In this document: piece after piece, positions 1 to 64,000 of the stretch
How positions within the stretch are numbered: the first letter of the stretch is position 1
Layout of the letters: each line of letters begins with the position of its first letter
From: Chloroflexi bacterium bin125
Lineage (GTDB): Bacteria > Chloroflexota > Dehalococcoidia > Bin125
Assembly: GCA_002239025.1 (NCBI GenBank)
Contig: MPNM01000010.1
Location: 1-64,000, forward strand
Length of the DNA stretch: 64,000 nt
Direction: 5' to 3'
The notes under the pieces: generated by a model
The model's database searches: none
What the model was told of the DNA's origin: nothing
What the model saw: only the letters and a program-made list of their open reading frames with translations
Program-made: the position numbers and the translations under genes

Positions 1-118
1 ACCACCACGTCGCCGCAGCAGGCGGGAGGTGAGGCCTAGCAACCACCATCGGGAGAGACCACGTCCGCCTCCGAGTGGCCTAGTCTTAGACCGATCAACT
101 GGCCTAGATCAAGAGCGA

Positions 119-2464
119 TCAAAACACCGCCAGGCCCAGATCTTTCCAGGGCGTCTTTTCCTGTCTACTTCGACGCGGGGAAACGCTCCGGACATTGGCC
201 GCCTGTACACGAGTTGGTGAGTCTTCAAGGTTCACAAAGAAAAGAGGACGCGGATAGATGTCAGCACCTTTTCTGGTTCGTTCTCCGTATGGTGATGAGT
301 AGGCAGCAGAGGTATCCACAAGGGGAATCGCCTCACGTACAAATGGGCCTCCGACAGGTCCAAGCCAGGACTCCGCGTGTGGAGGCATCGGCTTACCCGG
401 CGGGTTGGAACGTCTGAGGAAGGCAACGCATGCCGGCACGGGAAAGAAATCATTCGGCTCAATCGCCTCAAGGTCCCACGGAGCATGAAGGCTCAGATCG
501 ACTGACAGTTCACCCCATCGCCCGCTGCGCCACTTCTTGTATGGGCCAGTCTGCAGTGCGCTGTCTCGCAACACCATTCCGGCAGTCCCGCCGGGCCTGA
601 GATACAAATCGACGCATCGAGCAAAGAACAGACCGGCAATGTCCTGATTCGCGGCGTGCCTTCCACCCACCCAGATTGAGTAGCGCTCCTTGCTTTGGCG
701 CTCCAACTCGTCTCGTAAGACCGCTTGAGTTTGGCTGTAGGGAATCCATGGTGGGTTCCCGACAATCACGTCCACCGGGTCAGCTCGCAACGCCACCGGC
801 CTCACCAGATTTCGCGTGTAGTACGCCCAGATGTGGTCTCGGCCTTCTTCGTGGAGTTGCTTGAGCAGGGCGGCGGTCTTTTCCAGCATCTCCCGATCTG
901 GTCCGCTGCCGATCTTTTCGTCGTCGAGCGCCCAGGCTGGGTCTTCTTCGTTCTCGATCGCGTTAGCCATTCTGGTCATCAGGTTGTCGAACCAGTCGGC
1001 TTGCTCCACCAATGCGCGCGGGAACTCCAACTCGCGGTTGAACTCCAGCTCCGAATCCGGCGGATCGGGCACGGGGATCGTGACCGTTCGCTGCGCGAAC
1101 ATACCCGATGTCTCGGCCCGCAGTTGCAGCGAGTCGCCGAGATAGACGGGCACGGTCGCATTGGCCGGTTTGCCCTCCGCAACCGCGCCTTCCAGCGCAT
1201 CGCGGGCGGCCAGCGTCCAGGTGGCGCGGGCCAGGTGTACGGCGACCGGATGCACATCAATCCCGCTCACGTGGTCCAGCAATCCGCCGATCGCCTGGGC
1301 GGAAGTGCGACCCTCAGCCTTGGCCGCTGTCAGGTACTTGCGCACGGCGGCGAAGATGAACGAGCCGGAGCCGCAGGCCGGGTCGAGGACTCGCTGGTTG
1401 AGCGGGTCGGTCACGACGGCGTCGACGATCTCACGCGCCAGCCAGTCGGGCGTGTAGTACTCGCCCAGGCGGCGGCGGTCGTCGGCCGGTATCACCGACT
1501 CGTAGAGGATGCGCGCAATGTCGGACTCGGCCTGCGACCAGTCGAACCAGCCAATCCGCTTGGCCAGGTCGCGGATCCACTCGTCGCCGCCGACTTCAGC
1601 GGGCCCCTCTTCTGCCGGCCATGTGAAGAAGTCCGACTCGACCACGCCGCTCACGCCGGTCTGATCGACGAACAGTTGGCCGCCGAGCAGCGCGACGGGG
1701 TCGCTGTTGGCATTCGCTTCGATCTTGATCCCAAACGCTGCCTGTACTGCCAGTCCGACCACCACCGAGAGATAGGTGTGTCGCACAAAGAGCCGGTCCA
1801 GGTCGGGTTCCTCTTCAACCACCTGTCCCAGCGCGGCGGCGAGCAGGCTGCGCCAGAGGTCGCGCTTGAGCGCGATCGTCGGGTCGTCGCGGTTCGCCTG
1901 GTAGAGCTCGCTCAGCGCGGCGATGTGTTGTTCGAATCTGGGACCTTCGCCGAGCCGCTTCTGGACTTCCTCCGCTGTCGGAGGGACGCCGCGCTCTTCC
2001 AGCGCCTGCGACTGATCGCGCAGCCACTCGAACAGTTGCAGGCCGTGCTCGGGGGTCGTCAGCGTGAACGCATTCGGCGATTGCGTACTGACCGGTCCCA
2101 TCCCGGGCCATCGCAAAATCCAGTACTTGCCGTCGGTCAGGATGCCGAAACGCTGCGGCTGTCCGCCCGCGACGGCTGCCTTCAGGTAGTCGTCGAGCTG
2201 TTGCACATGCTCGGGATCGGGAGTGATCTGATTCCCGATGCGCACCTTGAACTCGATGATCAGGTCGCGCGTGCGCAGGTCCACCCGTCCTGACGAACTC
2301 TCGGACGGCGCCTGCTCCATTTCGACTTCATGCGTGTCGACCAGTCCGGTATTGATCAGGAAGTCGCGGATTGCGGCGCCGATTTCGGCCTCGCTCACGC
2401 CGACTTTGTTGTGACGCTCAAGAATCGGCGCTGCGTGTTCGGAGCAGAGTTCAGGGCTTGACAT
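119..2464 (-). CDS. Type IIG-like restriction-modification protein (nuclease + N6-adenine methylase), C-terminus apparently truncated
   Basis: A single polypeptide of about 781 residues combining DNA cleavage and adenine methylation. Near the N-terminus, D62 followed by E71-x-K73 (IIEFK) forms a PD-(D/E)xK nuclease signature. Methylase motif I (DPACGSGSF) lies near residue 360 and motif IV (NPPW) near residue 567, which is the Eco57I-type N6-adenine methylase pattern. The start at 2464 is chosen because a TACGAT hexamer sits exactly six bases upstream; a start 15 bases earlier has no such support. The frame stops soon after a PWKDL motif, where related proteins normally continue into a target-recognition region, so the C-terminus looks lost or moved out of frame. 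No separate specificity or restriction subunit is adjacent on this side, and the window edge is only 118 bases away. Nuclease and methylase calls are firm; present activity is uncertain. Confidence 0.85.
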   Translation of the reverse strand: MSSPELCSEHAAPILERHNKVGVSEAEIGAAIRDFLINTGLVDTHEVEMEQAPSESSSGRVDLRTRDLIIEFKVRIGNQITPDPEHVQQLDDYLKAAVAGGQPQRFGILTDGKYWILRWPGMGPVSTQSPNAFTLTTPEHGLQLFEWLRDQSQALEERGVPPTAEEVQKRLGEGPRFEQHIAALSELYQANRDDPTIALKRDLWRSLLAAALGQVVEEEPDLDRLFVRHTYLSVVVGLAVQAAFGIKIEANANSDPVALLGGQLFVDQTGVSGVVESDFFTWPAEEGPAEVGGDEWIRDLAKRIGWFDWSQAESDIARILYESVIPADDRRRLGEYYTPDWLAREIVDAVVTDPLNQRVLDPACGSGSFIFAAVRKYLTAAKAEGRTSAQAIGGLLDHVSGIDVHPVAVHLARATWTLAARDALEGAVAEGKPANATVPVYLGDSLQLRAETSGMFAQRTVTIPVPDPPDSELEFNRELEFPRALVEQADWFDNLMTRMANAIENEEDPAWALDDEKIGSGPDREMLEKTAALLKQLHEEGRDHIWAYYTRNLVRPVALRADPVDVIVGNPPWIPYSQTQAVLRDELERQSKERYSIWVGGRHAANQDIAGLFFARCVDLYLRPGGTAGMVLRDSALQTGPYKKWRSGRWGELSVDLSLHAPWDLEAIEPNDFFPVPACVAFLRRSNPPGKPMPPHAESWLGPVGGPFVREAIPLVDTSAAYSSPYGERTRKGADIYPRPLFFVNLEDSPTRVQAANVRSVSPRRSRQEKTPWKDLGLAVF

Positions 2465-2470
2465 GTGCGA

Positions 2471-2476
2471 ATCGTA
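2471..2476 (-). promoter_or_regulatory. Leaderless -10 element TACGAT for the restriction-modification gene
   Basis: TACGAT on the minus strand is followed by exactly six bases and then ATG at 2464. There is no Shine-Dalgarno sequence. The same hexamer pattern and spacing recurs before seven other genes in the window. Confidence 0.6.
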
Positions 2477-2503
2477 CAAGGAGGCCGCGAGAAGCGCCCC
2501 TCA

Positions 2504-2509
2504 TACACT
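2504..2509 (+). promoter_or_regulatory. Leaderless -10 element TACACT for the rhomboid gene
   Basis: TACACT is followed by six bases (GACCCT) and ATG at 2516, with no Shine-Dalgarno sequence. It is divergent from the TACGAT element 27 bases away, so the 51-base gap holds two back-to-back promoters. Confidence 0.6.
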
Positions 2510-2515
2510 GACCCT

Positions 2516-3394
2516 ATGAGCTCTCGTGAGGCTTCCTGTTATCGGCACTCGGATACCTGGGCTGGGGTGCTTTGTCAGCGCTGTGCTCGGCCGATTTGCA
2601 CTCAGTGCATGGTTCAGGCTCCGGTGGGATTTCAGTGTCCCGAGTGTGTGGCCGAGGGACGCAAGCGGACTCGCGAGTGGAAGACAACGTCTCCGATTCG
2701 CGTGACGCAGGCGTTGATGGTCGCGAATGCGCTGATCTGGATCTTCGTCTCGCTGTACACCGGGTCACTGTCGCTGTGGGGCGGCGGCGTGACCGAGATT
2801 CACGTCGACTTCGCCCTGCACGGCGCATACATCCACGAGCGGGGCGAGTGGTGGCGGCTGGTGACCTCGGCCTTCCTCCACTACGGACTGCTGCACATGG
2901 CGATGAACGTGTTCATCCTGGTCTTGCTGGGACGGATGCTTGAGCCGGCGATTGGCGGCTGGCGGATGCTGCTGCTCTACAGCGTCTCGCTGACCGGCGG
3001 CGCGTTGGGCGCGCTGATGGTCGAGCCGAACGCCTTCACCGCAGGCGCGTCGGGCGCGGTGTTTGGCATGGCCGGCGCGGTCGTAATCGCTGAGCGGGCC
3101 TCGGGCATCCGCTTCCGCGACTCGGGCATTCTGGCGTTCCTGGTGATCAACGTCGCCATTTCGTTCCTCTGGCCGGGCGTCAGCATCGGCGGACACCTGG
3201 GCGGGATGATCGTGGGCGCGATTGCGGCGATCATCCTCTGGACCTTCCCGAAATGGACCGGATTCATCAACCTCGCATCGCATGTCAAGCTGCTGCGCCC
3301 GCTGCCGGAACTCATGGTGCTGGGGCTGGGCGTGCTCTGCGTATTCCTGGCGCTGTCGTGGGCAGCGCCAAACTGGCGGACTCCGATCTTCTGA
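2516..3394 (+). CDS. Rhomboid family intramembrane serine protease with N-terminal zinc-binding motif
   Basis: Predicted membrane protease of 292 residues that would cleave transmembrane substrates within the lipid bilayer. Residues 8-44 hold a B-box-like cluster of seven Cys plus His (C8, H11, C20, C23, C28, C31, C41, C44), an extension often found on bacterial rhomboids. Six or so hydrophobic segments follow from about residue 64. The catalytic Ser is S179 in GASG and the catalytic His is H227 in GGHLGG, so the Ser-His dyad is intact. The start at 2516 follows the leaderless hexamer TACACT; an in-frame ATG at 2465 is rejected because it would overlap the divergent promoter. Substrates are unknown. 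Confidence 0.92.
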   Translation: MSSREASCYRHSDTWAGVLCQRCARPICTQCMVQAPVGFQCPECVAEGRKRTREWKTTSPIRVTQALMVANALIWIFVSLYTGSLSLWGGGVTEIHVDFALHGAYIHERGEWWRLVTSAFLHYGLLHMAMNVFILVLLGRMLEPAIGGWRMLLLYSVSLTGGALGALMVEPNAFTAGASGAVFGMAGAVVIAERASGIRFRDSGILAFLVINVAISFLWPGVSIGGHLGGMIVGAIAAIILWTFPKWTGFINLASHVKLLRPLPELMVLGLGVLCVFLALSWAAPNWRTPIF

Positions 3395-3443
3395 CGCTCT
3401 ATTCTGTGCCGTGAGCAAATGAACATCGAGAGGACGGCTGACG

Positions 3444-4220
3444 ATGAGTGACCGATTCGATGGCATGGTGGCGATTGTGACTGGCGCGGCAGGCGGCATC
3501 GGACGCGCGGCCTGCGTGCGGTTTGCAGAGGATGGGGCCAAGGTGGTGGCCGTCGATCTCGCAGGGTCGGACCTCGATGAGACCGTCGCGGCGATCTCCA
3601 ACGCCGGCGGCGAGTGCATCACGGTCGAGGCGGATGTGACGCAGGAAGCGGATGTGGCGAACTACGTCTCGCAGGCGCTGTCGGCCTACGGTCGGGTGGA
3701 CGCATTCTTCAACAACGCCGGCATCGAGGGCGTGCGCTCGGCGCTGACCGAACTGGACGAGTCGGACTTCGACCGCGTCATCGCGGTCAACCTCAAGGGC
3801 GTCTGGCTAGGCATGAAACACGTCGCGCCAGCCATCGCAGAGTCGGGCGGCGGCGCGATCGTGAACACAGCTTCAATCGCGGGGCTCTCGCCGACGCCCG
3901 GGATCATCGCCTACGGCGCATCGAAGCACGCGGTGGTCGGAATGACGAAATCGGCAGCGCAGGAGCTTGCGCCCTCGGTGCGAGTCAACGCGGTCTGTCC
4001 CGGCCCAATCGAGACTCGGATGATGCGCAGCCTCGAGCGGCAGTTCGACCCCGACAACCCCGAGGGCGTGCACGACATGTTCGCCGCAGCCAACCCGCTG
4101 GGTCGCTACGGAGAGCCGGAAGAGGTGGCGTCGCTAGTGACATGGCTGTGCTCGGACGACAGTCGGTACATCAACGGAGCAATGCACACGATCGACGGTG
4201 GCGGGAATCGAGGTCGCTAA
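3444..4220 (+). CDS. SDR family NAD(P)-dependent oxidoreductase
   Basis: Classical short-chain dehydrogenase/reductase of 258 residues, cytoplasmic, oxidising an alcohol or reducing a ketone with NAD(P). The nucleotide-binding motif TGAAGGIG spans 13-20, NNAG spans 90-93, and the catalytic set is S144, Y157 and K161. D38 after the second strand favours NAD over NADP. A GAGAGGA ribosome-binding site nine bases before ATG supports the start. It reads rightward 49 bases after the rhomboid gene and its stop overlaps the convergent STAS/ATPase gene end by four bases. Substrate cannot be told from sequence. Confidence 0.93.
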   Translation: MSDRFDGMVAIVTGAAGGIGRAACVRFAEDGAKVVAVDLAGSDLDETVAAISNAGGECITVEADVTQEADVANYVSQALSAYGRVDAFFNNAGIEGVRSALTELDESDFDRVIAVNLKGVWLGMKHVAPAIAESGGGAIVNTASIAGLSPTPGIIAYGASKHAVVGMTKSAAQELAPSVRVNAVCPGPIETRMMRSLERQFDPDNPEGVHDMFAAANPLGRYGEPEEVASLVTWLCSDDSRYINGAMHTIDGGGNRGR

Positions 4221-5455
4221 GGTTGTTTCTGTTCGCTCAGTCGAGTTCGCTGCACGATTGCACGGTCGATCAGCCCATCGATGGTGGGATCGACGTTGCG
4301 TAAAAGAATGCGGGACATGAAGACTCTCGGGCCAAGCTCAACAAACAGCCGGCCGAAGACTTCGTCTGCGAAACTGCTTGATATCACGGACACCCCTTGG
4401 AAATCCAAGATCACATGGTCTTGATCTCGAAGCATGTTTTCCAAGGCCCGTCGGACCTTCTCACCACCTCTGCGGGAACCTAAGTCTTGCTTGGCGTGTT
4501 CCTTGACGGCGAATACCATCTCACCGTCCTCCGTTCCAAAGGTCCGTTCCAGGTAATCGTACAGAACATCGTATGTGCGCCCCTGGAATCTCAGCGCACG
4601 ATTCAACAGCTGCGCATCAACTGGTCCAATCGAGCACCTAACCGAGGTGCCATTGAAAGGGACACGCTCGTGCCGAGTCTTAGGCGCTTGAGAATAGCGG
4701 TCGTAGTACAGATGTCCCCGCTGGGAATGAATCTCGAACTGCCCTTCTGACAGGCTGGCAACCTGAAGGCTCCCGAAGAGGCCATTTCCCGCGTTGGAAG
4801 TGGTGTCCCGGGTATGGCCCTCAGTGACGGCCTTGAGCAACGCCATGGCGTGGTCCTGAATTCCCAAGCTGGAAGGAATTCCAATCCCGGCGTCGGCAAC
4901 GACGAACTCTATTCGAGATTCGTAGACGGTCGCCTGGACGAAGCCGCCAACAGAGGTCTCAGCGTGGCTGAGCACGTTGTCCATGATCTCGTTCAGGGAC
5001 CATTCAACCGCACGCAGGGTGTCGGGCCCAACGCTTCGCTCCCGGGTGATGAATCTCAACACTTCATCGAGAAGGGCGTATGCCTGCTCCTCGGTACGGA
5101 ACCGGCGGGTAGGAATGTGATCTTCGGAGTTAGGTGCCTTGCCGAAGTGATTGGGCTGGATGAAGTGTGCCCAGTTGGCATTGTCGAAGAGACGATACAA
5201 GTGGTTGGCGCGCGGAGGAGTGAGCCGAAAGTCGATTCCACTTTCGACCTGGTAACGCACTATCTGAGGAATGACCGGAAGCATCACCGCTTCCGTCACC
5301 GCGGCACAATCGGAGAAATCCAGAACAACCTCAGAGAATCCACGCTCCACGATCGTCTGGTGCAAACACGAGCAGAGCCTGCGTATTGCACCTGCCCTCG
5401 TCAGCTCGCCCCTTGCCTGAATCGCATTTCCACTACGAGAAATGTCAAAGGCCAC
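4217..5455 (-). CDS. STAS / GHKL ATPase / DUF4325 three-domain regulatory protein
   Basis: A protein of about 412 residues built of three parts. Residues 1-80 resemble a STAS domain (LDFS motif near 45). Residues 120-280 form a histidine-kinase-like ATPase with N-box NEIMDNVLSHA (155-165), G1 DAGIGIP (189-195) and a glycine loop NAGNGL (221-226). Residues 320-395 match the STAS-like DUF4325 family, with FADEVFGRLF. The set resembles anti-sigma kinase plus anti-sigma antagonist joined in one chain, but no phospho-acceptor Ser is obvious. The reading frame stays open backwards through korB; the composition there is a shadow, so GTG at 5455, 27 bases after the korB stop, is taken as start. No good ribosome-binding site is seen, so translation may be coupled to korB. 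Exact role unknown. Confidence 0.75.
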   Translation of the reverse strand: MAFDISRSGNAIQARGELTRAGAIRRLCSCLHQTIVERGFSEVVLDFSDCAAVTEAVMLPVIPQIVRYQVESGIDFRLTPPRANHLYRLFDNANWAHFIQPNHFGKAPNSEDHIPTRRFRTEEQAYALLDEVLRFITRERSVGPDTLRAVEWSLNEIMDNVLSHAETSVGGFVQATVYESRIEFVVADAGIGIPSSLGIQDHAMALLKAVTEGHTRDTTSNAGNGLFGSLQVASLSEGQFEIHSQRGHLYYDRYSQAPKTRHERVPFNGTSVRCSIGPVDAQLLNRALRFQGRTYDVLYDYLERTFGTEDGEMVFAVKEHAKQDLGSRRGGEKVRRALENMLRDQDHVILDFQGVSVISSSFADEVFGRLFVELGPRVFMSRILLRNVDPTIDGLIDRAIVQRTRLSEQKQP

Positions 5456-5481
5456 TCTCGCGTCAACGAAGCAATCGGAAC

Positions 5482-6537
5482 CTACTCGACCTGCCAGGTG
5501 GAGCGGCCTCGGAGGAGTTGGGCCACGTCCTGGTGGTTCTTGAACTTGGCCACCTCGATCTGGCTGTCGAGGTAGTCTCCGTAGGTTGGCGTCGTGACCT
5601 GGCGGATGACACCCATCGGAACAGGCATCTCGGGGTAGGCGCAGCGGGCCAGGAGCTGGTGCACGTCGGGCGCGGGGCGCGTCGCGTCGTGACTGAGGAT
5701 CAGGCCGGCGTCCGGGCCGTGGGCGTCGACAACGCGCAGGCCGGTCGCGGAGACTGCGAGACCCTTGTTGTGATCCTCGCCGAAGAGCATCGGCTTGCCG
5801 TGCTCGAGGTAGAGCAGGCGCTCGTCGCGGACTTCGCGGTCGGTGTAGTCGGCGAAGGCGCGGTCGTTGAAGATGTTGCAGTTCTGCAGGATCTCGACGA
5901 ATGCGGCGCCATGGTGGCGAGCAGCCGTTTCGATTGTCGCCGTGAGGTGCTGCGGGTCGGTATCGAAGGTTCGGGCGACGAATGAGGCTTCCGAGGCGAG
6001 CGCGACCGAAAGCGGGTTGAGCGGCTTCTCGGTAGTGCCGATCGGCGAGGACTTGGTCACCTTGCCGAGTTCGGAGGTCGGTGAGTACTGACCCTTGGTC
6101 AGGCCGTAGATGCGGTTGTTGAAGAGGAAGATCTTCACGTCGACGTTGCGGCGCAGGACGTGCAGCAGGTGGTTGCCACCGATTGAGAGCGCGTCGCCGT
6201 CGCCGGTGATGACGAAGACCATGAGGTCGGGACGCGAGAGCTTGAGACCAGAGGCAATCGTCGGGGCGCGACCGTGGATCGAGTGCATCCCATACGTGTT
6301 CATGTAGTAGGGGAAGCGCGACGAACAGCCGATGCCTGAGACGAAGACCATCTTCTCGGGCGCGATGTTCAGGTTGGAGAGCCCGCGCTGCATCTGGGCC
6401 AGGATCGAATAGTCGCCGCAGCCGGGACACCATCGGGTGTCGACGTCGGAGGCGTAGTCCTTGCGCGTCAGGTTCTCATCCGCGATCGGGATGATTGACT
6501 CGACGTGTTCTGGTGAGTGCGGCGTCTGGAGTACCAT
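5482..6537 (-). CDS. korB: 2-oxoacid:ferredoxin oxidoreductase subunit beta
   Basis: Thiamine-diphosphate-binding beta subunit (351 residues) of a 2-oxoacid:ferredoxin oxidoreductase, which oxidatively decarboxylates 2-oxoglutarate or a related 2-oxoacid to the acyl-CoA and passes electrons to ferredoxin. The ThDP motif runs from GDGD (112-115) to NN (140-141), and C37-x-x-C40 in WCPGCGDYS plus C71 supply iron-sulfur ligands expected of the short KorB type. An AGGAGA site seven bases before ATG supports the start. It lies 59 bases downstream of the alpha subunit in the same operon. 2-Oxoglutarate is the likeliest substrate from the two-subunit architecture, but pyruvate or branched-chain 2-oxoacids are possible. 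Confidence 0.93.
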   Translation of the reverse strand: MVLQTPHSPEHVESIIPIADENLTRKDYASDVDTRWCPGCGDYSILAQMQRGLSNLNIAPEKMVFVSGIGCSSRFPYYMNTYGMHSIHGRAPTIASGLKLSRPDLMVFVITGDGDALSIGGNHLLHVLRRNVDVKIFLFNNRIYGLTKGQYSPTSELGKVTKSSPIGTTEKPLNPLSVALASEASFVARTFDTDPQHLTATIETAARHHGAAFVEILQNCNIFNDRAFADYTDREVRDERLLYLEHGKPMLFGEDHNKGLAVSATGLRVVDAHGPDAGLILSHDATRPAPDVHQLLARCAYPEMPVPMGVIRQVTTPTYGDYLDSQIEVAKFKNHQDVAQLLRGRSTWQVE

Positions 6538-6596
6538 GTCGTGTCTCCTGTGGGTCTCTGTGTTCGATCCTACGGGAAATGTGGTCCTGGTCGGGG

Positions 6597-8480
6597 CTAC
6601 TCAGCGGCGAGTTGCTGGATTGCTTCGGTCAGCAGTCGAACCGAGAGCGGTTGACCGGTGACCTCGTTGTAGCCCTGGGCGTCAACGAGGAACTTGGCGC
6701 GAACCAGCATGCGCAACTGGCCGGTGTTGGCCTCGGGCACGAGCACCTTGTTGTAGCGCGAGATGACATCGCCAAGGTTGCGCGGGAAGGGGTTGAGATA
6801 CTGCAGATGCGCATGGGCGACATCGCAGCCGGCTTCACGGGCGTCGTTGACCGCAGTGAAGACTGCGCCGTAGGTCGAGCCCCAACTCAGTACGAGCAGG
6901 TCGCCCGAGTCTGGGCCGTCAACCTCGAGCTCGGGGATGAAGTTGGCGATTCCAGCAATCTTCGCCGCGCGCAGATCGGTCATGCGCTGGTGGTTTTCGG
7001 GCGAGTAGGCGACATCACCGCTGATGTCGGACTTCTCCAGGCCACCGATGCGGTGCTGCAGGTCGGCTTCACCCGGCGGGATGAACATTCGCGCCAGGGT
7101 GTCAGGATCGCGCTTGTAGGGCGCGAACTCTTCCGGATCGATGTATCTGAGCTTGCGGAAGGGGACTTCGATCTGGTCGAGCTGGGCGAGGTCGGGCACC
7201 GGCCAGGGCTCGGCGGTGTTGGCCAGGTAGGTATCTGAGAGCAGGATGACCGGCGTGACGAACTTGTAAGCCAGCCGGACCGCCTCGAGCACCATGTAGA
7301 AACAGTCGCCCGGCGTCTTGGCAGCCAGGACGCAGAGCGGCGACTCGCCGTTGCGTCCGAACATGACCTGCAAGAGGTCGGTTTGCTCAGTCTTGGTCGG
7401 CATACCGGTCGAGGGACCTGAGCGCTGCACGTCGAGAACGATCAGCGGCAGCTCGGTCATGATGGCGAGGTTGATTGCCTCGCTCTTGAGCGCGATGCCC
7501 GGTCCTGAGGTTCCAGTCACGCCGAGCGCCCCGCCATAGGAAGCGCCAATGGCCGTACCGACGGCGGAGATTTCATCCTCGGCCTGGAAGGTGCGGACGC
7601 CGTACTCGCGCAAGGCGGCGAGTTCGACCAGCACGTCGGAGGCCGGGGTGATTGGATACGAGCCGTAGAACAGCTCAAGGTCGCTCAGGTGAGAGGCCGT
7701 GATCAAGCCCAACACGAGCGCCTGGTTGCCGGTGATAGTCCGGTATTCGCCGGGGTTGAGCACGGCTGGCGGGACTCGAACGTGGGCGTCGGCGATTTCC
7801 GTGGTTTCGCCATAGGCGTGACCGGCGTAGAGGGCGCGGCGGTTGGCCTCGGCGATATTGGGCAGGCGGCCGAATCGATCCTCGATCCAGTCGAGTGTTG
7901 GCTGCAGGTCGCGGTCGTAAAGCCAGTAGACCAGGCCGAGGGCGAAAAAGTTTTTGGTCCGCTCGGCGTTCTGGTTGGAGAGACCGAGGTCGTCGGCGGC
8001 AGAGACGGCCGCGGTCGTGATCGGCGCTTTGATGATGCGATAGCCCTCAAGCGAGCCATCGGCCAGCGGATTGCTGGGGTAGTTGGCCTTCTTCAAGTTG
8101 CCTGCGGTGAAGGCGTCTTCGTTGACGACGAGCAGACCGCCCTTGGTCAGGGCTGAGAGGTGCGACTTGAGCGCGGCGGGGTTCATCGCCACGAGTGTGT
8201 CGGGCTCATCGCCGGGGGTGAAGATCTGGTGCTTCGAGAACGAGATCTGGAAGCTCGACACACCGGCCAGCGATCCGGCGGGTGCGCGGATCTCGGCGGG
8301 GAAATCGGGCAGCGTCGAGAAGTCGTTGCCGAAGATGGCGGTGGCGTCGGCGAAGCGATTGCCAGCCAACTGCATGCCATCACCGGAGTCGCCCGCGAAG
8401 CGGACGGTGACGCGGTCACGTTCCTGGATCGGCGCGCTCGTGCCGCCTGATCCGTTCGCCTGCGTTGATGTGGTGGTCAT
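6597..8480 (-). CDS. korA: 2-oxoacid:ferredoxin oxidoreductase subunit alpha (gamma-alpha fusion)
   Basis: Partner of the beta subunit that follows it. At 627 residues it carries the gamma domain at the N-terminus (about 24-210, beginning VRFAGDSGDGMQ) fused to the alpha pyrimidine-binding domain (about 245-625, with YPITPASD and the GTSGPG loop). This gamma-alpha fusion is typical of KorA in bacteria such as Chloroflexota and actinobacteria. The first 20 residues are a low-complexity Thr/Gly/Ser tail. A GGAG sequence about ten bases before ATG fits a ribosome-binding site. Together the two subunits give a ferredoxin-linked, oxygen-tolerant or anaerobic alternative to the 2-oxoacid dehydrogenase complex. 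Confidence 0.93.
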   Translation of the reverse strand: MTTTSTQANGSGGTSAPIQERDRVTVRFAGDSGDGMQLAGNRFADATAIFGNDFSTLPDFPAEIRAPAGSLAGVSSFQISFSKHQIFTPGDEPDTLVAMNPAALKSHLSALTKGGLLVVNEDAFTAGNLKKANYPSNPLADGSLEGYRIIKAPITTAAVSAADDLGLSNQNAERTKNFFALGLVYWLYDRDLQPTLDWIEDRFGRLPNIAEANRRALYAGHAYGETTEIADAHVRVPPAVLNPGEYRTITGNQALVLGLITASHLSDLELFYGSYPITPASDVLVELAALREYGVRTFQAEDEISAVGTAIGASYGGALGVTGTSGPGIALKSEAINLAIMTELPLIVLDVQRSGPSTGMPTKTEQTDLLQVMFGRNGESPLCVLAAKTPGDCFYMVLEAVRLAYKFVTPVILLSDTYLANTAEPWPVPDLAQLDQIEVPFRKLRYIDPEEFAPYKRDPDTLARMFIPPGEADLQHRIGGLEKSDISGDVAYSPENHQRMTDLRAAKIAGIANFIPELEVDGPDSGDLLVLSWGSTYGAVFTAVNDAREAGCDVAHAHLQYLNPFPRNLGDVISRYNKVLVPEANTGQLRMLVRAKFLVDAQGYNEVTGQPLSVRLLTEAIQQLAAE

Positions 8481-8873
8481 CTCTCAACGGCCTCCGCGGA
8501 CGGCGCAGGAATGCGGTGCGCCGGCCTGATTACTCGGGAACGAGCCCTCGGTGTTGTCCACCAAGAACGGCTCCCGTCCGCACAATAGACCTGTGCTGGG
8601 CAAGATACGCAATGCCAAGGTGAACACTGTAGGAATCAGGGGAATTCGCGCCACGCGGGCTGATCATTCAGTAACCCTCGGTACATCCCCGACGCTTAGG
8701 ACGCTACGCCCTAGATGGTGTTATCCGCAAGTCGTTTCGTAAACGCGAATGAAAACCGGGTGTCGGAAGCGGCACTGCTGAAGGCCAATGTGCACCTGGC
8801 TTGAAAGCCGCCAGGACAGCCGCAGCACCCGCTGACGTTTGCGCGTCAGCGGGCGCGTCTACGTTCAACCTCA
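8481..8873. other. 393-base intergenic region upstream of korA
   Basis: No convincing gene is seen. It should hold the korAB promoter (minus strand) and the 3' end of the binding-protein cluster, with one clear hairpin at 8828-8853. A TATTGT hexamer on the minus strand at 8582-8587 is a weak candidate for the korA -10 element. Confidence 0.5.
8828..8853 (-). terminator. Hairpin, candidate terminator after the binding-protein gene
   Basis: A perfect 10-bp stem (CCCGCTGACG / CGTCAGCGGG) with a 6-base loop lies 21 bases beyond the stop of the leftward binding-protein gene. No T-run follows on the minus strand, so it may act as an mRNA 3' stabiliser or need a protein factor. Confidence 0.5.
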
Positions 8874-10505
8874 TCAGTTGTCGTCATCCGTGGAGCTGTC
8901 TCCGTCTCCGCCGTCATCCGAGTCGTCGCCTTCTGTGTCGACGTCGGTGCTTAGATAGCGGTCCTGGATTTCCTGCGGGATCAACGCATTGGTCACCCGT
9001 CGCATCTGTTCAGCGTCGGCGATCTGAGGATCAATCAGAATCGTCATGCCATTGAAGAGCGTGACTGGGTCGAGTCTCATGCGGTCAATCAACAACGAAC
9101 CCATGACGCCCAGGTAGGTTTGGACGAGTGGGTGGTCGTAGATGGCGAACATGATCTTGCCCTCTTCGACCCACTTGGCGAAGCCGAGGTTGAAGCCGAA
9201 CGTGGCCAACGGAATCTCCGGGTTGGGCCATTGCGCGAAGAGGATGCTGAGGCCGACCGAGTCGGAGAGTGCCATCACCGCACCGATGTCTTCTTCAGCG
9301 GCGCGTTCGAGCACAGCTTCAGTGGCATTTGCGCCTTCGTAGTTCCAGGTTTCAACGTCGCCATTGGCATAGGTCGCAGCGAGACCTTCACAGCGCTCAG
9401 TGAGACCGACGTTGTTCTTCTCGTGGATGACACAGAGGATTGTGCCCTCAGTGCCTTCCTTGTTGAACTGTTCACCAGCGATCTCTCCGGCGCGGCGGTC
9501 GTTGAGGCCGATGTGGAAGCTGGAGCCAACCTCAGCGGCGGCATGCGCGCCGGAGTTGAACGACATCACGGGGATCCCTGCGTCCGTGGCTTCAGCGATC
9601 GCCGGGGCGAGCTCGTCGGTAGAAACCAAGGTGGTGGCGATGGAGACGGCACCGTCTTCGACACACTCACGAATCGCTTCGGCCTGATCTGCAACGTCGC
9701 CGTACGACTGTGCGCGCATATTGATGCCGAGCGCAGCGGCCGCTGTCGTTGCCGAGTTCGAGGCGAGACCCCAGAAGAGGTCTCTGCCACCGTGGCTAAT
9801 CATGCAGAAGAGGTCATCGGCGGCAGGCAGTCGCGGATCGACCGTTTCGAGCCAGTAGTGCACCCAGGTCCAGCCAAGGTCTGGATTGTTGAGCAGGATG
9901 TGATCGCGTGCGAAGACGGCTGTCTCAAGCAGTTGAAATGACGTAGCCATGATTTGCGAGATTTCACCGCCCAGTAAGCGGCGCTCCACCTCATCGGCGA
10001 CAAAGTTGTAATCATCCGATTCGATGACTTCGACGCCGGTCGCGAAGGTCTCGCCGATGCCATCGCATAAGGCGCGCATTGCAGTCACGTTGGAGTCAAC
10101 CAGGCAGAGGACAGGCGGCAGCGTCTCTACGTCGTCCTCTGCGTGATAACGCCAGAACAATCGTTGACCGAGGCGCCGGCCGCCATCGGACAGTTCAGCG
10201 CGGTACCCCTCATCGATGCGCTCCGCTCGTGTGACGAGGTCAAACGCGACCGGTGAGCTGTACTTCACCTTGCCGGATTCGGAATCGGCAGCAAGGAAGC
10301 GGAGCTCAGGCCGTTGCGTCTCGCCCCATGCTCCGTCGTCGCCGCGCTGCTGCAGGCCGATCTCGACGCGGCCGTCATCGAGCCGCACAGCGGCCACACG
10401 AACCTCCAGTTCTTCGTCTTCGTTTCCGTGTCCCACGGCCCAGACGCCTCCCAGGGCGGCTGCGCCGATGAGTGCGCCCAGCGCGAGCAGAATCAGACTA
10501 CGCAT
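8874..10505 (-). CDS. Substrate-binding protein, periplasmic-binding type 1 fold (sugar/BMP-like), paralogue A
   Basis: Exported binding protein of 543 residues. It begins with a hydrophobic segment (residues 3-23) that acts as signal anchor, then a unique region of about 100 residues (VRLDDGRVEIGLQ), and then a type 1 periplasmic-binding domain with features of the RbsB/BMP class (SHGGRDLFWGLA, SIATTLVS, MSFNSG, LCVIHE). The last 25 residues are a very acidic Asp/Ser/Gly tail. It shares architecture and many segments with the gene just upstream, so the two arose by duplication. No permease or ATPase lies nearby, so a sensor or chemoreceptor-partner role is as likely as transport. The leader has AAAGG before ATG. 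Confidence 0.85.
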   Translation of the reverse strand: MRSLILLALGALIGAAALGGVWAVGHGNEDEELEVRVAAVRLDDGRVEIGLQQRGDDGAWGETQRPELRFLAADSESGKVKYSSPVAFDLVTRAERIDEGYRAELSDGGRRLGQRLFWRYHAEDDVETLPPVLCLVDSNVTAMRALCDGIGETFATGVEVIESDDYNFVADEVERRLLGGEISQIMATSFQLLETAVFARDHILLNNPDLGWTWVHYWLETVDPRLPAADDLFCMISHGGRDLFWGLASNSATTAAAALGINMRAQSYGDVADQAEAIRECVEDGAVSIATTLVSTDELAPAIAEATDAGIPVMSFNSGAHAAAEVGSSFHIGLNDRRAGEIAGEQFNKEGTEGTILCVIHEKNNVGLTERCEGLAATYANGDVETWNYEGANATEAVLERAAEEDIGAVMALSDSVGLSILFAQWPNPEIPLATFGFNLGFAKWVEEGKIMFAIYDHPLVQTYLGVMGSLLIDRMRLDPVTLFNGMTILIDPQIADAEQMRRVTNALIPQEIQDRYLSTDVDTEGDDSDDGGDGDSSTDDDN

Positions 10506-10628
10506 ATCGCAAGGACCTTTCTCTGTGTCTCAGTGTCGTCATGAGCGTGGTCGGCTGAAGTCACGCATAGGCGGGCGGCGTGTCCCTCGCCGCCCGCTGT
10601 TCCGGGCTTGAGCCGACAACTGCAACTG

Positions 10629-12143
10629 CTACTCAATCAGCGACTCACGCAGGGCTTGCATTGCCTCGGCGTCGGTGACCATCGGCTTGATCAACAACTG
10701 CGTGCTGTTGAAGTAGCCGGTCGGATCGACACGCAGACGCTCGACAAGTAGTGAGCCCACCGCGGCCAGATACGGCTGCAGTTCCGGATGGTCGAAGATC
10801 GAGAACATCATCCGGCCCTCGGACACCAACTCGCTGATCAAGCGGGTCCAACCGAACGTCGCCGCGGGCACGTCGGCGTCGGAAAGCCAGATCACGATGC
10901 GCACGGCTACTCCGCTGTCAGAAGAGAGCGCCAGGACTGCGTCGACATCGCCTTTCGCAATGCGAGCGTCAAGTTCCTCGACCACGGTGTCGTTGCTAGT
11001 CGGGCTCCAACGCTCGACGGTTCCGTTGAACTGCTCCTCGAGCCCGTCGCAGCGGTCGTGTAGGCCGATGTTGTTCGGCTCGTGGATCACGCAGAGTGCG
11101 TTGCCCTCAATGCCGCGAGCATTGAACTCGTCACCGGCCAGGCGGCCGCCTTCGCGATCGTCGAGTCCGATGTGCAGGGCGGCGCCTACGTCCGCCGCGA
11201 CTTCGGCGCCGGAGTTGAACGAGATCACGTGGACTCCGGCGTCGATCGCTTCGCGGACCGCCGGCTTCAGGACATCGGGCTCAGCCAGCGTCGTGGCGAT
11301 GGAGACGGCGCCGTCGGCGACGCATCGGCGAATGGCGTTGGCCTGGTCGGCGGCCACGGCGTAGGCCTCGGTACGGACGTCGATGCCCAGGGCGCCGGCA
11401 GCGGCCACAGAAGACTCGGAAGCCAGGCCCCAGAACAGGTCATCCTCTGCGCCGTGGCTGATGATGCAGTGCAGATCGTCGGGATCGGGCAGCTGCGGGT
11501 CGATCAATTCGATCCAGTAGGTGCCCCGCATCCAGGTGCGATTCGCCTCCATCGTCTGGTCGATGATGTCGGCAGTGGGAATGCTCGTGGCAAAGTAGCC
11601 GGCCAGATCGCCGTCCTCGCGAATCACGGTATTGATCTGGGAGCGGAAATCTTCGTAGTCGCTAGCTTCGAGGCGCTCAACCGGGACGCCGTAGCCGGAC
11701 TCGAACCCATTGCAGAGTTGGCCAATGCCGGGATGATTGAGGTCGTCGATGCAGAGCATCTTGGGCAGATCCTCTGTCGGCAGAGCAAAGCGCTCCGCGA
11801 ATCGAGCACCGATGTCCACACCGGACTCGTGTAGGTATGCGCCGTAGTTGGCGGCGACGGTTTCGTGTCGGCTGTCAGTGTCAACAACGATCACGGAGCT
11901 CTGCAACTTCATGCCGGGCTCGGTATCGGCCGGCAAGAAGCGCAGTTCCGGATACTGCGGCTCGCCCCACGTGCCGCTCGCCTCGAGATGCCGAAGCCCA
12001 ACTTCGACACGACCGTCGTCGAGTCGCTCGACTACGATTCGGACCTCAACGTGTCCATCAGTTTCACTGGAAGTCGCCCAGACCGCTCCCAGAGCAGCCA
12101 CACCGGCAACCATGCCCAACAGGAGCAATATCAATGTCCGCAC
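10629..12143 (-). CDS. Substrate-binding protein, periplasmic-binding type 1 fold (sugar/BMP-like), paralogue B
   Basis: A 504-residue paralogue of the following gene with the same order: membrane anchor at residues 3-23, the region beginning VVERLDDGRVEVGLRH, then a type 1 periplasmic-binding domain (ISHGAEDDLFWGLAS, SIATTLAEPD, VISFNSGA, LCVIHEPNNIGLHDRC). It lacks the acidic tail. GTG at 12143 is chosen because the next residues (RTLILLLLG) match the paralogue's start (RSLILLALG) and AAGGG lies eight bases upstream; the frame stays open a further 60 codons upstream with non-coding composition. The two genes are 123 bases apart and probably co-transcribed leftward. Ligand unknown. Confidence 0.85.
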   Translation of the reverse strand: MRTLILLLLGMVAGVAALGAVWATSSETDGHVEVRIVVERLDDGRVEVGLRHLEASGTWGEPQYPELRFLPADTEPGMKLQSSVIVVDTDSRHETVAANYGAYLHESGVDIGARFAERFALPTEDLPKMLCIDDLNHPGIGQLCNGFESGYGVPVERLEASDYEDFRSQINTVIREDGDLAGYFATSIPTADIIDQTMEANRTWMRGTYWIELIDPQLPDPDDLHCIISHGAEDDLFWGLASESSVAAAGALGIDVRTEAYAVAADQANAIRRCVADGAVSIATTLAEPDVLKPAVREAIDAGVHVISFNSGAEVAADVGAALHIGLDDREGGRLAGDEFNARGIEGNALCVIHEPNNIGLHDRCDGLEEQFNGTVERWSPTSNDTVVEELDARIAKGDVDAVLALSSDSGVAVRIVIWLSDADVPAATFGWTRLISELVSEGRMMFSIFDHPELQPYLAAVGSLLVERLRVDPTGYFNSTQLLIKPMVTDAEAMQALRESLIE

Positions 12144-12299
12144 TTGACAAGCCCTTTCTATCTGAACCGAGACAGTGTTGCCGCATATCTTATCGGGAAC
12201 CTCTATTGTTTCCTCAATTGATCCGCGACAACGCCTATCCTGCCGTCGTCTATTGGCACTTGCACACTTCCGCATTGGGAGATCTGAGAGGCTGAGAAC

Positions 12300-13106
12300 A
12301 TGGCTGGAGCACTTGAGGGACAAGCAGCGTTGATCACGGGTGGAGCCAGCGGTATCGGCGCGGCCTGCGCAATTCGGTTCGCCCAGGAAGGCGCGGATGT
12401 CCTCCTGGCGGACCTGCTACCCGACCGTTCCGCGGACACCGTCGCCGCAGTGGAAGCGGAAGGGCGGCGCGCTGTCGTCGTCGCTTGCGATACGTCGACC
12501 GAAGCCGCAAACGACGCTGCGGCACAGGCATGCGTTGATGAGTTCGGTCGACTGGACATCGTGGTCGCCGCGGCTGGGATATCGAACGCCGAGTACGTCT
12601 CGGGCGAAACCACGGAACTGGGAGAGGATCCAACGGCCTCATACATCGCCAACCAGAACGTGGAGCACTGGGAGAAAGTGCTGGCGGTCAACCTAACCGG
12701 CGTGATGATGACAGACCGCTCGTGCGCGCGGAAGATGATTGAGCTGGGCAATGGCGGATCGATCATCAACATCGCCTCAATCATGGCCAAGTTCCCGCAA
12801 CCGGGGGCGGCCAACTACTGCGTCTCGAAGGCGGGCGTCTGGATGCTGACCAAGGTGCTGGCGCAGGAACTGGTCCAGGACGGCATTCGCGTCAACGCGA
12901 TCGGTCCGGGCTTCATCGAGACGCCGATGACGGCGGCGATCTCAGGTCACGAGGAGCTGAACCAGTGGGTGCTGAGCATGACGCCGATGCGCCGCTTCGG
13001 TCAGCCCGAGGAGATCGCCAAGGTGGCCTGCTTCCTGGCCTCGGACGAGGCGTCGTATGTGACGGGTGAGATCATTCATCCCGATGGCGGCTGGTTCACG
13101 GAGTAG
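12300..13106 (+). CDS. SDR family oxidoreductase with altered NNAG motif
   Basis: Short-chain dehydrogenase/reductase of 268 residues. TGGASGIG spans 13-20, S160, Y173 and K177 form the catalytic set, and D38 suggests NAD. The normally conserved NNAG is AAAG at 90-93, losing the Asn that stabilises the central sheet. There is an insertion of about 20 residues (100-125) before the active-site strand. It is divergent from the binding-protein pair and 161 bases before the M20 gene, with a repeat between. A GAGAGG sequence lies upstream of ATG. Substrate unknown. Confidence 0.9.
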   Translation: MAGALEGQAALITGGASGIGAACAIRFAQEGADVLLADLLPDRSADTVAAVEAEGRRAVVVACDTSTEAANDAAAQACVDEFGRLDIVVAAAGISNAEYVSGETTELGEDPTASYIANQNVEHWEKVLAVNLTGVMMTDRSCARKMIELGNGGSIINIASIMAKFPQPGAANYCVSKAGVWMLTKVLAQELVQDGIRVNAIGPGFIETPMTAAISGHEELNQWVLSMTPMRRFGQPEEIAKVACFLASDEASYVTGEIIHPDGGWFTE

Positions 13107-13181
13107 CAGCAAACGCCTACCTAATTGGGAACCTGTCGTGGACGGGGAGACTACCAATCACCTGTTGGGCGTAGGCAACGA

Positions 13182-13228
13182 GGACCCCCTCAGCCTGCGG
13201 CAGCTCCCCCTGCAAGGGGGAGCAAAGA
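13182..13228. repeat. Short G/C-run palindromic repeat (family A, short form)
   Basis: CCCCCTCAGCC...GGCAGCTCCCCC followed by TGCAAGGGGGAGC; the CTCCCCCTGCAAGGGGGAG part is a hairpin. It belongs to the intergenic family described in the findings. Confidence 0.85.
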
Positions 13229-13267
13229 GACTTGGGTCGATGCGCAGAAGTTTGAAGGAAGGCTCAA

Positions 13268-14449
13268 ATGTCGCTCTGGGACATCGCTTCGGAAACGATA
13301 GATGCGGCGTCAGAGTCGTTGCGGGCTCTGAGCCTGGACATTCACTCGCATCCCGAAGAGAACTACGAGGAAGTGCATGCGCACGCGGCGCTGACCAGCT
13401 TTCTGACCGATGTCGGATTCGACGTGACGCCCTCGGCGTATGGGATGGATACGGCGTTTGAGGCGACACGTGGATCGGGCGGGCCGACGATTGCCGTGCT
13501 CTGCGAGTACGACGCACTGCCTGGCATCGGTCATGCCTGCGGACACAACCTGATCGCGATCTCGGGCGCGGCGGCTGGATTGGCCGTGGCCAACGCGTTG
13601 GAGCGCGAGGGCGTTGAGGGAACGGTGCGCGTGCTGGGCTCTCCGGCTGAAGAGGGAGGCGGCGGCAAGATTCGCCTGATCGACGAGGGCGCGTTCGAGG
13701 ATGTCGGCGCGGCGATGATGATTCATCCCGGCACAGGCGACATCGTCTATCCCTTCGTGCTAGCGATCGACACCTGTTTCGTCGAGTTCCGAGGCAAGAA
13801 CGCTCACGCGGCGGGCGCTCCGTGGGAGGGTCGCAATGCACTCGATGCGCTGGTGCTGGCCTACCAGGCGATCGCGCTGCTGCGTCAACAGTCGCATCCG
13901 ACGGTGCGGATCCACGGCAAGATTCACCACGGCGGCGACAAGCCCAACATCATCCCCGACTACGCACAGGCCGAGTTCTACGTCCGTGCGCCGCAGGAAG
14001 ATCGACTTGACGAGATGATTGGGCGGGTTGAGGACTGCTTTGCCGGCGCGGCCCAGGCAACAGGCTGCGAGTGGTCGGTCGAATGGCAGGCAGGGGAGCG
14101 TTACAGCAACATGGCGAGCAACGGGCCGTTGGCCGAGGCCTACGGACGGCGCTGGTTAGACCTGGGCGTTCGAGCAGCCGACCTGGACGGCAGCATCCAG
14201 GGCAGTTTCGGCTCGACCGACATGGGCAACGTGTCGCACGTCGTCCCGTCGATCCACCCGATGTACCACATCCCCCACGAGAGCGGGAACCACACGCCGC
14301 AGTTCACAGCGGCGGCGGGATCGCCGGAGGGTCATGAACTGACGTTGACCGCAACCAAGGCGATGGCGCACACGGCGCTCGACTGGCTCACTGATCCTGA
14401 TCTGCGGGATCGTGCATTGGCCGACTTCGAATCAACCCACAGAGACTGA
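13268..14449 (+). CDS. M20 family metallopeptidase / amidohydrolase (AbgB-like)
   Basis: Zinc-dependent amidohydrolase of 393 residues, cytoplasmic, expected to split an N-acyl amino acid or a dipeptide-like amide. D82 in CEYDALPGIGH and H93 in GHACGHN are metal ligands, and the general-base Glu pair follows in SPAEEGGGG near 125. The dimerisation domain spans about 185-300. The GHACGHN form is typical of the AbgB / amidohydrolase branch rather than of ArgE or DapE. A GAAGGAAGG ribosome-binding site precedes ATG. It is 11 bases before two VOC genes, so the three form one operon. Exact substrate unknown. Confidence 0.9.
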   Translation: MSLWDIASETIDAASESLRALSLDIHSHPEENYEEVHAHAALTSFLTDVGFDVTPSAYGMDTAFEATRGSGGPTIAVLCEYDALPGIGHACGHNLIAISGAAAGLAVANALEREGVEGTVRVLGSPAEEGGGGKIRLIDEGAFEDVGAAMMIHPGTGDIVYPFVLAIDTCFVEFRGKNAHAAGAPWEGRNALDALVLAYQAIALLRQQSHPTVRIHGKIHHGGDKPNIIPDYAQAEFYVRAPQEDRLDEMIGRVEDCFAGAAQATGCEWSVEWQAGERYSNMASNGPLAEAYGRRWLDLGVRAADLDGSIQGSFGSTDMGNVSHVVPSIHPMYHIPHESGNHTPQFTAAAGSPEGHELTLTATKAMAHTALDWLTDPDLRDRALADFESTHRD

Positions 14450-14460
14450 GGAGACCAACG

Positions 14461-15087
14461 ATGCTCGATCACATCGTTCTGGCGACGCCCGACGTGCAAG
14501 CGACCGTAGACGAGATCGCAGAGGCGATCGGGATACGAGCCGGTGTCGGCGGGCGATTCACTGAGATGGGCGCCTACAACCATCTGCTCGCGCTACAGGA
14601 CGGCGCATACCTGGAGATCATTGGCCCCGATCCCGACCACCAGGGCGGGGGATCGATGCCGTTCGGCATGGACAGGCATTCCAACCCAGCCGCCCATATC
14701 GCGCACTGGTGCTGGAAGGGCAACGAGCGAATCGACGAACTTGCTGCGACCGCCAAGTCAGCGGGCTACGACCTCGGCGCGGTCGTCCCGCTGGGACGCG
14801 ATCTGCCGGACGGTGGTCGCCTGGACTGGCGGCTCACAATCGGTACCTGGCCGCCTCATCTGGGCGGATTGATCCCCTTCCTCATCGACTGGGGGGATGC
14901 TCCGCATCCCTCCACGACCGCTGTCCAGGGCGCTAGCCTCGCATCCTGGCACGGCGAGCACCCCGACCTCGACGCCGTCCGGGCCGCCCATCGCTTGATG
15001 GACATCGAGATTGAGTTGCGCGAAGCCGACGAGCCCGCCCTGGTCGCCACGTTCCAGGGACCCGATGGCTCGATCACCTATCGCTAG
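14461..15087 (+). CDS. VOC family protein, glyoxalase-like (PF13468 type), copy 1
   Basis: A 208-residue protein starting LDHIVLATPD, the first metal-binding strand of the vicinal oxygen chelate fold, and containing YLEIIGPDPD, the Glu strand. Length and layout fit the Glyoxalase_3 group (one long chain holding paired VOC modules). It lies 11 bases after the amidohydrolase and 11 bases before its own paralogue, in one rightward operon. A GAGGAG sequence precedes ATG. These proteins bind a metal and act on unknown hydrophobic or oxo substrates; no reaction can be assigned here. Confidence 0.85.
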   Translation: MLDHIVLATPDVQATVDEIAEAIGIRAGVGGRFTEMGAYNHLLALQDGAYLEIIGPDPDHQGGGSMPFGMDRHSNPAAHIAHWCWKGNERIDELAATAKSAGYDLGAVVPLGRDLPDGGRLDWRLTIGTWPPHLGGLIPFLIDWGDAPHPSTTAVQGASLASWHGEHPDLDAVRAAHRLMDIEIELREADEPALVATFQGPDGSITYR

Positions 15088-15098
15088 AAGGGCCTGCC

Positions 15099-15728
15099 AT
15101 GCTGGATCACATCGTTCTCGCCACGCCCGACGTCCAGGCCTCGGTCGCTGAAATCGAAGCTGCAATCGGCCTGCGCCCCGAGCTCGGCGGGCACTTTCCC
15201 GGTCGCGGCGTGTACAACCATCTACTTGCGTTGCAGGACGACGCCTACCTGGAGATCATTGGCCCGGACCCGGACCAAGCTAATCATGAAGGAACGCTGC
15301 CCTTCGGCATGGACGATTTCGGCGATAAGGGCGTACATGTGCCGCATTGGTGCTGCAAGGCCGGCGCCGAGATTAACAGTCGAGTGGCAGCAGCCAAGGA
15401 GGCCGGCTACGACATCGGCGAGGTGCAGCCGTTAGGCCGCGTGCTTGCTGACGGGACGAGGCTCGACTGGCGCCTGACTCGTACCATCTGGCCGCCACTG
15501 CTGGGAGGCCTGATGCCCTTCCTGATCGACTGGGGCGACGCCCGGCATCCGTCGTCGACGGCGGTCAAGGGCGCGAGCCTGGTGTCCTGGCACGGTGAAC
15601 ATCCTGATCTGGATGAGGTGCGTCGCGGGCACGAAGCGCTTGGTGTTGAGCTTGAGCTTCGTGAAGGCTCGACTCCTGCGCTCGTTGCGGTGCTTGAGGG
15701 TCCGAAGGGCCAGATCACGCTGCGATAG
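15099..15728 (+). CDS. VOC family protein, glyoxalase-like (PF13468 type), copy 2
   Basis: A 209-residue tandem paralogue of the preceding protein; both share LDHIVLATPDVQA at the start, YNHLLALQD, YLEIIGPDPD, FLIDWGDA and SWHGEHPDLD. The two differ mainly in the central loop, where copy 1 has a GGGSMPFGMDRH loop and copy 2 NHEGTLPFGMDD. The pair arose by a local duplication and may form a heterodimer or have split substrates. A repeat element begins 14 bases after its stop. Confidence 0.85.
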   Translation: MLDHIVLATPDVQASVAEIEAAIGLRPELGGHFPGRGVYNHLLALQDDAYLEIIGPDPDQANHEGTLPFGMDDFGDKGVHVPHWCCKAGAEINSRVAAAKEAGYDIGEVQPLGRVLADGTRLDWRLTRTIWPPLLGGLMPFLIDWGDARHPSSTAVKGASLVSWHGEHPDLDEVRRGHEALGVELELREGSTPALVAVLEGPKGQITLR

Positions 15729-15741
15729 CTGAACTGAGACC

Positions 15742-15941
15742 TCCCCTTGCAAGAGACTCATGCATATCCTCCGATTCCCCTCTCCCCCCCTTGCGAAGGG
15801 AGATGTCACAGAGTGACAGAGGGGGTGGTCGGCTGGCGACGACCAGATAGGGCCAATAGGCAGGGAACCCCCCTCTGCCTTCGGCATCTCCCCCCGCAAG
15901 GGGGGAGAAGGGGAGTTATGCATCAATCTCTGCCAGGGGGA
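15742..15941. mobile_element. 200-bp MITE-like palindromic element, copy 1 (family A, long form)
   Basis: The ends are imperfect inverted repeats: left TCCCCTTGCAAGAGACTCAT, right ATGCATCAATCTCTG then CCAGGGGGA. Inside are two hairpin units around a unique core (GTCGGCTGGCGACGACCAG). A copy about 92% identical lies at 18656-18854 in the same orientation. No open frame with coding character is present. Absence of a transposase and the terminal inverted repeats make it MITE-like. Confidence 0.75.
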
Positions 15942-16040
15942 GGAAAGAGCAGGGCCAACACTTACCCTTGCAAACGCGATCAACGGGATCGGAGCGCTAG
16001 CTTTCCATTTGAAAGAACGAGCGCGAGAAAGGATTGAGAC

Positions 16041-17099
16041 ATGAAACTGGGACTGGCGCTGGGTTACTCCGGGGCGAATATGACGCTGCCGGTCGATATG
16101 GTTCGCAAGGCGGAGGCGCTGGGCTATGACTCGGTCTGGACCGCGGAGGCGTATGGCTCCGACGCGTTCTCTCCGCTGGCTTACCTGGCCGCGGTGACGG
16201 AGAAGATTCGGCTTGGTACGGGCGTGATCCAGTTGGCTGGTCGAACACCGGCCAATGCGGCGATGACAGCCGCGACGATCGACGCGCTGGCCGGCGGGGA
16301 CCGCATGATCCTGGGCCTCGGCGTGTCTGGCCCGCAGATTGTCGAAGGCTGGTACGGACAGCCCTGGGGCAAGCCGAACACGCGGATCCGCGACTACGTG
16401 GCGATCATCCGCAAGATTCTCGCCCGTGAGGAGCCGGTCACGCACGACGGCAAGGAGATTGCCTTGCCCTACGAGGGACCGGGCAGCGCCGGGCTGGCCA
16501 AGCCGCTCAAGTCGATTCTGCACATGAATCCCAACATCCCGATCTGGCTGGGCACCGGCACAGAAATGAATGTGCGGATGACCGCCGAAATCTCCGAAGG
16601 CTGGCTGCCCCTGGGCCTGACGCCGTACAACGCCGACATGTTCGTTCCCTGGCTCGAGGAGGGGTTCAAGCGCTCGGAAGCGAAGACGGGCGAGCCGAAG
16701 TGGTGGCCCGACTTCGAGGTGCAGACATCGGCCGAGGTCGAGATCACCGATGACCTGCGCGACGCCTTCCGCAAGATGAAGCCAAACGTCGCGTTGTACG
16801 TCGGCGGAATGGGCGCGCGCAGCGTCAACTTCCACAAGATGAGCATGATTCGTCGCGGCTACGGCGATGCGGCGGAACGCATCCAGGAGCTCTACCTGGC
16901 GGGCCGCAAGGGCGAAGCCATCGAGGAAGTGCCCGAGGAGTTCCTCGACGAGCAGGCGCTGCTCGGTCCGCCGGCAAGAATCCGCGAGCGCTACCAGGCC
17001 TGGGCCGACAGCTACATCACCGGTCTGACCGTCAGAACCAACCAGGAGGAAGCCGTCGAGCTGATGGGCGAACTGGCGAAGGAGTCGTCGGGGGTGTAG
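16041..17099 (+). CDS. LLM class F420-dependent oxidoreductase
   Basis: Luciferase-like TIM-barrel oxidoreductase of 352 residues. It opens with KLGLALGYSGANM, then AEALGYDSVWTAEAYGSDAFS and EKIRLGTGVIQLAGRTP, the pattern of F420-dependent members related to methylene-tetrahydromethanopterin reductase. The insertion GLGVSGPQIVEGWYGQPWG is characteristic of this group. AAAGGA seven bases before ATG is a good ribosome-binding site. It sits alone between two repeat-rich gaps. F420 use is a family inference; some relatives use FMN. Confidence 0.9.
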   Translation: MKLGLALGYSGANMTLPVDMVRKAEALGYDSVWTAEAYGSDAFSPLAYLAAVTEKIRLGTGVIQLAGRTPANAAMTAATIDALAGGDRMILGLGVSGPQIVEGWYGQPWGKPNTRIRDYVAIIRKILAREEPVTHDGKEIALPYEGPGSAGLAKPLKSILHMNPNIPIWLGTGTEMNVRMTAEISEGWLPLGLTPYNADMFVPWLEEGFKRSEAKTGEPKWWPDFEVQTSAEVEITDDLRDAFRKMKPNVALYVGGMGARSVNFHKMSMIRRGYGDAAERIQELYLAGRKGEAIEEVPEEFLDEQALLGPPARIRERYQAWADSYITGLTVRTNQEEAVELMGELAKESSGV

Positions 17100-17140
17100 A
17101 CGCTGTCGATTGCAACGTTGACAACGCCAGCCCTCTGCTC

Positions 17141-17238
17141 CGTCATACCCGCGCTTGCCGCGGGTATCTCGCCGCGTCCTGCACTCACCACTGCGCTGCG
17201 GGCAGCGAGATTGCCGCGACGGAGCGCGGCAATGACGG
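17141..17238. repeat. Paired REP-like palindromes (family B)
   Basis: CGTCATACCCGCGCTTGCCG at 17141 folds with CGGGTATCTCG, and a related palindrome (CGAGATTGCCGCGACGG) with GCGCGGCAATGACGG ends at 17238 in inverse orientation. This is the widespread REP type seen in many bacteria. It follows the LLM gene and may stabilise its mRNA. Confidence 0.8.
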
Positions 17239-17380
17239 AATGGTGGCTGTTGCTAGGGTCAATGAATGAACAGGATCCCTCCGCGCAGAGGCACGCTTGC
17301 GGTTGGAGTGGCTCGGCAACGGAAGAGGCAGATCCCCGCGTGAAGCAGGGAATGGAGCACCAGAAGTGCGCAACTGACCG

Positions 17381-18118
17381 CTACTCAATGCCCGCAATCT
17401 CGACCAGGCCCGCGTTGTACTGGTCGTGGCGGCTGACCCAGGCCATTCCCCAGGGCAGATTCGATTCATCACGACCCTTGGGCAGTACGTCGAGGAATCG
17501 GTAAGCGCCAATGAAGTCTTCCAGACCTCTCGCGTAGGTCGAGTAGGTGTGGAAGATTTCGCCGGTGTCGTCCCTGTAGAAGACGGACAGTCCCGGCGCT
17601 TCTGCGCCGTCGAACTGTGACTGCACAGTGTAGTTGTACTGCCGACGACTGGCATCGACATCATCAGCCGAGAACGAGACGCCGTAGTCAAAGTTGAAGT
17701 TGTTCGCGTGTGACGACAACCACTTGAACCGCCAGCCCATGCGCTCGCGGTACGCCTGCAACTTGTTCAGCCGAGCGCGGGAAATCGCGACGAAGGCGGT
17801 GTCCCGCTGTTCAATGTGAATCGTGATCGGATCGAAGTGGTCGGCCAGGAATGAACAGGAAATGCAGCCTTCGTCCCACTCGGGATCGAACATGAAGTGG
17901 TAGACGATCAACTGGTTGGCCTCGCCGAACAGGTCGGACAGTGACTCGTCGCCGTTGGGACCTTGGAACACGTAGTCAGTCTCCACGCGCTCCCAGGGCA
18001 GCGCCTGCCGAGCCTCAACGATCTCGTCGCGGAGGCGTGTGAGTTCCTTCTCACGCCGCAACAGGTCGCGCCGAGCCTCGACCCATTCCTTGTGAGTCAC
18101 CACCGGTTGGTTCGGCAT
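17381..18118 (-). CDS. DUF899 family thioredoxin-like protein
   Basis: A 245-residue DUF899 protein with a thioredoxin-like fold. Residues 10-45 are a charged helix (RRDLLRREKELTRLRDEI), then YHFMFDPEWDEGCISCSF with C85-x-x-C88, FNFDYGVSF, and the C-terminal STYARGLEDFIGAYRFLD. The family has no settled function; the CxxC pair suggests a redox role. AAGGG seven bases before ATG supports the start. It is convergent with the LLM gene and divergent from the epoxide-hydrolase-like gene. Family assignment is firm. Confidence 0.9.
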   Translation of the reverse strand: MPNQPVVTHKEWVEARRDLLRREKELTRLRDEIVEARQALPWERVETDYVFQGPNGDESLSDLFGEANQLIVYHFMFDPEWDEGCISCSFLADHFDPITIHIEQRDTAFVAISRARLNKLQAYRERMGWRFKWLSSHANNFNFDYGVSFSADDVDASRRQYNYTVQSQFDGAEAPGLSVFYRDDTGEIFHTYSTYARGLEDFIGAYRFLDVLPKGRDESNLPWGMAWVSRHDQYNAGLVEIAGIE

Positions 18119-18225
18119 TGCTCAACCCTTCCCGCTGCGCCCACGTTCGCTCAGACGGAAGGCTATAGCGACTAGCGACCGCGTAGACTGCGCAGGCGCT
18201 GAACCTGCCAGGAAAGGAACATCTT

Positions 18226-18603
18226 ATGTCCGACGCGGAAGCACTTGTCAACGCCTTCATGGCCGAGTTTGATGCCGAGCACCCCGACGCCGACACATTG
18301 GCGTCGTACTTCACTGACGACGCGGTCTACCACAACATGCCGATGGCTCCGGCCGAGGGGATTGATGCCGTCAAGGCGGCCCTGACCGGCGTCTCGCAAA
18401 TGACGTCACGCGGCTGGGAAGTGCTGCATTCAGCAGCCAACGGCGATGTCGTACTGAATGAGCGAGTCGACCGCTTCGACATGGGCGGCACGGAGGTTTC
18501 CGTGCAGGTCTGCGGTGTGTTCGAGATCCGAGACGGAAAGATCGCGCGATGGCGCGACTACTTCGACATGGCCTCGTTCCAGAAGCAGATGCCGGACGGT
18601 TAG
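18226..18603 (+). CDS. Limonene-1,2-epoxide hydrolase family protein
   Basis: A 125-residue NTF2-fold protein. It keeps residues matching the limonene-epoxide hydrolase active site: Y35 and N37 (VYHNMP), R80-x-D82 (NERVDRFD) and D111 (WRDYFD), which in the known enzyme form the water-activating Asp-Arg-Asp set. It therefore probably hydrolyses a small epoxide, rather than being a generic SnoaL-like protein. AAAGGAA eight bases before ATG is the ribosome-binding site. It is monocistronic and followed within 53 bases by the second MITE-like copy. The natural substrate is unknown. Confidence 0.88.
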   Translation: MSDAEALVNAFMAEFDAEHPDADTLASYFTDDAVYHNMPMAPAEGIDAVKAALTGVSQMTSRGWEVLHSAANGDVVLNERVDRFDMGGTEVSVQVCGVFEIRDGKIARWRDYFDMASFQKQMPDG

Positions 18604-18655
18604 GCGTGCCTTAACTTCACTGCTTGAAGTTCGCTGACAACCCCTCTTGCCATTC

Positions 18656-18854
18656 TCCCCCTGCAAGAGACTGATGCATATCCTCCTATTCCCCTCTCCC
18701 CCCCTTTGCGGGGGGAGATGTCACGGAGTGACAGAGGGGGGGTCGGCTGGCGACGACCAGATAGGGCCAACAGGCAGGGAATCCCCCTCTGCCTTCGGCA
18801 TCTCCCCCGCAAGGGGGGAGAAGGGGAGTTATGCATCAATCTCTGCAAGGGGGA
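18656..18854. mobile_element. 199-bp MITE-like palindromic element, copy 2 (family A, long form)
   Basis: Near-identical to the element at 15742-15941, with matching inverted ends (TCCCCCTGCAAGAGACTGAT on the left, AATCTCTGCAAGGGGGA on the right) and the same core. With copy 1 it brackets the LLM, DUF899 and epoxide-hydrolase genes in direct orientation. Confidence 0.75.
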
Positions 18855-18914
18855 GGAGAGTAAGCGGCTCGGGACGTTCTCGCGCAAACGAAGAGTGTTA
18901 CCGGCTGCTCCGTA

Positions 18915-19847
18915 CTAGTCCATTCCGAAGGTGGCGCGGAGTTCGGCGGCGATCTGGTCGAGGGCCTGGCTTCCCTCAGGGACTGCCTCGAAGGCGCTGA
19001 CGAACCCGTGGATGACGCCGTCGTATCGGGTGCAAGCCGACTGGTTTCCGGCGGCGCCGAGAGCGGCCGCATAGGCTTCGCCTTCGTCCCTTAGTGGGTC
19101 GTATTCGGCAGTGATTGTGAGCGAACGCGGCAGATTTTCGAGGTCGGCGGCCTGCAGCGGTGAGGCGTAAGGCTGCGCTCCTTCTGAATCGTCGTTGAGG
19201 TATAGATCCCAGCACCTGCGCATTGCGGCTTCGGTAAGGCCATATTCACCGCAGCCGTTGACCCTGTAGGACTCGGTCTCGAAGTTGAAATCGGTGACCG
19301 GGTAGATCAAGATTTGCGAGTCGATGCGGGGGCCGCCGCGATCTCTTGTCATTTGCGAAACGACGGCCGCGAGGTTGCCGCCGGCCGAGTCGCCGGCGAC
19401 GGCGACGCACTCGGAGCGAGTTCCAAGCTGGTTATTCGTGCTATTGATCCATGCCACGGCTGCATAGGCGTCTTCCGCGGCCGCCGGGTACCTGTCTTCA
19501 GGCGCGAGTCGATACTGGACCGAAAGGACGCTCATTCCGGTGCGGTTGCACAGGGCGCGGCATAGGGCATCGTGCGAGTCCAGACTGCCGCTCACCCATC
19601 CGCCGCCGTGAAAGTAGACGACTGTCGGGAGATCTCGCGTGTCGTCAGTGGGCAGATAGCTCCACGCCGGGATGCCGCCTGCCGGACCAGGTATTGCCAT
19701 CTCGAACACCTGGGCGACGGGTTCGAGCTCGCCCTCGGGTCGAAGCACGGCCATCGCCTCGCGAGCCTTTTCGCGTGTCAATCCATTAAAGGGCGGCACG
19801 CCGGCGCGTAAGTCGAGGATGGCTTGGGTTTCTGCGGTGACGGGCAC
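18915..19847 (-). CDS. Alpha/beta hydrolase, HSL (hormone-sensitive lipase) type esterase, copy 1
   Basis: Carboxyl-ester hydrolase of 310 residues. The oxyanion motif HGGG spans 80-83, the nucleophile is S154 in GDSAGG, and the Asp (EYDPLRDEG) and His (VIHGF) complete the triad. There is no signal peptide. GTG at 19847 is the start, because the following residues (PVTAETQAILDLRAG) match the start of the next gene upstream; the longer frame is rich in Arg/Pro and overlaps a repeat. It is the last of three leftward tandem HSL genes. Its last 60 residues are nearly the same as those of the neighbouring copy. Confidence 0.9.
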   Translation of the reverse strand: MPVTAETQAILDLRAGVPPFNGLTREKAREAMAVLRPEGELEPVAQVFEMAIPGPAGGIPAWSYLPTDDTRDLPTVVYFHGGGWVSGSLDSHDALCRALCNRTGMSVLSVQYRLAPEDRYPAAAEDAYAAVAWINSTNNQLGTRSECVAVAGDSAGGNLAAVVSQMTRDRGGPRIDSQILIYPVTDFNFETESYRVNGCGEYGLTEAAMRRCWDLYLNDDSEGAQPYASPLQAADLENLPRSLTITAEYDPLRDEGEAYAAALGAAGNQSACTRYDGVIHGFVSAFEAVPEGSQALDQIAAELRATFGMD

Positions 19848-19883
19848 TGTTGATCGCTTCGGCCATTCTTGACGGTCAGGGCA

Positions 19884-19929
19884 GAGCCCCCTCAGTCCCT
19901 TCGGGACAGCTCCCCCAGAGGGGGAGCTT
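19884..19929. repeat. Short G/C-run palindromic repeat (family A, short form)
   Basis: GAGCCCCCTCAGTCCCTTCG followed by GGACAGCTCCCCCAGAGGGGGAGC. The CTCCCCCAGAGGGGGAG part is a perfect hairpin. It lies between two HSL genes. Confidence 0.85.
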
Positions 19930-19933
19930 TTGC

Positions 19934-20863
19934 CTAGTCCATTCCGAAGGTGGCGCGGAGTTCGGCGGCGATTTGGTCTAGGGCCTGGCTTCCTTCGGGG
20001 ACGGCCTGGAACGCTCCGACGAAACCGTGGATGACTCCGTCGTAACGGGTGCAACTTGACTGCACGCCGGCGGCGCTGAGAGCGGCGGCGTAGGCTTCGC
20101 CTTCGTCCCTCAGTGGGTCGTATTCGGCAGTGATTGTGAGCGAACGCGGCAGATTTGCGAGGTCGGCGGCCTGCAGTGGCGAGGCGTAAGGCTGTGCGCC
20201 ATCCGACTCGTCGTTGAGGTAGAGGTCCCAGAACCAGCGCACGCCGACTTCGGAAAGCCCGAAGTCGGCGCCGTTCTGTTTGTAGGACTCGGTCTCGAAG
20301 CTGAAGTCGGTGACCGGATAGATCAGGATCTGCGAGTCGATGCGCGGGCCGCCGCGATCTCGCGCCATTTGCGAGACGACGGCGGCGAGGTTGCCGCCGG
20401 CCGAGTCGCCGGCCACAGCGATCCGGTCGTCCCGTCCGCCCTGCTGGTCGTACATGCTGTTCATCCAGGCGACCGCGGCGTAGCAGTCTTCGGCGGCGGC
20501 GGGATAGGTCGCCTCCGGAGCGAGCCGATAGTCAACCGACATCACGCTCATCCCGGCGCGGTTGCAGATAGCGCGACAGACGGCGTCGTGCGACTCAAGG
20601 TCGCCGATCACCCAACCGCCGCCGTGGAAGTAGACGAGAGTGGGCAGATTGCGTGGGTCATCGTTGGGCAGGTAACCACGAGCCGGAATGTCGCCGGCAG
20701 GGCCCGGAACGACCATCTCGTGGACCTGGGCGACCGGTTCAGGCTCGCCCTGGGGTCGCAGTGCGGCCATCGCCTCGCGTGCTTCCTGGGGCGACATCTC
20801 GTTGAACGGCGTCGCTCCGGCGCGCATATCGAGGATGGCCTGGGTTTCTGCTGTGACGGGCAT
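19934..20863 (-). CDS. Alpha/beta hydrolase, HSL type esterase, copy 2
   Basis: A 309-residue HSL-type esterase with YFHGGGWV, nucleophile Ser in AGDSAGG, and the Asp/His in EYDPLRDEG and VIHGF. The start ATG at 20863 is preceded by AAAGAAAG and matches the start of the neighbouring paralogue (PVTAETQAILD). It shares long identical DNA stretches with the 18915-19847 gene, above all in the 3' third, which points to a recent duplication or gene conversion. Short-chain acyl esters are the usual substrates of the family. Confidence 0.92.
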   Translation of the reverse strand: MPVTAETQAILDMRAGATPFNEMSPQEAREAMAALRPQGEPEPVAQVHEMVVPGPAGDIPARGYLPNDDPRNLPTLVYFHGGGWVIGDLESHDAVCRAICNRAGMSVMSVDYRLAPEATYPAAAEDCYAAVAWMNSMYDQQGGRDDRIAVAGDSAGGNLAAVVSQMARDRGGPRIDSQILIYPVTDFSFETESYKQNGADFGLSEVGVRWFWDLYLNDESDGAQPYASPLQAADLANLPRSLTITAEYDPLRDEGEAYAAALSAAGVQSSCTRYDGVIHGFVGAFQAVPEGSQALDQIAAELRATFGMD

Positions 20864-20894
20864 GGTGCGCTTTCTTTCTGAATTGGTCGGCCGG

Positions 20895-20946
20895 GGGGAG
20901 CCCCCCTCTGCCTTCGGCATCTCCCCCCGCTCCGCGGGGGGAGAAA
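20895..20946. repeat. G/C-run palindromic repeat (family A, short form)
   Basis: GCCCCCCTCTGCCTTCGGCA then TCTCCCCCCGCTCCGCGGGGGGAGA. The last part is a 10-bp or longer stem. Confidence 0.85.
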
Positions 20947-20982
20947 TGGGTCAGGCCTTCGCTCTCCGTAGAGCAGAACCGA

Positions 20983-21909
20983 CTAGATTCGTTCGTTGAT
21001 GAAGGCGGCGGCTTCCTTGAGGCATTCAACGCCTGTCGGGATGACGGCGAACATCATGAAGGGGTCGTGAACGACGCCGTCGTAGCGATGCACGGTGACA
21101 TCGCCGCCGGCTGCCTCGATGGCTGCGCCGTAGGCTTCGCCCTCGTCTCGCAGCGGATCGAGTTCGGCGGTCTGGATCAGCGCCGGTGCGAGGCCGGAGA
21201 GGTCTGCGGCCTTGATCGGCGACGCGTAGGCTTCCTGTCCCGCTTCAGCGCTTGGCAGGTAGTGGTCCCAGAACCAGACCATCGAGGCTCGTGTCAGGAG
21301 CTTGCCCTCGGCGTTTTCGGTGTAGGACGGGTAGCTGTAGTTGTGATCGGTGACCGGAACGTGGAGGACCTGCGCGGCGATCGCGGGGCCGCCCTTGTCG
21401 CGGGCCATCTGCGAAACCACGGCCGACAGGTTGCCGCCGGCGGAGTCGCCTGCGACCGCCATGCGAGAACCGTCGGCGCCGATCTCAGCGCCGTTCTCGG
21501 CGACCCAGGCTGCGGCGGCGTAACAGTCGTCGGCTGCGGCCGGGTACTTGGCTTCAGGGGCGAGCCGGTAGTGGACCGAGACGACAACCGCTTCGCCCAG
21601 CTCGGCGAGGAGTTGCTTGCAGGTGCCGTCGTGCGAGTCAATGTCGCCGAGTACCCAGCCCCCGCCGTGGAAGTACATCACGACAGGCAGATTGTCGCCC
21701 GCGGAGGCGTAGATGCGGATCGGGATGTCGCCACCGGGTCCGGGTACGGTGCGGTCTTCAACGCGCGCCGGCTCGGGAGCGCCAGCCTGCATCATGGCAA
21801 AGTTGGCGATAGCCGCGCGGGCCTCTTCCGGCGTCTGTTCGGAGATATCGGGTCCGCCGGCCTCTTCCAACATGGCGAGCAGTCCCTGGGTCTCTGGGGT
21901 TGGGGGCAT
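20983..21909 (-). CDS. Alpha/beta hydrolase, HSL type esterase, copy 3
   Basis: A 308-residue HSL-type esterase, first of the three leftward tandem copies. It carries YFHGGGWVLGD, AGDSAGGNLSAV with the nucleophile Ser, AELDPLRDEGEAYG for the Asp, and YDGVVHDPFMM for the His region. AGGAG seven bases before ATG supports the start. It is more distant from the other two than they are from each other, so it is an older duplicate. Lack of a signal peptide suggests a cytoplasmic role. Confidence 0.92.
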   Translation of the reverse strand: MPPTPETQGLLAMLEEAGGPDISEQTPEEARAAIANFAMMQAGAPEPARVEDRTVPGPGGDIPIRIYASAGDNLPVVMYFHGGGWVLGDIDSHDGTCKQLLAELGEAVVVSVHYRLAPEAKYPAAADDCYAAAAWVAENGAEIGADGSRMAVAGDSAGGNLSAVVSQMARDKGGPAIAAQVLHVPVTDHNYSYPSYTENAEGKLLTRASMVWFWDHYLPSAEAGQEAYASPIKAADLSGLAPALIQTAELDPLRDEGEAYGAAIEAAGGDVTVHRYDGVVHDPFMMFAVIPTGVECLKEAAAFINERI

Positions 21910-22054
21910 GGTTCACTCCTTGGGGTGGTGTGTCTTGTTCAATAGTCGAGCGCCGAACGGCGCAACTCGGACAGGATAGGCGTTAGGCGCGAACTCCTAC
22001 TTGAGCGAGGTAAAGACGCTGTTCACGCGAGCATGGTGCCGGAAGCTGGAGAGA

Positions 22055-22098
22055 GGGACCCCCTCAGCCTTCGGCAGCTCCCCCTGCAAGGGGGAGCG
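22055..22098. repeat. Short G/C-run palindromic repeat (family A, short form)
   Basis: GACCCCCTCAGCCTTCGGCA then GCTCCCCCTGCAAGGGGGAGC, a near-copy of the element at 13182. Confidence 0.85.
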
Positions 22099-22125
22099 AA
22101 GAGGGAGGGCGGGACTGGTGTCCGA

Positions 22126-22605
22126 TCAGCCTCGAGCGTTGAGCCACTGACGAGTCATCTCGGCATGGCCGACGTGCTCGGCGGTGTGGGCGATCGCTCG
22201 GTCGATTAGCTCATGGCCGGTCAGGTTCTTATCCATGAACATGTGATAGTGCGGACCGGCCCAGGCGTCGTCGGAGAGGCCGGCGAGCGCCGATTCTATT
22301 GCTGCCTTGGCACCGGTCCAACGCTCAGTGAGCACTCCCTGCGGGTCATCGAACGACTTCGCGGTCGAGTCGAACTCAGCCTGGCGGCTGCGGTCGAGCT
22401 TCTGGCCAGCCAGCACTTCGACGATGTTCCACTCGGTCGCCGAGATTGAGTGTGTGGCGAGGACGAACATCGTCGACGCGTCATCCCACGGCGCAGTATC
22501 GAGTTGCTCCGAAGTGAGTCCATCGGCGGCGGCGAGAATGCGTTCGACCAGATCGCAGGCGGTCTCGAACGCGGGCAGGGCTGGTCCCTCAAGCGACATC
22601 GGCAT
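22126..22605 (-). CDS. DinB-like four-helix-bundle protein
   Basis: A 159-residue protein of the DinB/YfiT-like superfamily. Histidines in FVLATHSISATEWNIVEV and in AHTAEHVGHAEMT lie where these four-helix proteins bind a divalent metal. Family members range from damage-induced proteins to mycothiol- or bacillithiol-dependent transferases, so no function is given. Two ATGs (22605 and 22599) are possible. The gene is divergent from an HSL esterase gene, with 108 bases between them. Confidence 0.8.
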   Translation of the reverse strand: MPMSLEGPALPAFETACDLVERILAAADGLTSEQLDTAPWDDASTMFVLATHSISATEWNIVEVLAGQKLDRSRQAEFDSTAKSFDDPQGVLTERWTGAKAAIESALAGLSDDAWAGPHYHMFMDKNLTGHELIDRAIAHTAEHVGHAEMTRQWLNARG

Positions 22606-22635
22606 CGTCCAATCTGCTACCTATACTCCGACTGG

Positions 22636-22664
22636 TTGACTTGTCGGACGCAGACGCATTGTAT
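22636..22664 (+). promoter_or_regulatory. Weak candidate promoter for the HSL esterase at 22714
   Basis: TTGACT at 22636-22641, a 17-base spacer, then TTGTAT at 22659-22664. The -35 is good, the -10 is poor. It leaves a leader of about 45 bases, consistent with the TAAGGA ribosome-binding site. Confidence 0.3.
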
Positions 22665-22713
22665 CGCGACCGACGTTGATACTAGCACATACATCCTAGA
22701 TAAGGAATTCGCC

Positions 22714-23643
22714 ATGAAAGCCGATCCGCAGACGCAGGCACTCAACGCAATGATCGAAGAGGCGTCGTCGCAGGGCAAGCCCTGGCACGAGATGGAACCG
22801 CAGGAGCTGCGCGACGTGCTGGCCGAGGGTGGACCGTTCGGTCCGCCTCCGCCGAAGCTGGACGACATCGCACAGGAGCGCAGCGTGGCCGGACCGGTGG
22901 GCGAGATCCCCGTGCGTGTCTTCATTCCGCCTGTGGTGCGCGGCGTCTATCTGCACATTCACGGCGGCGGCTGGGTGATCGGCTCGCACGACGGTGCCGA
23001 CGAGCGCCTCTGGGAGCGCGCCCAGGCGACCCAACAGGCGGTCGTATCGGTCGGCTACCGGCTCTCGCCCGAGCATCCCTATCCGGCGCCCAACGAGGAC
23101 TGCGAAGCGGCCGCCGTCTGGCTGATCGAAAACGGCCAGTCGGAATTCGGCACAGACGCCTTCACGATCGGTGGAGAGTCGGCCGGAGGTCATCTTTCGG
23201 CAACCACGCTGCTGCGCATGCGCGACAACCACGGCTACACCGGCTTCAAGGGAGCTGCGCTGACCTACGGCGTTTTCGACCTGCGCCACTCACCCTCGGC
23301 CAGGCTCTGGGGAGAGCGAAACCTGATTCTCTCGTCGCCAATCATGGAGTGGTTCATCGACCACTACGTATCCCCCGAAGAGCCCGAACTGCGCGATCTG
23401 CCAGACGTGACCCCATTGCTTGCGGACCTGTCCGACATGCCGCCAGCGATCTTCACGGTCGGCACGCTAGACCCGCTGCTCGACGACACACTCTTCATGT
23501 CCGCCCGCTGGCAAGCCGCTGGTCACGAAACCGAACTGCACGTGTTCCCAGAGGCGCCGCACGGATTCGATGGCTTCCCGACTCCGGCGGGGATGGACGC
23601 GACGAATCGGGTGAACAACTTCTTGAGTGGGTGTCTGGGGTAG
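22714..23643 (+). CDS. Alpha/beta hydrolase, HSL type esterase, divergent copy
   Basis: A 309-residue HSL-type esterase read rightward. It has HGGGWVIGSHDGADER, nucleophile Ser in GGESAGGHLS (GESAG instead of the GDSAG of its neighbours), Asp in VGTLDPLLDD and His in PEAPHGFD. TAAGGA seven bases before ATG fixes the start; the open frame upstream overlaps the divergent DinB-like gene and is not coding. It is a separate branch from the three tandem copies. Substrate unknown. Confidence 0.92.
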   Translation: MKADPQTQALNAMIEEASSQGKPWHEMEPQELRDVLAEGGPFGPPPPKLDDIAQERSVAGPVGEIPVRVFIPPVVRGVYLHIHGGGWVIGSHDGADERLWERAQATQQAVVSVGYRLSPEHPYPAPNEDCEAAAVWLIENGQSEFGTDAFTIGGESAGGHLSATTLLRMRDNHGYTGFKGAALTYGVFDLRHSPSARLWGERNLILSSPIMEWFIDHYVSPEEPELRDLPDVTPLLADLSDMPPAIFTVGTLDPLLDDTLFMSARWQAAGHETELHVFPEAPHGFDGFPTPAGMDATNRVNNFLSGCLG

Positions 23644-23689
23644 CAATGTGCTCCCCAGTTCAGGGAGCTGGCGCAACTGATTTCCAAGA

Positions 23690-23732
23690 GCTCCCCCTCT
23701 GGGGGAGCTGGCGCGGAGCGACTGAGGGGGCC
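23690..23732. repeat. G/C-run palindromic repeat (family A, variant)
   Basis: AGCTCCCCCTCTGGGGGAGCT is a perfect hairpin, followed by GGCGCGGAGCGACTGAGGGGG. It lies between convergent genes and may act as a bidirectional terminator-like structure. Confidence 0.8.
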
Positions 23733-23740
23733 GCCGACTA

Positions 23741-24097
23741 CTACAGCTCAGACGCAACCCGCTCGACCACTGAGTCAAGATCCCGAAGTACGTCGTCGTT
23801 CCAGAAACGGAGTACGCGGAAGCCTAAGGCCTCAAGGTCGAGCGTGCGGGCCTCGTCCTCTTGGTTGCGGTCGGCGTGCTGTCCGCCGTCCAGCTCGATC
23901 ACGAGTCGTTCGGCGACACAGGCGAAGTCGGCGATGTACGGGCCGATTGGGTGCTGGCGCCGAAATCTGTATCCGCCCAGTTGGCGTCTGCGCAGCCGAC
24001 TCCAGAGCAGCACTTCAGCATCGGTCGCGTTGCGACGCAGTTGCTTCGCAAACTCAATCTGCTTTTGAGGCGCGTAGTTGTAGTCGCGATCTACCAC
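23741..24097 (-). CDS. DUF559 domain endonuclease-like protein
   Basis: A 118-residue DUF559 protein, a family related to very-short-patch-repair (Vsr) and PD-(D/E)xK nucleases. Typical segments are AKQLRRNATDAEVLLWSRLR, FRRQHPIGPYIADFAC, LVIELDGGQH and FRVLRFWNDDVL. D, E and Q/H in ADFAC...VIELDGGQH fit the metal-binding core. The start is GTG at 24097, set eight bases after a strong GGAGG that is part of a family A repeat. The protein's frame stays open far upstream through that repeat and into the acyl-CoA synthetase end, but the family length ends near here. It lies 75 bases downstream of the synthetase. Confidence 0.85.
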   Translation of the reverse strand: MVDRDYNYAPQKQIEFAKQLRRNATDAEVLLWSRLRRRQLGGYRFRRQHPIGPYIADFACVAERLVIELDGGQHADRNQEDEARTLDLEALGFRVLRFWNDDVLRDLDSVVERVASEL

Positions 24098-24104
24098 CGG
24101 TGGC

Positions 24105-24157
24105 ACCTCCCCGAGCCCCCTCCGCCCCTTCGGGGCACCTCCCCCAGAGGGGGAGGT
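24105..24157. repeat. G/C-run palindromic repeat (family A) supplying a ribosome-binding site
   Basis: ACCTCCCCGAGCCCCCTCCG, then CCCCTTCGGGG, then ACCTCCCCCAGAGGGGGAGGT. On the minus strand its left end reads GGGGAGGTGCC just before the GTG of the DUF559 gene. Confidence 0.8.
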
Positions 24158-24171
24158 CTTGGGAATGGGAG

Positions 24172-25761
24172 CTAGTTCACCCGCTTGTCGACGCCCTCCC
24201 AGTAGGCCTCCCTCAACTCGAACTTCTTCAGTTTGCCTGTCGCTGTTCTTGGCAGCGTCTCGACGAACTCCACTCTGCGGGGGATCTTGAAGCCGGCCAT
24301 GGTGGCTCGGCAGTGGGCGACGATGTCGTCTCTGGTGACGTCGTGGCCTTCTCTGGGGACGATGAGCGCGAGCGGGGTTTCTCCCCATTGCTCCGAGGGG
24401 ACTCCGATGACAGCGGCTTCGAGGACGGCGGGGTGGTCGTAGAGGACGTCTTCGACCTCGATACTGCTGATGTTCTCTCCGCCCGAGATGATCACGTCCT
24501 TGGCTCGGTCGACGATGTTGATATAGCCGTCCTGGTTGACGGTGGCCATGTCTCCGGTGTGGAACCAGCCGTCGACGATGACTTTGTCCGTCTCTTCCTG
24601 CTGCTGCCAGTAGCCGCGCAGGACGACGTTCGAGCGTGCAACGACCTCACCGACTTCCTCGTCGTCCCAGGCGACCTCGCGGCCGGAGTCTCGGACGACC
24701 TTGACCTCGACGCCTATTACGTCGTGACCGGCTCGGACCTTGGTGCCGAAGTAGCCGTCTTCGTCAACGCCCAGGTAGGGCTTGACCTCGGAGACGGTCA
24801 GAATCGGTGAAGTTTCGGTCAGGCCGTAGATCTGGATGAACTCCCAGCCGAGTTCCTTCTCCAGCCGCTCGATGAACGCCTGCGGCGGCGGTGCTCCGGC
24901 GACGGTGAAGCGCGGGCGGACGGTGATGTTGTAGTTGTCCTTGTGCTCGAACTCGAGGATCCGAGCCAGCACAGCGGGCGCCATGCAGGCGAAGGTACAG
25001 TTCTCGTCCTGGATCACCTGGTACATGTCGGCCGCGTCTGGGGCTCGCAACACGACGTGCTTGCCGCCCATCGCAGTGATTGCGTACGGACCGCCCCAGC
25101 CGTTGGCATGGAACATCGGCAAGGTCCACATCTCGGCGTCGTCCTGCGAGATGCGCAAGTGGGCGATGAAGTTGTAGGCGTTGATGTACGCGTTGCGGTG
25201 CGTGATCATCACACCCTTGGGACGCGCCGTGGTCCCGGATGTGTAGTTGATCGAGAGCAGGTCGGTCTCTTCCAGTCCCGGATCGGGCGGTTGAACGGTC
25301 GGCTGGCTGGCGATCCAGTCCTCGTAGTTGGTCCAGCCCTGCGTGATCGGAATGTCCTCAAAGGGAATGGCGATGAAGTGCTCGACAGAATTCAGGTTGT
25401 TGCGCACCTCATCAACCATGTGCGCGAACTCGGCGTCGACCAGTACAACCTTCGAGCCGGAGTGCTCGAGCATGTACTCGAAGTCGGCCGGGATCAGGCG
25501 GTAGTTCATCGGCACGATGATCGCGCCGATGGCCGCGGTCGCGTAGAAGGTCTCGAGGAACTGATGCGAGTTGGGCGCAATGATGCCGACGCGGTCGCCT
25601 TTGCCCACGCCGGCGTCGAGCAGCGCGTGGGCTTGCTGGTTCACGCGTGCGTTGAACTCGGACCAGGTGAAGCGCTTGTCGCCGTCAATGACGGCCTCGG
25701 ACGGTCCGTACAGCTTGGCTGAGCGGCGCAGAAAATCATTGACCAGCAGCGGGACTTCCAT
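24172..25761 (-). CDS. Acyl-CoA synthetase (AMP-forming), fatty-acid--CoA ligase family
   Basis: ANL-superfamily ligase of 529 residues that activates a carboxylic acid to its CoA thioester with ATP. The P-loop-like motif YTSGTTARPKG lies near 170, YGLTETSPI near 318, WFHTGDMATVNQDGYI near 410, the hinge DRAKDVIISGGENISS near 425, and the catalytic Lys in RTATGKLKK near 513. Chain length is typical of medium- or long-chain synthetases. GGGAGA precedes ATG. It probably activates acids released by the neighbouring esterases, an inference from context. Confidence 0.94.
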   Translation of the reverse strand: MEVPLLVNDFLRRSAKLYGPSEAVIDGDKRFTWSEFNARVNQQAHALLDAGVGKGDRVGIIAPNSHQFLETFYATAAIGAIIVPMNYRLIPADFEYMLEHSGSKVVLVDAEFAHMVDEVRNNLNSVEHFIAIPFEDIPITQGWTNYEDWIASQPTVQPPDPGLEETDLLSINYTSGTTARPKGVMITHRNAYINAYNFIAHLRISQDDAEMWTLPMFHANGWGGPYAITAMGGKHVVLRAPDAADMYQVIQDENCTFACMAPAVLARILEFEHKDNYNITVRPRFTVAGAPPPQAFIERLEKELGWEFIQIYGLTETSPILTVSEVKPYLGVDEDGYFGTKVRAGHDVIGVEVKVVRDSGREVAWDDEEVGEVVARSNVVLRGYWQQQEETDKVIVDGWFHTGDMATVNQDGYINIVDRAKDVIISGGENISSIEVEDVLYDHPAVLEAAVIGVPSEQWGETPLALIVPREGHDVTRDDIVAHCRATMAGFKIPRRVEFVETLPRTATGKLKKFELREAYWEGVDKRVN

Positions 25762-25864
25762 CTTCGTCTCCCTCAGTCATTCGCAGAGCCGCATGTCTCA
25801 GCCGCCTGCGTCCTCGTGCAGATTCGGGAACATTATTGCACTCAAGCCGCGCCGGCCTCGGCGA

Positions 25865-26638
25865 TTACTCAGCCGGGAACTCCGAGACCGGGAAGACATC
25901 GTTGACGATCATCAGGTCGTCGTTGGGACAATGGGGCAGAATGGTTCGCCGCCACTCGGCGTTGGGGATGTGGAACTGCAGCTCACCGTCGAACGAGATG
26001 TTGGCTTCAAGCTCGTAACGATGGTGCCGGCTGATTTCGACGCCTTCATAGGGGAGTTCGAACTCGATAGGGAACTCACCGAGGCCTTTGAAGCTGGCCT
26101 CGACCACGGCGAATCGCTCCTCTGGCTCGGAGACATCCCAGAGTCGGATTTCGAGGATCGCATCGTCGGGAAGGTCGCCCTCCCAGAAGGAGGAGTGGAT
26201 CTGTCCGGGCAAAGGCTCAACGCACTGGTCGAACTCGCTGATTGAGATCACTCGGACATCGCGGTTGCGCGGATTGCCTCGGGTGAGGACGGGATGAACA
26301 GTGTCGTTGATGTAAAGCAGCTCGTCGCCAACTTCGACTCTGGCGCTGAGCGTGATTTCGGCTCGGCCCTCCACCTGGCCGGAGTCGTACTCGATGCTGA
26401 AGCGAACGGGCAGGCTGTCGACGTTCTCAATCACATCTCGACCGAGTTCGATTGCTGATGCGTCGGCGAGTGAAGTGTCCTGCAACCTGACCGTGACGGT
26501 CGCGCCATCGGGCAGATCGACATCGCGGTGAAATCGGACTTCGCCGCTGATGGTGTTGGAGGAACCACAGGCGATGGCCGCGCAAACAGCGGCAGCGAGA
26601 GCGACGATCGATATCAAGTAAGCGATAAACCAGGACAT
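25865..26638 (-). CDS. Putative lipoprotein with two tandem YbaY/YscW-like domains
   Basis: A 257-residue exported protein. Residues 5-24 are hydrophobic and end in a lipobox-like AIAC (C24), so it is probably anchored to the membrane by lipid. Two similar domains follow: the first begins ISGEVRFHRDVDLPDGATVT and contains VRLQDTSLAD and PVRFSIEYD; the second has FWEGDLPDDAILEIRLWDVS and PIEFELPYEGVEI. This is the PF09619 (YbaY/YscW) pattern, normally present once. GGAGG seven bases before ATG supports the start. Function of YbaY proteins in bacteria without type III secretion is unknown. Confidence 0.75.
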   Translation of the reverse strand: MSWFIAYLISIVALAAAVCAAIACGSSNTISGEVRFHRDVDLPDGATVTVRLQDTSLADASAIELGRDVIENVDSLPVRFSIEYDSGQVEGRAEITLSARVEVGDELLYINDTVHPVLTRGNPRNRDVRVISISEFDQCVEPLPGQIHSSFWEGDLPDDAILEIRLWDVSEPEERFAVVEASFKGLGEFPIEFELPYEGVEISRHHRYELEANISFDGELQFHIPNAEWRRTILPHCPNDDLMIVNDVFPVSEFPAE

Positions 26639-26720
26639 GGTTCGTCCTCCGAGGCTCCGCCGTTACGTCCATTAGATAGCATCGAGTCGCCGGGTAGTGC
26701 GAAGGAGTTGGGAGGAAACG

Positions 26721-28259
26721 ATGGAAATTGTTGTTGGCATGATCATTGGCCTCGCGGTTGGTGGAGGCTTTGCGCTGATCTTCTATCGGCAAGCGTCGGC
26801 GGTGCGTTCGGAGTCGGCGGATTTACGTGCGGATCTCGAAGAGGTTCGGAAGAGGATTCAGGAGATGGAACTGGCACGAAACACTGCAGAGACGCGGTTG
26901 GCCGGCCGTGAGGAAACAGTCGACACGTTGACGATTGAGCGGGACGAGGCGCGCCAATTGCTGGACGAGCGAAGTGGCGAGTTGTCCGACGCCTCCCGAA
27001 GGCTCGCTCAAGCGGAGGAAGCCAGAGAAAGCCTCGCTGCCCAGTTGTCTGAGCGAACACAGGAACGCGACGCTGCGAGGGAGCAGTTGGATTCGGTGAC
27101 TTCAGAACTTGGAGAGAAGACGGCGACGCTTGCCGAAACGGTGGCGGACCATGCAGCAAGGCAAGAGGAGTTGGAGAACTATCGAGCAGAGCTGGAAGAG
27201 CGATTCAAGGGCATCGCGACGAACGTCACACAGTCGACTCGGGAAGACTTCATCAAGGAATTCCGCGACTTGACCAAGCAGCAATCGGAGGTGAGCCAGG
27301 AAGCGGTGACCAACCTGGTAAAGCCGGTCCGCGAGCGACTGGCCGAGTTGCAGAAGTATGTTGACGACTCGGACAAGCGTCGGGCCAGCGATTACGCACA
27401 GGTCTCCGGCGGTGTCGAGCGCCTGCTGGAAGAAACCAGTGGGCTGCGCCGTATCTTGCACAACCCCGGCCGACGCGGCGAGTGGGGAGAGCAGCATCTG
27501 CGCAATGTGATGCAAGCCGCTGGGATGACTGACCACGTCGACTTCGTCGAGCAGCAGCAGTACGAATCGGAAGGTGGATCGGCACAGCCGGATGTCGTCG
27601 TGCATATTCCCGGCGGAGTGCAGGTCGTGATTGATGCCAAAACGCCATTCGAGGCGTACGACGCGGCGATGAAAACCGACGATGAAGTCGAGCGAACACG
27701 GCAGTTCGCCAACCATGCCCGCGACCTGCTGGGTCATGCGCGAACGCTGAAGGGACGCGACTACTCGAAGTGGGTGGAGGGATCACCCGACTTTGTTGTG
27801 ATGTACGTGCCAACTGATCCAATGCTGGACGTTGCCATAGATGCGAACAGTGGAGTTTGGCAAGAAGCATGGGATCGGCATCGCGTCTTGATCGCGACGC
27901 CTGGACTGTTGATCGCGTTCCTGCGTACTGTGGCGCTGGCCTGGCAACAGCAGGCGATTCAACAGAATGCCCAGGACATCGCCGACTCTGCGCGCGAGTT
28001 GTACGACCGCCTTGGTACCTTCACGGGCCACATCATTCGTATGGGGAACCAGCTTGGGACCGTGGTGGATACTTACAACAAGTCGGTTGGTTCGTTTCAA
28101 TCACGTGTGTTGCCGCAAGCTCGGCGCATTGAAGATCTGAGTGAGATTGAAGAATCTCGTCGATTTGATGAACCGGACTCGGTGCTCGCGGATATCCGCG
28201 AGTTGCAGGCGCCCGAAGTGCATGAACCCGAGTATGAAGCGATCGAGGCGGGCGACTAA
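26721..28259 (+). CDS. rmuC: RmuC family DNA recombination protein
   Basis: A 512-residue RmuC homologue, thought to limit inversion recombination at repeats. Residues 1-20 are a membrane anchor (VVGMIIGLAVGGGFALIFY), about 22-160 are a long coiled coil rich in Glu/Arg/Gln, and the conserved domain follows from about 175, including GRRGEWGEQHLRNVM, VVIDAKTPFEAYDAA and PDFVVMYVPTD. The domain is an inactive or divergent nuclease fold in current models. GGGAGG a few bases before ATG fixes the start. It stands alone, divergent from the lipoprotein gene. Notable in a region full of palindromic repeats. Confidence 0.93.
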   Translation: MEIVVGMIIGLAVGGGFALIFYRQASAVRSESADLRADLEEVRKRIQEMELARNTAETRLAGREETVDTLTIERDEARQLLDERSGELSDASRRLAQAEEARESLAAQLSERTQERDAAREQLDSVTSELGEKTATLAETVADHAARQEELENYRAELEERFKGIATNVTQSTREDFIKEFRDLTKQQSEVSQEAVTNLVKPVRERLAELQKYVDDSDKRRASDYAQVSGGVERLLEETSGLRRILHNPGRRGEWGEQHLRNVMQAAGMTDHVDFVEQQQYESEGGSAQPDVVVHIPGGVQVVIDAKTPFEAYDAAMKTDDEVERTRQFANHARDLLGHARTLKGRDYSKWVEGSPDFVVMYVPTDPMLDVAIDANSGVWQEAWDRHRVLIATPGLLIAFLRTVALAWQQQAIQQNAQDIADSARELYDRLGTFTGHIIRMGNQLGTVVDTYNKSVGSFQSRVLPQARRIEDLSEIEESRRFDEPDSVLADIRELQAPEVHEPEYEAIEAGD

Positions 28260-28305
28260 GGGTTTTGCGGCTCAAGTAGACGTCAGGCGTGGGTGAATCG
28301 GCGTT

Positions 28306-28349
28306 GGTCCCTCTCAGCCTTCGGCAGCTCCCCCTTGAAGGGGGAGCGG
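28306..28349. repeat. Short G/C-run palindromic repeat (family A, short form)
   Basis: TCCCTCTCAGCCTTCGGCAG then CTCCCCCTTGAAGGGGGAG. It lies between the convergent ends of rmuC and an SDR gene. Confidence 0.85.
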
Positions 28350-28386
28350 GAGGCGGAGTCAGATCTTCAACCGACGGTGGCTGGTC

Positions 28387-29160
28387 CTAATCGTCGAACG
28401 ATTTTCGGGTTACGGGACGCACGGCTCCGTACTTTCTCAGATCGGCGATGGTGACGATTCTGCCGGTCCACTCGGGGCCCTGGGCGACCATCCAGAGACA
28501 GGCATCGGACATGATGATCGGGTCTTCGAAGTCCATCTGCTTGGCCTGTTCACCGAGGGTGAAGGCGTAGCCTTCGCTCCACACCGATAGCTCCAGACGC
28601 AGGCAGTTGACGGAGATGCCGGTGCCCTTGAGGTCGCTGGCCAGCGACTCGGACATGGCCTCCAGGGCGCGCTTGGTCGTGGTGTAGCTGGCCCGGCCGA
28701 AGTCCGGGCTGACGGACGCGCCCGAACCGATGTTGATGATCGCGCCGCCGTCGCCCTCGGCCATCTTGGGCGCGACGGCGTGGGTCAAGTAGAAGGGCGC
28801 GTTGACGTTGATGTCAATGGCCAGGCTCCACATGTGGCGACCCGATTCGAGCGCCTTGCCTGGCGGGGCGATGGCGGCGTTGTTGATCAACACATCGATC
28901 TGTCCGAAGCGGTCGTAGGTTTCGGCGATCGCGCGGTCCAGGTCCTCGACCTTGGCCAGGTTGGCGCCGATCGGCAGACACTGCTGACCCGCCTCCTCGA
29001 CCAGTTGTGCGGTCTCGTTTACGGTCCCGGGCAGCTTGGTCGGCGTATCGGCGGTGGAACGCGCGACGGCGGCGATGTCGTAGCCGGCGATGGCGAAATC
29101 CTGGGCAAGCTGTTTGCCAATGCCTCGGCTGGCTCCGGTGATGAATGCGACTTTGGCCAT
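28387..29160 (-). CDS. SDR family NAD(P)-dependent oxidoreductase
   Basis: A 257-residue short-chain dehydrogenase. TGASRGIG spans 8-15, NNAA 93-96, and the catalytic set is S146, Y159 and K163. R34 after the second strand favours NADP, unlike the two other SDRs in the window. AAGGAG seven bases before ATG at 29160 fixes the start; a longer open frame upstream crosses a repeat and is not coding. It is divergent from a CaiB pair, so shared control is possible. Confidence 0.92.
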   Translation of the reverse strand: MAKVAFITGASRGIGKQLAQDFAIAGYDIAAVARSTADTPTKLPGTVNETAQLVEEAGQQCLPIGANLAKVEDLDRAIAETYDRFGQIDVLINNAAIAPPGKALESGRHMWSLAIDINVNAPFYLTHAVAPKMAEGDGGAIINIGSGASVSPDFGRASYTTTKRALEAMSESLASDLKGTGISVNCLRLELSVWSEGYAFTLGEQAKQMDFEDPIIMSDACLWMVAQGPEWTGRIVTIADLRKYGAVRPVTRKSFDD

Positions 29161-29198
29161 GTTGATGCTCCTTTGTTGCTGCGCTACGCGTGCCACCA

Positions 29199-29250
29199 CA
29201 CGGGTCGCACCTACATTTCTCGTAGGGGCAGGCCTGGTGCCTGCCCGTTC
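29199..29250. repeat. Dispersed palindromic repeat (family C)
   Basis: Contains GGGTCGCACCTACATTTCTC then GTAGGGGCAGGCCTGGTGCCTGCCC, in which GGGCAGG pairs with CCTGCCC. A relative occurs at 55401-55464. It lies between the SDR and the CaiB pair. Confidence 0.7.
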
Positions 29251-29364
29251 CCCGTTCCGCCCGATGTCACGATCTGCCTCTGCTTTGCGGATTGAAAGGC
29301 GACCTGAGGTCCGCGACCTTCGCAGAATACCTGCCATATAGACTTCCGCAGGAGGAGTACGACG

Positions 29365-30639
29365 ATGCCCCATCACGTCAAGAGCAAAGCGCTCTCACAT
29401 CTGCGGATCTGCGATTTCACCGGTCAACTAGCCGGCGCAGGTGCGACCAAATTCATGGCCGCGTTTGGCGCCGAGGTGATCCGGATCGAGGATCCTTCCA
29501 ACCACGGTCGCTGGGACATCCTGCGCGGGATGCCGCCATACGTTGACGACCGGCGCGGACCTGAGCTGGGTGGTCCGTTCAACAATCACAACGTGGGCAA
29601 GCTGGGCATATCGCTGAACATCAAGACCGAAAAGGGACGAGAGCTGTTCGAGCGCCTGGTCGCGATTTCTGACTGCGTCACCGAGAACTTCTCCTCCGGC
29701 GTGATGCGCTCCTGGGGCTACGACTACGACGCGCTGAAGCAGCTCAAGGAAGACATCATTTATGTCTCCAACTGCGGCTTCGGACACTCGGGGCCGTACG
29801 AGAAGTTCAAGACCTGGGGACCGATTGTCCAGGCGACGAGCGGACTGACGATGTCCTCAGCCATTCCCGACCAACCGCCGGCCGGTTGGGGCTACTCATA
29901 CATGGACCACACGGGCGCGTACTTCATGGCGATGGCGATCATGCTGGCGATTCATCATCGCAACCGGACCGGCGAGGGTCAGTATGTCGACGTGGCCGCG
30001 ACTGAGGCAGCGCTGACGCTGAATGGTCCGGTCCTGCTCGACTACACGGTCAATGGCCGTCCGCTGCGGCGCGACGGCTATCCCGACGCTAACCACTCTG
30101 TCAGCCCAGCGATGGCGCCGCACAACATCTACGCAGCCAAGCCGATTCCCGGCTCGTTCGACGAAGCCTGGATCGCGATCGCCTGTCGCAACGACGAGGA
30201 CTGGCATGCGATGCGTGACGTGCTGGTCGCCGACGGCTGCGATTGGGCGGCCGACGACGGCTATGGACAGATCTCCGGTCGGATGGCGGCCCAGGATGAG
30301 TTGGACGAGCACATTGCCGAATGGTGCTTGCGTCGCGACCCGTTCCAGTCGGCTGAGATGCTGAAACAAGCCGGTGTGCCGGCGAATGCCGTGCAGACTC
30401 CGGAGCAGCGCATCGACCAAGACGTCAACTCGGCCGAAGCGCGTGTCTGGCCGACGATTCGCCAGGCCGAGATGGGTCGTGTTCGGGTCGACGGGATTCC
30501 CGCGCACTTCTCGGAAACTGACTGGTCGATGACGCGCGGCGCCGCGACGCTCGGTGAGGACAACGACTATGTCTACGGCGAGCTATTGGGATTGAGCCAG
30601 GACGAGATCGCCGGGCTGCATGAAGAGGGCGTGATCTAA
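29365..30639 (+). CDS. CaiB/BaiF CoA-transferase family protein, Asp-bearing partner of pair 1
   Basis: Class III CoA-transferase of 424 residues, moving CoA between two carboxylic acids. It starts with the family signature LRICDFTGQLAGAGATKFMA and GAEVIRIEDP, and the GEGQYVDVA segment lies near 205. The catalytic Asp is D181 in YMDHTG, placed 22 residues before the Gly of the TG-x-GQ motif. AGGAGG seven bases before ATG is an excellent ribosome-binding site. It overlaps the next gene by one base (TAATG), so the two are translated together. Donor and acceptor are unknown. Confidence 0.93.
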   Translation: MPHHVKSKALSHLRICDFTGQLAGAGATKFMAAFGAEVIRIEDPSNHGRWDILRGMPPYVDDRRGPELGGPFNNHNVGKLGISLNIKTEKGRELFERLVAISDCVTENFSSGVMRSWGYDYDALKQLKEDIIYVSNCGFGHSGPYEKFKTWGPIVQATSGLTMSSAIPDQPPAGWGYSYMDHTGAYFMAMAIMLAIHHRNRTGEGQYVDVAATEAALTLNGPVLLDYTVNGRPLRRDGYPDANHSVSPAMAPHNIYAAKPIPGSFDEAWIAIACRNDEDWHAMRDVLVADGCDWAADDGYGQISGRMAAQDELDEHIAEWCLRRDPFQSAEMLKQAGVPANAVQTPEQRIDQDVNSAEARVWPTIRQAEMGRVRVDGIPAHFSETDWSMTRGAATLGEDNDYVYGELLGLSQDEIAGLHEEGVI

Positions 30640-31895
30640 TGACGACGAGTTCGAATCTCCTGGCAATGATGGCGCTTGACGATCTGCGAGTGCTCGAGAT
30701 CGGTGATGAACGAGGCGCCTGGTGCGGCAAACTCCTGGCCGACATGGGCGCCGACGTGATCAAGATCGAGCCGCCCGATGGCGATCCTTCTCGCCGGTAT
30801 GAGCCGTTTGTCGATGACGAACCGCATCACGAACGCTCGCTGTTTTTCTGGTACTACAACACGTCCAAGCGCAGTGTTGTCATGGATTTCAATGAGCGGT
30901 CGAATGCCGACGCGTTCCTCAAACTGGTCGAATCGGCTGACATCATCTTCGACACCAATACCTACGATCCAATCGGGCGGCTGGGCCTGGACTACCACCA
31001 GGTCATGGCAGACAATCCCCGCCTGATCTGGTGCACAATCACAAACTTCGGCTTCGGTTCCGTACGAGACGATGAGCCGCACACCGACCTGACCCTCGCC
31101 GCCAACGGTGGCTTTGCCTGGATGAACGGCTATGACGATCATTCGTTGCCGCCGGTGCGCGGCGGCGGACAGCAGGCCTATCACACGGGATCGAACTATG
31201 CCTTCATGTCGATCCTGACGGCGCTGCTGCACCGCGACGCCACCGGCGTTGGCCAGCACATCAACGTGAACATCAACGCGTCGGTCAACGTAACAACCGA
31301 AGCTGGGTCGTATTCGTGGCTGGTCGCGCATGCGACCGTGCAACGCCAAACCGGACGCCACGCCGGGGTCGCGCCGTCAATGCCGTCGCAGATCAAGTGC
31401 GCCGATGGTCGCTACGTAAACACCGGTATCCCACCGCGACGACCAGCCGAATTTGGTCTGGTCTATCAGTGGTTGGAGGAAGAGGGTCTGCTCGACGCGC
31501 TACCGGAGGCTCCCTTGTTACAAGTTGGTGGGCAGTTGGAGAGCTTCTCGCTGGCCGACGTGTTCAGCGGCGACAACGAAGAGTTGCTGGCGATCTTCGG
31601 AGCGGGACGTGAGGCATTCGACCTACTGGCATCGAAGCTGACGGCCTATGAGTTCTTCACCAAAGCGCAAAATCTGGGCTTCCAGGTCGGCGTGATTCAT
31701 AGTCCAGAAGAGGCGCTAGAAGATCCGCATTTCGTCGATCGCGGGATGCAGGTCAAGGTGGAGCATCCGGAGCTGGGTCGGGAAGTGATCTACCCGGGAG
31801 CACCATATCAGTTGACGAAGGGAAGCTGGGGGATCACACGTCGTCCGCCGCTGCTCGGGGAGCATACGGACGAAGTGCTCTCAGGACTGGAGTAA
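30639..31895 (+). CDS. CaiB/BaiF CoA-transferase family protein lacking the catalytic Asp, partner of pair 1
   Basis: A 418-residue member of the same family, with LRVLEIGDERGAWCGKLLA, GADVIKIEPPDGDPSRRYEP and TGVGQHINV. At the position of the catalytic Asp it has Y181 (AYHTG), by direct register with D181 of its partner. It is therefore unlikely to form the aspartyl-CoA intermediate alone and probably serves as the second half of a heterodimer. Start overlaps the stop of the partner by one base. A start at M10 or M11 is possible. Confidence 0.9.
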   Translation: MTTSSNLLAMMALDDLRVLEIGDERGAWCGKLLADMGADVIKIEPPDGDPSRRYEPFVDDEPHHERSLFFWYYNTSKRSVVMDFNERSNADAFLKLVESADIIFDTNTYDPIGRLGLDYHQVMADNPRLIWCTITNFGFGSVRDDEPHTDLTLAANGGFAWMNGYDDHSLPPVRGGGQQAYHTGSNYAFMSILTALLHRDATGVGQHINVNINASVNVTTEAGSYSWLVAHATVQRQTGRHAGVAPSMPSQIKCADGRYVNTGIPPRRPAEFGLVYQWLEEEGLLDALPEAPLLQVGGQLESFSLADVFSGDNEELLAIFGAGREAFDLLASKLTAYEFFTKAQNLGFQVGVIHSPEEALEDPHFVDRGMQVKVEHPELGREVIYPGAPYQLTKGSWGITRRPPLLGEHTDEVLSGLE

Positions 31896-31899
31896 CCAC

Positions 31900-32244
31900 A
31901 TGTCGGAAGTGAACATTCCAAAGAACACAGAAGCCGTGTTGGCGGTGCTCAAGCAATGCGCCCGAGACATGCGCACTGTCACCTATGGGGAGATTGCCGA
32001 ACGCTGTGGAGGTACAGCAGTGGGCGCTGGCTACCCGATCGGCTACGTACGAGATGAGATCTGCCGGAAGCATGGACGTCCCTGGCTAAGTGTTATTGCG
32101 GTAAGTGGGAGTGACATGCGCCCTGGTGGCAACTACCTACCGGAAGATGTAGCGATTCCGGAAGAGCTCAATGAGCTGTGGTGGCGCGGCATGGTGGCTC
32201 AGGTGTATGCATATGACTGGTCGGACGTTGAGATCGAAGACTAG
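31900..32244 (+). CDS. MGMT/ATL-like DNA-binding-fold protein without the active-site Cys
   Basis: A 114-residue protein whose TVTYGEIAERCGGTAVG segment resembles the winged-helix part of O6-alkylguanine-DNA alkyltransferases. The expected PCHRV active site is replaced by PWLSVIAVSG, so no alkyl transfer is possible. It is closer to the small uncharacterised MGMT-like family than to true alkyltransferase-like (ATL) proteins. It follows the CaiB pair by four bases and its end overlaps the convergent PIN gene by four. No clear ribosome-binding site is seen; coupling to the upstream gene is likely. Confidence 0.65.
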   Translation: MSEVNIPKNTEAVLAVLKQCARDMRTVTYGEIAERCGGTAVGAGYPIGYVRDEICRKHGRPWLSVIAVSGSDMRPGGNYLPEDVAIPEELNELWWRGMVAQVYAYDWSDVEIED

Positions 32245-32723
32245 ACCCGCCTAAGCCTCTCGAGTCGTTGACGGTCGCGGGCATAGTCTCGCTCGATATC
32301 GCGTAGTGCCGTGGCGACGCGCATGCCAGTGGCCTGGGCGACGCGGGCAGCGTTGCGGTCATTGGTCGCAACTATCAGTCCAAGAGATCGACTCTGAGCC
32401 AGCATCCAGAGGTCTTCCCGTTCGGTTCCATATCGCAGTCCTAGCGCCACTGATGTTCGCTTCAGCCGAGCGAACTCTTCTATCCCCTCCGGTCCGAGGG
32501 GCGGTAGGTATCTGGCGGTTCGCAAGAACGCGTCGAGCTTGACTTGTTCGTTGACGGGCCAATCGCTGGCCCGGATCTCGGCCTGGACGAAGTAAGTGAT
32601 CGCTGCGTCGCAACCTTCTAGCAGCCGTCGATACTCCGAGCCGGTTGGACCCAGGCCGACGATGAGGCCGATCACATTGGTGTCTACCGATATTGTCCGG
32701 CGATCAACGGAATCCGTCACCAT
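32241..32723 (-). CDS. PIN domain protein, VapC-like putative RNase toxin
   Basis: A 160-residue PIN-fold protein. D14-T-N (SVDTNVIGLI), a Glu in YFVQAEIRA, Asp in GTEREDLWMLAQS and Asp in VATNDRNAA match the four acidic metal ligands of the nuclease site. The C-terminus is strongly basic (RDRQRLERLRR). It follows a small unknown gene by nine bases, an arrangement typical of toxin-antitoxin pairs, but the partner is not a known antitoxin family. Alternative: a stand-alone RNase. Confidence 0.85.
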   Translation of the reverse strand: MVTDSVDRRTISVDTNVIGLIVGLGPTGSEYRRLLEGCDAAITYFVQAEIRASDWPVNEQVKLDAFLRTARYLPPLGPEGIEEFARLKRTSVALGLRYGTEREDLWMLAQSRSLGLIVATNDRNAARVAQATGMRVATALRDIERDYARDRQRLERLRRV

Positions 32724-32732
32724 GCCGCTCGG

Positions 32733-33131
32733 CTAGCGGTCTCGCCACTTTGGATCCAGAGAGTCTGCCAGCGCTTCTCGCTCAGATCGAGTCATGCCTT
32801 CAGTGAGCTGGTCGAGCGCTGCGACGAATTCGCGACCGCTCATTGGCGTCGCACTGTTGACCATCGTGACCGAGCAGTCGACGATCTCGCCATCTAGGCG
32901 GGTCACGTCGTACATCACCTCGGCCAGCTGGCCGTCGAACAGCAGCGCGCGTTCAAGGATCTGACCGGGTAGCCGGATGCGCTTCGAAGGCCGATCGTGC
33001 AGCCCCACGCAGAGATGCAGGTTGTCGGGCTCGAACACGATGGTCATCGGACCATTGACACGTTCGGTCTGGACCTGGCAGCCCCGTTCTGAAGCGGGTG
33101 CGGGCTGATTGGCCATTGACTCCGTTGTCAT
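32733..33131 (-). CDS. Hypothetical protein, possible antitoxin of the PIN gene
   Basis: A 132-residue protein that I do not recognise. Residues 1-28 look unstructured, 29-95 are probably beta-rich (MTIVFEPDNLHLCVGLHD, RIRLPGQILERALLFDG, YDVTRLDGEIVDCSVTMV), and 100-132 form a charged helix (MTRSEREALADSLDPKWRD). No DNA-binding motif is seen. It is nine bases upstream of the PIN gene on the same strand, and a TAGACT hexamer six bases before its ATG marks it as the first, leaderless gene of the pair. This order fits an antitoxin, but the role is inferred from context only. Confidence 0.65.
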   Translation of the reverse strand: MTTESMANQPAPASERGCQVQTERVNGPMTIVFEPDNLHLCVGLHDRPSKRIRLPGQILERALLFDGQLAEVMYDVTRLDGEIVDCSVTMVNSATPMSGREFVAALDQLTEGMTRSEREALADSLDPKWRDR

Positions 33132-33137
33132 AGAGCC

Positions 33138-33143
33138 AGTCTA
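33138..33143 (-). promoter_or_regulatory. Leaderless -10 element TAGACT for the hypothetical/PIN pair
   Basis: On the minus strand TAGACT, six bases (GGCTCT), then ATG at 33131. The element lies over the last codons of the upstream alpha/beta hydrolase gene, so the pair can be transcribed separately from it. Confidence 0.55.
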
Positions 33144-34025
33144 CCGGTTTCGCAGCCATTTACCGACCAGCCGTTGGGCGTTCGGATTTACGATTAGGCC
33201 ATGCCCTACGCCTGCGAGGGCCACCAACTCACCCTGCACCACAGTCTTGGTCAGAGCACGCCCGAATGCGATTGGCACCGTTGTATCGGCGTCTCCGTGG
33301 ACGATGAGGACTGGGCAGTCTATGCCGCTCGCTTTACTGGACAGGTCGACTCCTCGCTGCGCCTTCATGTTGAGCAGTGCGCCATGCGCGAGACGAGCGA
33401 GCTCGCAGTCCGACACGTTCGCGAGGGTTCGTTGACGATTCTCTCTGAACGACGCCAGGGACGGATCGGGATCGGGCGGTTGAGGCGGTGACCGCCATTC
33501 CTCCTCGGATGCGGCTATTGCGGCTTCGAGTCCGGCTGCTTCGAGCAGATCCAGAAGGGCCAATCGTTTGCTCACGGTTTCCAGCCGATCGACGACGAAC
33601 GGATCTCCGAGATCTACTCCACTTGGCTCAAGCGACATCAAAGACGCTCCTGTGTTGAGCAGAACCAGCGATTCCACCCTCTCTGGATAGTCGAGGGCCA
33701 AGCTCAGACCGATTGGGCCGCCTGCCGACGTTGCGATCACGGCAGTCTGCTCAATCTCCAGGTAATCGAGGACGCCGACTGCATCGTTGGCCAGGTCTTC
33801 GAGGGTGAATAGCTCAGCGTCGTACTGCGAGAGGCCGGCGCAGCGGCGGTCGTACCAGATCAGCTTGAGTCCGTCAGTCGGCGCTTGCCAGCGGATTCTG
33901 GGGCCGTTCCAGAGCGTCGAGGACGGGCCGCCCCAGGCTCCGTGGATGATCAAGACTGGTTTGCCGGTCGGATCGCCGGAGATCTCGTAGGCAACCCGGC
34001 GGCCGTTGATCAGCGCGAGTCGCAC
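33141..34025 (-). CDS. Alpha/beta hydrolase (proline-iminopeptidase-like fold)
   Basis: A 294-residue alpha/beta hydrolase. The HGAWGGPS loop after strand 3 and the nucleophile elbow ATSAGGPIG with Ser near 102 are clear; the Asp is in VLIVHGDADTTVP and the His in GVGHGL. A cap domain spans about 130-215. The start is GTG at 34025 with AGGA seven bases upstream. It precedes the hypothetical/PIN pair. Substrate unknown. Confidence 0.88.
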   Translation of the reverse strand: MRLALINGRRVAYEISGDPTGKPVLIIHGAWGGPSSTLWNGPRIRWQAPTDGLKLIWYDRRCAGLSQYDAELFTLEDLANDAVGVLDYLEIEQTAVIATSAGGPIGLSLALDYPERVESLVLLNTGASLMSLEPSGVDLGDPFVVDRLETVSKRLALLDLLEAAGLEAAIAASEEEWRSPPQPPDPDPSLASFRENRQRTLANVSDCELARLAHGALLNMKAQRGVDLSSKASGIDCPVLIVHGDADTTVPIAFGRALTKTVVQGELVALAGVGHGLIVNPNAQRLVGKWLRNR

Positions 34026-34069
34026 TCAAAATCCTGTCAAAATCATTGGCCAAGCAACAACAAACATTC

Positions 34070-34217
34070 CGTCATTCCCGCGCTTGCCGCGGGAATCTCG
34101 TTGAAAGCTTCTCAGTCGCAGCCTTTTGGCGTACTCGCTGCAACCAGCAAGCGGTCTCAGTCGCACTGACATTGATGGGACCACCGCGAGATACCCGCGA
34201 CAAGCGCGGGTATGACG
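34070..34217. repeat. Inverted pair of REP-like palindromes (family B)
   Basis: CGTCATTCCCGCGCTTGCCG then CGGGAATCTCG at 34070-34100, and CGAGATACCCGCGACAAGCG then CGGGTATGACG at 34187-34217 in inverse orientation, with 86 bases between. Same family as 17141-17238. Confidence 0.85.
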
Positions 34218-34254
34218 ATGGTTTCGCCGAGGAGTAGAACGAAGCGACTGACGG

Positions 34255-35028
34255 TTAGTCGTACTTGGGCTGATCCTCAATGCCGGGCATAACCCAGGTG
34301 ACGAGTTCCGTTGGCGGCTCGGCGAAGGTCAGGCCCTCCATGTTGGGCTGGACTCCGCTGAGGGTGAGCTTGTACTCCTCAATGTACTCAGGATCGCCGT
34401 CCACCATGCGAAATGGTCGGTCGTGGCCTGGGTAGAGGAGGTCGGAGGCGCTCATCACTCGAGCAATGGATTCGTTGGCCTGGGACTCGCTGTAGAAGAC
34501 GAGCGGGCTGCGTCCCGCCTTGCCCACAGCGGCGGTGTGCATAGCGTCGCCAGTCAGTCCGGCGACCCCCGCCTCGGTCTCGACCAGCAGGCCGATGCTG
34601 CCCGGCGAGTGTCCGGGCAGGTGAATCACACGAACCCCCTTGGCCAGATCGTCGCCATCGTTGACCTCGGTCATTAGGTGAGTTTCAATCGCGGCACCGG
34701 TCCACTGCGGGGTGGCCCAGTCGTTGACGTGCGGCTCGGACGCGTACTTGCGCTCGTGTGGGTGGATCGCCATGGGCACGTCGGGGAAGGCGTCGAAGTT
34801 CTGGACGTGGTCCCAGTGGGCGTGGGTCATGAAGACAAGGTCGATGTCGGAAACGCCGAGCCCTCGCGCGGCGAGCTGTTCCTGGAGCTGGACGCGTCGT
34901 CCGACGTGGGCGGTATCGACGAGGATGCGGCGTCCGTCGGATTCGACCAGGATCACCGCGCAGAATGCGGGCGTGCCGGAGTCGGTGCCGAACGAGTAGC
35001 CGGGGAGCAGGATGTCTACGGTTGCCAT
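34255..35028 (-). CDS. MBL fold metallo-hydrolase, N-acyl homoserine lactonase-like
   Basis: A 257-residue metallo-beta-lactamase-fold hydrolase. The zinc-binding motif THAHWDH lies near residues 70-75, followed by the His in HLPGHSPGS, Asp in LTGDAMH and His in YPGHDRPF. The spacing fits the lactonase/quorum-quenching branch, though many members act on other lactones or esters. No good ribosome-binding site is evident before ATG. It lies between a REP pair and a cluster of family A repeats. Confidence 0.88.
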   Translation of the reverse strand: MATVDILLPGYSFGTDSGTPAFCAVILVESDGRRILVDTAHVGRRVQLQEQLAARGLGVSDIDLVFMTHAHWDHVQNFDAFPDVPMAIHPHERKYASEPHVNDWATPQWTGAAIETHLMTEVNDGDDLAKGVRVIHLPGHSPGSIGLLVETEAGVAGLTGDAMHTAAVGKAGRSPLVFYSESQANESIARVMSASDLLYPGHDRPFRMVDGDPEYIEEYKLTLSGVQPNMEGLTFAEPPTELVTWVMPGIEDQPKYD

Positions 35029-35077
35029 TTCTAGGAGTCTTTCGTCTCATGTCGTATGGGGGTTGCGCTCGATCTTT

Positions 35078-35216
35078 GCTCCCCCTCGCAGGGGGAGCTG
35101 TCGCGGAGCGATTGAGGGGGTCCCTTCGGCCGTTGCCCCCCTCTGCCTTCGGCATCTCCCCCCGCAAGCGGGGGGAGAAAAGAGATCGGTGCGGCAGCTC
35201 CCCCAAGGGGGGAGCC
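35078..35216. repeat. Cluster of three G/C-run palindromic repeats (family A)
   Basis: Three hairpin units in a row: GCTCCCCCTCGCAGGGGGAGC, then CCCCCCTCTGCCTTCGGCAT with CTCCCCCCGCAAGCGGGGGGAG, then AGCTCCCCCAAGGGGGGAGC. It separates two leftward genes. Confidence 0.85.
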
Positions 35217-35226
35217 CTTGTCTTGT

Positions 35227-36480
35227 CTAGTCGCCAGATCCTGCCGCAGCGCCAGCCGCGACGCGGGCCTGGGCGGCTTCGTCGTAGTTGATGCTGACGG
35301 GCGGTTCGGAGTCGAATGGGCCGTCGAGGTCGAGTTCGGCTCCCATGTCTCGGAGGGCGGGCATGACCTCGGTGCCGAGCAGCTCAATGCAGCGCATCGA
35401 GTCCTCGTGTGTGACTCGGCCGTCGTTGCCCCAGAGGGCGAGGATGCCGGGTCGGGTTTCTTCGAGGATGGTGCGCAGTTTGCGGATGCACTCGTCCGGC
35501 GTGCCGGCGATGATCTGCATGTTTTCGATCTGGTTGTCGAAGGACTGCGCGCGCGGCGGCGGGCGGCGGCCATTCATGACTTCGACCAGCGCCTCGCGGT
35601 TGCGCGGCGATGCGTATCCCGCGGGGTTTGACCAAACCGGGTGCGCGAGTCCGGTGAACTCGCCCTGCATCCACATGAACTGGGATGCGTTTTCCATCGC
35701 CTTCTCGGTGGTGTCGGCGACGTGGACGCGGAGCAGGTAGCCACGATTCTCGGGGCCCGGGTCGTAGCCGACCTCGTGGGCTGCGTCGTCGTAGGTGTTC
35801 CAGATGCGCTTGGTCGCTTCGATGGTGGTGTTCAGCGCGATGTACGGGTAGCGGTGCTTGGCTGCCCAGACCACGGTCTCGCGAGAGAGCACGCCGGGAA
35901 TCCAGATGCGCGGGTGCGGCTGCTGCATTGGCAGCGCCCACGGGTTGACCACGCGGTGCTGGTAGTGCCGACCCTCCCAGCGGAACGGGCCGGGTCGCGT
36001 CCAGGCCTCGACGATCAGGTCGTGGGCTTCCTCGAAGCGCTCACGGTTGAAGGCCGGATTGACACCGGTCGCGAGCTGCTCGGTGCCGCCGCCGCGGACG
36101 AATCCAGAGACCAGGCGTCCTCCCGAGATCATGTCGATCATGGCCAGCTCTTCGGCCAGGCGGATCGGATTCTCGGCCAATGGCAGCGGATTGCCCAGCA
36201 AGACGATCTTGACGCGCTCGGTGGCGCCGGCCAGAACCGAGGCCCAGATGTTGCACTTGGCCTGCATGCAGAAGGGCGCGTTGTGGTGCTCGTTGAGCAT
36301 GATCCCGTCAACGCCGACTTCCTCGGCCAGCTTGTACTCGGTCAGGCGGTCGTTGTAGAGCTGCGAGCCGGCGACAGGGTCGAAGTTGGAGTTGGAGAAC
36401 AGCAGCGCGGTCACGCCCTCCTCGGCGGCGTGCTCGTCGTAGGCCGACATCGGCTGCTCGGTGAAGTACATCAGGTGCAT
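35227..36480 (-). CDS. LLM class flavin-dependent oxidoreductase (luciferase-like monooxygenase)
   Basis: A 417-residue bacterial-luciferase-fold protein. It contains GVDGIMLNEHHNAPF, RVKIVLLGNPLPLAENPIRL and SGGRLVSGFVRGGGTE, typical of FMN-dependent monooxygenases of the limonene-monooxygenase-like branch. At more than 400 residues it is longer than the F420 type at 16041, with a C-terminal extension. GGAG six bases before ATG at 36480 supports the start. Such proteins are greatly expanded in SAR202 genomes, where they are thought to attack recalcitrant organic matter. Confidence 0.9.
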   Translation of the reverse strand: MHLMYFTEQPMSAYDEHAAEEGVTALLFSNSNFDPVAGSQLYNDRLTEYKLAEEVGVDGIMLNEHHNAPFCMQAKCNIWASVLAGATERVKIVLLGNPLPLAENPIRLAEELAMIDMISGGRLVSGFVRGGGTEQLATGVNPAFNRERFEEAHDLIVEAWTRPGPFRWEGRHYQHRVVNPWALPMQQPHPRIWIPGVLSRETVVWAAKHRYPYIALNTTIEATKRIWNTYDDAAHEVGYDPGPENRGYLLRVHVADTTEKAMENASQFMWMQGEFTGLAHPVWSNPAGYASPRNREALVEVMNGRRPPPRAQSFDNQIENMQIIAGTPDECIRKLRTILEETRPGILALWGNDGRVTHEDSMRCIELLGTEVMPALRDMGAELDLDGPFDSEPPVSINYDEAAQARVAAGAAAGSGD

Positions 36481-36528
36481 AGGAGGCTCCGTTCGATGCG
36501 GTGTCGTGGGGCAGTCTAGCGGTCGGGC

Positions 36529-36534
36529 TAGGCT
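36529..36534 (+). promoter_or_regulatory. Leaderless -10 element TAGGCT for higBA
   Basis: TAGGCT, six bases (ACGTCG), then GTG at 36541; no Shine-Dalgarno sequence. Confidence 0.55.
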
Positions 36535-36540
36535 ACGTCG

Positions 36541-36819
36541 GTGATCACACACTTCGCCGACCGACGGCTTCGAGACTTTCACCTGCGCGGCGTCGGACGC
36601 CGACTGCCGCCGCAGATGCTCGATGCGATTGAGGAGATTCTGGACGACCTGGACCACGCAGTATCGCCGCGAGACATGAACCGTCCCGGCTATCGACTGC
36701 ACCAGCTGTCGGGCGACATGGCCGGACTATGGTCCGTTCGCGTCACTGGGAACTGGAGAATCGTGTTTCGCTTCGATGGACCGGATGTCCGCGATGTACG
36801 CTTGATTGACTACCACTAG
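36541..36819 (+). CDS. higB: HigB-like type II toxin (RelE/ParE superfamily)
   Basis: A 92-residue toxin of the HigB (YgjN) type that would cleave mRNA on the ribosome. It contains KILDDLDHAVSPRDM-like helices, PGYRLHQLSGDMAGLWSVRV and the signature NWRIVFRFD, with a final DYH. The start is GTG directly after the leaderless TAGGCT promoter. As usual for HigBA, the toxin gene comes first, followed 13 bases later by the antitoxin. Confidence 0.92.
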   Translation: MITHFADRRLRDFHLRGVGRRLPPQMLDAIEEILDDLDHAVSPRDMNRPGYRLHQLSGDMAGLWSVRVTGNWRIVFRFDGPDVRDVRLIDYH

Positions 36820-36832
36820 GGAGATTTGCGTC

Positions 36833-37117
36833 GTGACTCGAGCCAACCCAACGCACCCCGGTCGCTCACTATTCCATAGCTGCATTGAACCGCTCAACCT
36901 CACCGTCGCTGAGGCGGCAGCGCATCTCAAAGTGGAAGTGTCCGCACTCCAAGCCATCTGCGATGGGCAGGCTCCGATCACCCCCGACATGGCGGTCCGC
37001 TTCGAGCAGGCCTTTGGCAGCACGGCAGAGTTCTGGCTCAGACGCCAAGCCAGCCACGACCTTGTCCGAGTCCGCCGCTCCTGCGACAAGATTAAGCGGC
37101 TGGAAGTCGCTGCGTAG
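36833..37117 (+). CDS. higA: HigA-type antitoxin (HTH)
   Basis: A 94-residue antitoxin with the HigA addiction-module pattern: NPTHPGRSL near the start, a Xre-like helix-turn-helix (LTVAEAAAHLKVEVSALQAI) and FGSTAEFWLRRQ. It should bind HigB and repress the operon. GTG at 36833 is chosen because AGGGAG lies nine bases upstream; a longer TTG start would overlap the toxin stop. The gene end is three bases from the convergent Uma2 gene. Confidence 0.9.
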   Translation: MTRANPTHPGRSLFHSCIEPLNLTVAEAAAHLKVEVSALQAICDGQAPITPDMAVRFEQAFGSTAEFWLRRQASHDLVRVRRSCDKIKRLEVAA

Positions 37118-37120
37118 TAG

Positions 37121-37807
37121 CTATTCGGTCTCGGACGCTGCAGCCTCGGCCCGATCGACCAGTTCCCAGATAGGTTCGAAATCGAAGCTGAAGCCGTCGA
37201 TGGGTGTTTCGCCTGCGACCGTCGAGGGCCGCTCCAACTTCTCCGGCCCCTGGTCCGGCCGATAGATCCAAACGTCGCGATTTTGTGGGTCGATGAGCCA
37301 ACCGAGATGGGCGCCAAATCGTAGCCAGTCGGTCATTCGTCCTTGCTGAGGTCGGAGATTGTCGTTAGGCGAGCGAACTTCAATCACGAATGCCGGACAA
37401 ATAGGCCAGAATCCTCTGACCGGCGGAACTCCGCCCATTGCTTCAAGCTGTTCCCTGCTGAGCCACGAGAGGTCAGGATTCCGCATCGGCTCGCCGCCGT
37501 CCGGGTCCTTGACATTGAAACTCGAGTCTGCACCGAACGCGCGACTACCGACGCTCTTGGCCCATGCACCGAACGCAATAATCAACTCGGCTGTGATCCA
37601 AAAGCTTGCGCCGCCCGATCCCATGCTCACCACCAGTTCGCCGAAATGGCCGCGTTCGAGTTTCCACTCTGGATTTAGTTGGCACAAGTGCTCGAGCTGC
37701 TCGTCGGTCAACTCCCACTGGTCGGGCAGGCGCAGGGCAAGGATGCCCCGGTGCTCTGGAGCGGGTTCGGCCGAAACTGGCGCAGGCGCAGCGACGGTGG
37801 TGGTCAT
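37121..37807 (-). CDS. Uma2 family (DUF820) restriction-endonuclease-fold protein
   Basis: A 228-residue Uma2/DUF820 protein, a PD-(D/E)xK-fold family common in cyanobacteria and Chloroflexota. NPDLSWLSREQL carries the Asp and FVIEVRSPNDNL the Glu, though the usual Lys two residues on is Arg. The N-terminal 20 residues are Ala/Pro-rich. The start ATG at 37807 has GGAGGAG somewhat far upstream. Biological role of the family is unknown; many copies are typical of mobile-gene-rich genomes. Confidence 0.85.
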   Translation of the reverse strand: MTTTVAAPAPVSAEPAPEHRGILALRLPDQWELTDEQLEHLCQLNPEWKLERGHFGELVVSMGSGGASFWITAELIIAFGAWAKSVGSRAFGADSSFNVKDPDGGEPMRNPDLSWLSREQLEAMGGVPPVRGFWPICPAFVIEVRSPNDNLRPQQGRMTDWLRFGAHLGWLIDPQNRDVWIYRPDQGPEKLERPSTVAGETPIDGFSFDFEPIWELVDRAEAAASETE

Positions 37808-37847
37808 CCGGACTGTGTGCTCTCCTCCATGACCTCCATTGTATGGA

Positions 37848-38612
37848 CTAACCCACGATCGCCTCGGCAAGAGCCTCGGCGGCGTCCGACTCCAGGTTGT
37901 GGCCTCCGGGGATTTCGATGAGTTCTGCGTCTCCTAGCAGTTCGACGTATTGCTGGGCGGCGGCAGAGGGGACGACGGTGTCTCCGGTCCCTCGAATCAC
38001 TTTGCTCTTGACGGTCACATTCTTGAGCAGATGGGGGAGCGTCTGGCTGTAGAGGAAGGGCTTCCAGGCGACCCTGGCGGTCATTTCGCGGTTTGCGTCC
38101 CAGTCGATCAGTTGCTCGGTTGAGACTTCTTCTCCGTAGAGGGCGTCGAAGGTGGCTGGATCGGCGAAGCAGGATTTGACGTAGTCGGCGTGAGCTTCGA
38201 GGAACTGGTCGCGGATTTCGCCTTCGCTGGGTTGCAGACCCATGGCGTTGACCAGGACGAGGCTCGTGATTCGCGATTGGTTGGCCGTCGCCATCTCTGC
38301 GGCGATGTAGCCGCCGAAGCCAAGGCCGACGACCGTTGCGTCGCCGACGCCGAGTTCGTCCAGGACGAGCGAACAGACGGCAGCAAGATCGCGGACGCTG
38401 CGCATCCAGTCGCCGCGTTCGGTGCCGTCCCAACCTGGCAGCGTGGGCAGGATGACATCGTTGTTGGCCGACAGCGCGTTGTGGAACTCGAGCCAGCCGG
38501 GATTGCCCGTCTCGTGGTGAATGACGAGGATGCTGGGGCCGTCGCCGCCGCGGCGAACCTGGATCGGGAGGCCGGCGACCTCGATGGTGGACTCGGTGTA
38601 CCCGTCGGACAT
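37848..38612 (-). CDS. Alpha/beta hydrolase-fold protein lacking the nucleophile Ser
   Basis: A 254-residue protein with the alpha/beta hydrolase layout: LVIHHETGNPGW loop, LPTLPGWDGTERG, elbow VVGLGFGGYIAAEM, IRGTGDTVVP and PGGHNLESD. The nucleophile position in the G-x-S-x-G elbow is Gly (GLGFGG), so normal ester hydrolysis is unlikely. It may be a cofactor-free lyase or oxygenase-like member, or an inactive relative. AGAGG precedes ATG; the open frame further upstream crosses a repeat. It reads leftward just upstream of the Uma2 gene. Confidence 0.8.
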   Translation of the reverse strand: MSDGYTESTIEVAGLPIQVRRGGDGPSILVIHHETGNPGWLEFHNALSANNDVILPTLPGWDGTERGDWMRSVRDLAAVCSLVLDELGVGDATVVGLGFGGYIAAEMATANQSRITSLVLVNAMGLQPSEGEIRDQFLEAHADYVKSCFADPATFDALYGEEVSTEQLIDWDANREMTARVAWKPFLYSQTLPHLLKNVTVKSKVIRGTGDTVVPSAAAQQYVELLGDAELIEIPGGHNLESDAAEALAEAIVG

Positions 38613-38693
38613 GATGGCGGCCTCTCGCTGCTTCGTCAGAATTGCGCTGTCGTGCGGCATGGTAAGGCAGGATGACCGGTGACCTTCCGCTGG

Positions 38694-38699
38694 TAGGCT
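38694..38699 (+). promoter_or_regulatory. Candidate -10 element TAGGCT for pepN
   Basis: TAGGCT seven bases before an ATG at 38707 that is in frame with pepN. Transcription would begin close to 38706 and the mRNA leader would contain a family A repeat. Confidence 0.4.
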
Positions 38700-38723
38700 C
38701 GCTGCTATGGCGGGGTTGCCGGA

Positions 38724-38771
38724 AGCCCCCCTCTGCCTTCGGCATCTCCCCCCGCAGAGCGGGGGGAGAAA
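38724..38771. repeat. G/C-run palindromic repeat (family A) in the pepN leader
   Basis: GCCCCCCTCTGCCTTCGGCA then TCTCCCCCCGCAGAGCGGGGGGAGA. Its strong hairpin lies 60 bases before the pepN start codon. Confidence 0.85.
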
Positions 38772-38829
38772 AGACAAGTGCGGCAGCTCCGCCCGATTCC
38801 AGTGGGGGAGAGTGGAACAGGGGATTTCG

Positions 38830-41412
38830 ATGGCGAACGGAACTACGACGGACACACTGAACGTGTTGAGCGAAGCCGAAGCGCAAGAGCGGGCTGGGCG
38901 CGTGTCTGCTGTTGGGTACACGCTGGAGCTGAGCCTGACCAAGGGTTCGCCAAGCTATGAAGGATCGCTGAGCGTTCGCTTTGAGCTCTCGGATCCGTCG
39001 GCCGGTACGTTCCTCGACTGCACGTCGAAATCGATCAACTCGCTGACAGTCAACGGTTCGACGGTCGATGTGAAGCATGAGCGCAATCGCCTGTACCTCG
39101 ACGGCGCCGACCTGGCCTCGGAGAACGTGGTTGAGATTTCGTACATCAACGAGTACGACCACATTGGCGCCGGGTTGCACCAGTTTGTCGACCCCGAGGA
39201 CGGCGAGGAGTACCTGTACACGCACTTCGAGCCATATGACGCGCACCGCTTGCTGCCCTGCTTTGACCAGCCCGACATCAAGGCGTCGCTCGATTTGACC
39301 GTGACTGCGCCGTCGGCGTGGGAAGTGGCAGCGAACTATCCGGTGGTGTCGTCATCAGACGCCGGCGACGGGCGAACAACGCATGTCTTCACCGAGACAC
39401 CGCGGATCTCGACGTATCTGTTTGCCTTCATCGCGGGTCCGTACAAGCGCTATGAAGACACGTGGTCGGACGCGTCGGGGGAGACGTCGCTGGGTGTGCT
39501 CTGCCGGGAATCGATTGCTCCTTACTTCGATCCTGACGAGTTCTTCCAGGTCACACGCGACGGTCTGACGTTTTTCTCGGAGTTCTTTGACTTCCGCTAT
39601 CCGTTCGACAAGTACGACCAGGTCTTTGTGCCCGAGTTCAACATGGGCGCGATGGAGAATGTGGGCTGCATCACGTTCTCGGAGCGGATGATCTTCCGCG
39701 ACCCGCCGACCGAAATCCAGCGGCTGAACAGAGCCGAAGTCGTGTTGCACGAGATGGCGCACATGTGGTTCGGCGACCTGGTCACGATGCGCTGGTGGAA
39801 CGACCTGTGGCTGAACGAATCGTTCGCGACCTACATGGCCTATCTGGCGATGGAGCACGCGACGCGCTGGTCGGAGAGCGCCTGGTCGGCGTTCCATGCG
39901 CGGATGAAGGCCTGGGCGTATGAGCAGGATCAACTGCCGACGACGCACCCGATCGCGGGCGATGTGCCCGACACCGATGCGACGTTCCTGAACTTCGACG
40001 GCATCACCTACGGCAAGGGCGCGGCGGTGCTGAAGCAGCTCGTCGCCTTCCTCGGCGCGGACGGCTTCCGCGACGGGATGCGCGACTACTTCCAGACGCA
40101 CGCCTGGGGCAACACGACGCTGGCAGACTTCCTCGCAGCGTTGGAGCGCGGCTCGGGCCGTGAGCTGGGGCGCTGGTCGGAAGCCTGGCTTGAGTCAGCG
40201 GGCGTGAACACGATTGCTCCGCAGTGGGATGTCGCTGAGGGGGCTGTCAATTCCTTCACGATTCAACAGACCGCGCCTGAGGACCATCCAACGCTGCGTC
40301 CTCACCGGACGCAGATTGCGGTCTACGACCGCTCAGAGAGCGGCCCTCAGCTTCGTGATGCACAGCCGGTCGACATCGACGGCGCATCGACTGTCATCGA
40401 GGAGTTGTCGGGTGCGCCGGCTCCGGCGGCGGTGTTCCCCAACCATGACGACCACGCGTTCGCGAAGATTGCTCTGGACGAGCGGACGCTGGCGTTTGTC
40501 CAGGAGGAGCTCGACCGATTTCCGGACGGATTCCAGCGGCTGCTGCTCTGGCACACGTTGTGGGACATGGTTCGTGATCAGCAGTTCTCGGCAGCCGAAT
40601 ACGCGGCGTTGGCGACCGACAAGCTGGCTTCGGAGAACACGCTGGAGATCGCACAGACTGTGGCCTACAACGCCTTGCATGCGGTCGGTTCCTATCTGCC
40701 GGACGACATGCGTCTCGAGAGCGCTGCCGGCCTGTTTGCCTTCGCACGGGAGCGTCTGTTCTCGGCGACCGAGCAGGACTTCCGCATCATGTGGTCGCGG
40801 GTGATGATCGGCGCGGCGCAGAATGTCGAGCACATCGGCGAGGCGCTGCAGTTGGTTGACGAGGGCACCGGAATCGATGGCTTCGAACTCGACCAGGACA
40901 TGCGCTGGTCGCTGATTACCAAGGCGACGGCGTATGGCATGGACGGTGGCTTTGAGCGTCTCGATGCGGAGCTGGAACGCGACGGTTCCGACCGTGGACG
41001 TCGCGCCGCGGAACAGATTCGCACCTCACGTCCCGACGCCGAGGTCAAATCGGCCGCCTGGACTCGCTATCAGGAGGACACCGAGGCCTCACTGCAGATG
41101 CTGACTGCGTCGATGCACGGCTTCTGGTGGCGGCCTCAGGCGGAGCTGCTCGAGGGTTACACCGACCGCTTCTTCGATGAGGTGCGCTCGGTCTTCGACA
41201 AGCGCGACAAGGAGTACGCCTCGCGCTTCTTCGGCGCAATGTATCCCGGTCATATGTCGCCATCGGATCAACTCATCGAGCGCTCGGAAGCGTTGCTCGA
41301 AGAGTTGGGCGACGAGCTGGTCATCCTGTCGCGTCCATTGCGTGAGTCGTTGGACGAAGCAAAGCGGGCTCAGGCATGCCGGGCGTTTGCGGTTGCCCAG
41401 GCAGGGAGTTAA
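38830..41412 (+). CDS. pepN: M1 family metalloaminopeptidase
   Basis: Zinc aminopeptidase of 860 residues that removes N-terminal amino acids from peptides. It has the GAMEN exopeptidase motif (FNMGAMENVG near residue 273) and the zinc site HEMAHMWFGDL with the downstream Glu in NESFATYM near 330. The C-terminal ERAP1-like helical domain is present. Start at 38830 has AGGGGA six bases upstream; the frame is open to an ATG at 38707 through a repeat. Close to the following MOSC gene (2 bases), so co-transcribed. Confidence 0.95.
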   Translation: MANGTTTDTLNVLSEAEAQERAGRVSAVGYTLELSLTKGSPSYEGSLSVRFELSDPSAGTFLDCTSKSINSLTVNGSTVDVKHERNRLYLDGADLASENVVEISYINEYDHIGAGLHQFVDPEDGEEYLYTHFEPYDAHRLLPCFDQPDIKASLDLTVTAPSAWEVAANYPVVSSSDAGDGRTTHVFTETPRISTYLFAFIAGPYKRYEDTWSDASGETSLGVLCRESIAPYFDPDEFFQVTRDGLTFFSEFFDFRYPFDKYDQVFVPEFNMGAMENVGCITFSERMIFRDPPTEIQRLNRAEVVLHEMAHMWFGDLVTMRWWNDLWLNESFATYMAYLAMEHATRWSESAWSAFHARMKAWAYEQDQLPTTHPIAGDVPDTDATFLNFDGITYGKGAAVLKQLVAFLGADGFRDGMRDYFQTHAWGNTTLADFLAALERGSGRELGRWSEAWLESAGVNTIAPQWDVAEGAVNSFTIQQTAPEDHPTLRPHRTQIAVYDRSESGPQLRDAQPVDIDGASTVIEELSGAPAPAAVFPNHDDHAFAKIALDERTLAFVQEELDRFPDGFQRLLLWHTLWDMVRDQQFSAAEYAALATDKLASENTLEIAQTVAYNALHAVGSYLPDDMRLESAAGLFAFARERLFSATEQDFRIMWSRVMIGAAQNVEHIGEALQLVDEGTGIDGFELDQDMRWSLITKATAYGMDGGFERLDAELERDGSDRGRRAAEQIRTSRPDAEVKSAAWTRYQEDTEASLQMLTASMHGFWWRPQAELLEGYTDRFFDEVRSVFDKRDKEYASRFFGAMYPGHMSPSDQLIERSEALLEELGDELVILSRPLRESLDEAKRAQACRAFAVAQAGS

Positions 41413-41414
41413 TC

Positions 41415-42194
41415 ATGCAAATCACCGCTTGCTACACCTATCCCGTCAAGGGGATGACGGCTCATCTGGCGCCTTCGTTGGCGCTTCGGCCTGGTGAGTC
41501 GGTTGTTGGGGATCGGGCGTTCATCTTTGCCTTTGGCAATGCCGATAGCATGGGCGCTCATGGTTGGGTGTCGAAGCGGCAATCGGTGACGATGCTGAAT
41601 ACTCCGTTTCTGCCCTGGATTGAGTCGGGCTGGGACCCGGACGCCCGTGTGCTGTCGGTGACGATCAAGGGACAAACCAAGACAGCCGAGGTCGACAGTC
41701 CGGCCTCGCGGCTCGAACTGTCCGACTGGATGACCGATGTGGTGCTCGGATTGCCTGAAAACCCGCTGCGCGGCCGGCCTGAACGTGAACCATTGCGTCT
41801 GCTTGGCGATGGCGCCGCTCGATTCACCGATCGCGGTCCGACGCAGATTTCGCTGGGCGGTCTGGCCTCTCTGGCGGACTTGTCAGCGAAGGCCGGCGTC
41901 GATGTCGACATGCGCCGCTTCCGGCTCAACTTCTCGGTAGACGGCGTGGACGAGTGGGGTGAGTTTGACTGGGTAGGCAAGCGAGTGCGGATCGGCGAGA
42001 CAGTCGAAATCGACGTGACTGCGCCGATTCAGCGCTGCAACGCGGTCAATGCATCTCCGACCGGCGAAGGTCGCGATCTGGACCTGATGAAGCTGCTGAA
42101 CGACGAGTATGGTCACCTCAACTTTGGCGTCGAAGCCAACGTGATTGTCGGCGGCGACGTGCGAGTCGGCGACGAGATCTCGGTCGTCGCGTGA
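41415..42194 (+). CDS. MOSC domain protein (YcbX-like)
   Basis: A 259-residue protein with the N-terminal MOSC beta-barrel (CYTYPVKGMTAHLA) and the MOSC core. The putative molybdenum-cofactor Cys lies in APIQRCNAVNASPTGEGRDL. Such proteins are related to the MOCO sulfurase C-terminus and to the mARC/YcbX reductases of N-hydroxylated compounds. GGGAG seven bases before ATG supports the start, two bases after pepN. No partner reductase is adjacent. Confidence 0.88.
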   Translation: MQITACYTYPVKGMTAHLAPSLALRPGESVVGDRAFIFAFGNADSMGAHGWVSKRQSVTMLNTPFLPWIESGWDPDARVLSVTIKGQTKTAEVDSPASRLELSDWMTDVVLGLPENPLRGRPEREPLRLLGDGAARFTDRGPTQISLGGLASLADLSAKAGVDVDMRRFRLNFSVDGVDEWGEFDWVGKRVRIGETVEIDVTAPIQRCNAVNASPTGEGRDLDLMKLLNDEYGHLNFGVEANVIVGGDVRVGDEISVVA

Positions 42195-42207
42195 TTGCCT
42201 GATCGCG

Positions 42208-42213
42208 TAATCT
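42208..42213 (+). promoter_or_regulatory. Leaderless -10 element TAATCT
   Basis: TAATCT, six bases (TCCGCC), then ATG at 42220. No Shine-Dalgarno sequence. Confidence 0.55.
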
Positions 42214-42219
42214 TCCGCC

Positions 42220-42975
42220 ATGGAGCGATTTCCCGAGCAGTCGTGGGACCCTCTGGACGAGCGTGTGCCGTCGTGGCTGGCGACCGCAACGGTGACTGAC
42301 GGGGCGCGGATTCCGTATGCATCCAACTATGTGTTTCTGCTCGAGTTGCGACATGACGAGGCGCCGATCCCCGGGTATGCCGTCTACAAGCCGGGCAAAG
42401 GCGAGAATCCGCTCTGGGACTTTCCGCCCAACCTGTACCGGCGCGAGGTGGCGGCGTTTCGCCTGTCGGCAGCGCTCGGTTGGAATCTGATACCGCCGAC
42501 CATCGAGCGTGAAACGGGCATGGAGTACGGCGTTGGATCGTTACAGTCATACATTCCCACGGACTACAGCAGTACGTTTTTCGAGTTACGCGAACAGTAT
42601 GCCGATGACATGCGAAAGTTCGCCCTGTTTGACTGGTTGTCGAACAATGCGGATCGCAAGGGAGGGCACATCCTCAAGGGTGTCGGGGATCATTTGTGGG
42701 GAATCGACAACGGTCTCTCGTTTCATCAGGAAGAGAAGTTAAGAACCGTCATCTGGGACTACGCCGGAGAAGCGATTGCGCCTGATTTGATTGCAGATGT
42801 GGAGGAGCTGATTCCGACCCTGTCTGAGTCAGGCGAGACGGCGGCGGCGCTATCGGACCTGCTCAGCGAAGGCGAAATCGACGTGCTGCGCCGTCGGGCG
42901 GTGCGTGTGCTCGACGAGCGAACGTTGCCCGATCCACCGCAGGGTCGGCGGTCGTATCCCTGGCCGCTGGTTTGA
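42220..42975 (+). CDS. SCO1664 family protein (PI3/PI4-kinase-like fold)
   Basis: A 251-residue kinase-fold protein of the SCO1664 family known from actinobacteria and Chloroflexota. YAVYKPGKGENPLWDFP holds the probable ATP-binding Lys, FDWLSNNADRKGGHIL the catalytic loop (Asp, Asn) and LWGIDNGLSFH the metal-binding Asp. Substrate is unknown. It starts six bases after a TAATCT hexamer, so is probably leaderless and independent of the MOSC gene before it. Confidence 0.85.
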   Translation: MERFPEQSWDPLDERVPSWLATATVTDGARIPYASNYVFLLELRHDEAPIPGYAVYKPGKGENPLWDFPPNLYRREVAAFRLSAALGWNLIPPTIERETGMEYGVGSLQSYIPTDYSSTFFELREQYADDMRKFALFDWLSNNADRKGGHILKGVGDHLWGIDNGLSFHQEEKLRTVIWDYAGEAIAPDLIADVEELIPTLSESGETAAALSDLLSEGEIDVLRRRAVRVLDERTLPDPPQGRRSYPWPLV

Positions 42976-42992
42976 GGTTGTCGTTGAGTGGG

Positions 42993-42998
42993 TAGAAT
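42993..42998 (+). promoter_or_regulatory. Candidate -10 element TAGAAT upstream of the fused CaiB gene
   Basis: TAGAAT seven bases before an ATG at 43006 that opens a 74-codon frame of doubtful coding value. If transcription begins near 43005, the fused CaiB mRNA would have a leader of about 280 bases including a repeat. Confidence 0.4.
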
Positions 42999-43121
42999 CC
43001 ACGGCATGATTCAGACCTTGTGGCTCTGGCGGAATCAAAGTCTCTGCTGCCTGAGGGTGTTGCGGCAGTTCGGCTCCGCTCGCCGATTCCTAGTCTCCGC
43101 TTTACGGAGACCTTTGAAATT

Positions 43122-43261
43122 TCCCCATCTCCCCCCTTGGGGGGGGAGATGCCGAAGGCAGAGGGGGGGTCCGCTGTTCGGGAGCCCTATCTGGTCATTG
43201 TTAGCCGACCCCCCCTCTGTCACTCCGTGACATCTCCCCCCACAAGGGGGAGAGAGGGGAC
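43122..43261. repeat. 140-bp family A repeat, inverted and shortened relative of the MITE-like copies
   Basis: It holds the two hairpin units and a core reading CTATCTGGTCATTGTTAGCC, which is the diverged reverse complement of the core in the 15742 and 18656 copies. The terminal AAGAGACTGATGCAT parts are missing. Confidence 0.75.
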
Positions 43262-43285
43262 ACCAAAAGCGAGTGAGGAACAGAA

Positions 43286-45685
43286 GTGAGCACTCGAGCC
43301 CTTGACGGATTGCTGGTCGTTGACTTGAGCGCTGGTCTGGGTGGGGCGTACTGCTCCAAGTTGCTGGCCGATTTCGGTGCTCGGGTGATCGTGGTGGAGC
43401 CGTCTGATGGATCGGAGCTTCGGCTCTGGGGGACCGGCGATCGGGACTGGGGCGGACCGTGGGCTCACCTGAGCGGGGGAAAGGAGTCGGCGGCGCCAGC
43501 CGATACTGATGCTGCCTCGGTGTTGTTTGCGGGACTCTGCCGATCTGCAGATGTGTTGATTCTGGATGAAGGATCACGCTGGCGTTCGGCCTTGCCCAGC
43601 GTGTTACCCGAGCGGGTGGTCGCGGTTGAGTTGTCGCCCTGGGGATCGGACGGGCCGTACGCCGGATGGCGCGGGTCGGATATTGCGACCTGGGCGATGG
43701 GCGGGTACATGTTCTTCACTGGAGATCCGGACGGGGCGCCCTTGATGATTCCCGGCGGACAATCGGAGCTACATTCCGGTGTCCAGGCCACCATCGCCAC
43801 ATTGACGGCCATCCGCGAACGGCGGCGGTCGGGCCACGGGCAGGCGATTGAGATCTCGGCGTTGGAATCGAACCTCTCAGCGCACGCCTGGCTGGTTTCT
43901 TCCTGGATCGCGAGCGGTTCGCCGATGAATCGTGTGCCCAACGACTTCACCAAGACGAAGGACGGCTGGGCGCTGTTCATGCGCGCGGTGCCGAATCCCA
44001 ACATCTTCCTGCTGATCGACCAGCCTGAACGCATGGAAACGGTTGAGATCAACGACATCGACGACTGGCGCAAGCAGTTGGGTCAGTTGTATGAGGATGT
44101 CGAGGTCTGGACGCAGGATTACGACTCGGTCGAGGTCGCCACCAGGGCTCAGGAGCTGCGAGTCGCATGCACGCCGGTGCTCGACGCGCGGGGGCTGGAC
44201 AAGAACGTCCAACTGGCTACTCGCGACTGGTGGGAACTAGGCGAGGACGCCGCCTGGGACGATCTGCGATTCCCCGGTGTCGCGTATCAGTTATCGAAGA
44301 CGGCGGCAGGTCGTCAGGGTCCCGCGCCGTCACTGGGAGAACACACCGCTGCCCTGGAAGCCGAATTCGCAACGTCTGAAGTTCCCAAGCCACCGCCGGC
44401 GATGGCGACGGTCGATCTGCCGCTAGCCGGTCTCAAGGCGGTCGAACTGACGGGCAACTGGGCGGGACCGATTGTGGGTCGGCATCTTGGCGACCTGGGC
44501 GCCGACGTGGTCAAGCTTGAATGGGCCGCCCGTCCAGCAACCCGGGCGCTGTTCATGCCCGGTCCGACACAGGATCCGCAGAGGTATCCCTACGACCGGG
44601 CGATGTACTTCAACCTGCTCAATCGGAACAAACGCGACCTTGTCGTCGACCTCTCAGCCGACGAAGGCAAGCAGATCTTCATGGAGTTGATGCGCGAAGC
44701 CGACGTGTTCGTCGAGAACAACTCGGCCCGGGTGATGCCAAATCTTGGCCTCGACTACGAGACGGTGAGCAAAGAGAATCCGGGCCTGATTTACGTGTCA
44801 ATGTCTGGCTTCGGTGCGACCGGACCATGGCGCGACTGGTCGGCATATGGCTCGAACATCGAGGCATCGTCCGGATTGGCGTCTGTGACCGGATACCAGT
44901 CCGATCAGGTGCGGCGGACTCCGCTGTTCTATGCCGATCCGGTGTCGGGCAACCACGCGACGGTCGCCATCCTCGCAGCCTTGGAGCACCGCGAGGAAAC
45001 CGGCGAGGGACAGTACATTGATGTGGCGCTGAACGAGGCGGGAGCTGCGTACTTCTTTGAGGCGTTGATGGAGTATCAGACCTCTCGGCAGATTCGCCGG
45101 CCCAATGGCAATCGCGATGCTTGCTTCGCCCCACAGGGCGCCTATCGGTCGATGGGCGAAGACACCTGGATCGCGCTGTCGGTGCAAAGCGACTCGGACT
45201 GGGTTGCGCTGTGCCGCGCGATCGGTCGTGAAGATCTGTTGGCCGACGACGGTCTGTCGGAACTCGAAGGACGTATTGCGCGTCACGACGAGCTAGACGC
45301 GGCAATCGAGGCCTGGACCAGCGAACGCGAACAGTATGAGGCAGCGTGGGAGTTGCAGCGCGCGGGTGTCTCGGCTGCGCCGATACTGGCCAACTGGCAA
45401 GTGCTGCACGACCCGCACATCCACGCGCGCGGGTTCTACCAGTGGGTCGAACACTCGGTGGTCGGCGTGTATCCCTACCCGTCCTGGCCCTGGCGATTCA
45501 GCCGGACGCAACCGTTGATCCGACGGGCGGCACCGAGGTTCGCCGAGCACAACCACGAGGTGTTGTCGGAGTTGGGCTACGACGAGGAACAGATCGCCGA
45601 GCTGTACGCGCTAGAAATCACGTCGGATGTGCCGACCGCGCCACTGCTGATATCGCGCGGGGGCCTCAGCGCCTCGGATGACTGA
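43286..45685 (+). CDS. Fused double-domain CaiB/BaiF CoA-transferase
   Basis: A 799-residue chain made of two complete CaiB/BaiF halves, residues 1-365 and 380-799, each starting with the family signature (LLVVDLSAGLGGAYCSKLLA; LKAVELTGNWAGPIVGRHLG). The second half has the catalytic Asp, D551 in FYADPVSG. At the matching place the first half has E161 (SELHSG), so the halves are not equivalent. GTG at 43286 has GAGGA seven bases upstream. CaiB proteins work as interlocked dimers, so this is a covalent version of the two-gene pairs nearby. Substrate unknown. Confidence 0.93.
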   Translation: MSTRALDGLLVVDLSAGLGGAYCSKLLADFGARVIVVEPSDGSELRLWGTGDRDWGGPWAHLSGGKESAAPADTDAASVLFAGLCRSADVLILDEGSRWRSALPSVLPERVVAVELSPWGSDGPYAGWRGSDIATWAMGGYMFFTGDPDGAPLMIPGGQSELHSGVQATIATLTAIRERRRSGHGQAIEISALESNLSAHAWLVSSWIASGSPMNRVPNDFTKTKDGWALFMRAVPNPNIFLLIDQPERMETVEINDIDDWRKQLGQLYEDVEVWTQDYDSVEVATRAQELRVACTPVLDARGLDKNVQLATRDWWELGEDAAWDDLRFPGVAYQLSKTAAGRQGPAPSLGEHTAALEAEFATSEVPKPPPAMATVDLPLAGLKAVELTGNWAGPIVGRHLGDLGADVVKLEWAARPATRALFMPGPTQDPQRYPYDRAMYFNLLNRNKRDLVVDLSADEGKQIFMELMREADVFVENNSARVMPNLGLDYETVSKENPGLIYVSMSGFGATGPWRDWSAYGSNIEASSGLASVTGYQSDQVRRTPLFYADPVSGNHATVAILAALEHREETGEGQYIDVALNEAGAAYFFEALMEYQTSRQIRRPNGNRDACFAPQGAYRSMGEDTWIALSVQSDSDWVALCRAIGREDLLADDGLSELEGRIARHDELDAAIEAWTSEREQYEAAWELQRAGVSAAPILANWQVLHDPHIHARGFYQWVEHSVVGVYPYPSWPWRFSRTQPLIRRAAPRFAEHNHEVLSELGYDEEQIAELYALEITSDVPTAPLLISRGGLSASDD

Positions 45686-45727
45686 CGGGGCGGCGCGATA
45701 TGCTGGATGGCGTGCGAGGCAGCTGCG

Positions 45728-46000
45728 ATGACGACCACAGCCAACGAACCCACGGCGGCAGGCGATGGCGATCTTGGGCGGCGGGACCAAGAATTTGGTC
45801 CTATTGAAAAACTTCGCGACCTCGTAGAGCTGGCAGGAAGACTCGCAGCCGAGATTCCGGAAGCACAGCGCAAGACAGAGCGGGCGCAGATGCTTGCTTA
45901 TCTGGACGAAGTGGCGGCACGTAAGCCTAGTCGGCGTCCGGATGCACAGAAGGAACGAATCGTCAGCCCGCGGAATCGAAGTAGTCGAACTGACAACTGA
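45728..46000 (+). CDS. Small hypothetical protein, possible antitoxin remnant
   Basis: A 90-residue polar protein with a flexible start (TTTANEPTAAGDGD) and a likely helical middle (FGPIEKLRDLVELAGRLAAE, then ERAQMLAYLDEVAA). I do not recognise the family. Its end overlaps the broken PIN gene that follows, so it may be the partner antitoxin of a dead toxin-antitoxin pair. ATG at 45728 is preceded by GAGGC at a loose distance. Coding status is moderately likely. Confidence 0.45.
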   Translation: MTTTANEPTAAGDGDLGRRDQEFGPIEKLRDLVELAGRLAAEIPEAQRKTERAQMLAYLDEVAARKPSRRPDAQKERIVSPRNRSSRTDN

Positions 46001-46184
46001 CTTGGTCAGTGAGGGCATCGCAGCGTACTCAGGCGAGTTCCTCTACACGCGGCTGAGTCTTCAGGACTGCATCTCGATTCTGGTGATGCGTCAGCGGGGG
46101 ATATCCGAGGCCTTGACAGCTGATCGGGAGTTCACGTTGGCCGGAGTTGATGTGCTGATGCAGGCGCCGAGTGCCCGGCGCTAA
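45969..46184 (+). pseudogene. C-terminal fragment of a PIN domain (VapC-like) protein
   Basis: About 70 residues match the end of a PIN domain: GIEVVELTTDLVSEGIAAYS, LSLQDCISILVMRQRGI, EALTADREFTLAGVDVL. The Asp in LSLQD and in TADREF are kept, but the N-terminal half with the first Asp and Glu is absent in every frame upstream. It overlaps the small hypothetical gene by 32 bases in another frame. This looks like a decayed toxin gene. Confidence 0.7.
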
Positions 46185-46927
46185 GGCTGGCGCAGGATGA
46201 TTCGAGAACTTCCGTTGCTGATCACTTTGACTGCCAGTGCGATCTTGTTGTTCTTGTCGAGGATGTCCCAATAGGCGTCTGCGACTTGCTCAGGGTTTCC
46301 TCTGAGTGGCAGCCAGAGTGGATCTCCGGCGTATGGCGGCAGTGGATTGCCATCGTGGCGGTAGGTCGTGATTCCGTAGCCGAGACCCTTCGGTGGGAAG
46401 GGGACTCGCCAGACGACTCGGTCGGTCTCTGCGTGGTCGGCGGCGTTGGCGCGGAGGATGGCCATGGACAGTTCGCCATGTCCGCGAAGGTCGAGCATGG
46501 CTGCGATGCGCGGCGTGTAGTTAGGCGCGTCGTCCTCTCGTTCCCGCACCGCGAGCGCGTCCTCCAAGCGGGCAGACCGTTCGATCGTGTATTGGATCGT
46601 GCGCGTGTGGTCGCCATTTGTGACCAGATAGATGTCTGGCAGTTGAAGCATCGCGTCGTAGATGATGTTCGTCGGATCGCTGACCAGCGCAGGATCGCGA
46701 GCCTCGGTGCGAAGTTCCTCGTTGTGAGCGCCACCGACGACAAAGCGGCGATTCCGGCTGTTCTCACTTCTCCCCATAATCCAATAGATCTGGACCCAGA
46801 CGTCGGAATCGTCCGCCGTTTCCAGCCTTCCCACGACGATGCCGCGACCCGGGTAGCTGTTGGCGGCCAGATGTCGGCCGAAGTTCTGCTCGGCGAAGAC
46901 TCGGAGCTCTTCGATTTGTGAAGTCAT
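46181..46927 (-). CDS. PurO-like IMP cyclohydrolase family protein
   Basis: A 248-residue protein related to archaeal PurO, the IMP cyclohydrolase that closes the purine ring. Typical stretches are AANSYPGRGIVVGRLE, YWIMGRSENSRNRRFV and GPSENGD-like VTNGDHTRTI. In bacteria most purine genomes use PurH, so this copy may have a related Ntn-fold amidohydrolase role instead. A TACTCT hexamer six bases before ATG indicates a leaderless mRNA. It is divergent from the biotin carboxylase gene, whose promoter is 25 bases away. Family match is good; function is inferred. Confidence 0.75.
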   Translation of the reverse strand: MTSQIEELRVFAEQNFGRHLAANSYPGRGIVVGRLETADDSDVWVQIYWIMGRSENSRNRRFVVGGAHNEELRTEARDPALVSDPTNIIYDAMLQLPDIYLVTNGDHTRTIQYTIERSARLEDALAVREREDDAPNYTPRIAAMLDLRGHGELSMAILRANAADHAETDRVVWRVPFPPKGLGYGITTYRHDGNPLPPYAGDPLWLPLRGNPEQVADAYWDILDKNNKIALAVKVISNGSSRIILRQP

Positions 46928-46933
46928 GTCCTC

Positions 46934-46939
46934 AGAGTA
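46934..46939 (-). promoter_or_regulatory. Leaderless -10 element TACTCT for the PurO-like gene
   Basis: On the minus strand TACTCT, six bases (GAGGAC), then ATG at 46927. GAGGAC could also be read as a Shine-Dalgarno, but its spacing would be one base. Confidence 0.5.
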
Positions 46940-46963
46940 TCCGTCTCAGCCGGAGGTCAGAGA

Positions 46964-46969
46964 TAGACT
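46964..46969 (+). promoter_or_regulatory. Leaderless -10 element TAGACT for the biotin carboxylase operon
   Basis: TAGACT, six bases (CAGGGC), then ATG at 46976. Together with TACTCT it forms a divergent promoter pair in a 48-base gap. Confidence 0.55.
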
Positions 46970-46975
46970 CAGGGC

Positions 46976-48874
46976 ATGTCCGACAGCGCACGGCTCCCGT
47001 CTCGTGTCTTGATTGCCAATCGCGGCGAAATTGCGACACGGATCATCCGGACTTGTCATCTCCTGAACGTACAAACTGTTGCCGTCTACTCGGATGCCGA
47101 CCGGTCAGCACCGCACGTAGCGGCGGCCGATCAGGCTGGGCGCGTCGGCGCTGCGCCAGCGTCCGAGAGCTATCTCAACGTTCCCGCGTTGATTGACGCG
47201 GCTCAATTGACGGGCGCCGACGCGGTTCATCCCGGCTACGGATTCCTCTCGGAGCGCGCCGATTTCGCGCGTGCAGTGGTGGATGCGGGACTGATCTGGA
47301 TCGGGCCGCCGCCTGATGTGATCGACGCGCTGGGCGACAAGGTGTCGGCCCGGCGCTTGGCGTCGCAGGCCGGTGTTCCCGTGGCCGACGGTATCGAGGG
47401 CGATCTCGGCGACGCTGCCCTAGCCTCGGGCATTGCCGAACTGGGCTTTCCGGTCATGGTCAAGGCCGCGGCGGGCGGCGGCGGACGCGGGATGCGCTTG
47501 CTCAGGAGCGCTGAAGATGCGCCGGATGGATTGGAAGCGGCCGTCGCAGGAGCTCGACGCGAGGCTCAGGCAGCGTTTGGCGATGGGCGACTACTCGTCG
47601 AACGAGCACTGTCGGACGGGCGTCACGTCGAGGTACAGGTGATGTTCGACGTACACGGCCACGGCATCCATCTTGGCGAACGCGATTGCTCGGTCCAGCG
47701 TCGTCGACAGAAGGTAATCGAGGAATCGCCGTCTCCGGCGGTCGATTCAGCGTTGCGAGCCAGGCTGGGCGAGGCGGCGCTAGGCGTCTGCCGAGCCGCT
47801 GGCTATGTCGGGGCTGGGACCGTCGAGTTCCTGCTGATGCCGGACGGCTCGTTCGTCTTCCTGGAAGTGAATGCCCGCATCCAGGTCGAGCATCCGGTGA
47901 CGGAAGCGGTCACGGGACTTGACCTCGTCGAGCTACAACTCCGTGTCGCTGGTGGCGAAACCCTGGCAATCTCGCAGGATGATGTGCAGTTCGATGGACA
48001 CGCGATCGAGACTCGAATCTATGCCGAGGATCCGTCGCGAGGATACATGCCCTCGACTGGCCGGCTGCGGTGGTTTGCTCCACTGGATGAACGAGCGCGG
48101 CATGATGTCGGTCCAGTGACCGGCGATGTCGTCACGGCTCACTACGACCCGATGCTGGCCAAGACAATCGTGCATGCCCCGAGTCGCGGCGAATCGGTCG
48201 AACGCGCTTTGCAAGCACTGGACGGATGGGCGATTGACGGAGTGACGACCAACCTGGCTCAGCTTTCGGCGATCCTGAGATCTGACGACTTTTGCGACGG
48301 CGAAGTCGATATTGCGTGGCTGGAACGAGTCGAGCTAGCCGAACGGTCAGTTCCGTTTGAGGCCTTGTCGGTTGCAGCGCGGGCTGAAGCCGAGCAGGGC
48401 GCGTGGAGATCGTCAGGCGAGCTGATGCGCAAGTATCTGCTGCATGGGCGATCGTATGAGATCAGCATCGCGCGGACGACTGCAGGGTGGCAGGCGACCG
48501 TTGATGGTGAATCGGTTCCGGTTCCGAGTGGTCGCGACTGGTCGGCCGATGTCGGCTCACGAGGCGTCGTGGTGTCGAACGGCGGACAACGATGGGTGTT
48601 CTTGAGAGCACGACGACAGCGGACCGCCGGCAGGAATCGGCGTGCTGGCGGAGCGAACGTGGTTCGCGCCCCAATGCCGGGCACGATGATTGAGGTACTG
48701 GTCGCAGTCGGCGATGAGGTGGAAGCGGGACAAACGCTCGTGGTGATGGAAGCGATGAAGATCGAGCACCTGCTTACCGCTCCGAACGGTGGGGTTGTGA
48801 GCGCGGTGCATACGTCAGCGGGCGCGTCCGTTGACGAGGACACGGTGTTGATCGAGCTGGGAGCAACCACATGA
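46976..48874 (+). CDS. Acyl-CoA carboxylase alpha chain (biotin carboxylase + biotin carrier)
   Basis: A 632-residue chain with biotin carboxylase (residues 9-450: RVLIANRGEIATRIIRTC, the ATP-grasp loop KAAAGGGGRGMRL, EVNARIQVEHPVTEA) and a C-terminal biotin-carrier domain whose biotinylated Lys is K595 in VVMEAMKIEH. The order matches the alpha chain of propionyl- or methylcrotonyl-CoA carboxylase rather than two-gene acetyl-CoA carboxylase. No carboxyltransferase (beta) gene lies nearby, so the partner must be elsewhere. It leads an operon with two peptidase genes, overlapping the next by ATGA. Confidence 0.93.
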   Translation: MSDSARLPSRVLIANRGEIATRIIRTCHLLNVQTVAVYSDADRSAPHVAAADQAGRVGAAPASESYLNVPALIDAAQLTGADAVHPGYGFLSERADFARAVVDAGLIWIGPPPDVIDALGDKVSARRLASQAGVPVADGIEGDLGDAALASGIAELGFPVMVKAAAGGGGRGMRLLRSAEDAPDGLEAAVAGARREAQAAFGDGRLLVERALSDGRHVEVQVMFDVHGHGIHLGERDCSVQRRRQKVIEESPSPAVDSALRARLGEAALGVCRAAGYVGAGTVEFLLMPDGSFVFLEVNARIQVEHPVTEAVTGLDLVELQLRVAGGETLAISQDDVQFDGHAIETRIYAEDPSRGYMPSTGRLRWFAPLDERARHDVGPVTGDVVTAHYDPMLAKTIVHAPSRGESVERALQALDGWAIDGVTTNLAQLSAILRSDDFCDGEVDIAWLERVELAERSVPFEALSVAARAEAEQGAWRSSGELMRKYLLHGRSYEISIARTTAGWQATVDGESVPVPSGRDWSADVGSRGVVVSNGGQRWVFLRARRQRTAGRNRRAGGANVVRAPMPGTMIEVLVAVGDEVEAGQTLVVMEAMKIEHLLTAPNGGVVSAVHTSAGASVDEDTVLIELGATT

Positions 48875-50283
48875 ACGCTGGCGAACAGGCTGGAGTCCTG
48901 AGGCAGCGACGGCAGCGAGTCGAGACTGCTTGGTCGGGCATTGACGTCGATGGTCCTGTGTTGATCCCGGCCAGTCTGCCGATCCCGATTGATGGCACGG
49001 ACCAATTCCACGAGTTTCATGCGCATCCCGAGTTTCAGTACTTGACCGGCGTCGCCGAACCCGGCGCTGCCCTGGCCTGGGAGCGTGAGCGCGGTTGGAC
49101 GCTGTTTGCGCCGTCGCTGTCGGTCGAGGATTTGGTCTGGATGTCTGCGCCGCCTTCGGCTGATGCGCTGGCCAAAGCAACCGGCGTCGGGCGATCGGTT
49201 GACCGGTCGGAGCTGGCCGGCTGGCTGGAATCGCAGCGCGGTCGCGGCTTGGTCTTGCTGGGATCACGCGACATCGAGACGCGGGCCACGGAATATGGCG
49301 TCGAAGCCTGGTCGACCCTGGAAGCAGTGGTTGACGAGGATGCGACCGATCGGCTGGGCAAGGCGCTGGCGAAGTTGCGGCGGGCGAAGGATGCCGTCGA
49401 GATGGATCGGATGACTCGCGCTGTGGACGCTGCTGTGGAGGGTCACCTTGCGGCGCAACGGTTGGCTCGACACGGACTGACTGAGCGCGCACTGCAAATC
49501 GAGATGGAAGCGGAGTTTTTCCGCCAGGGCGGCGCGCGGACGGCCTATGGGTCGATCATCGGCTCGGGTCCGAATTCTGCGATCCTGCATGGGACGCCGG
49601 GCGAACGGGTGATGTCGGACGGAGAGCTGGTGTTGATCGACGCTGGCGCCGAAATTGAGGGTTACGCCTCCGACGTGAGCCGCACATTCCCCGTGTCTGC
49701 GTCGTTCACGACAATTCAACGCGAGTTGTACAACGTCGTGCTGGCCGCTCAGCAGGAGGCGATTGCAGCGGCAGGACCGGGTGTCGAGTACAAGTCGTTG
49801 CATCTGCAAGCCTCGGCGACAATTGCGCAGGGGCTGGTTGATGTGGGCGTCTTGCGAGGGTCGGTTGATGAACTTGTCGCGGCTGACGCCCACGCGCTGT
49901 TCTTCTCGCATGGTCTGGGACACATGCTGGGGCTGTCGACGCATGACTGCGGCGGTTATCTCGAAGGTCGCGTGCCCGAGGATCGGTTTGGGCTCGCCTA
50001 TCTGCGAGCCGACCTGCCGCTACAGCCGGGGTATGTCGTGACGATCGAACCAGGCGTCTACTTTGTTCCGGCGCTGCTCAACGATCCTGCCCGCCGTGAG
50101 CGATACGCGGAGATGGTGAACTGGGACGTGGTGGATGGGATGCTGGACTTTGGCGGCATTCGGATTGAGGACGATGTCCTGATCACGACCGATGGTTGCG
50201 ACGTGATGAGCGGCGCTCTGCCGTCGGCGGCGGCGGAGATCGAAGCGATTCGCCGGGATGCGTTGGGTGTGACGAGTGACTGA
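48871..50283 (+). CDS. M24 family metallopeptidase, Xaa-Pro aminopeptidase type
   Basis: A 470-residue peptidase that would release an N-terminal residue in front of proline. The N-terminal domain (about 1-175) includes the HAHPEFQYLTGVAEPGA motif of AMP_N proteins. The dinuclear metal site is formed by Asp in LIDAGAEI, Asp in YASDVSRTF, His in GLGHMLGL, Glu in TIEPGVYF and Glu in IRIEDDVL. ATGA overlap with the upstream gene and an eight-base overlap with the S9 gene show tight translational coupling. Confidence 0.93.
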   Translation: MNAGEQAGVLRQRRQRVETAWSGIDVDGPVLIPASLPIPIDGTDQFHEFHAHPEFQYLTGVAEPGAALAWERERGWTLFAPSLSVEDLVWMSAPPSADALAKATGVGRSVDRSELAGWLESQRGRGLVLLGSRDIETRATEYGVEAWSTLEAVVDEDATDRLGKALAKLRRAKDAVEMDRMTRAVDAAVEGHLAAQRLARHGLTERALQIEMEAEFFRQGGARTAYGSIIGSGPNSAILHGTPGERVMSDGELVLIDAGAEIEGYASDVSRTFPVSASFTTIQRELYNVVLAAQQEAIAAAGPGVEYKSLHLQASATIAQGLVDVGVLRGSVDELVAADAHALFFSHGLGHMLGLSTHDCGGYLEGRVPEDRFGLAYLRADLPLQPGYVVTIEPGVYFVPALLNDPARRERYAEMVNWDVVDGMLDFGGIRIEDDVLITTDGCDVMSGALPSAAAEIEAIRRDALGVTSD

Positions 50284-52387
50284 GCGACTGACGATCTCGG
50301 ATGTGGCGACGTATCCGCGTCCAGGCATGGACGCGCCGGGGATGGTTGGGTTCACGCCCGACAGTTCTGCAATGACATGGTTGCACGCCGCCGATGGCGG
50401 ACTCGTCAGGTCGTTATGGCGGATCGATGTGCTGAGCGGTGAACGCTCCGTAATCTCCGGACCTGGCGCTGATTCCCCGATGTCTCGCGAGGAAGAGTTG
50501 CTGCGCGAGCGCACACGAACACGGGAACTTGGAGTGTCGTCCTACTCGTGGGCACGAGAGTCTGACCTTCCTGTGCTGATGATTCCGGGTCCGACGGTTC
50601 GGGTTTCCATCGACGGTGAGCCGCTGCGCGAACTAGCCGGATCCGAGGGCGCGCTGACTCCCGCACTGAGCCCAGACGGTACACAGTTGTCATTTGTGCG
50701 TGGTGGTGAGCTGTTCGTAGTCGATGTCGATGGCCAATCGGAGGCGACTCAACTCACTTCGGGCGCAGAAGACGGCCTAACTCACGGCCTCGCCGACTAC
50801 ATCGCGCAGGAAGAGTTTGGACAGCTGCGCGGCCACTGGTGGTCGAAGGACGGACAGATCGCCTACCTACGAGTCGACGAGCGGCACGTCGCGCCGTATC
50901 CAATCGTGCACCAGGGCTCGACCGATGTTGATGTCGAGACGCATCGATATCCGTTCTCAGGCGAAGAGAACGCGCACGTGTCCCTCGGGATTGCGGACCT
51001 CCCTAGCGGCGAGCATCGGGAACTGCCACTTCCTGAAGAAGATGGATATCTCGTTCGCGTTGCATGGTGGGCCGACTCAAGCGACGGACAACGCCTGGTG
51101 GCGCAGTGGATCAATCGCGATCAGAACCGTCTGCGATTGTTGGCGTTTTCGGAGTCGGGCGAAGCAGCTGTGCTGATCGATGAGACGCAGGAGCCGTGGG
51201 TCAATGTGGCCGACGCCGCCCGCGGATTAGCCGATGGCACCTTCCTCTGGTCGTCGGAATCAAGCGGGTATCGGCACTTGTCGCTGCGGGCAGAGGACGG
51301 TTCGGAGATTCGCACTCTGACGTCGGGCGAATGGGTTGTTGATGGCGTGATCGGAGTGGACGAGGACTCTCGTTGGGTTTACTTCAGTAGCACTCGCGGA
51401 TCTCCGTTGGAACGACGGGTCGAACGGGTCTCGCTGGATGGCGGTGAGATCGAAACGCTGTCGGAGCCGGGCGGCGTGCATGGCGCATCCCTGTCTCGCG
51501 ATGGCAAATGGCTGGCGATGATGAACTCATCGCTGGGCGCTGCGCCGAACATTTCGCTGGTCGCTACCGATGGTTCAGAGCAACGATCGCTGTATAAATC
51601 AGAAGCATCAATCGGCCAACTTGGGCTGGACGCGCCGGAGTTGCGCACATTTTCGGCAGCCGACGGTACGACGCTCTACGGAGCGCTCTATCGACCAGAC
51701 AGCGAAGGTCCGCATCCCGTGTTGGTCGCCGTGTATGGCGGGCCGCATGCTCAGACGGTGCTTGACGCCTGGGGGTTGACCGTCGATCTGCGGGCGCAGT
51801 ACCTGGCGCAGCAGGGTTACCTCGTGCTGAAGCTGGACAATCGGGGAATGGCTGGACGCGGACTGGAGTTTGAGGCGCACCTGCATCGGCAGATGGGCAC
51901 GATCGAGGTGGACGATCAGGCGGCGGCAGTGGAACAGCTCGCCATCGAGGGGCTGGCCGATGTTGACCGTGTCGGCGTCTATGGCTGGTCGTACGGCGGC
52001 TACATGACGGTGATGTCGATGTTGCGCCGACCCGATCTGTTCAAGGTTGGCGTCTCGGGCGCGCCGGTCTCGGACTGGGACGGCTACGACACCGGCTACA
52101 CCGAGCGATACATGGGTACGCCGCAGAACAACGCCGAGGGATACCGCGAAGGCTCACTCCTGACCCACGCCGACAAGCTCGAGGGTCAACTGCTGCTCAT
52201 TCACGGCGGTGTCGATGAAAACGTTCACTTCCGCCATACGGCAAGATTGATCACAGCGCTGACGGCAGCCGACCGTGACTACGACCTGCTGATGTTCCCC
52301 GAGGAGCGTCACATGCCCCGAGATCAGGCCGGACTGGAGTACCAGGAACGCCGAGTCGCCCGCTACTTCGAGCGCCACCTGAAGTGA
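50276..52387 (+). CDS. S9 family peptidase (dipeptidyl-peptidase IV type)
   Basis: A 703-residue serine peptidase with an N-terminal beta-propeller (about 20-440) and a C-terminal catalytic domain. The triad is Ser in YGWSYGGYM, Asp in IHGGVDENVH and His in PEERHMPRD. It has no signal peptide, so acts on imported peptides, probably with the M24 enzyme on proline-containing ones. GTG at 50276 overlaps the stop of the M24 gene by eight bases. Confidence 0.93.
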   Translation: MTERLTISDVATYPRPGMDAPGMVGFTPDSSAMTWLHAADGGLVRSLWRIDVLSGERSVISGPGADSPMSREEELLRERTRTRELGVSSYSWARESDLPVLMIPGPTVRVSIDGEPLRELAGSEGALTPALSPDGTQLSFVRGGELFVVDVDGQSEATQLTSGAEDGLTHGLADYIAQEEFGQLRGHWWSKDGQIAYLRVDERHVAPYPIVHQGSTDVDVETHRYPFSGEENAHVSLGIADLPSGEHRELPLPEEDGYLVRVAWWADSSDGQRLVAQWINRDQNRLRLLAFSESGEAAVLIDETQEPWVNVADAARGLADGTFLWSSESSGYRHLSLRAEDGSEIRTLTSGEWVVDGVIGVDEDSRWVYFSSTRGSPLERRVERVSLDGGEIETLSEPGGVHGASLSRDGKWLAMMNSSLGAAPNISLVATDGSEQRSLYKSEASIGQLGLDAPELRTFSAADGTTLYGALYRPDSEGPHPVLVAVYGGPHAQTVLDAWGLTVDLRAQYLAQQGYLVLKLDNRGMAGRGLEFEAHLHRQMGTIEVDDQAAAVEQLAIEGLADVDRVGVYGWSYGGYMTVMSMLRRPDLFKVGVSGAPVSDWDGYDTGYTERYMGTPQNNAEGYREGSLLTHADKLEGQLLLIHGGVDENVHFRHTARLITALTAADRDYDLLMFPEERHMPRDQAGLEYQERRVARYFERHLK

Positions 52388-52414
52388 TCATCAACTGAGC
52401 ATCCGGGAGGAATG

Positions 52415-53206
52415 ATGCCGATTCCCAGCACTGCAATCGACGCCGCGACGCTTTTGGGCGTGGCTCCCTCGGCGGACCGCGACACGATCCGTGATCGCTA
52501 CCGGCGGCTGGCCCGGATTTACCATCCCGATGCGAATCCCGACGACGAAGCGGCCGGCATGCGCATGCTTGAGCTGAACGCGGCAGTCGATTTGTTGCTG
52601 GGCTCGGATACGCCCACGGTTGAGATTGAGTTTGAGCCTCAGCGCAGTGACCGCGCGCTGACCACGAGGGAACGTCGCCGCGAGGCTCGCATCCGCGATG
52701 CGCTGCAACACCTGCCCTATGGCATCTATGTCATCGGCACGGTCACAGCCGACGGCCGGCCCAACGCAATGGTCGCTGACTGGGTAATGCAGGTCTCGTT
52801 CCGGCCTCGAATCATTTGTGTCTCGTTCGAGCGCGACGCCGCCTCGCTGCGCAATCTGCGCGAGACGCGGCAACTCACTGTGAGTCTGCTGCCGGAGTCG
52901 GGCATGGACCTGGCGGCGAAGTTTCTGCAGCCAACAGATCCGTCCAAGATTGAAGGTCGTTCGGCCGAGTTCGCGGCGCCTGACAAGATGCGAGGCGTGG
53001 CCTATCAGCAGCTCGAGCATGCTTCACTCGATGGCGGCGCGCCGGTGCTTGAGGACTCGCTGGCCTGGATCGCTGCTGATGCGCAGCAGTTCATTCCCGT
53101 CGGCGAGCACATCCTGGCGCTCTGCCGAGTGTTCGACGGCGATACGTCGATCATTGACGAAGGCCCGCTGACCTCGCTCTATACCGGCTGGCACTATGGC
53201 GGCTAA
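52415..53206 (+). CDS. J-domain / flavin-reductase-like fusion protein
   Basis: A 263-residue fusion. Residues 5-65 are a J-domain-like module: AATLLGVAPSADRDTIRDRY, then RRLARIYHPDANPDD with the HPD signature, then a helix to LLLGS. Residues 90-263 are an FMN-binding flavin-reductase-like split barrel (YGIYVIGTVTADGRPNAMVADW, FRPRIICVSFERDAASL). GGGAGGA four bases before the second ATG makes 52415 the better start. The gene is 27 bases after the S9 gene and probably ends that operon. The HPD would let it call Hsp70 (DnaK); the flavin domain may handle a reductant. No such fusion is familiar to me. Confidence 0.85.
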   Translation: MPIPSTAIDAATLLGVAPSADRDTIRDRYRRLARIYHPDANPDDEAAGMRMLELNAAVDLLLGSDTPTVEIEFEPQRSDRALTTRERRREARIRDALQHLPYGIYVIGTVTADGRPNAMVADWVMQVSFRPRIICVSFERDAASLRNLRETRQLTVSLLPESGMDLAAKFLQPTDPSKIEGRSAEFAAPDKMRGVAYQQLEHASLDGGAPVLEDSLAWIAADAQQFIPVGEHILALCRVFDGDTSIIDEGPLTSLYTGWHYGG

Positions 53207-53296
53207 GCGTCGTACACACATCGAGCGTCGTCATTCAACACCCCGGAATCTCAGGGTCAAACAGCCGCTATTGGACACATACAAAGCTGATTCCGA

Positions 53297-53464
53297 TGCC
53301 CCGTGCTTGACACGGGGCCCAGAGCAGCCAACGTTGTTCGCGAGATGAACGTTCGCTTCGCACAGTTGTCCAGGGCGAAGGGCTCCGCGCGACAGGTGAG
53401 GCAAGGGTGACCTACAAACTGCGCGCGACGTGCGAGGTCTGGGCCCCGTGTCAAGCACGGGGCA
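53297..53464. repeat. 27-bp perfect inverted repeat pair flanking 114 bases (family D)
   Basis: TGCCCCGTGCTTGACACGGG continuing to CCCAGA at 53297-53323 recurs exactly reversed at 53438-53464. Each arm is itself a hairpin (CCCCGTG / CACGGGG). It fills the gap between the J-domain fusion and the MFS gene. Confidence 0.85.
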
Positions 53465-53482
53465 ACGGAGATAGAGGCATTT

Positions 53483-54847
53483 GTGAGCAGGCCCGCTAGG
53501 CCGCCTGGATCGTCCGTCGTTGTCCGGCGGGCGGGCCAGCACCCATATCTGACGGACGACGCGGCCAACGGCACGGCGCCCAATGGTGTTCAGCCCCTCG
53601 CGGGGCCGGCGCCGCCCGCGCAGACGGTTGGCAGGCGGATGCGCACCTTTGAATCGTTCAGCGACTCGGCCTTTCGCTGGTTCTTCGTCTCGACCCTGGC
53701 GCAGATGTACTCCGCGATCGGCCAGACGTTTGTCCGCACTTTTCTGGTCTATGAGCTGACCGAGTCGTATGCGGCGGTCGGACTGGTGGCGCTGATCAGC
53801 GGCACGGTGCAGTTTGCCCTGGGGCCATATGGCGGCGTGCTCGCCGATCGCTTCCCCAAGAAGGCCGTGACGCAGATCTTCCAGTTTGTCGGCTTCCTCA
53901 ATGCCTTCGTCATCGGCACGCTGGCGGTGATGGGGATCCTCGAGTTCTGGCACCTGTTGATTTCGGCGGTCTCGCAAGGCGTCCTGGTCGCCTTGATGGT
54001 GCCGGCGCGCCAGGCCATGGTTTCCGAGATTGTGCCGAGACATCGAATCATGAACGGCGTCGCCCTGAACACGGCGGCGATGAACATGATGCAGTTCGGC
54101 GCGCCGCTGATTGGTGGGGCACTGCTGGCAACTGCCGGCGCCGGTGTGACGTTCTACTCGATGGCCGGCTGCTATGTGCTGGCGATGCTGACAATGCTCC
54201 CGATTCCATCGGTGGTTGCACAGGCTGGTCGCGGCCGAGGCGGCGTGCGCGAGGCCTTCCGCGACATCGGCGACGGATTCCGCTACATCGCGCGTCACCG
54301 CGTGCTGCGGATGATCCTGCTGCTCTCGTTCTTCATCTCGCTGCTTGGCACACCGTTCCAGGGCTTGCTGCCGGGCTTCGTGCAGGACGCCTTCGACGCC
54401 GGACCGGCACTGGCCGCGCTGTTCTTGACCTTCTCAGCGGTCGGCGCATTCCTGGCCGCCCTGATCATTGCGTCGCTCCGACGCAGCGGCCGTGGCAAGC
54501 TGTTGATCCTCATGGGCATCTTCCTCGGTGCCGCGACGCTGGGCATGTCGATCTCGCCCTGGATCTGGCTGAGCCTGCCAATCATGATCCTGATGGGCAT
54601 CGGCCAGTCGGGACGGATGGCGATGGCCTCTGCGCTGATCCAGGAACAGGCCGAACCGGCCTATCGCGGCCGCGTGATGTCGGTCCTGATGATGCAGTTC
54701 GCGGTGATGCAGGGCGGGGTGTTCGTCCTGGGGATCGTCGCCGAGCTGGTCGGCATTCGCCTGGCGATCTTCGTGGTCGGAGTCATGCTGTTAGGTGCGC
54801 TTGCGCTGTTCGGCGCATTCTCGCCAACCCTGCGCCGTCTGCAATAG
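53483..54847 (+). CDS. MFS transporter, drug/siderophore exporter-like
   Basis: A membrane transporter of 454 residues with about ten to twelve hydrophobic helices from residue 60 onward (FRWFFVSTLAQMYSAIGQ, VGLVALISGTVQFALGPYGG). The MFS signature between helices 2 and 3 is GVLADRFPKK. It resembles the MFS_3 / EntS-like exporters. GTG at 53483 with AGAGG five bases upstream gives a 52-residue Pro/Arg-rich cytoplasmic tail; ATG at 53639 just before RTFESFSDSAFRW would give the usual length. Start choice is open. Confidence 0.85.
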   Translation: MSRPARPPGSSVVVRRAGQHPYLTDDAANGTAPNGVQPLAGPAPPAQTVGRRMRTFESFSDSAFRWFFVSTLAQMYSAIGQTFVRTFLVYELTESYAAVGLVALISGTVQFALGPYGGVLADRFPKKAVTQIFQFVGFLNAFVIGTLAVMGILEFWHLLISAVSQGVLVALMVPARQAMVSEIVPRHRIMNGVALNTAAMNMMQFGAPLIGGALLATAGAGVTFYSMAGCYVLAMLTMLPIPSVVAQAGRGRGGVREAFRDIGDGFRYIARHRVLRMILLLSFFISLLGTPFQGLLPGFVQDAFDAGPALAALFLTFSAVGAFLAALIIASLRRSGRGKLLILMGIFLGAATLGMSISPWIWLSLPIMILMGIGQSGRMAMASALIQEQAEPAYRGRVMSVLMMQFAVMQGGVFVLGIVAELVGIRLAIFVVGVMLLGALALFGAFSPTLRRLQ

Positions 54848-54933
54848 TGCAAGCAGGCGATCAGCGCTGGGCTATCTTGACGCCATCGGAGACCAGCTAG
54901 CGAGCAAGCGCTGCAACGAAGGCAAGGGTGGGC

Positions 54934-55377
54934 ATGATTACGTACCTGGATCACGTCGGGATCGTGGCGAATTCGCTTGAGGAAGCGGGCGAAGTGCTGG
55001 TCGACCAGCTTGGCCTGCTCTACGACGAAGAGCGCACACCGTTCCCCAAGGGTGGCTTCTTCGCGCCCGAGCGCACCAAAATCTTCTTCGTCAAGGTCAA
55101 CCTGGGCGAGACGCGAATTGAGATCCTGCTGCCCGAGGACAACGTCAGCGGGATCGGAAAGTACCTTGAACGTCGCGGCCCCGGCCTGCATCACCTGGGC
55201 TACGGCTCGACCGATGTCGTCGGCGACACCAAGCTCTTCATGGAGCGCGGCCTGTCGTACATCGACTTCGGCGGTCCAATCGACGAGATCACGGCATCGT
55301 TCTTCCACCCCAAGACGGCAGGCGGCATCCTGACCGAGATCGTCCCGGATCGTAGGCCGCAGGCCTCGGGTTCGTAG
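54934..55377 (+). CDS. VOC family protein, methylmalonyl-CoA epimerase-like
   Basis: A 147-residue VOC protein starting ITYLDHVGIVANSLEEA with the first metal His, then Glu in RIEILLPED, His in PGLHHLGYGS and Glu in GGILTEIV. This His-Glu-His-Glu set matches methylmalonyl-CoA epimerase, which would link with the propionyl-CoA-carboxylase-like alpha chain upstream. The match is not strong enough to rule out a related dioxygenase-type VOC enzyme. A purine-rich AAGGGTGGG lies close before ATG. Confidence 0.8.
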   Translation: MITYLDHVGIVANSLEEAGEVLVDQLGLLYDEERTPFPKGGFFAPERTKIFFVKVNLGETRIEILLPEDNVSGIGKYLERRGPGLHHLGYGSTDVVGDTKLFMERGLSYIDFGGPIDEITASFFHPKTAGGILTEIVPDRRPQASGS

Positions 55378-55400
55378 GGAGTTGAAGCCTGTCGGCTTGC

Positions 55401-55464
55401 TATAGGGGCAGCCCTTGTGGCTGCCCGCTCTGCGGGCCGGGCGACCACAAGGGTCGGCCCTAGG
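55401..55464. repeat. Dispersed palindromic repeat (family C)
   Basis: TATAGGGGCAGCCCTTGTGG, CTGCCCGCTCTGCGGGCCGG and GCGACCACAAGGGTCGGCCC form nested hairpins. A relative lies at 29199-29250. Confidence 0.7.
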
Positions 55465-55524
55465 CGAACGCTTGACGAGCGAGGGTCCACGCGTCAACAG
55501 TGATCAGGGCAGAGGGCGATACTG

Positions 55525-56406
55525 ATGACGTCAAGCCGGCTGGCACTCCAGGACCGACGACTGGCACTCGTGCTCAGCGGCGGCGGTGCGTCGGGGATTG
55601 TCCAGGTTCCGTTCCTTGAGGAGTTGATTCGGCGTGGGATTCGGCCCGACCTGATCGTGGGATCGTCGGTCGGCGCAGTCAATGGCGCGTTCCTGGCCTT
55701 TCACCCGAACAATATCGAGGGACTGGCCGAGCTCTGGATTGCGCTGCGCGACAACCGGCTCTGGCATCGCAACCTGTTGCGCATCGGACGGCGGCTGCTC
55801 ACCCGCGGCACCTCGCTCTATTCGAACCGCTTTCTGCGCGACCTGTTCAAGCAGCATGTGACCATCGATGAAATCGCGGCCTCCGAGATCCCGCTGTTTC
55901 TGGTTACGACCAGCCTGTCCAGCGGACGCAAACACGTGATGGCCAAAGGACAATTGTTGGCCACGGTCATGGCGTCGGTTGCGTTGCCGGGACTGTTTCC
56001 GCCCGTACGGCTTGAGGCCGACTGGTGTGTCGATGGCGGATTGTCCTCGGGTCTTGACCTGGAGACGGCGATCCTGAACGGCGCAAGCCATACGCTGGCG
56101 GTTGATCTCGGCGTGCATCCGTCGCCGTATCAGCCGCGCGGACTGGTTGACCTGTTGGCACGCTCGATGGAGATCGCCTCACAGGAACGGACCAAGTCGG
56201 AGATCGACCAGTTCGGTTCTCTCGTGCCGACGGTGATCTGGCGTCCGGGCCTGCGTGCGGCATCGTTTGGATCGTTTGAAGACGTGGATGAGCTCTATGC
56301 GGCCGCAAAGGACCTTGCCCCAGTGATGATTGACCAGGCCATCGGTCCCGACGGTGAGTGGCTGCCCGGCGTCTACGAGGGCGTCGTCTCGGTGGCGAGG
56401 GTTTAG
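55525..56406 (+). CDS. Patatin-like phospholipase family protein
   Basis: A 293-residue patatin/RssA-type lipid acyl hydrolase. The oxyanion loop SGGGASG lies near residues 19-25, the nucleophile Ser in VGSSVGAVNG near 53, and the dyad Asp in CVDGGLSSG near 172. It has no signal peptide. It sits three bases before a CaiB pair and shares their direction, so may release acids for CoA activation, an inference. AGAGGG precedes ATG. Confidence 0.92.
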   Translation: MTSSRLALQDRRLALVLSGGGASGIVQVPFLEELIRRGIRPDLIVGSSVGAVNGAFLAFHPNNIEGLAELWIALRDNRLWHRNLLRIGRRLLTRGTSLYSNRFLRDLFKQHVTIDEIAASEIPLFLVTTSLSSGRKHVMAKGQLLATVMASVALPGLFPPVRLEADWCVDGGLSSGLDLETAILNGASHTLAVDLGVHPSPYQPRGLVDLLARSMEIASQERTKSEIDQFGSLVPTVIWRPGLRAASFGSFEDVDELYAAAKDLAPVMIDQAIGPDGEWLPGVYEGVVSVARV

Positions 56407-56409
56407 CGC

Positions 56410-57612
56410 ATGGCCGGTATGTCCGATCTGCGGGTGTTGGATCTCAGTGACCAGGTCTCGGGCGCATATGCCTCGCGATTGCTGGCCACGGCCGGCGCTG
56501 ACGTGACGCTGATTGAGCCAGTGGACGGATCTTCGCTGCGTTCGCGTCCTCCGCTGCTGACGGCGACAGAACCGAATCGCAGCGCGGCGTTCGAGTATCT
56601 CTCGGCCTGGAAACGCGGAGTGGCGCTGGACTGGTCGTCGGAGGCTGGGTTCGATGCGCTCGGTCGATTGCTGGATCAGGCAGATGTAGTCGTGACCACG
56701 ATGGCAGCAGCCGACGCGCTGGCCTTTGATCGGCGGATACGGGCAGAGCGACCACCGCTCATCCATGTCTCGGCCACCTCCTACGGACTGACCGGACCGT
56801 GGGCCGGCTGGAGATCATCCGACCTGACCGATTGGGCCGCGGGCGGCTATCTGTACATCACCGGTGATCCGCTGCGCGAGCCGCTGCAGGGCGCGGGGCC
56901 ATGGGCGTCGTACGTCGGGGGCATCGCTTCAGCAGTCGGGGCGCTAGCTGCGTTGCATGCTCGTCGTAGAACGGGACGTGGTCAGTTGGTCGATGTTGGG
57001 ACGATGGAGACGATGGCCTCGGCTCATCAGTGGAGCCTGGCCATGTGGTCGCACCAGGGACGAATCAAGCATCGCGCCAATAATCGCCATGCCGAGGCGC
57101 ATCATCCAGTTTCATTGATGCAGGTCGGAGATGGCTGGGTCTGCATCGCCGCACCGTCGCAGGCGCAGTGGATCAATCTGTGTGTGGCGTTGGATCTGCC
57201 GGAGATGGCCGACGACCCGCGTTACGCGACCGCTGGTCTTCGATACGACGTCGCCGAAGAGATCGATGGTCGCTTCGCCCCGTTTCTGATGTCGCGCACC
57301 AGGACCGAAGTCGTCGAGCACTTGCAAGCGCAACACGTGCCGGCCAGCGCCGTGCTGTCGATGGACGAGGTATTGGTTGACGAACAGCTTGAGGCTCGAG
57401 CCTACTGGGCCTATCCCGAGGATCTGGGCGAAGGAGTGAAGATGCCCGGTGTGCCGTTCGTCCTACCGTCGTCGCCCACGCAATTCAAAGCCGCGCCAAC
57501 GCTCGGAGCGGATTCTGCGTCGGTGCTCGATGAGGCAGGGATGCAACGTGAAGAGATCGAGTCGTTGGCAGCATCCGGCGTGATTGGTCTGAGCGGAGCG
57601 GACTGTGGCTGA
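56410..57612 (+). CDS. CaiB/BaiF CoA-transferase family protein lacking the catalytic Asp, partner of pair 2
   Basis: A 400-residue family member with LRVLDLSDQVSGAYASRLLA and GRGQLVDVG. At the catalytic-Asp place, 22 residues before the Gly of the TG-x-GQ motif, it has S167 (WASYVGG). It therefore probably depends on the next gene product for catalysis. GAGGG eight bases before ATG supports the start; ATG at 56419 is an alternative. Overlaps the next gene by eight bases. Confidence 0.9.
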   Translation: MAGMSDLRVLDLSDQVSGAYASRLLATAGADVTLIEPVDGSSLRSRPPLLTATEPNRSAAFEYLSAWKRGVALDWSSEAGFDALGRLLDQADVVVTTMAAADALAFDRRIRAERPPLIHVSATSYGLTGPWAGWRSSDLTDWAAGGYLYITGDPLREPLQGAGPWASYVGGIASAVGALAALHARRRTGRGQLVDVGTMETMASAHQWSLAMWSHQGRIKHRANNRHAEAHHPVSLMQVGDGWVCIAAPSQAQWINLCVALDLPEMADDPRYATAGLRYDVAEEIDGRFAPFLMSRTRTEVVEHLQAQHVPASAVLSMDEVLVDEQLEARAYWAYPEDLGEGVKMPGVPFVLPSSPTQFKAAPTLGADSASVLDEAGMQREEIESLAASGVIGLSGADCG

Positions 57613-58939
57613 GGGCATGTTGTCCGGAGTGCGTGTCGTCGAGTTCGGCTATGCCTGGGCTGGACCGCTGGTCGGCCGGACGCTCGGTGATCTGGGCGCA
57701 GACGTGATCAAGCTGGAGCAGGACGTGTCACGTGGCGGTCATCTGCCCGACGATCCCGTGTTGCGCGCCGCGCTCGACGACTGGCGGCGCGGAGAGGCAG
57801 TCGAGCCAATGTTGCGAGCGTCCGTCTTCCCCGACGGTGAGCCTGAACCGGAGCCGTGGAATCGGGCGGGGATTTTCAACAAGCACAATCGCAACAAGCG
57901 CGGATTGTGCGCGGACCTGAAGTCAGCCTCAGGCAAGAAGATCTGGCGACGGCTGGTTAAACAGTCGGACGTGATCGTCGACAACTTCAGTCCGCGTGGG
58001 GTCAAGAATCTGGGCATCGACTACGAGACGGTTCGCGAGTGGAATCCGGGCATCATCTCGGTCTCATGCACGGGCTATGGACACACGGGACCGTTCCGAC
58101 AGCGAGTCTCGTACGGGCCGGTGCTGGAAGCGCACTCAGGCGCGGCATCGGCGACCGGCTACGTCGAAGGCGGTCCGATGAAGATGGGCCACGCATTTCC
58201 CGACCCAATCGGCGGTCTGCACGGAGCCTTTGCGGTGCTCGCTGCGCTGTGGGAGCGCGACGCAACGGGTCAGGGATGCTTCGTCGATCTGTCCCAGCTT
58301 CAGACCTACACATCGGTCGCCGGAGATCTCGTCCTCGAGACATCGGCGCAGGGCCAGGCGCCGGCGCGAGGCAACCGCTCGCGCAGTTGCGCCCCTCAGG
58401 GCGTGTATCGATGTCGAGACGAGAGTCCCGATGCACGAGAGTCGATGGATATGTGGATCGCGATCACCATTGAAGATGATGACGCCTGGAAGCGATTCAC
58501 AATACTGGTCGGGGACATTCGACTTGAGGATGATCGATTCCGAGACACGTCTGGACGCTTCGAGTATCACGACGAAATCGACGCGCTGATCAATGAGTGG
58601 ACACGCCCTCAGGATCGCTTCGAGCTGGCCGAGCGTCTGCAAGCGGCGGATATCACCGCCCTGCCAGCAATGACCAATGGCGACCTGGTGCAGTCGGCTC
58701 ACCTGCGCGATCGGGGGTTCATCGTGGAGTGGGATCAGCCCGGAGTCGGCGTCTACGAGTACGGCGGCTTCCCCATCCACTTCAGCGATTGGGGTCCAAC
58801 CGAGATGCATCCCGCGCCGCAGTTGGGCGGGGACAACCGCCAGATCTGCGAGGAGCTCGGATTCTCGGTTGAGGAGATCGACGGGTTCGTCGCGGATGGC
58901 ACCCTGGTTGATCAGCCGCCGCTGACTGGTGGTCGGTAG
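57605..58939 (+). CDS. CaiB/BaiF CoA-transferase family protein, Asp-bearing partner of pair 2
   Basis: A 444-residue family member with VRVVEFGYAWAGPLVGRTLG, FNKHNRNKRGLCADLK and the catalytic D200 in AFPDPIGG. An extra loop of about 40 residues (45-85) precedes the conserved nucleotide-binding part, as in some two-subunit transferases. GTG start overlaps the stop of the partner by eight bases. Its stop is three bases from the convergent thioredoxin-reductase-like gene. Substrate unknown. Confidence 0.92.
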   Translation: MAEGMLSGVRVVEFGYAWAGPLVGRTLGDLGADVIKLEQDVSRGGHLPDDPVLRAALDDWRRGEAVEPMLRASVFPDGEPEPEPWNRAGIFNKHNRNKRGLCADLKSASGKKIWRRLVKQSDVIVDNFSPRGVKNLGIDYETVREWNPGIISVSCTGYGHTGPFRQRVSYGPVLEAHSGAASATGYVEGGPMKMGHAFPDPIGGLHGAFAVLAALWERDATGQGCFVDLSQLQTYTSVAGDLVLETSAQGQAPARGNRSRSCAPQGVYRCRDESPDARESMDMWIAITIEDDDAWKRFTILVGDIRLEDDRFRDTSGRFEYHDEIDALINEWTRPQDRFELAERLQAADITALPAMTNGDLVQSAHLRDRGFIVEWDQPGVGVYEYGGFPIHFSDWGPTEMHPAPQLGGDNRQICEELGFSVEEIDGFVADGTLVDQPPLTGGR

Positions 58940-58942
58940 CAG

Positions 58943-60142
58943 CTACTCGTCGGTCGATGGGGTGCGGACGTGTTGGTGGGCCCTGAGGTATTCCCGAGTC
59001 ATCATCAGGGCGGTGATGCCTTCTCCGACGGCGGCTCCGAGCTGCTTGGTTGAACCGGCGCGCGCATCGCCGGCGGCGTAGATTGATTCGACGCTTGTCT
59101 GGAAGCGATCATCGGTTTGGATGAAACCTCGCTGGTCGAGATCAACGACTCCCTGGAGGAAGTCGGTATTGGGCTGCAAGCCGATGAATACAAAGACGCC
59201 GTCAGGGCTGGTTTGTACGGTTCCCGCGCCCGACTCCAGGGTCAACGCCGAGAGTTTGCCATTGCTCTCCATGGCACTGACCGACGTATTGAGGGACAGC
59301 ACAATCTGTGGATGTGACTGCACTTTCTCCTGCAAGACTGCCGAGCCGGCGAGTCGCTCGCCGCGATGGATGATATGCACCTGCTCAGCGAACTGGGTTA
59401 AGTACAACCCTTCCTCCAACGCCGAGTTGCCTCCGCCGATCACGGCGATCTGCTTCGCTCCGGCGTAAAACGGGCCGTCGCAAGTTGAGCAAAAGTGAAC
59501 CGACGTGCCAATCAGATCGTCCTCGCCCGGAACGCCGAGTCGTCGATACGTGCTGCCCGGAGTCAGAATCGCCGCGTGCGCTGCGACGCGGTCTCCAGAG
59601 GACAGCGTGACTTGGACGTCCGACGACACGGCAATCTCGGCCGCTCCCACTGCTGACAACAACTCCACACCGAATCGCCGTGCCTGCGCGACGAACTTCG
59701 ACATGAGGTCGTCGCCGTCTACGCCGTCGGGAAAGCCGGGGTAGTTGTCAATCCGGTTCGTCACTCCGGCCTGTCCGCCAAGCGCGGAACGTTCGACGAC
59801 GACAGTGTCGATGCCCTCGCGGGCGGCATATATCGAGGCTGCAAGGCCAGCCGGTCCGCCACCGATGATCGCGAGATCGTAGAACTGTCGCTGGGGCCGG
59901 ACTTGAATGCCCAGCGCCTGGGCGAGTTCCTCATCGCTCGGCTCAATCAGCATGCCGCCATCGGGCAGAATGACGGTTGGGATCGAGCGACCGCCGTTCT
60001 GCAACTCCTCGACGTAGGCCAAGGCCTCCGGATCCTGGTCGATGTCGATCCAGTCGTAATCGAGGCGATGCTCGCTGAGGAATGCCTTGGATCGCCGGCA
60101 ATCGGGGCACCAAGGCGCGCCGTAGACCTTCAGCTCAGCCAT
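58943..60142 (-). CDS. Glutaredoxin - thioredoxin-reductase fusion protein
   Basis: A 399-residue flavoprotein. Residues 1-75 are a glutaredoxin-like domain with C12-PD-C15 (YGAPWCPDCRRSK) and the cis-Pro in SIPTVIL. Residues 87-390 form a thioredoxin reductase with FAD motif IGGGPAGLAA, redox pair CSTC near 230, NADPH motif VIGGGNSALEE and the C-terminal YAAGDARAG. The fusion supplies its own disulfide acceptor and resembles AhpF-like systems with domain order reversed in part. ATG at 60142 overlaps the end of the upstream GNAT gene by eight bases. Confidence 0.92.
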   Translation of the reverse strand: MAELKVYGAPWCPDCRRSKAFLSEHRLDYDWIDIDQDPEALAYVEELQNGGRSIPTVILPDGGMLIEPSDEELAQALGIQVRPQRQFYDLAIIGGGPAGLAASIYAAREGIDTVVVERSALGGQAGVTNRIDNYPGFPDGVDGDDLMSKFVAQARRFGVELLSAVGAAEIAVSSDVQVTLSSGDRVAAHAAILTPGSTYRRLGVPGEDDLIGTSVHFCSTCDGPFYAGAKQIAVIGGGNSALEEGLYLTQFAEQVHIIHRGERLAGSAVLQEKVQSHPQIVLSLNTSVSAMESNGKLSALTLESGAGTVQTSPDGVFVFIGLQPNTDFLQGVVDLDQRGFIQTDDRFQTSVESIYAAGDARAGSTKQLGAAVGEGITALMMTREYLRAHQHVRTPSTDE

Positions 60143-60629
60143 CTCGTCCCGTCCGAGCCAGCGTCGCGATGCCATCTTCGTCCAGCCTATAGAGCAGCCA
60201 CTCCGACTCGTGAGTCATCCCGAGCTGGTGATAGAACTTACGAGCCGGATTCCAGTCAAGCACCGAGAGGTCGAGCCGAGCCCAGCCTCGCGCTTCGGCG
60301 ACTTGCGCTAATGCGCGCATCAACGCGAAACCCGCTCCAGTGCCACGCGCTTCCGCGGTGACGAACAGGTCCTCGAGGTACAGCGCCGGTGTGCCGGTCC
60401 AGGTTGAATAATGCGGAAAGAAGAGCGCCATGCCGACTGGCTGTCCGTCACGCTCGGCGATTAGCGTCTCGAACATTCGATGATCGCCGAAGCCGTCGCG
60501 GCGGATGCTCTCGACGGTCGCCTTGACCGTCGAGAGCGGTTCGTTCTCAAACTCGGCCAGACCAACGATGAAATCGAGGATGGTCTGCGCGTCGTCGGGC
60601 GTGGCTTCACGGATGCGGATGTCAGGCAC
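60135..60629 (-). CDS. GNAT family N-acetyltransferase
   Basis: A 164-residue acetyltransferase with the acetyl-CoA site LYLEDLFVTAEARGTGAGFA, including R-G-T-G-A-G, and the N-terminal IREATPDDAQTILDFI. The pattern LYLEDLFV...GIG-like is close to diamine (spermidine/spermine-type) acetyltransferases, but the acceptor is not certain. GTG start, 11 bases after the enoyl-CoA-hydratase stop, so part of the same leftward operon. Confidence 0.9.
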   Translation of the reverse strand: MPDIRIREATPDDAQTILDFIVGLAEFENEPLSTVKATVESIRRDGFGDHRMFETLIAERDGQPVGMALFFPHYSTWTGTPALYLEDLFVTAEARGTGAGFALMRALAQVAEARGWARLDLSVLDWNPARKFYHQLGMTHESEWLLYRLDEDGIATLARTGRDG

Positions 60630-60640
60630 AGCGATCTCGA

Positions 60641-61435
60641 CTACTCGCCGGTGAAGATGGGCGGGCGCTTCTCGATGAAGGACGCCTGGGCCTCGCGAAC
60701 GTCGTGTTCCGAGCGAGTGGCGTGCGAAATGGCCGTGATCTCGTTGCGCAGCGCCTCGTCGAGCGTGGCGTTGAGATTGCGCTGCATCACGCGTTTGGCG
60801 GCGCGAGAGGCGAGTGGTGGCCAGAACGCGATCTCGGAGGCCAGCGCGCGAGCGCGGTTCATCAGCTCTTCGTGCGGCACCCGCTGATTGACTAGTCCAA
60901 TCTGTAGCGCCTCGTCGGACTCGACAAAGCGGCTGGTCTGGACCAGTTCGACGGCTTTCGGATAGCCAACGACGCGAGGCAGGAACCAGGTCATGCCAGC
61001 GTCGGGGCTGAGCGAGCGCTCGAGGAAGACAACCTTGAATCGTGCCTTTTCGGAGGCGACACGCAGGTCACAGGAGAGTGCCAGGCTCATCCCGGCGCCC
61101 GCCGCAACGCCGTTGACGGCGGCGATGGTCGGCTTGTCGAGCTGGCCAAACGCGAGCGCCTGGTGGCCGACCCAGCCGAACTCGTCCATCCGGTCGTTCT
61201 GGGTGTCAGGAGCCGAATCCTTGGGACGGGCAGTCAGGTCGGCGCCCGAGCAGAAGCCACGTCCGGCGCCGGTGACGATCACGACGCGAACGTCATCATC
61301 AGCCTGGAGCTGGTTGGCAGCGGCGACCATCTCATTGTGCAGATCGCGCGAAAGCGCATTCAGTTTCTCCGGGCGATCAAGCATGATCGTCCCGATCTGG
61401 TCGGCGATATCGAGTCTCAGGTGTTGGAAAGTCAT
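60641..61435 (-). CDS. Enoyl-CoA hydratase/isomerase family protein (PaaG-like)
   Basis: A crotonase-fold enzyme of 264 residues acting on an acyl-CoA. TGAGRGFCSGADLTARP and NGVAAGAGMSLALSCDLRVAS provide the oxyanion-hole glycines. The place of the second catalytic Glu is taken by Asp in SLSPDAGMTWFLPRVVG, as in PaaG-type isomerases. CGGAG seven bases before ATG supports the start at 61435, which overlaps the tag stop by ATGA. Confidence 0.93.
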   Translation of the reverse strand: MTFQHLRLDIADQIGTIMLDRPEKLNALSRDLHNEMVAAANQLQADDDVRVVIVTGAGRGFCSGADLTARPKDSAPDTQNDRMDEFGWVGHQALAFGQLDKPTIAAVNGVAAGAGMSLALSCDLRVASEKARFKVVFLERSLSPDAGMTWFLPRVVGYPKAVELVQTSRFVESDEALQIGLVNQRVPHEELMNRARALASEIAFWPPLASRAAKRVMQRNLNATLDEALRNEITAISHATRSEHDVREAQASFIEKRPPIFTGE

Positions 61436-62019
61436 GATTCGCTCCGTTCGTTGAGCAGCGTACTGCGCATCGTGGCAATCTCTGAGAATCGGAAGCACGA
61501 AGCATCGTGATCGTTGACGATGCCGACCGCCTGCATGAATGCGTAGCAGGTCGTGGGCCCAACGAACCGGAATCCACGACGCTTGAACTCGCGAGACATA
61601 GCTTTCGACTCATCGGTCTGCGATTGCATGTCGGTGCGCGGCTCGTTTGCAGGATCGGCGTAGGCCCAGACGATGTCTGCGATTGACAGTCCCTGTTCGC
61701 GAAGCAGCAACGTCGCCCGCGCGTTGGCGATGGTCGACTCAATCTTGCCCCGATGTCGGATGATGCCTGTGTCATGGACCAGCAGATCCACACTTGCTTC
61801 GTCGATCTCGGCGATGGCTTCGACATTCCACTCAAGGAATGCGCGCCGGTATCCGTCGCGGCGCATCAGGATCGTGTGCCAGGAGAGTCCCGCCTGTGCA
61901 CCCTCGAGTGTCAGCGCCTCAAAGAGTTTCGCCTCATCTTGTGTCGGGACGCCCCACTCGAGATCGTGGTAAGCAATCTCGTCAGGGTCGTCGCCGGGCC
62001 AGGAACATCGTTGGGGCAT
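61432..62019 (-). CDS. tag: DNA-3-methyladenine glycosylase I
   Basis: Base-excision glycosylase of 195 residues that removes 3-methyladenine from DNA. It begins PQRCSWPGDDPDEIAYHDLE, which matches Tag with its zinc Cys and His, and contains WGVPTQDEAKLFEALTLEGA, LSWHTILMRRDGYRRAF and FVGPTTCYAFMQAVG. ATG at 62019 fits the family length; a TTG 12 bases earlier is possible. It is the first gene of the leftward tag-ech-GNAT-TrxR operon. Confidence 0.94.
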   Translation of the reverse strand: MPQRCSWPGDDPDEIAYHDLEWGVPTQDEAKLFEALTLEGAQAGLSWHTILMRRDGYRRAFLEWNVEAIAEIDEASVDLLVHDTGIIRHRGKIESTIANARATLLLREQGLSIADIVWAYADPANEPRTDMQSQTDESKAMSREFKRRGFRFVGPTTCYAFMQAVGIVNDHDASCFRFSEIATMRSTLLNERSES

Positions 62020-62093
62020 GGTCGGTTCCAATGGGTACCGCTTGGGTAAAATGGCATCACTAGACTAAGACCGAAGACGAGGGGAAAGCGTCT

Positions 62094-62189
62094 GTGGCCG
62101 ACAAGCCGGGTAAGACACCACCAAAGCGTCCGGTCAGCAAGCCCGGAAAGGTCACGACCAGTGACCCGCGAAAGCCGGTAAGAGGGTGA
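62094..62189 (+). CDS. Very small basic, Pro/Lys-rich ORF
   Basis: A 31-residue frame (ADKPGKTPPKRPVSKPGKVT then TSDPRKPVRG) with two KPGK motifs and no acidic cluster. GTG start has AGGGGAAAG eight bases upstream, a good ribosome-binding site. A TAGACT hexamer 28 bases before could be its -10. It is followed four bases later by another small frame with its own ribosome-binding site inside this one. Coding is plausible but unproven. Confidence 0.4.
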   Translation: MADKPGKTPPKRPVSKPGKVTTSDPRKPVRG

Positions 62190-62193
62190 TCAA

Positions 62194-62361
62194 GTGAGGA
62201 TCTTGAAGAGGTGGAAGCTCTCCCTTCTCCGAAGGATTCGTAGGATCTTTGTGCCTGAACCGCTGCACACAGACCAAGACCGCGAAGAAGCGAGACAGTT
62301 TCGCGAGCGGAACCCAAGAGTCCCTTTCTCGAGACCAGCTCGTTGGCGCTCCGGCCTCTAA
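62194..62361 (+). CDS. Very small highly basic ORF
   Basis: A 55-residue frame starting RILKRWKLSLLRRIRRIFVP and later RQFRERNPRVPFSRPARWRS, very rich in Arg and amphipathic at the N-terminus. GTG start has GAGGG seven bases upstream, within the end of the preceding small frame. Its stop overlaps the end of the convergent membrane-protein gene by four bases. Alternative: the stretch 62060-62360 is an RNA gene or leader. Confidence 0.35.
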   Translation: MRILKRWKLSLLRRIRRIFVPEPLHTDQDREEARQFRERNPRVPFSRPARWRSGL

Positions 62362-62870
62362 CCGGGGCTCGAGGCACTGGCCCAGACAACAGCGGCACTG
62401 ATCAGCAGGGCCACGACGTGAAGCAATGTGCCGAACGCAATTACTCTGATGTAAGTTCCCTTCCGTTCGATTTCGTTGACGACGTCGTCTGACGCTTCAC
62501 TGAGCGCTTCAATGTAGTACCAGGCCAAGAAGTGGTCGGTCCACCCTCCCTGTCTGTTTTGGAGGAGTCCGGCAGGCTCATTGAACTGCGAAATCGTACG
62601 TGGCTTTACGCAGAGCCATCCCAACGTCAGGAGGGCGCAAACGGCAAATCCTGGCGCCAGTATTGCCCAGCCTGATAGTGATAGACCGACGATCGCCCCA
62701 ACGAACGCGGCAAACAACGCCAGATTGACTGCAGCCAGGAACATGGCCTTGCTGTCTAGTGTGTCAGTCGCGCTCAACAACGTTGCCAAGTGGGCGCTGG
62801 CCACCTGGAGGGAAGCCATTCCTTGAGACTCTGATGATTCGTATGGCCCTTGGGGCGGGATGATCGGCAT
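62358..62870 (-). CDS. Hypothetical membrane protein with Pycsar/SLATT-effector-like layout
   Basis: A 170-residue protein with a first amphipathic part (ASLQVASAHLATLLSATD), the phrase LDSKAMFLAAVNLALFAAFV opening two adjacent transmembrane helices (about 40-85), a soluble loop (90-135) and one final transmembrane helix (142-163). The D-x-KA-x-x-L entry into a helix pair resembles PycTM and SLATT membrane effectors of antiviral systems, which open the membrane on a nucleotide signal. No cyclase or nucleotidyltransferase is adjacent, so defence use is a guess. It shares a back-to-back -10 with coaE. Confidence 0.6.
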   Translation of the reverse strand: MPIIPPQGPYESSESQGMASLQVASAHLATLLSATDTLDSKAMFLAAVNLALFAAFVGAIVGLSLSGWAILAPGFAVCALLTLGWLCVKPRTISQFNEPAGLLQNRQGGWTDHFLAWYYIEALSEASDDVVNEIERKGTYIRVIAFGTLLHVVALLISAAVVWASASSPG

Positions 62871-62878
62871 AGCTCGAA

Positions 62879-62884
62879 TATCCT
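62879..62884 (+). promoter_or_regulatory. Leaderless -10 element TATCCT for coaE
   Basis: TATCCT, six bases (AGTGCC), then ATG at 62891. The reverse strand reads TAGGAT at 62880-62885, nine bases from the membrane-protein ATG, so one near-palindrome may serve both genes. Confidence 0.55.
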
Positions 62885-62890
62885 AGTGCC

Positions 62891-63496
62891 ATGGCCTTTG
62901 TTCTTGGCATCACCGGATCCATTGCCTGTGGCAAGTCGCTGCTTTGCCAGCACCTTGTCGAGGCCTACGGCGCTCGACACATTGACGCCGACCGACATGT
63001 TCACACCATGTACGAGCCGGGCAAACCGGCGTTCGACAGGATCGTGGCTCAGTTCGGCAACACTGTTGTTGGCACTGACGGATTCATCGACCGCAAGGCA
63101 CTGGGTGACATCGTCTTTGGCAAGCCCGATCTGCTGGCGGCCCTTCGGACAGCGATTGGCGATATCGAGGGCGAATTCATGCGACTCCTGCGAGAGCTGA
63201 AGGACGATCCAGCGCCAATCGCGGTGTTTGAAGCTGTCCGGCTCTTCGAGGGGCCGTACATGGAAGTCTGCGATGCCGGCTGGCTGGTGGCGTCGGAGGA
63301 CGAAACCGCGCTGACGCGACTGATGTCCCGCAAGAACTTCTCGCGCGAGGAAGCAGAACAACGGATGGCGTCGGCGATTCACTGGACCGAGCGTGCGCCC
63401 AAAGCCGACCTGGTGCTGCACAATGACAGCTCGGTCGAAGAATTTCTCGCCTCCGTCGACGACGCCATCGCGAGCGCACTGAAGGATCATCAATAG
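62891..63496 (+). CDS. coaE: Dephospho-CoA kinase
   Basis: Last enzyme of coenzyme A synthesis, phosphorylating the 3' hydroxyl of dephospho-CoA; 201 residues. The P-loop is GITGSIACGKS (6-16), the substrate Asp is in HIDADRHVH, and the lid region is RLMSRKNFSREEAEQRM with the Arg residues. Chain length is typical. The start follows the leaderless TATCCT element. It supplies CoA to the many CoA-dependent enzymes in the window, a broad link only. Confidence 0.93.
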   Translation: MAFVLGITGSIACGKSLLCQHLVEAYGARHIDADRHVHTMYEPGKPAFDRIVAQFGNTVVGTDGFIDRKALGDIVFGKPDLLAALRTAIGDIEGEFMRLLRELKDDPAPIAVFEAVRLFEGPYMEVCDAGWLVASEDETALTRLMSRKNFSREEAEQRMASAIHWTERAPKADLVLHNDSSVEEFLASVDDAIASALKDHQ

Positions 63497-63553
63497 CCGC
63501 TAGCCTCTAGTCGCAACAACATCCCTTGCCACGAGTTTCTGATGGAGGCGAAT

Positions 63554-64000
63554 ATGGGCGCGCTCGACGGACTTCGCGTAATCGACTTCGGCCAGTACAT
63601 GGCCGGCCCGTTAGCGGCGATGATGCTCGCCGACCACGGTGCAGACGTGATTCGTATCGACCCACCTTCGGGTCCGTTGTGGGACACGCCCGGCAACGCG
63701 GTCTGGAACCGTGGCAAGCGCCGCATTTCCCTGGATCTTAAGACCGCTGACGGCAGGCGCACGGCGCAGGAACTAATCGCCTCGGCAGATGTAGTCGTCG
63801 AAAACTTCCGCCCGGGCGTGATGGATCGGTTGGGTTTGGGCGCCGAAGAATCGACCAACATCAACGACCGACTGATCTACCTGTCGATGCCAGGATTCTC
63901 ACCCGACGACGAGCGCGCCGGGATTCCGGGATGGGAAGGCGTGGTCTCTGCACCGGTCGGAACCTACAGCGGATCGTTGATGGCCGATGCGCCGCAGCCG
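63554..64000 (+). CDS. CaiB/BaiF CoA-transferase family protein, partial (runs off the window)
   Basis: The first 149 codons of a CaiB/BaiF CoA-transferase, open to the last base. It starts GALDGLRVIDFGQYMAGPLA, then GADVIRIDPPSGPLWDTPGN, WNRGKRRISLDLKT and VVVENFRPGVMDRLGLG, all family hallmarks. GGAGG five bases before ATG at 63554 fixes the start; an ATG 12 bases earlier overlaps that site. The catalytic-Asp region is beyond the window. It follows coaE by 57 bases. Confidence 0.9.
   Translation, partial: MGALDGLRVIDFGQYMAGPLAAMMLADHGADVIRIDPPSGPLWDTPGNAVWNRGKRRISLDLKTADGRRTAQELIASADVVVENFRPGVMDRLGLGAEESTNINDRLIYLSMPGFSPDDERAGIPGWEGVVSAPVGTYSGSLMADAPQP

Follow-up and report, generated by a model that had tools for sequence, protein, structure and literature searches.

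We analysed a window of 64,000 nucleotides from contig MPNM01000010.1 of Chloroflexi bacterium bin125, and the gene studied here, which we call J-FR, encodes an N-terminal J-domain joined by a linker to a C-terminal flavin-reductase-type split barrel (Table 1). The coding part of its open reading frame occupies 52415-53203 (+). Translation most likely starts at the ATG at 52415 in preference to the one at 52412, because the orthologues, which open with M-P-I-P or an equivalent, start there and because the GGGAGG lies just upstream. Residue numbers are nevertheless counted with M1 at 52412. Two peptidase genes precede J-FR on the same strand, overlapping each other, and 27 nt separate the second of them from J-FR. 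Downstream, between J-FR and an MFS gene, there is an element of about 178 bp (53292-53469) with 32-nt inverted ends that are 97% complementary and lie 114 nt apart. Further near-full-length copies at 69-72% identity are found on contigs C12, C50 and C51 of this genome, along with end fragments, and the element looks like a MITE.

Table 1. Positions in the window of J-FR, its domains and motifs, and the genes before it.
Feature	Position	Strand	Basis and remarks
M24 metallopeptidase, aminopeptidase P-like	48871..50283	+	Pfam; upstream, neighbour only within the genus (synteny)
S9 prolyl-oligopeptidase / DPP-IV-like	50276..52387	+	Pfam; upstream, neighbour only within the genus (synteny)
GGGAGG, probable ribosome binding site	52405..52410	+	Sequence; inference
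J-FR gene	52415..53206	+	Open reading frame and orthologue start sites; 263 aa plus stop
J-domain, residues 14-62, helices I-III	52451..52597	+	Pfam DnaJ, E 2.8e-11; AlphaFold helices
HPD motif, residues 38-40	52523..52531	+	Sequence; between helices II and III
Variable linker, residues 65-92	52604..52687	+	pN/pS 0.33; low pLDDT at 61-80
Flavin-reductase split-barrel domain, residues 99-247	52706..53152	+	Pfam PF01613, E 3.9e-24; Foldseek
G-[D/E]-H motif, residues 231-233	53102..53110	+	phmmer; aligns with the GDH motif of PheA2/DszD-type reductases
C-terminal TGWHYGG	53183..53203	+	Common to Thermus 1wgb, as TGWFYGG

The earlier note had read the gene as a J-domain with the HPD signature fused at the N-terminus of a flavin-reductase-like domain, and both domains do pass their curated Pfam cut-offs, with the coordinates right. 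The DnaJ profile scores 43.8 bits against a cut-off of 27.8 over profile positions 5-53 of 63, predicted helices flank the HPD, and the J-domain passes in all four divergent fused proteins tested, with relatives scoring 31.0-43.0 bits. The HPD itself is unvaried in every fused protein, including that of genome G140, and in a J protein of genome G151 that is described below. The closest PDB matches of this half by sequence are E. coli DnaJ and CbpA, and the J-domains of the fused proteins are 30-39% identical to E. coli DnaJ. A model of the family's J-domains gives at least 116 bits on 18 family proteins and at most 71 bits on other J-domains among the class matches listed. By these scores it is a sharply distinct subfamily that, among those matches, is confined to the window's own family. 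Besides DnaJ and Flavin_Reduct, the Pfam search of J-FR returned no G/F region, zinc finger or DnaJ C-terminal domain, and no ferredoxin family.

The other half scores 85.9 bits with Flavin_Reduct (PF01613), for which the cut-off is 27, and Foldseek aligns the barrel with 1wgb, 8ct0, PheA2, HpaC and SMOB (E 1e-14 to 1e-11, probability 1.00) at an identity of about 24% or less to the solved flavin reductases. Like the PF01613 reductases of this kind (Thermus 1wgb, PheA2, HpaC, StyB/SMOB, CtcQ), J-FR has the split-barrel fold and the G-[D/E]-H region, of which G231 and H233 are unvaried among the fused proteins; unlike J-FR, none of the matched reductases carries a J-domain. Thermus 1wgb is also the top PDB match by sequence and shares the ending TGWxYGG, which in the form TGWxYxG is present in most standalone Chloroflexota homologues. 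J-FR falls far under every NCBIfam equivalog cut-off for the named two-component reductases StyB, HpaC, HsaB and RutF (for StyB, 41.6 against 200). The fold of the FMN-binding split barrel that had been claimed is borne out by Pfam and Foldseek, and FMN binding itself rests on family membership. We describe this half as a predicted flavin reductase, with flavin binding assigned by family.

An AlphaFold model computed on 37 rows (mean pLDDT 84) replaced an earlier, poor one from 7 sequences (pLDDT 64). It places the three J helices at 7-14, 22-36 and 47-62 (model numbering), loses confidence at 61-80 and then enters the barrel. The linker is poorly conserved and its length differs among the fused proteins. 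Structure prediction had been proposed earlier as a check on both modules, and the model does contain a predicted J-fold. It has no counterpart of the fourth helix (IV) of canonical J-domains, residues 63-83 being without a helix. We treat this helix as a trait of canonical J-domains that is not decisive for class C, because membership of class C is defined by the J-domain being the only part in common with DnaJ (PMC8215388).

The fusion is found in 17 of the 20 genomes of the window's family, the 20 including G250, which is only 79% complete and may lack the gene for that reason, and it spans three genera: 14 of the 15 genomes of the window's genus, plus G140, G232 and G241 from two other genera, in which J-FR is 46-51% identical. 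In G223, the one member of the window's genus without it, a true loss is unsupported; the assembly breaks off at the upstream S9 gene, which reaches to 3 bases from a contig end, leaving the next gene unassembled. No fusion was found elsewhere among the matches listed for 393 genomes of the class and 400 of the phylum, which were reductase-only or J-only. Several of those that extend further upstream run through stop codons. The reductase frames of loci L102-L114, read stop to stop, hold no HPD. Across 84,980 species, a pattern scan found 11 relatives of full length (83-87% identity), each of them a Dehalococcoidia (Chloroflexota) MAG, the remaining loci retained having only a J-domain match, and 72,556 plasmids gave no match over 80% of the query. 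Phyla beyond Chloroflexota were covered by the pattern scan alone, and it is sensitive to close relatives only, so the fusion may occur more widely. An assembly artefact or chance is ruled out as its source by its being kept in 17 genomes; the full-length gene, at 83-87% identity, is present in 11 genomes that were assembled separately. The description of the architecture as uncommon is upheld, in that it is restricted to one small family of uncultured Chloroflexota among the genomes sampled and we found no literature that names a J-domain/flavin-reductase fusion, in a search outside of which lay the survey of prokaryotic J-proteins by Barriot et al. (2020). Neither of the findings that the earlier note named as counting against it, the lack of a J-fold or the same fusion in many well-studied proteins, was made.

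The pairing is real and maintained by natural selection. Among 12 orthologues of the genus the J-domain has a mean pN/pS of 0.099, against 0.111 in the reductase and 0.331 in the linker. Each value is one mean divided by another, with no fitted model, and synonymous sites differ a good deal (pS 0.5-0.6). Purifying selection on the J-domain is thus, within the genus, as strong as that on the reductase, and its ratio is three times lower than that of the linker, which argues that the J-domain is in use and is no decaying add-on. As to how it arose, the standalone reductase without a J-domain is widespread in the class and is the form seen in other families, so the J-domain looks like an addition, and the simplest account is that it was joined to a standalone reductase inside the window's family. 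Two separate origins were considered, as the reductase tree needs two changes, yet a single clade is not rejected (p-AU 0.33).

A fourth genus, represented by G151 (94% complete, 6 contigs), carries the same J subfamily on another C-terminus. Its protein of 334 residues (L115:7189-8190, minus strand) has a J-domain 57% identical to the window's, then a charged stretch and a C-terminal part without a Pfam family, and no domain besides DnaJ was matched by Pfam. A close relative of the reductase half was not found in G151, which has two other PF01613 genes. The family thus offers a natural experiment, with one J subfamily on two different partners alongside standalone versions of one of them.

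We would place J-FR among the class C J-domain proteins, as a member with an apparently new partner domain. Like the class C proteins HscB, DjlA and AtcJ, it has an HPD-bearing J-domain and lacks the G/F, zinc-finger and DnaJ C-terminal domains, and in both cases the rest of the protein presumably confers specificity. To our knowledge no bacterial class C member with a flavin-reductase domain has been described, and the partner domain of this J-domain appears to be new. Coupling of a J-domain to a redox module is known from ERdj5 (DNAJC10), with its thioredoxin domains, and 3apo and 5ayk are among the PDB J-domain matches of J-FR; unlike J-FR, ERdj5 is a eukaryotic ER protein of thiol-disulphide chemistry with no flavin domain. 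The nearest known kind is DnaJ-Fer (CDJ3-5) of plants, green algae and Thaumarchaeota, whose exact function was left unsolved (PMC3564930) and which, like J-FR, has a small redox domain behind its J-domain and is restricted to certain lineages. Hsp70 binding is reported for CDJ3/4 (PMC3564930) and is predicted for J-FR. The two differ in the redox domain, an Fe-S ferredoxin in one and a flavin-reductase split barrel in the other, and in the lineages that carry them.

The targets of Hsp70 are set by J-domain proteins, and a J-domain fused to and co-selected with a flavin-reductase domain would suggest that flavin enzymes have a chaperone service of their own, of which we know of no bacterial example. 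The reading we prefer, to which we give an even chance, makes J-FR a class C J-domain protein that uses its reductase-type barrel to direct DnaK to a target connected with flavin. The N-terminal J-domain, sitting on a loose linker, would bind ATP-loaded DnaK through the HPD and the basic helix II. The barrel would serve as the address, bringing DnaK to the reductase itself, to its dimer or flavoenzyme partner, or to apo-flavoproteins, and ATP-driven binding and release by DnaK could then help to fold, flavin-load or disassemble that partner. Recruitment of DnaK is something we infer; the client and the purpose are a guess.

The contact residues bear on this directly. Those of DnaJ include R22, K26, R27 and the HPD, and in all systems examined Hsp70 is no longer stimulated once the H or D of the HPD has been replaced (PMC8215388). 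J-FR of the window's genus retains R22, Y25, K26 (as R) and R27, whereas K48 and K51 are absent from every family J-domain compared; R22 and R27 are missing in the genus of G232 and G241 (g4) and R22 in G140. The positive contact residues R22, K26, R27, K48 and K51 are thus three of five in the window's genus and fewer in the others. The genome itself has one full-length DnaK (C51:93859-95643; locus L124:1489-3375), one further HSP70-family match, which is short, and four genes with a J-domain. This DnaK aligns nearly end to end with that of the DnaK-J complex 5nro, and by hand counting on that alignment, with the contact list of PMC8215388, it has the HPD-touched residues R167, Q378, L391 and P419 as well as E206 and D477. 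It lacks the stretch 208-211 of E. coli DnaK, hence D211, and has Q for E217, these two being acidic J-contact positions. From these residues, HPD coupling to DnaK is likely kept and electrostatic docking is probably altered.

The invariant HPD and the intact HPD contacts of the native DnaK count for DnaK recruitment, and CDJ3/4 are a precedent for a J-domain with a redox domain that binds Hsp70. The missing K48 and K51, the losses in g4 and G140 and the changes at D211 and E217 count against it, as do the lack of helix IV and of a conserved neighbour across genera that would hint at a client. The loss of K48 and K51 throughout and of R22 and R27 in g4, together with the low identity to DnaJ and the sharp distinctness of the subfamily, could mean that the J-domain has no DnaK function and is now a binding, dimer or scaffold module; with the HPD kept in every member, G140 and G151 included, we find this unlikely. 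A somewhat smaller chance goes to action in cis, in which DnaK keeps the reductase half soluble or loads and unloads its flavin and there is no other client. A standalone reductase common in the class with a J-domain attached in one family, and gene contexts that vary across genera, would suit such a self-contained function, but close standalone homologues at about 50% identity do without a J-domain, and G140 carries one fused and one standalone copy. It is also conceivable, if improbable, that the flavin domain is a sensor, letting the J-domain reach DnaK or not according to its redox state or to whether flavin or NAD(P)H is bound. The strong conservation of both halves permits such coupling and redox-active J fusions are known from CDJ3/4, but no coupling feature is visible in the sequence and the linker varies. 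Less probable still is a flavin-gated co-chaperone, in which the barrel reads the NAD(P)H/flavin redox state and so controls the place and time of DnaK action, the apo-flavoenzymes of an LLM-rich lineage being one example of a target.

The gene neighbourhood was the basis of another proposal, that J-FR ends an operon with two proline-related peptidases. Within the genus the same-strand adjacency, the overlap and the short gap agree with this, and the order BC-M24-S9-J-FR-MFS-VOC-patatin-CoA transferase is kept in 11 of 11 loci, but the link fails outside it: in G140, G232 and G241 the fused gene has none of these genes nearby, and a search at E 1e-30 gave no match to the S9 gene in G140, G151 or G250. 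A functional tie to the peptidases is therefore rejected beyond the genus, and a role of J-FR in protein turnover with them is highly improbable. In G140 the neighbours include an O-methyltransferase, and in G232 a FAD/NAD oxidoreductase about 300 bases downstream and genes that by eye resemble those of the shikimate pathway. With contexts that differ in this way the gene is not tied to one neighbourhood, and outside the window's genus no flavin-dependent oxygenase lies next to it.

Returning to DnaK delivery to a flavin-related target, the genome as a whole makes flavoenzymes plausible clients, though this is no proof. Its 3.7 Mb hold at least 60 genes of PF00296 (luciferase/LLM family) against four of PF01613. 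Many LLM proteins use F420 instead of FMN. Expansions of flavin-dependent monooxygenases are known in SAR202 Chloroflexota (PMC10444878). Service of J-FR to LLM oxidoreductases is thus possible, on circumstantial grounds. Upstream of the standalone reductase of G378 (L103), two genes away, lies an LLM-like gene, so labelled by eye; a general link was rejected because no homologue of that gene occurs at the other reductase loci fetched. On contig C62 of the same genome as J-FR there is another class C-like protein (L003:805-1674, minus strand), in which a long charged stretch, probably a coiled coil, comes after the J-domain, and its gene directly follows one that by eye is flavodoxin-like.
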